DNA of 7,212 bases from an uncultured Flavobacterium sp. (GTDB lineage Bacteria; Bacteroidota; Bacteroidia; Flavobacteriales; Flavobacteriaceae). Of this stretch, positions 1 to 7,212 are shown in pieces (the stretch's first letter is position 1; each line of letters begins with the position of its first letter). The stretch is from NCBI GenBank assembly GCA_946479395.1, contig CAMLFV010000136.1:1-7212 (forward strand), read 5' to 3'. Under the pieces are notes generated by a model. The model had not been told where the DNA came from and ran no database searches. It saw nothing but the letters and a program-made list of their open reading frames with translations. The translations under genes were made by a program, and so were the position numbers.

Positions 1-98
1 TTTATGAGAACGAAATTTGTACATACCGCCATAACCCATCCGCCTTAATGCGGTGAAACCTTTTCCTTTTTGTTGCTCCTGCACCAAAAAGTATATAC

Positions 99-180
99 AG
101 CAATAGGCTTACCGTGTGGTAGCAGTGTGATAATCTGCTATACACAAAAGGCACCGCCGTATATAACGTACCTTATTGCT
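99..180. other. Structured inverted-repeat element of unknown identity
   Basis: An outer stem pairs 99-107 (AGCAATAGG) with 171-180 (CCTTATTGCT, one bulged base). Inside it, a long hairpin pairs 114-125 with 135-145: GTGT, a bulged G, then GTAGCAG against CTGCTATACAC, closing a 9-nt loop. The nested pairing suggests a structured RNA or a protein-binding palindrome, but I do not recognise the family and cannot tell which strand would be transcribed. The surrounding sequence (1-300) has no convincing ORF. Confidence 0.3.
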
Positions 181-301
181 TTGGCACTATATAATCAGGG
201 CATTTTAACTTATAAACTCGCACTTTAAAAGTATTGCCTTTATTTGTATTTTCCAAATTGGGGGTTGAAATAATTTGGTTGGGGTGTAGGGGCTTTAAAA
301 A

Positions 302-333
302 GGGAATAGGGAATGGGGAAGAAGGGAATAGGG
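302..333 (+). other. Five-tract G-run, possible G-quadruplex
   Basis: Five runs of three or four G lie at 302-304, 309-311, 315-318, 324-326 and 331-333, separated by 3-5 nt of A/T-rich sequence. This fits the usual G3+N1-7 quadruplex pattern on the plus strand. It could equally be a low-complexity purine repeat (GGGAATA-like units) of the kind found between genes. No function is claimed. Confidence 0.35.
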
Positions 334-411
334 AAGCTAGTTTATGGGGTTTTGATTGAAAGATGAGTTTGTTTGCGGCTCATTGGTAGATGCTAGAAAA
401 TTAAGCCTTAC

Positions 412-594
412 GATTTTTCTTTAACTTTTACCTTGATGTAAAAGTTACAAAAGATCAAGACTCTATTTTTTCAACGGTCAAATAAAGTCTTATTTCCTAA
501 AAGAAATAAACTCGAACAAGTTCTCAAACAGCATTTCTTTTTACGGAAATTTTGCCTATTTGACACTCGCTGAAAAACTAATGTCGGTTTTAAA
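412..594. repeat. Non-coding direct repeat, copy A
   Basis: This 183-bp stretch recurs at 988-1170 without indels and with about 9 mismatches. It starts with a 10-bp perfect hairpin (422-431 with 438-447, loop CTTGAT). It forms the left half of a larger block whose right half is the repeat at 834-898. No reading frame is preserved between the copies, so it is best seen as an intergenic repeat module. Confidence 0.85.
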
Positions 595-833
595 TCAGGA
601 GTGGTTCAGCATTGAGGTTTTGATTTGAAATTGAAAAAAGACTAGAAAATCAGCGGTATGAGGTATTAATCCAGAGCCGAAACACTGCATGAAGCGTAAG
701 CAGATCGGACAGCATAGCGAAATCGAAGATTCATGAATACATTATTATAAAATAACTAAAGATGAATACTTTTCGATCTGGTAGCTTTAAAAGTGAATTT
801 CGACCGATTAAAAGATCACCGCAATAAAACCAC

Positions 834-898
834 TTTTGGTACTTTTCGTGCTTGAAAAGTACAGAGAAACCTAATGTTTCAATTACGAATTATGGAGA
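834..898. repeat. Non-coding repeat with GTACTTTT hairpin, copy A
   Basis: A 65-bp stretch recurs at 1421-1485 with about 7 mismatches. It includes a perfect 9-bp hairpin (839-847 with 854-862). The 12-mer TTTTGGTACTTT at 834-845 is also found, in the opposite orientation, in both spacers between the guide RNA units (3749-3760 and 3977-3988). Confidence 0.8.
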
Positions 899-987
899 AT
901 GAAAATTGAAATATTTCTATTAGATTTTGATTGAAGGATGAGTTTATTGAAGCGAGATATAACTATTTGAAGAAAATTCAGCTCTGT

Positions 988-1170
988 GATTTTTCTTTAA
1001 CTTTTGTCTTGATACAAAAGTTACAAAAGATCAAGACTCTATTTTTTCAACGGTCAAATTAAGTCTCATTTCCTAAAAGAAATAAACTCGAACAAGTTCT
1101 CAAACAGCATTTCTTTTCACGGAAATTTTGCCTATTTGACACTCGCTGAAAAAATAATGCCGGTTTTAAA
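988..1170. repeat. Non-coding direct repeat, copy B
   Basis: This is the second copy of 412-594 at an offset of 576 bp. Its hairpin (998-1007 with 1014-1023, loop CTTGAT) differs from copy A at two neighbouring positions in the left arm. Both changes are compensated in the right arm (AC/GT becomes GT/AC), so pairing is preserved. Confidence 0.85.
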
Positions 1171-1420
1171 ATACGAGTTTGTTCAATATTTGAGTTTTGA
1201 TTAAGAATGAAATAGAGTAATTAGGAGTATCAAAGCGCCATTATCAGTAAAACGAGCGTTGACAAGTTGAAACCGTAAGGTTCACGGCTTCCAAGCTGTA
1301 AGATAAAGTATGGACGTAATTAAGCGCAAAATCATAAGGGAACGAAGTGACGTTTTTATGATTTAGCTTACAAAACGTAGTCGACCGTTTTAATGATGAG
1401 GCAAGATAAAAAAGAAAGAT

Positions 1421-1485
1421 TTTTGGTACTTTTTATCTTTAAAAAGTACAAAGAAACCGAATGTTTCAATTACGAATTATGGAGA
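1421..1485. repeat. Non-coding repeat with GTACTTTT hairpin, copy B
   Basis: This is the second copy of 834-898 at an offset of 587 bp. The hairpin pairs 1426-1434 with 1441-1449. Its top pair is T-A where copy A has C-G, again a paired change. Together with 988-1170 it completes the second unit of a tandem block of roughly 580 bp; the middle parts of the two units have diverged strongly. Confidence 0.8.
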
Positions 1486-1549
1486 TTTAGAATTGAAAGA
1501 GATCTTTTCACTCTGTTCAATATGACAAACTGTACGGAAACTAGATGCG

Positions 1550-1570
1550 ATGCTGCATCAGGTGCAGCAT
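1550..1570. repeat. Short perfect inverted repeat
   Basis: ATGCTGCA at 1550-1557 pairs with TGCAGCAT at 1563-1570 across a 5-nt loop. It lies about 110 bp upstream of the sigma gene, has no T-tract, and has no clear role. Confidence 0.45.
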
Positions 1571-1654
1571 GACAGCGTGTAGTGGCTGAAAAAATAATTT
1601 CGCTTTTAATACGCATTTATTTTATCGAGAAGATTTTTAGGACATAACAAATTG

Positions 1655-1660
1655 TATAAT
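1655..1660 (+). promoter_or_regulatory. Possible promoter -10/-7 element upstream of the sigma gene
   Basis: TATAAT lies 18 nt upstream of the ATG at 1678. It is the only promoter-like hexamer close to the sigma/dCas12f operon. There is no clear TTG-type -33 element at the expected spacing, so this is a weak call. Confidence 0.25.
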
Positions 1661-1677
1661 TTATAAATCACCCCATT

Positions 1678-1734
1678 ATGCCAGAAAGAAATTTTGAATT
1701 ATTGAAAAAAAGCGACCCCGCTGCTTTAGAATAA
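1678..1734 (+). pseudogene. Original N-terminus of the sigma factor, ended by an in-frame TAA
   Basis: Reading from ATG 1678 gives 18 residues, MPERNFELLKKSDPAALE, a typical start of a Bacteroidetes ECF sigma factor (region 2.1 lead-in with DPAAL). Codon 19 (1732-1734) is TAA. The same frame then continues without another stop as IHAQYNRRIFWLGRKIIDDE and on to 2457, so the family-like sequence spans the stop. A single base change in GAA, CAA or AAA would explain it. Without the stop the protein would be 259 aa. The possibilities are a nonsense mutation, a sequencing error, or natural restart downstream. Confidence 0.75.
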
Positions 1735-1767
1735 ATTCATGCCCAATACAACAGACGTATCTTTTGG

Positions 1768-2457
1768 TTGGGCAGAAAGATAATTGATGACGAATTTATT
1801 GTAGAAAATTTGGTACAGGATACTTTTTTAAAATTATGGGATTATCGTGATAAGATTGAAGATCCACTTCATATCCTTTTTTTCTTGCAATATGTTATGA
1901 AAATATCCTGTTATGCGCACCATGCAAAACCAAGAAACAAGTTTTTTAGAACAACCGTCAGCTCGTTTGAGAAGTATGAAAATTATCAGGACTATCTGGC
2001 AGGCTACGATCCTGCTGATGTGATTGAAAACTTAAAGAATCAGGACGAATATCAAAAAATGTTCGATGTGGTAACCAATGTACTGCCACTGATAAAGCCT
2101 GAAAGAAGACAGCTGATCAACCTATGTTTAAAATACGGATTTCAGTACAAAGCTATTGCGCAGGTAATGGGAAAGAGTACCACCGAAACCGTTAACGAGG
2201 TAAAACGGGCAATTGATGATATTAAGAAGATCGTTGAAGGACGTGCGACGTTTGAACGGAAACTGCAAAAGGTTAAACCTGAAACTGCGCAAAGCAAATT
2301 GAGTGACATACAAAGTCAGGTATTGCAGCTGCGTTGCGAAATGAACCGTTCATTCGCAGCAATAGCACGAGAACTAAACCTGTCACAGCAGGAAGTACAT
2401 GAAGAATTTATGGCGGCCTATAAATTCGCCCAACAAAATAAAATACATTCACTTTAA
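1768..2457 (+). CDS. ECF-type (sigma-E) RNA polymerase sigma factor linked to dCas12f; 5' end disrupted
   Basis: The open frame after the TAA at 1732 can begin at TTG 1768 and encodes 229 aa; no good ribosome site precedes it. Residues 5-24 carry the region-2 motif of ECF sigma factors (IIDDEFIVENLVQDTFLKLW), used to contact RNA polymerase. Residues 104-156 form a region-4 helix-turn-helix (LPLIKPERRQLINL then YKAIAQVMGKSTTETVNEVKRAI). An extra HTH-like segment follows at about 178-222 (IQSQVLQLRC then FAAIARELNLSQQEV), which ordinary two-domain ECF sigmas lack. Starting at TTG would remove part of region 2.1, so activity of this copy is uncertain. The gene lies 11 nt upstream of the dCas12f-like gene, on the same strand, with no anti-sigma gene beside it. 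By analogy with reported systems, it would be brought to promoters by the dCas12f-RNA complex rather than by its own -35 recognition; this is inference. Confidence 0.8.
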   Translation: MGRKIIDDEFIVENLVQDTFLKLWDYRDKIEDPLHILFFLQYVMKISCYAHHAKPRNKFFRTTVSSFEKYENYQDYLAGYDPADVIENLKNQDEYQKMFDVVTNVLPLIKPERRQLINLCLKYGFQYKAIAQVMGKSTTETVNEVKRAIDDIKKIVEGRATFERKLQKVKPETAQSKLSDIQSQVLQLRCEMNRSFAAIARELNLSQQEVHEEFMAAYKFAQQNKIHSL

Positions 2458-2468
2458 AAAATTTAGTA

Positions 2469-3566
2469 ATGGAAAAAGGTAAAATAAAACTCAGCCGGAA
2501 AATACAGCTTACCATTGACCTGCCAACAACAGAAGAAAGAAAAGAAGCGTGGGAAAAGCTCTACAGATGGCAGGACAGATGCGTGCGTGCCGCAAACTTT
2601 ATCATAAGCCACCTATATGTGCTGTCGATGATGAGAGATTTTTTCTACCTTTCGGAAGGGGTAAAGTACAAGCTGGCAGATGAAAAGAAAGAACCTAACG
2701 GTATCCTACAATTCTCACACTCTACTTGTACATACAAAGTAGCAAGCCAGCGTTTTAAAGGCGAAATACCCACCGATGTAATCAGTTGTCTTAATTATGA
2801 GCTGATCAACAGGTTCAACAGGAACTACATCGAATATGTTAAAGGTAACCGTTCTTTAGATAATTTCAAACCCAATACGGGTTTTCTTTTCGGAGTGCAC
2901 AGCTTGAGACGTTTGCAGTATAACGAGGAAAAAAAGGCATTTTGCTTCCGTTTGTTTAAAATTCCTTTCAAAACTTATTTGGGAAAAGGTTTTAACGATA
3001 AACACTTACTACTGCAACAGGTTATAGATGGTAAGGTGAAACTTTGTTCGTCGCGCGTAAAACTTGACAAGGGAAAGATCTTCTGGATGCCCGTATTTGA
3101 AATACCTAAAGAAGCACATTGCCTGAAACCCGATGTAGTAGCAGAAGCCTCTCTTTCTTTAGAGCATCCTATTTCTGTAAGGATTGGTAAGAACAGTATG
3201 CAGATTGGTAACAAAGAGGAGTTTTTACACCGTAGGCTGGCGATACAGGCTGCACAAAGCCGAACCAAAGCAGCGGTAAGCTATAGCAGGGGTGGTAACG
3301 GTAAGCAACGAAAATTAAAGGCGCTGGAAAGGTTTAAAGATATGGAAAATAATTATATTGCCAACCGACTGCATGAGTACAGCCGACGGTTGATTGATTT
3401 TTGTGTAAAACACCAGGCTGCAACGCTGGTACTGCTGGATATACAGCAAAATACTGACATAGCGAAAGAAGAACCATTCGTATTGCGCAATTGGAGCTAT
3501 TACGAACTGATGAGCAAGATAAAATACAAAGCCGAAAAGGCAGGTATTGAAGTTATTACCACCTAA
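2469..3566 (+). CDS. Nuclease-dead Cas12f/TnpB-like RNA-guided DNA-binding protein (dCas12f)
   Basis: This is a 365-aa protein with a Cas12f/TnpB fold pattern: an N-terminal beta strand (KLSRKIQLTID), a helical REC-like part (about 22-125), a wedge/beta part (about 140-215), then RuvC-like segments. RuvC-I should read like VDLGINxP but reads ASLSLEHP (227-234), so the catalytic Asp is Ser228. RuvC-II should read IVLEDL but reads LVLLDI (320-325), so the Glu is Leu323. The bridge-type segment KQRKLKALERFKDMENNYI (279-297) and the NWSYYELMSKIKYKAEKAGI block (341-360) are well preserved. The protein ends at EVITT, just where the zinc ribbon (CxxC) and RuvC-III Asp should follow, and no frame downstream encodes them. 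It should therefore bind guide RNA and DNA without cutting. It follows the sigma gene by 11 nt and precedes three guide-RNA-like units. No TnpA or IS ends are present. Confidence 0.88.
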   Translation: MEKGKIKLSRKIQLTIDLPTTEERKEAWEKLYRWQDRCVRAANFIISHLYVLSMMRDFFYLSEGVKYKLADEKKEPNGILQFSHSTCTYKVASQRFKGEIPTDVISCLNYELINRFNRNYIEYVKGNRSLDNFKPNTGFLFGVHSLRRLQYNEEKKAFCFRLFKIPFKTYLGKGFNDKHLLLQQVIDGKVKLCSSRVKLDKGKIFWMPVFEIPKEAHCLKPDVVAEASLSLEHPISVRIGKNSMQIGNKEEFLHRRLAIQAAQSRTKAAVSYSRGGNGKQRKLKALERFKDMENNYIANRLHEYSRRLIDFCVKHQAATLVLLDIQQNTDIAKEEPFVLRNWSYYELMSKIKYKAEKAGIEVITT

Positions 3567-3668
3567 AGAAATATTTTTTAGAGGGTGCTTATACACCCGT
3601 ACGGTGAGGTTACTACTTAACACTCACTGAATGCGTAAGCATATATAACCTAAATTTTAACGATTTTC
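3567..3668 (+). ncRNA. Putative dCas12f guide RNA, unit 1
   Basis: The unit begins at the dCas12f stop codon. The scaffold has three small hairpins: GGGTG/CACCC (3583-3587 with 3594-3598, loop CTTATA), GTGAG/CTCAC (3604-3608 with 3623-3627), and ATGC-GTAA-GCAT (3631-3642) with a GNRA-type loop. It ends in TATATAA at 3648. The next 20 nt, CCTAAATTTTAACGATTTTC (3649-3668), are the proposed guide, placed 3' as in Cas12f and TnpB RNAs. The scaffold/guide border is inferred from where unit 3 diverges from units 1 and 2. A small hairpin (3664-3685) follows and may end or trim the RNA. The start and ends are approximate. Confidence 0.7.
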
Positions 3669-3729
3669 TACTATAGAGTATAAAAACGGTTTGTTTTGAT
3701 AAAGTATATTGATATAGTGTGGATTTCAA

Positions 3730-3765
3730 AAGTTCGTTTTTTAAAATTAAAGTACCAAAATTCAC
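3730..3765. repeat. Inter-guide spacer repeat, copy 1
   Basis: These 36 nt recur at 3958-3993 with 2 mismatches, each copy lying some 25-75 nt upstream of the next guide RNA unit. The repeat contains AAAGTACCAAAA. It may carry promoter or processing signals for the following unit, or may simply reflect tandem duplication of a cassette of about 225 bp. Confidence 0.7.
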
Positions 3766-3787
3766 CAAGTGATCATTGATGCATGTT

Positions 3788-3889
3788 TGCAAAAAATAAT
3801 AGAGGGTTCTTATAAACCCATATGGTGAGGTTATTACTTAATACTCACTGAATGCATAAGCATATATAACCTAAATATTAAAAATTTTT
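3788..3889 (+). ncRNA. Putative dCas12f guide RNA, unit 2
   Basis: This is a copy of unit 1, shifted by 221 bp. Stem 1 is GGGTT/AACCC (3804-3808 with 3815-3819). Relative to unit 1 this is a compensated G-C to T-A change, which supports a folded RNA. The second stem and the ATGC-ATAA-GCAT hairpin are kept, and the scaffold ends in TATATAA at 3869. The proposed guide, CCTAAATATTAAAAATTTTT (3870-3889), matches guide 1 at 16 of 20 positions. A weak hairpin (3885-3892 with 3899-3906) follows at the same place as in unit 1. Confidence 0.7.
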
Positions 3890-3957
3890 TACCAAAGCGT
3901 AGAAAAATACTTTGTTTTGCAATATGCTACCATATGATTTAGAGTAGATTATTTAAG

Positions 3958-3993
3958 AAGTTTGTTTTTAAAAATTAAAGTACCAAAATTCAC
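3958..3993. repeat. Inter-guide spacer repeat, copy 2
   Basis: This copy of 3730-3765 differs at two positions. It lies between guide units 2 and 3, again with AAAGTACCAAAA (3977-3988). Confidence 0.7.
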
Positions 3994-4019
3994 TGAGTCA
4001 TAATTGAAGTGTGAATGGT

Positions 4020-4126
4020 TGGAAAAGATATTCGAGGGTACTTATACAACCGTGAGTTGAGGTTGTAGGCACACACTCACTGAATACGTAAGCATATATA
4101 AACGGAAATACCAACTAATTTTTTTT
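4020..4126 (+). ncRNA. Putative dCas12f guide RNA, unit 3
   Basis: This third copy is shifted by 232 bp from unit 2 and is more diverged. Stem 1 (GGGTA...CAACC) and the last hairpin (ATAC-GTAA-GCAT) carry mismatches, while CTCACTGAAT and AAGCATATATAA are intact. The sequence after the scaffold, ACGGAAATACCAACTAATTT (4102-4121), is unlike guides 1 and 2, so it should address a different target. An eight-T run (4119-4126) may end transcription just after the guide. The scaffold mismatches leave open whether dCas12f still binds this RNA well. Confidence 0.6.
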
Positions 4127-4158
4127 AACGTAAGCTTAATTTAAAGATTGTAAAATAA

Positions 4159-4195
4159 AAACAAAACCGCTTTTGAACTGAAAGCGGTTTTGTTT
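4159..4195. terminator. Bidirectional rho-independent terminator
   Basis: A perfect 15-bp stem (4159-4173 with 4181-4195) closes a 7-nt loop (TGAACTG), with T-rich sequence on the 3' side of both strands. It separates the guide RNA cassettes on the plus strand from the mscS-like gene on the minus strand and would serve both. Confidence 0.9.
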
Positions 4196-4199
4196 ATTT

Positions 4200-5150
4200 C
4201 TATTTCTTCTCTGGTGTTTCGTTGATAACGCGGATAGGTGCTGCAGCAAACGGATTATTAAACCCACCTTCGTAAATGGCTTTTTTAATTTCGTCTTGTA
4301 TTTCAAAGTTCAACGAACCAAAATCTGCTTTTGCAGCCCAAGCGCGAACGGTTAAAACAACACCACTTGCAGCTAATTCTTTTACAAAAATTTCTGGTTT
4401 TGGATCTTGTAAAACTCGGCTATCGGTAGCTAATTTGCTTTCTATTGCCTGTTGTACTTTTTGAATATTATCTGCGTAGCTTACGGTTAAAGCAAATTCT
4501 ATTCTGCGTTTTGATATTTTCGAGAAATTTCTAATCACAGAATTTGCCAAAGCACCATTCGGACTAAAAACTTTTATTCCTTGTGCGTTGTTTAAAGTTG
4601 TGTACAACAAATCGATTTTTTCTACTGTTCCATCGGTTCCGGCTGAGTTTTCTATGTAATCGCCTACTTCAAACGGACGGAATAATAAAATCAACACGCC
4701 GCCTGCAAAGTTTGATAATGATCCTTGTAATGCCAAACCTGCTGCTAAGACCAATCCTGATAATGCTCCTAAAATAGCGGTTGTTTGAAAACCAAGGTTT
4801 CCTGCTACCGATAAAATCAATAAAGCATACAAAACAAATTTGATGATGGACATTAAGAAGCCTCTTAATGACATATCCACGTTTCGTTTTTCAAATCGTT
4901 TGCTGATGATCTTTAAAAGGGTACGTATTACGAATAGACCAATGATTAAGGCTAGTATCGCAGCAATTATTGACGGAATGGCATCTAATAACTTTGCAAT
5001 CGTATTTTCTATCATATTAGAAAAAGCGGTTACTTGCTCTGCAATACCATCTTTTACATTTTCAGGCTTTACTGCGTTCAGTAATTCTTCTTTTTCTTTT
5101 GCTAACGAAATTGTGTCTTTTACAACGGTAGCTAATGAATCTTTTTTCAT
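4200..5150 (-). CDS. mscS: MscS-family small-conductance mechanosensitive ion channel
   Basis: The 316-aa inner-membrane channel opens under membrane tension to release solutes during hypo-osmotic shock. An N-terminal extension of about 50 residues precedes three membrane segments at about 59-79, 98-117 and 124-148. The third is the pore helix and carries the MscS signature GLALQGSLSNFAGG (138-151), followed by FRPFEVGDYI (157-166). The beta domain shows FSPNGALANSVIRNFS (195-210), the counterpart of the IPNG segment of E. coli MscS. The C-terminal alpha/beta vestibule domain runs to about 308. The length is close to E. coli MscS (286 aa) apart from the N-terminal extension. ATG 5150 is the natural start. 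The gene appears to be transcribed alone, between two terminators, and is not obviously tied to the RNA-guided system. Confidence 0.95.
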   Translation of the reverse strand: MKKDSLATVVKDTISLAKEKEELLNAVKPENVKDGIAEQVTAFSNMIENTIAKLLDAIPSIIAAILALIIGLFVIRTLLKIISKRFEKRNVDMSLRGFLMSIIKFVLYALLILSVAGNLGFQTTAILGALSGLVLAAGLALQGSLSNFAGGVLILLFRPFEVGDYIENSAGTDGTVEKIDLLYTTLNNAQGIKVFSPNGALANSVIRNFSKISKRRIEFALTVSYADNIQKVQQAIESKLATDSRVLQDPKPEIFVKELAASGVVLTVRAWAAKADFGSLNFEIQDEIKKAIYEGGFNNPFAAAPIRVINETPEKK

Positions 5151-5173
5151 GTTCTAAATTTTTTACAAAAATA

Positions 5174-5202
5174 AAAAAGAGATGCTTATCACATCTCTCT
5201 TT
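5174..5202 (-). terminator. Rho-independent terminator of the C1 peptidase gene
   Basis: AGAGATG at 5178-5184 pairs with CATCTCT at 5192-5198 over a 7-nt loop. On the minus strand the stem is followed by TTTTTTATTTTTG. It lies between the C1 peptidase gene (minus strand, stop at 5221) and the start of the mscS-like gene, so the two are separate units. Confidence 0.85.
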
Positions 5203-5220
5203 ATAAAATATTTATGGTTT

Positions 5221-6414
5221 TTAGATCGCCAATTTTTTAGAAATTGTTTTTGGAACCGCGTTTTTATGTAACATAATAGCTGTAGCCTTGTATTTCATAA
5301 ATTCTTTGGTCATGTACATGTATCCTTTGTAATCGTTAGATAATCCCCAAGAATTTTTCACGATATAATACTCTTTACCGTTTTGGTCTTTCGCAACACC
5401 AGTAATGTGCATTCCGTGATCATCAGTCGTTTCGTAATTGTCAAACGCTTTTTGGCGGTCGTCTTCCGTAACTTTTTTTTCTGCTTTTGGACCGTTGAAC
5501 ATATCTGCTTTTTGTTCAGTTGTCATTTGAGCGAAATCAATTTCTGGAACAAAAGCCACACCGTTTTTCCAGCTGAAACCTTTTTCAGAAACATCACCAG
5601 CCCAAGCAACCGTGTATCCGTTTTTCAAAGCATTATCAACCGTTTCAACCAATTCGTCCATTTTTACGTTGTAAACTTGATCAAACGACCAGTTATCAGG
5701 AACCAATAAAGTGAATTTAGTATAATAAGGATATTCTTTTAAAGAAGAAATTTCTACATAATCTTCTGCTTTTACACCCACAACCTGGTCTGCAAACGTT
5801 TTAGGAGTGTATTTTTTACCTTCGTACGTGAATTCTGTCGGAGCTTCACCTAAATACGTATCAATAACCGAAGTATAAGCTTTAACCCAGTTTTCTGACA
5901 ATTTATCGTTTTTAATAACCGATGCCAAAACAGACTCGCTCATTTTACTCATTTCAGAGAAATTGTTACGTGTTTGTCCTTCTTGTAAACCGGTATAAGC
6001 GGATCTTGGTACTGTACCGTATTTTTTGTACATATTCATTACATCGTGGAACGCACCGCCTTCGCCCAACGTAACCGCACCATGCATTTTTACATACATT
6101 TTACCTTTTTCTACATACGCATTACGCGCTGTAAAGATTTGAGCCAATTCTACAGGTTTTTTACCCATGCGAATCATTTCAGATTCAATGAATGAATTTC
6201 CTGAATAAGACCAGCAAGTTCCAGATGAACCTTGATCTTTAACCGAAGTGTTTTCTAAGTTAATTACATCGGTAAATGTAAAATGATCTTTACTGTTGGC
6301 ACTTTGGTTTGCCTTTACCTTATTCATTAAATCGTCTTGTGCCGATACATTTGAAGTTGCAGCTAAAGTAATTAATACCGCCGCAAATAATGGTTTTAAT
6401 TTTAAACGAAACAT
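5221..6414 (-). CDS. Secreted C1B family cysteine peptidase (aminopeptidase C/bleomycin hydrolase-like)
   Basis: The 397-aa papain-fold peptidase has a Sec signal peptide: a basic start MFRLKLK, a hydrophobic core at 9-20, and probable cleavage after NVSA at 25. This places it in the periplasm or outside the cell, unlike the cytoplasmic PepC and bleomycin hydrolase it resembles. The active-site residues are visible: Gln61 and Cys67 in VKDQGSSGTCWSY, His333 in DDHGMHITG, and Asn354 in VKNSWG. The long insertion between Cys and His and the NSWG block fit the C1B subfamily. The substrate is unknown; aminopeptidase or peptide-trimming activity is the family expectation. The start ATG 6414 directly precedes the signal peptide. 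The gene is transcribed alone, divergently from the small protein at 6578, with its own terminator. Confidence 0.93.
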   Translation of the reverse strand: MFRLKLKPLFAAVLITLAATSNVSAQDDLMNKVKANQSANSKDHFTFTDVINLENTSVKDQGSSGTCWSYSGNSFIESEMIRMGKKPVELAQIFTARNAYVEKGKMYVKMHGAVTLGEGGAFHDVMNMYKKYGTVPRSAYTGLQEGQTRNNFSEMSKMSESVLASVIKNDKLSENWVKAYTSVIDTYLGEAPTEFTYEGKKYTPKTFADQVVGVKAEDYVEISSLKEYPYYTKFTLLVPDNWSFDQVYNVKMDELVETVDNALKNGYTVAWAGDVSEKGFSWKNGVAFVPEIDFAQMTTEQKADMFNGPKAEKKVTEDDRQKAFDNYETTDDHGMHITGVAKDQNGKEYYIVKNSWGLSNDYKGYMYMTKEFMKYKATAIMLHKNAVPKTISKKLAI

Positions 6415-6529
6415 ATTGTTATTTGAATATTTTTAATAGTAAGTACGAATTTATGGAATTTGTTACAAGGAATTGAATTATTAATTAGAAAATATTTTTT
6501 TAAGACAAAAACAAGATTTAAATACTTTA

Positions 6530-6537
6530 TATATTTG
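6530..6537 (+). promoter_or_regulatory. Bacteroidetes -7 promoter element (TAnnTTTG)
   Basis: TATATTTG matches the Bacteroidetes primary-sigma -7 consensus exactly and lies 40 nt upstream of the ATG at 6578. No good TTG -33 box is seen 17-23 nt further upstream, so recognition may rest on the -7 element. It lies in the 163-bp AT-rich gap between the divergent C1 peptidase and small-protein genes. Confidence 0.5.
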
Positions 6538-6577
6538 TTGAATTATAATTAAATCATTAAAGATTGAATTCCTTCCA

Positions 6578-6973
6578 ATGAAAAATATTAAAATGTGGTT
6601 GTTTCTTATAACTAGTATAGTTGTGAGTAGTTATGCTATTTATTCATATGTAAAAGTGAAAAATGAAGAAGAATTAAATTGGTCCAATGCTGATAAAATG
6701 TTTTTAACAAAACAATGCATTGATGAAGCAGGAGAGAATGCAGAAAAGTTTTCTGATTTTACGAAAGAATATTGCGAATGTTCAACTGAGAAGATAACAA
6801 AAGCCTTAAACAAAAAGCAATATATTGAAAAGAATGAACTGCCAATTGATCAAAAGATGAAAGATATTTTTCCTTTATTTGAAAGTTGCTTGAATGAATA
6901 CAATTTGAAAATAGAAACTTACGTTAAAGATATTATTAAAAAAGAAAATAAAAATCCTCCTAGAAAAACCTAG
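6578..6973 (+). CDS. Small membrane-anchored protein with four cysteines, function unknown
   Basis: This is a 131-aa protein I cannot name. Residues 5-24 form one hydrophobic segment (MWLFLITSIVVSSYAIYSYV), either a signal anchor or an uncleaved signal peptide, putting the rest in the periplasm. The soluble part is rich in Lys and Glu, with Cys47, Cys66, Cys68 and Cys104 (KQCIDEAGE, EYCECS, ESCLNE). The C(x18)CxC(x35)C pattern suggests disulfides or metal binding and resembles small secreted hypothetical proteins of flavobacteria. The gene has a -7 element upstream and stops inside a terminator hairpin, so it is probably monocistronic. Its base composition is very AT-rich. It is likely a real gene, given its length, its signal segment and the flanking signals. 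Confidence 0.75.
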   Translation: MKNIKMWLFLITSIVVSSYAIYSYVKVKNEEELNWSNADKMFLTKQCIDEAGENAEKFSDFTKEYCECSTEKITKALNKKQYIEKNELPIDQKMKDIFPLFESCLNEYNLKIETYVKDIIKKENKNPPRKT

Positions 6974-6985
6974 AAGGATTTTTTA
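6950..6985. terminator. Bidirectional terminator overlapping the small-protein stop codon
   Basis: Arms 6950-6963 and 6970-6983 pair with one mismatch (C6959/A6974) around a 6-nt loop, with A-rich and T-rich flanks on each side. The TAG stop codon (6971-6973) lies in the right arm. The hairpin serves both the small-protein gene and the converging S9 peptidase gene, whose stop is at 6990. Confidence 0.85.
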
Positions 6986-6989
6986 TAAA

Positions 6990-7212
6990 TTACAACGTTT
7001 CTTTTAACCATTTAAAAAACTCGGTTTGCCAAACTAGTGCGTTTTGTGGTTTTAAAACCCAGTGGTTTTCATCAGGTAAATAAACAAAACGGCTTTTAAT
7101 ACCTTGCAACTGTGCCGCTGCAAATGCTTCCTGACCTTGACCAATCGGCACGCGGTAATCTTTACCACCATGGAAAATTAAGATAGGTGTATTCCAGTTT
7201 TTAACCAATAAA
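6990..7212 (-). CDS. S9 family serine peptidase (prolyl oligopeptidase type), C-terminal end only
   Basis: About 73 codons of an alpha/beta-hydrolase C-terminus are visible; the frame is open to the right edge (it reads LLVKNWNTP), so the gene begins outside the window. IFHGGKDYRVP carries the catalytic Asp and DENHWVLKPQN the catalytic His of S9 peptidases. The nucleophile Ser would lie upstream. The ending WQTEFFKWLKETL is typical of S9 enzymes of the dipeptidyl-peptidase/acylaminoacyl-peptidase type. The TTG at 7208 is not a real start. The substrate class and any signal peptide cannot be judged from this fragment. Confidence 0.93.
   Translation of the reverse strand, partial: LLVKNWNTPILIFHGGKDYRVPIGQGQEAFAAAQLQGIKSRFVYLPDENHWVLKPQNALVWQTEFFKWLKETL

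Follow-up and report, generated by a model that had tools for sequence, protein, structure and literature searches.

The window, a 7,212-nt stretch of DNA from an uncultured Flavobacterium sp., very probably holds a locus homologous to the dCas12f-sigmaE systems, composed of a sigma gene with a premature stop codon, a nuclease-dead Cas12f and three cassettes resembling guide RNAs, which together would direct RNA polymerase to guide-matched DNA. This assignment to the dCas12f-sigmaE-guide RNA type is supported at the level of sequence, because the Cas12f-like protein matches chains of solved structures, a sigma gene is linked to it in 79 of 79 related loci and the RNA scaffold is conserved. In Bacteroidetes, dCas12f and sigma-E proteins use a guide RNA to recruit RNA polymerase, with the distance to the start set by the R-loop and a 5'-G as the target-adjacent motif. 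RNA-guided transcription by dCas12f-sigmaE is reportedly the subject of a preprint by Hoffmann, Sternberg and colleagues. Judged by this kinship, the dCas12f of the window would bind the cassette RNAs, would open a guide-matched R-loop beside a 5'-G and would hold the sigma factor, bringing RNA polymerase to a start a fixed distance downstream. A literature search covering sources outside most subscription journals and bioRxiv found nothing on dCas12f-sigma systems or on the leader RNA described below. The features of the window are collected in Table 1.

Table 1 Features of the window and the evidence for each
Feature	Position	Strand	Evidence
Long non-coding region upstream of the sigma gene	1..1677	+	No ORF of at least 60 aa on either strand before 1768
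Two 208-nt repeat copies, 576 nt apart	395..602, 971..1178	.	92% identity
ECF sigma (RpoE-type) gene, interrupted	1678..2457	+	In-frame TAA at 1732-1734 (codon 19), from the translation
Open remainder of the sigma frame (TTG start, 229 aa)	1768..2457	+	Match to 9n9q_C; Sigma70_r4
Nuclease-dead, C-terminally short Cas12f-like protein, 365 aa	2469..3566	+	PDB 9n9c, E 7.2e-157, residues 2-363
Guide RNA scaffold 1	3579..3648	+	17/17 consensus pairs; fold z -3.8
Predicted guide 1 (CTAAATTTTAACGATT)	3650..3665	+	Register deduced from guides of relatives and their leader matches
Guide RNA scaffold 2	3800..3869	+	17/17 pairs; fold z -3.1
Predicted guide 2 (CTAAATATTAAAAATT)	3871..3886	+	Register deduced likewise
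Guide RNA scaffold 3, degenerate	4032..4101	+	13/17 pairs; fold z -0.09
Predicted guide 3 (CGGAAATACCAACTAA), followed by an eight-T run at 4119-4126	4103..4118	+	Sequence

A dead Cas12f and its interrupted sigma partner

The 365-aa protein matches end to end, with 62% identity, a PDB chain named "nuclease-deactivated Cas12f" (9n9m). Entries 9n9c, 9n9o and 9n9q match as well, titles of the matches include "dCas12f-gRNA complex" and "dCas12f-gRNA-DNA complex (partial R-Loop)", and 9n9q contains RpoE and the dCas12f sequence together. The protein also matches the guided_TnpB profile (5.5e-16, below its curated cut-off). The AlphaFold model was poor (pLDDT 60.8) and was usable only for the titles of its matches. 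Active Cas12f and TnpB proteins (9nzo, 8hr5; NF040570) are homologous to the window protein in both sequence and fold searches, most strongly on the RuvC side, but the window protein lacks their C-terminal end and carries other residues in place of the RuvC Asp and Glu. In all 29 aligned proteins Ser228 faces the Asp of the active Cas12f 9nzo, and position 323, which faces its Glu, is Leu, Met or Val. The window protein ends 60-90 residues earlier than the active proteins listed. We take positions 228 and 323 to be those of the catalytic residues; the window thus encodes a Cas12f-like protein of the 9n9c family in which they are lost. Viral contigs gave zero matches to the patterns used, and plasmids and phages gave only distant relatives (73 records, of which the 20 listed are 22-27% identical, and two records at 23-25%).

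Relatives' loci were picked by dCas12f alone, and the best 80 of 275 places gave 79 distinct loci. A sigma gene lies upstream of dCas12f in every one of these 79, counting L030 and L069, in which it is cut by the contig end, and the sigma match ends within 60 nt of dCas12f in 75 loci and within 467 nt in all. These results bear out part of the initial annotation, which had placed an ECF sigma gene 11 nt upstream (stop ending at 2457, ATG at 2469) of a catalytically dead, C-terminally shortened gene of the Cas12f/TnpB type, and had expected the protein to match Cas12f or TnpB in structure and the two genes to occur together in relatives. It had also called the cassette complete, which the TAA in the sigma frame speaks against.

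The window sigma belongs to the RpoE family of 9n9q, as its open frame aligns with residues 31-253 of chain 9n9q_C "RpoE" (E 3.4e-69), and the interruption bears on whether this copy works, not on its kinship. The TTG at 1768 is the first start listed past the TAA in the sigma frame, and its use would cost 30 N-terminal residues. Since the gene as read would yield either nothing or a TTG-started product short of about 30 residues, there is reason to doubt that this copy is active, unless a sequencing error produced the stop.

Such an assembly or sequencing error, the system itself being intact, would agree with the Lys found at codon 19 in all six relatives shown (P0121-P0124, P0136 and P0140, alignment read by eye) and with the P0121 sigma, which is 96% identical to that of the window and uninterrupted. 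However, the stop does not lie at a homopolymer run, where such errors are common, and sigma frames are broken in other assemblies too: in the clade member L004 the first sigma residues are not in frame, and in L056 the last ones are split off into a separate piece. We regard an error as possible but somewhat doubtful. The same can be said of a decaying copy that has lost its sigma and in which the third cassette is following, so that transcription would not start or the sigma would be supplied by a second genomic copy. The stop at codon 19 and the broken frames of L004 and L056 fit decay, as do the 13/17 pairs kept by scaffold 3 of the window and likewise by the third L001 cassette, and the presence of several loci per genome in some relatives (three in P. 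baculatum, four in E. tilapiae). Against decay, dCas12f has an unbroken frame with 98% identity to P0001, what is left of the sigma frame is open, with 96% identity to an uninterrupted relative, and all 17 pairs are preserved in scaffolds 1 and 2, which differ from each other on both sides of one pair.

Guide RNA cassettes

When searched with a profile of the three window scaffolds alone (E <= 1e-3), all 79 relatives' loci contain the scaffold. The matches number 123 in total, distributed over 80 of 80 sources, and the nearest one lies no more than 40 nt past dCas12f in 74 of the 79 loci. Among 50 aligned copies, 6 of the 17 pairs are changed on both sides, a number reached by 0 of 500 shuffles. 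The window has three copies of this conserved scaffold beside dCas12f, each followed by a distinct tail with a T-rich stretch, and copies 1 and 2 differ at columns 10-17, which form a GC pair in the first and TA in the second. Copy 3 breaks 4 of the 17 consensus pairs, joint lowest among the 50 copies, and by itself folds no better than shuffles, 78 of 200 of which equal it. The three repeated scaffolds with different tails that had been described are present, but the third is degenerate; the proposal of such a system with three guides is supported as to a homologous dCas12f-sigmaE-guide locus, but not as to guides of equal quality or an uninterrupted sigma. Rfam at gathering thresholds gave nothing in the window.

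Type V-F CRISPR-Cas is defined by an array of short repeats together with an active nuclease. The three long scaffolds lie 221-232 nt apart and the catalytic residues are replaced, which sets the window outside that type, and short regular repeats were absent from the 20 of 31 direct-repeat families listed.

Guides 1-3 have no target with up to 2 mismatches elsewhere in the window. Five clade genomes were scanned, at up to 3 mismatches and with a reversed-pattern control, for guide 3 (guides 1 and 2 being too AT-rich for a genome search) and for the L005 and L049 guides. Counts for guide 3 and the L005 guide were not above the control in these genomes, and the L049 guide gave 18 matches vs 14 in the control. 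Of 16 matched loci examined for these three guides, 2 are cassettes, 13 lie inside open frames and L184 is unmatched at up to 2 mismatches; the three guide 3 matches examined all lie inside ORFs. The third guide of L002 has a suggestive though AT-rich 1-mismatch match in clade loci, preceded by G and 3.3 kb upstream of sigma.

L001 and L002 resemble the window in having tandem cassettes, and their dCas12f proteins are the nearest among the loci (77-78%; from the best 80 of 275). L005 (Paenimyroides baculatum) shares with the window the neighbouring MscS and C1 peptidase genes and the upstream non-coding DNA; window positions 1-636 are 81% identical to L005 and 90% to L006, and positions 1-302 are 84% identical to L007. 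The operon looks mosaic from these sequences, because the L005 dCas12f is only 70% identical (56% at third codon positions) whereas its C1 peptidase is 98% identical (84%).

A leader RNA as candidate target in relatives

By alignment, the window starts about 100 nt past the site at which L005, L006, L007, L049 and L054 carry a structured leader. This leader of about 200 nt, supported by covariation, has a terminator-like hairpin whose apical loop forms a kissing interaction with the loop of a 5' domain. It is flanked on one side by a divergent small HTH gene and on the other by a SusC-type receptor gene or the sigma-dCas12f operon, and it precedes TonB-dependent receptor genes even in genomes in which no close dCas12f was found. 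Rfam gave no match in seven loci with one leader copy each (E up to 1). A sigma-A-like promoter pattern precedes 5 of 51 leader copies vs 0.6% of random 130-nt stretches, and precedes all five copies of a second leader type. An antiterminator, in which a 5' strand would pair with the guide-like arm, is a possibility only: pairing is seen in 98.6% of cells, but its covariation is weak.

The leader lies within 1.6 kb upstream of sigma in 36 loci, and in 16 of these the guide matches it on the same strand with up to 3 mismatches over 16 nt. The match is located on the coding strand, about 165-230 bp upstream of the sigma gene, and the matched segment is the 5' arm of the terminator-like hairpin. 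None of 100 shuffled guides did as well in those 16 loci, nor in L043 and L063. Mismatches number more than 3 in 20 of the 36 loci and more than 4 in 16, including L008 (Allomuricauda taeanensis). Guides starting GCGTGGG occur in 46 of 79 loci (from the best 80 of 275). L078, a locus lacking the leader, has an AT-rich match that is likewise equalled by no shuffle. The base before the leader match is G in 19 of 20 relatives' loci, as it also is in the twentieth, L075, but this is weak evidence for the 5'-G motif because the same G is a structural base of the leader.

We tentatively propose, as a reading that falls a little short of being probable, that dCas12f-sigmaE has plugged into a leader family, such that a single guide copying the 5' arm addresses many leaders. 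Initiation downstream of the 5' arm would skip the terminator, and skipping it would switch on both the system itself and nutrient uptake in many relatives. The clade of the window would have left this target and would run a re-aimed array of several guides.

Relation to other RNA-guided factors, and meaning

The window shares with the dCas12f-sigmaE systems of 9n9c, 9n9m, 9n9o and 9n9q a dead Cas12f of 365 aa and a linked RpoE-type sigma, and with relatives' loci a guide scaffold shortly past the dCas12f stop. It differs in its interrupted sigma, its three tandem cassettes and its AT-rich guides, which do not match the leader arm matched by many relatives' guides.

TldR is defined as a dead TnpB protein with a guide and without a sigma partner. 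The window falls outside this definition, as it has a sigma gene and one lies upstream in 79 of 79 loci; the comparison with TldR is by description. TldR shares with the window type the use of a dead TnpB/Cas12-type protein as an RNA-guided transcription factor, and differs in repressing, being characterized as a TnpB-like nuclease-dead RNA-guided repressor (PMC13418256). Such an activity, with dCas12f acting as a repressor independently of sigma, would accommodate the finding of an interrupted sigma beside an intact dCas12f and two intact scaffolds. We consider it very unlikely given that the closest solved relative shares its PDB entry with RpoE, that sigma is linked in all 79 loci (from the best 80 of 275) and that in 16 of 36 loci the coding-strand match lies 165-230 bp before sigma, as expected for starting and not for blocking transcription.

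Least probable of all is action of relatives' guides at the RNA level, without DNA targeting, by pairing with the 3' arm of the leader terminator and preventing termination: the guide does resemble the strand that pairs with that arm, but guides differ from the 5' arm at a mean of 2.2 of 16 positions and from a perfect 3'-arm antisense at 7.3, as measured in the 19 of 31 loci having up to 4 guide-leader mismatches (picked, that is, by the first measure, and counting L014, for which the guide comes from another locus close by). The RNA-level reading does not apply to the window's own guides.

With the dCas12f-sigmaE assignment as the preferred reading, the locus adds a member with several guides and a broken sigma gene to the young field of RNA-guided transcription start. 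The locus type itself is already known, and the link to the leader may be new biology. Natural targets decide what RNA-guided initiation systems are for, and the leader offers a testable natural target for many members. If the proposal is true, it would account for the control of a regulon by a single short guide and for the position of the system itself behind that leader.

The sigma-dCas12f operon

The second gene of the operon encodes a protein of 365 residues that matched a PDB chain named nuclease-deactivated Cas12f over residues 2 to 363 (E 7.2e-157). A Foldseek search with a weak model (pLDDT 60.8) ranked highest 9n9m (62% identity) and 9n9c, PDB entries titled 'dCas12f-gRNA-DNA complex (partial R-Loop)' and 'dCas12f-gRNA complex', respectively. 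The active Cas12f of 9nzo has a RuvC-I aspartate and a glutamate, both of which we take to be catalytic, whereas in the window protein both are replaced. In our alignment Ser228 lies opposite the aspartate and is Ser in 29/29 relatives; residue 323, opposite the glutamate, is Leu in 21, Met in 6 and Val in 2 of these relatives. The window protein is also 60-90 residues shorter at its end than the active proteins among the matches listed.

Features of the window and of a related locus
Feature	Position	Strand	Remark
sigma-dCas12f operon	1678-3566	forward	from sequence
Three repeated scaffolds	3579-4101		from sequence
Predicted guides			CTAAATTTTAACGATT, CTAAATATTAAAAATT, CGGAAATACCAACTAA; register inferred from relatives
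MscS-type channel gene	4200-5150	opposite to operon	downstream of scaffolds
C1-family peptidase gene	5221-6414	opposite to operon	downstream of scaffolds
Second leader type	L005:7660-7950		similar copies in L006, L007, L049 and L054

Scanning a genome collection with a dCas12f alignment of 29 rows yielded 275 places, the best 80 of which were kept as 79 loci, selected by dCas12f only. All 79 had a sigma match upstream on the same strand; in 75 of them no more than 60 nt separated its end from the dCas12f match, and in L020, L042, L056 and L062 the distance was 102-467 nt. Record titles included Paenimyroides, Myroides, Empedobacter, Salegentibacter, Allomuricauda, Leeuwenhoekiella and others, also Echinicola, and some genomes had more than one dCas12f locus.

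The initial annotation had described a complete cassette of ECF sigma, dead Cas12f and three guide RNAs. For the sequence as given completeness fails, because the sigma frame runs from ATG 1678 for 18 codons into a TAA at 1732-1734, after which it is open to 2457. The remainder from TTG 1768 gives 229 residues that matched the RpoE chain 9n9q_C from chain residue 31 onward (E 3.4e-69). The six relatives shown have lysine at the position of the stop codon, one of them being 96% identical to the window. The stop may reflect either decay or a sequence error. Among the 79 loci, two (L021 and L072) had a stop inside the best sigma match, L004 lacked the first residues in frame, the L056 match was split near its end, and the sigma genes of L030 and L069 were cut by contig ends. 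In L004, from Paenimyroides ummariense, the first sigma residues lie in a different frame (L004:9181-9340), with the shift at a run of A; a protein of this species, P0161, is listed as 220 residues.

Guide cassettes

A profile made from the three window copies only (cut-off E <= 1e-3) found 123 cassettes, with at least one in each of the 80 sources (the window plus the 79 loci). Counting downstream from the dCas12f match, the nearest cassette started within 25 nt in 65 of the 79 loci, within 40 nt in 74 and at 603 nt at most; 24 loci had multiple cassettes. Cassettes were also seen 5-8 kb from the dCas12f gene (L042:16154-16219, L040:18442-18911 and L074:18806-18872). In an alignment of 50 scaffold copies that we chose from the 123, 97.8% of cells pair in a three-stem structure and 6 of 17 pairs are changed on both sides; none of 500 shuffles attained any of five measures. 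In the window all 17 pairs are intact in copies 1 and 2, which differ at one of them (GC in the first, TA in the second). In copy 3, 13/17 remain, a minimum among the 50 copies that it shares with the third cassette of L001. Eight T directly follow the guide CGGAAATACCAACTAA. Five Leeuwenhoekiella loci (L048, L057, L066, L071 and L072) have a common tail, CCCTTCCCT.AAAGATTAA.., after the scaffold, which may be a terminator instead of a guide.

A structured leader and the guide conserved in relatives

A guide starting GCGTGGG was present in a cassette of 46/79 loci. A search of 12 genomes with the 18-nt guide, allowing 3 mismatches, gave matches in all 12 genomes, 56 in total with their own cassettes counted, versus 13 for the reversed pattern. 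Matches other than cassettes lay upstream of the locus's own sigma gene and elsewhere in the genome, many of them surrounded by a conserved element, a leader of about 200 nt. Its core had 51 distinct matches among the loci collected at that stage, those in L096, L108 and L118 being without the 5' half.

We aligned 39 leader copies chosen by us from the 51 (L016:8890-9108 and 38 others). In the structure a kissing loop joins a 5' domain to a terminator-like hairpin; 97.9% of cells pair, and both sides have changed in 12 of 42 pairs. 0/500 shuffles were equally high, and slid versions paired at 32-42%. The kissing loop covaries, with CTGGTA/TACCAG in 33 copies, CTGGCA/TGCCAG in the other 6 and CTGCCA/TGGCAG in L208 and L209. 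As the pattern that gathered the copies covered the second loop strand only, agreement of the first strand was not built in. TTTT followed the core within 85 nt in 51/51 copies, a loose test in such AT-rich DNA. Rfam gave no match for the leader in seven loci, each with one copy.

A divergent small ORF (80-175 residues) starts 140-320 nt upstream in 40/51 leader copies. Of four divergent small proteins tested, three had a Pfam HTH domain scoring above cut-off, and in the fourth, from L005 with the other leader type, it scored below. What follows downstream is the sigma-dCas12f operon in some copies and, in others, a TonB plug receptor of about 1000 residues 370-780 nt away, or something else. 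All 12 receptors tested had the TonB plug domain, which is not a rate since they were picked from copies with a long ORF downstream. In L096, L108 and L118, all of one genome, an IS110-family transposase gene (Pfam test on L108 only) lies about 305 nt from the core, and a shared end of about 30 nt stands right before the guide-like arm, as if an IS110-family element inserts at a fixed leader position.

The leader lies within 1.6 kb upstream of sigma in 36/79 loci and 2.4-3.5 kb upstream in L001-L004. In the 36 close-leader loci, guide and leader arm differed at no more than 3 of 16 positions in 16 loci and at no more than 4 in 20; in 16 the match was absent even at 4 mismatches. The L075 guide had 3 mismatches. 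None of 100 shuffled guides equaled the match in the 16 loci within 3 mismatches, nor in L043 and L063; the same held for L078, but there the match is AT-rich and outside the leader element. In 19 of 31 loci (<= 4 mismatches), picked by the DNA-arm measure itself and with L014 included via the guide of a second locus, the guide had a mean of 2.2 mismatches to the leader DNA arm versus 7.3 to the antisense of the RNA 3' arm, and this better fit favors DNA targeting. At L002:5968, some 300 nt past the leader and 3.3 kb before sigma, lies a site that the third guide of L002 matches with 1 mismatch and that GG precedes.

Of 199 genomes from a single family, 35 contained the 14-base leader core (2 for the reversed pattern), 9 had a close dCas12f (E <= 1e-60) and 8 had both (Fisher P 3.5e-6). 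Fetching 20 regions gave 21 core places; those in L153 and L155 were not leader. Across the remaining 18 regions there were 19 copies, including four weaker ones (E about 1e-19 to 1e-20), which makes 35 genomes an upper figure. Seventeen of these regions came from ten genomes without close dCas12f. Hence the leader occurs also without a close dCas12f, and the dCas12f systems appear to have become attached to it.

Origin of the window locus and proposed working

The second leader type has a sigma-A-like promoter pattern, TTG-N17-21-TANNTTTG, in 5/5 loci, and its loop strands, read by eye as CGACCAAA/TTTGGTCG, could kiss as in the first type. Additional copies were seen in L224, L220, L221, L217, L222 and L218. 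The window begins about 100 nt past the point where L005, L006, L007, L049 and L054 carry it, and its genome presumably also has this leader. Compared by eye, the window guides bore no resemblance to either leader arm.

The neighbors and upstream DNA of the window are those of L005, and its peptidase is 98% identical to that of L005 (84% at third positions). Its dCas12f is closer to L001/L002, with 77% identity to L002 and 70% to L005 (56% at third positions), and L001/L002 have tandem cassettes as in the window. Sigma is 80% identical to L005 over its first 557 nt, and 75-76% to L001/L002 over the whole gene. These identities suggest a mosaic operon, pieced together from two clade members. 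In the window, repeat copies 576 nt apart (395-602 and 971-1178) lie in a non-coding stretch that Paenimyroides and Myroides loci share in conserved and reshuffled form.

Beyond the homologies, sigma linkage, scaffolds and guide-leader matches observed in relatives, kinship predicts that dCas12f would bind the cassette RNA, form an R-loop and recruit sigma and polymerase. A preprint reportedly places the transcription start some 46 nt from the TAM. If this distance holds, transcription would start near the beginning of the 3' arm of the leader hairpin, so that the RNA would be unable to form the terminator. A literature search without most subscription journals and bioRxiv, a small part of it directed at the leader, found no paper on the guide-leader link. 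The window locus belongs to the already known dCas12f-sigma kind, its own sigma gene being doubtful, and the part of interest to a specialist is the link in its relatives from guide to structured leader.
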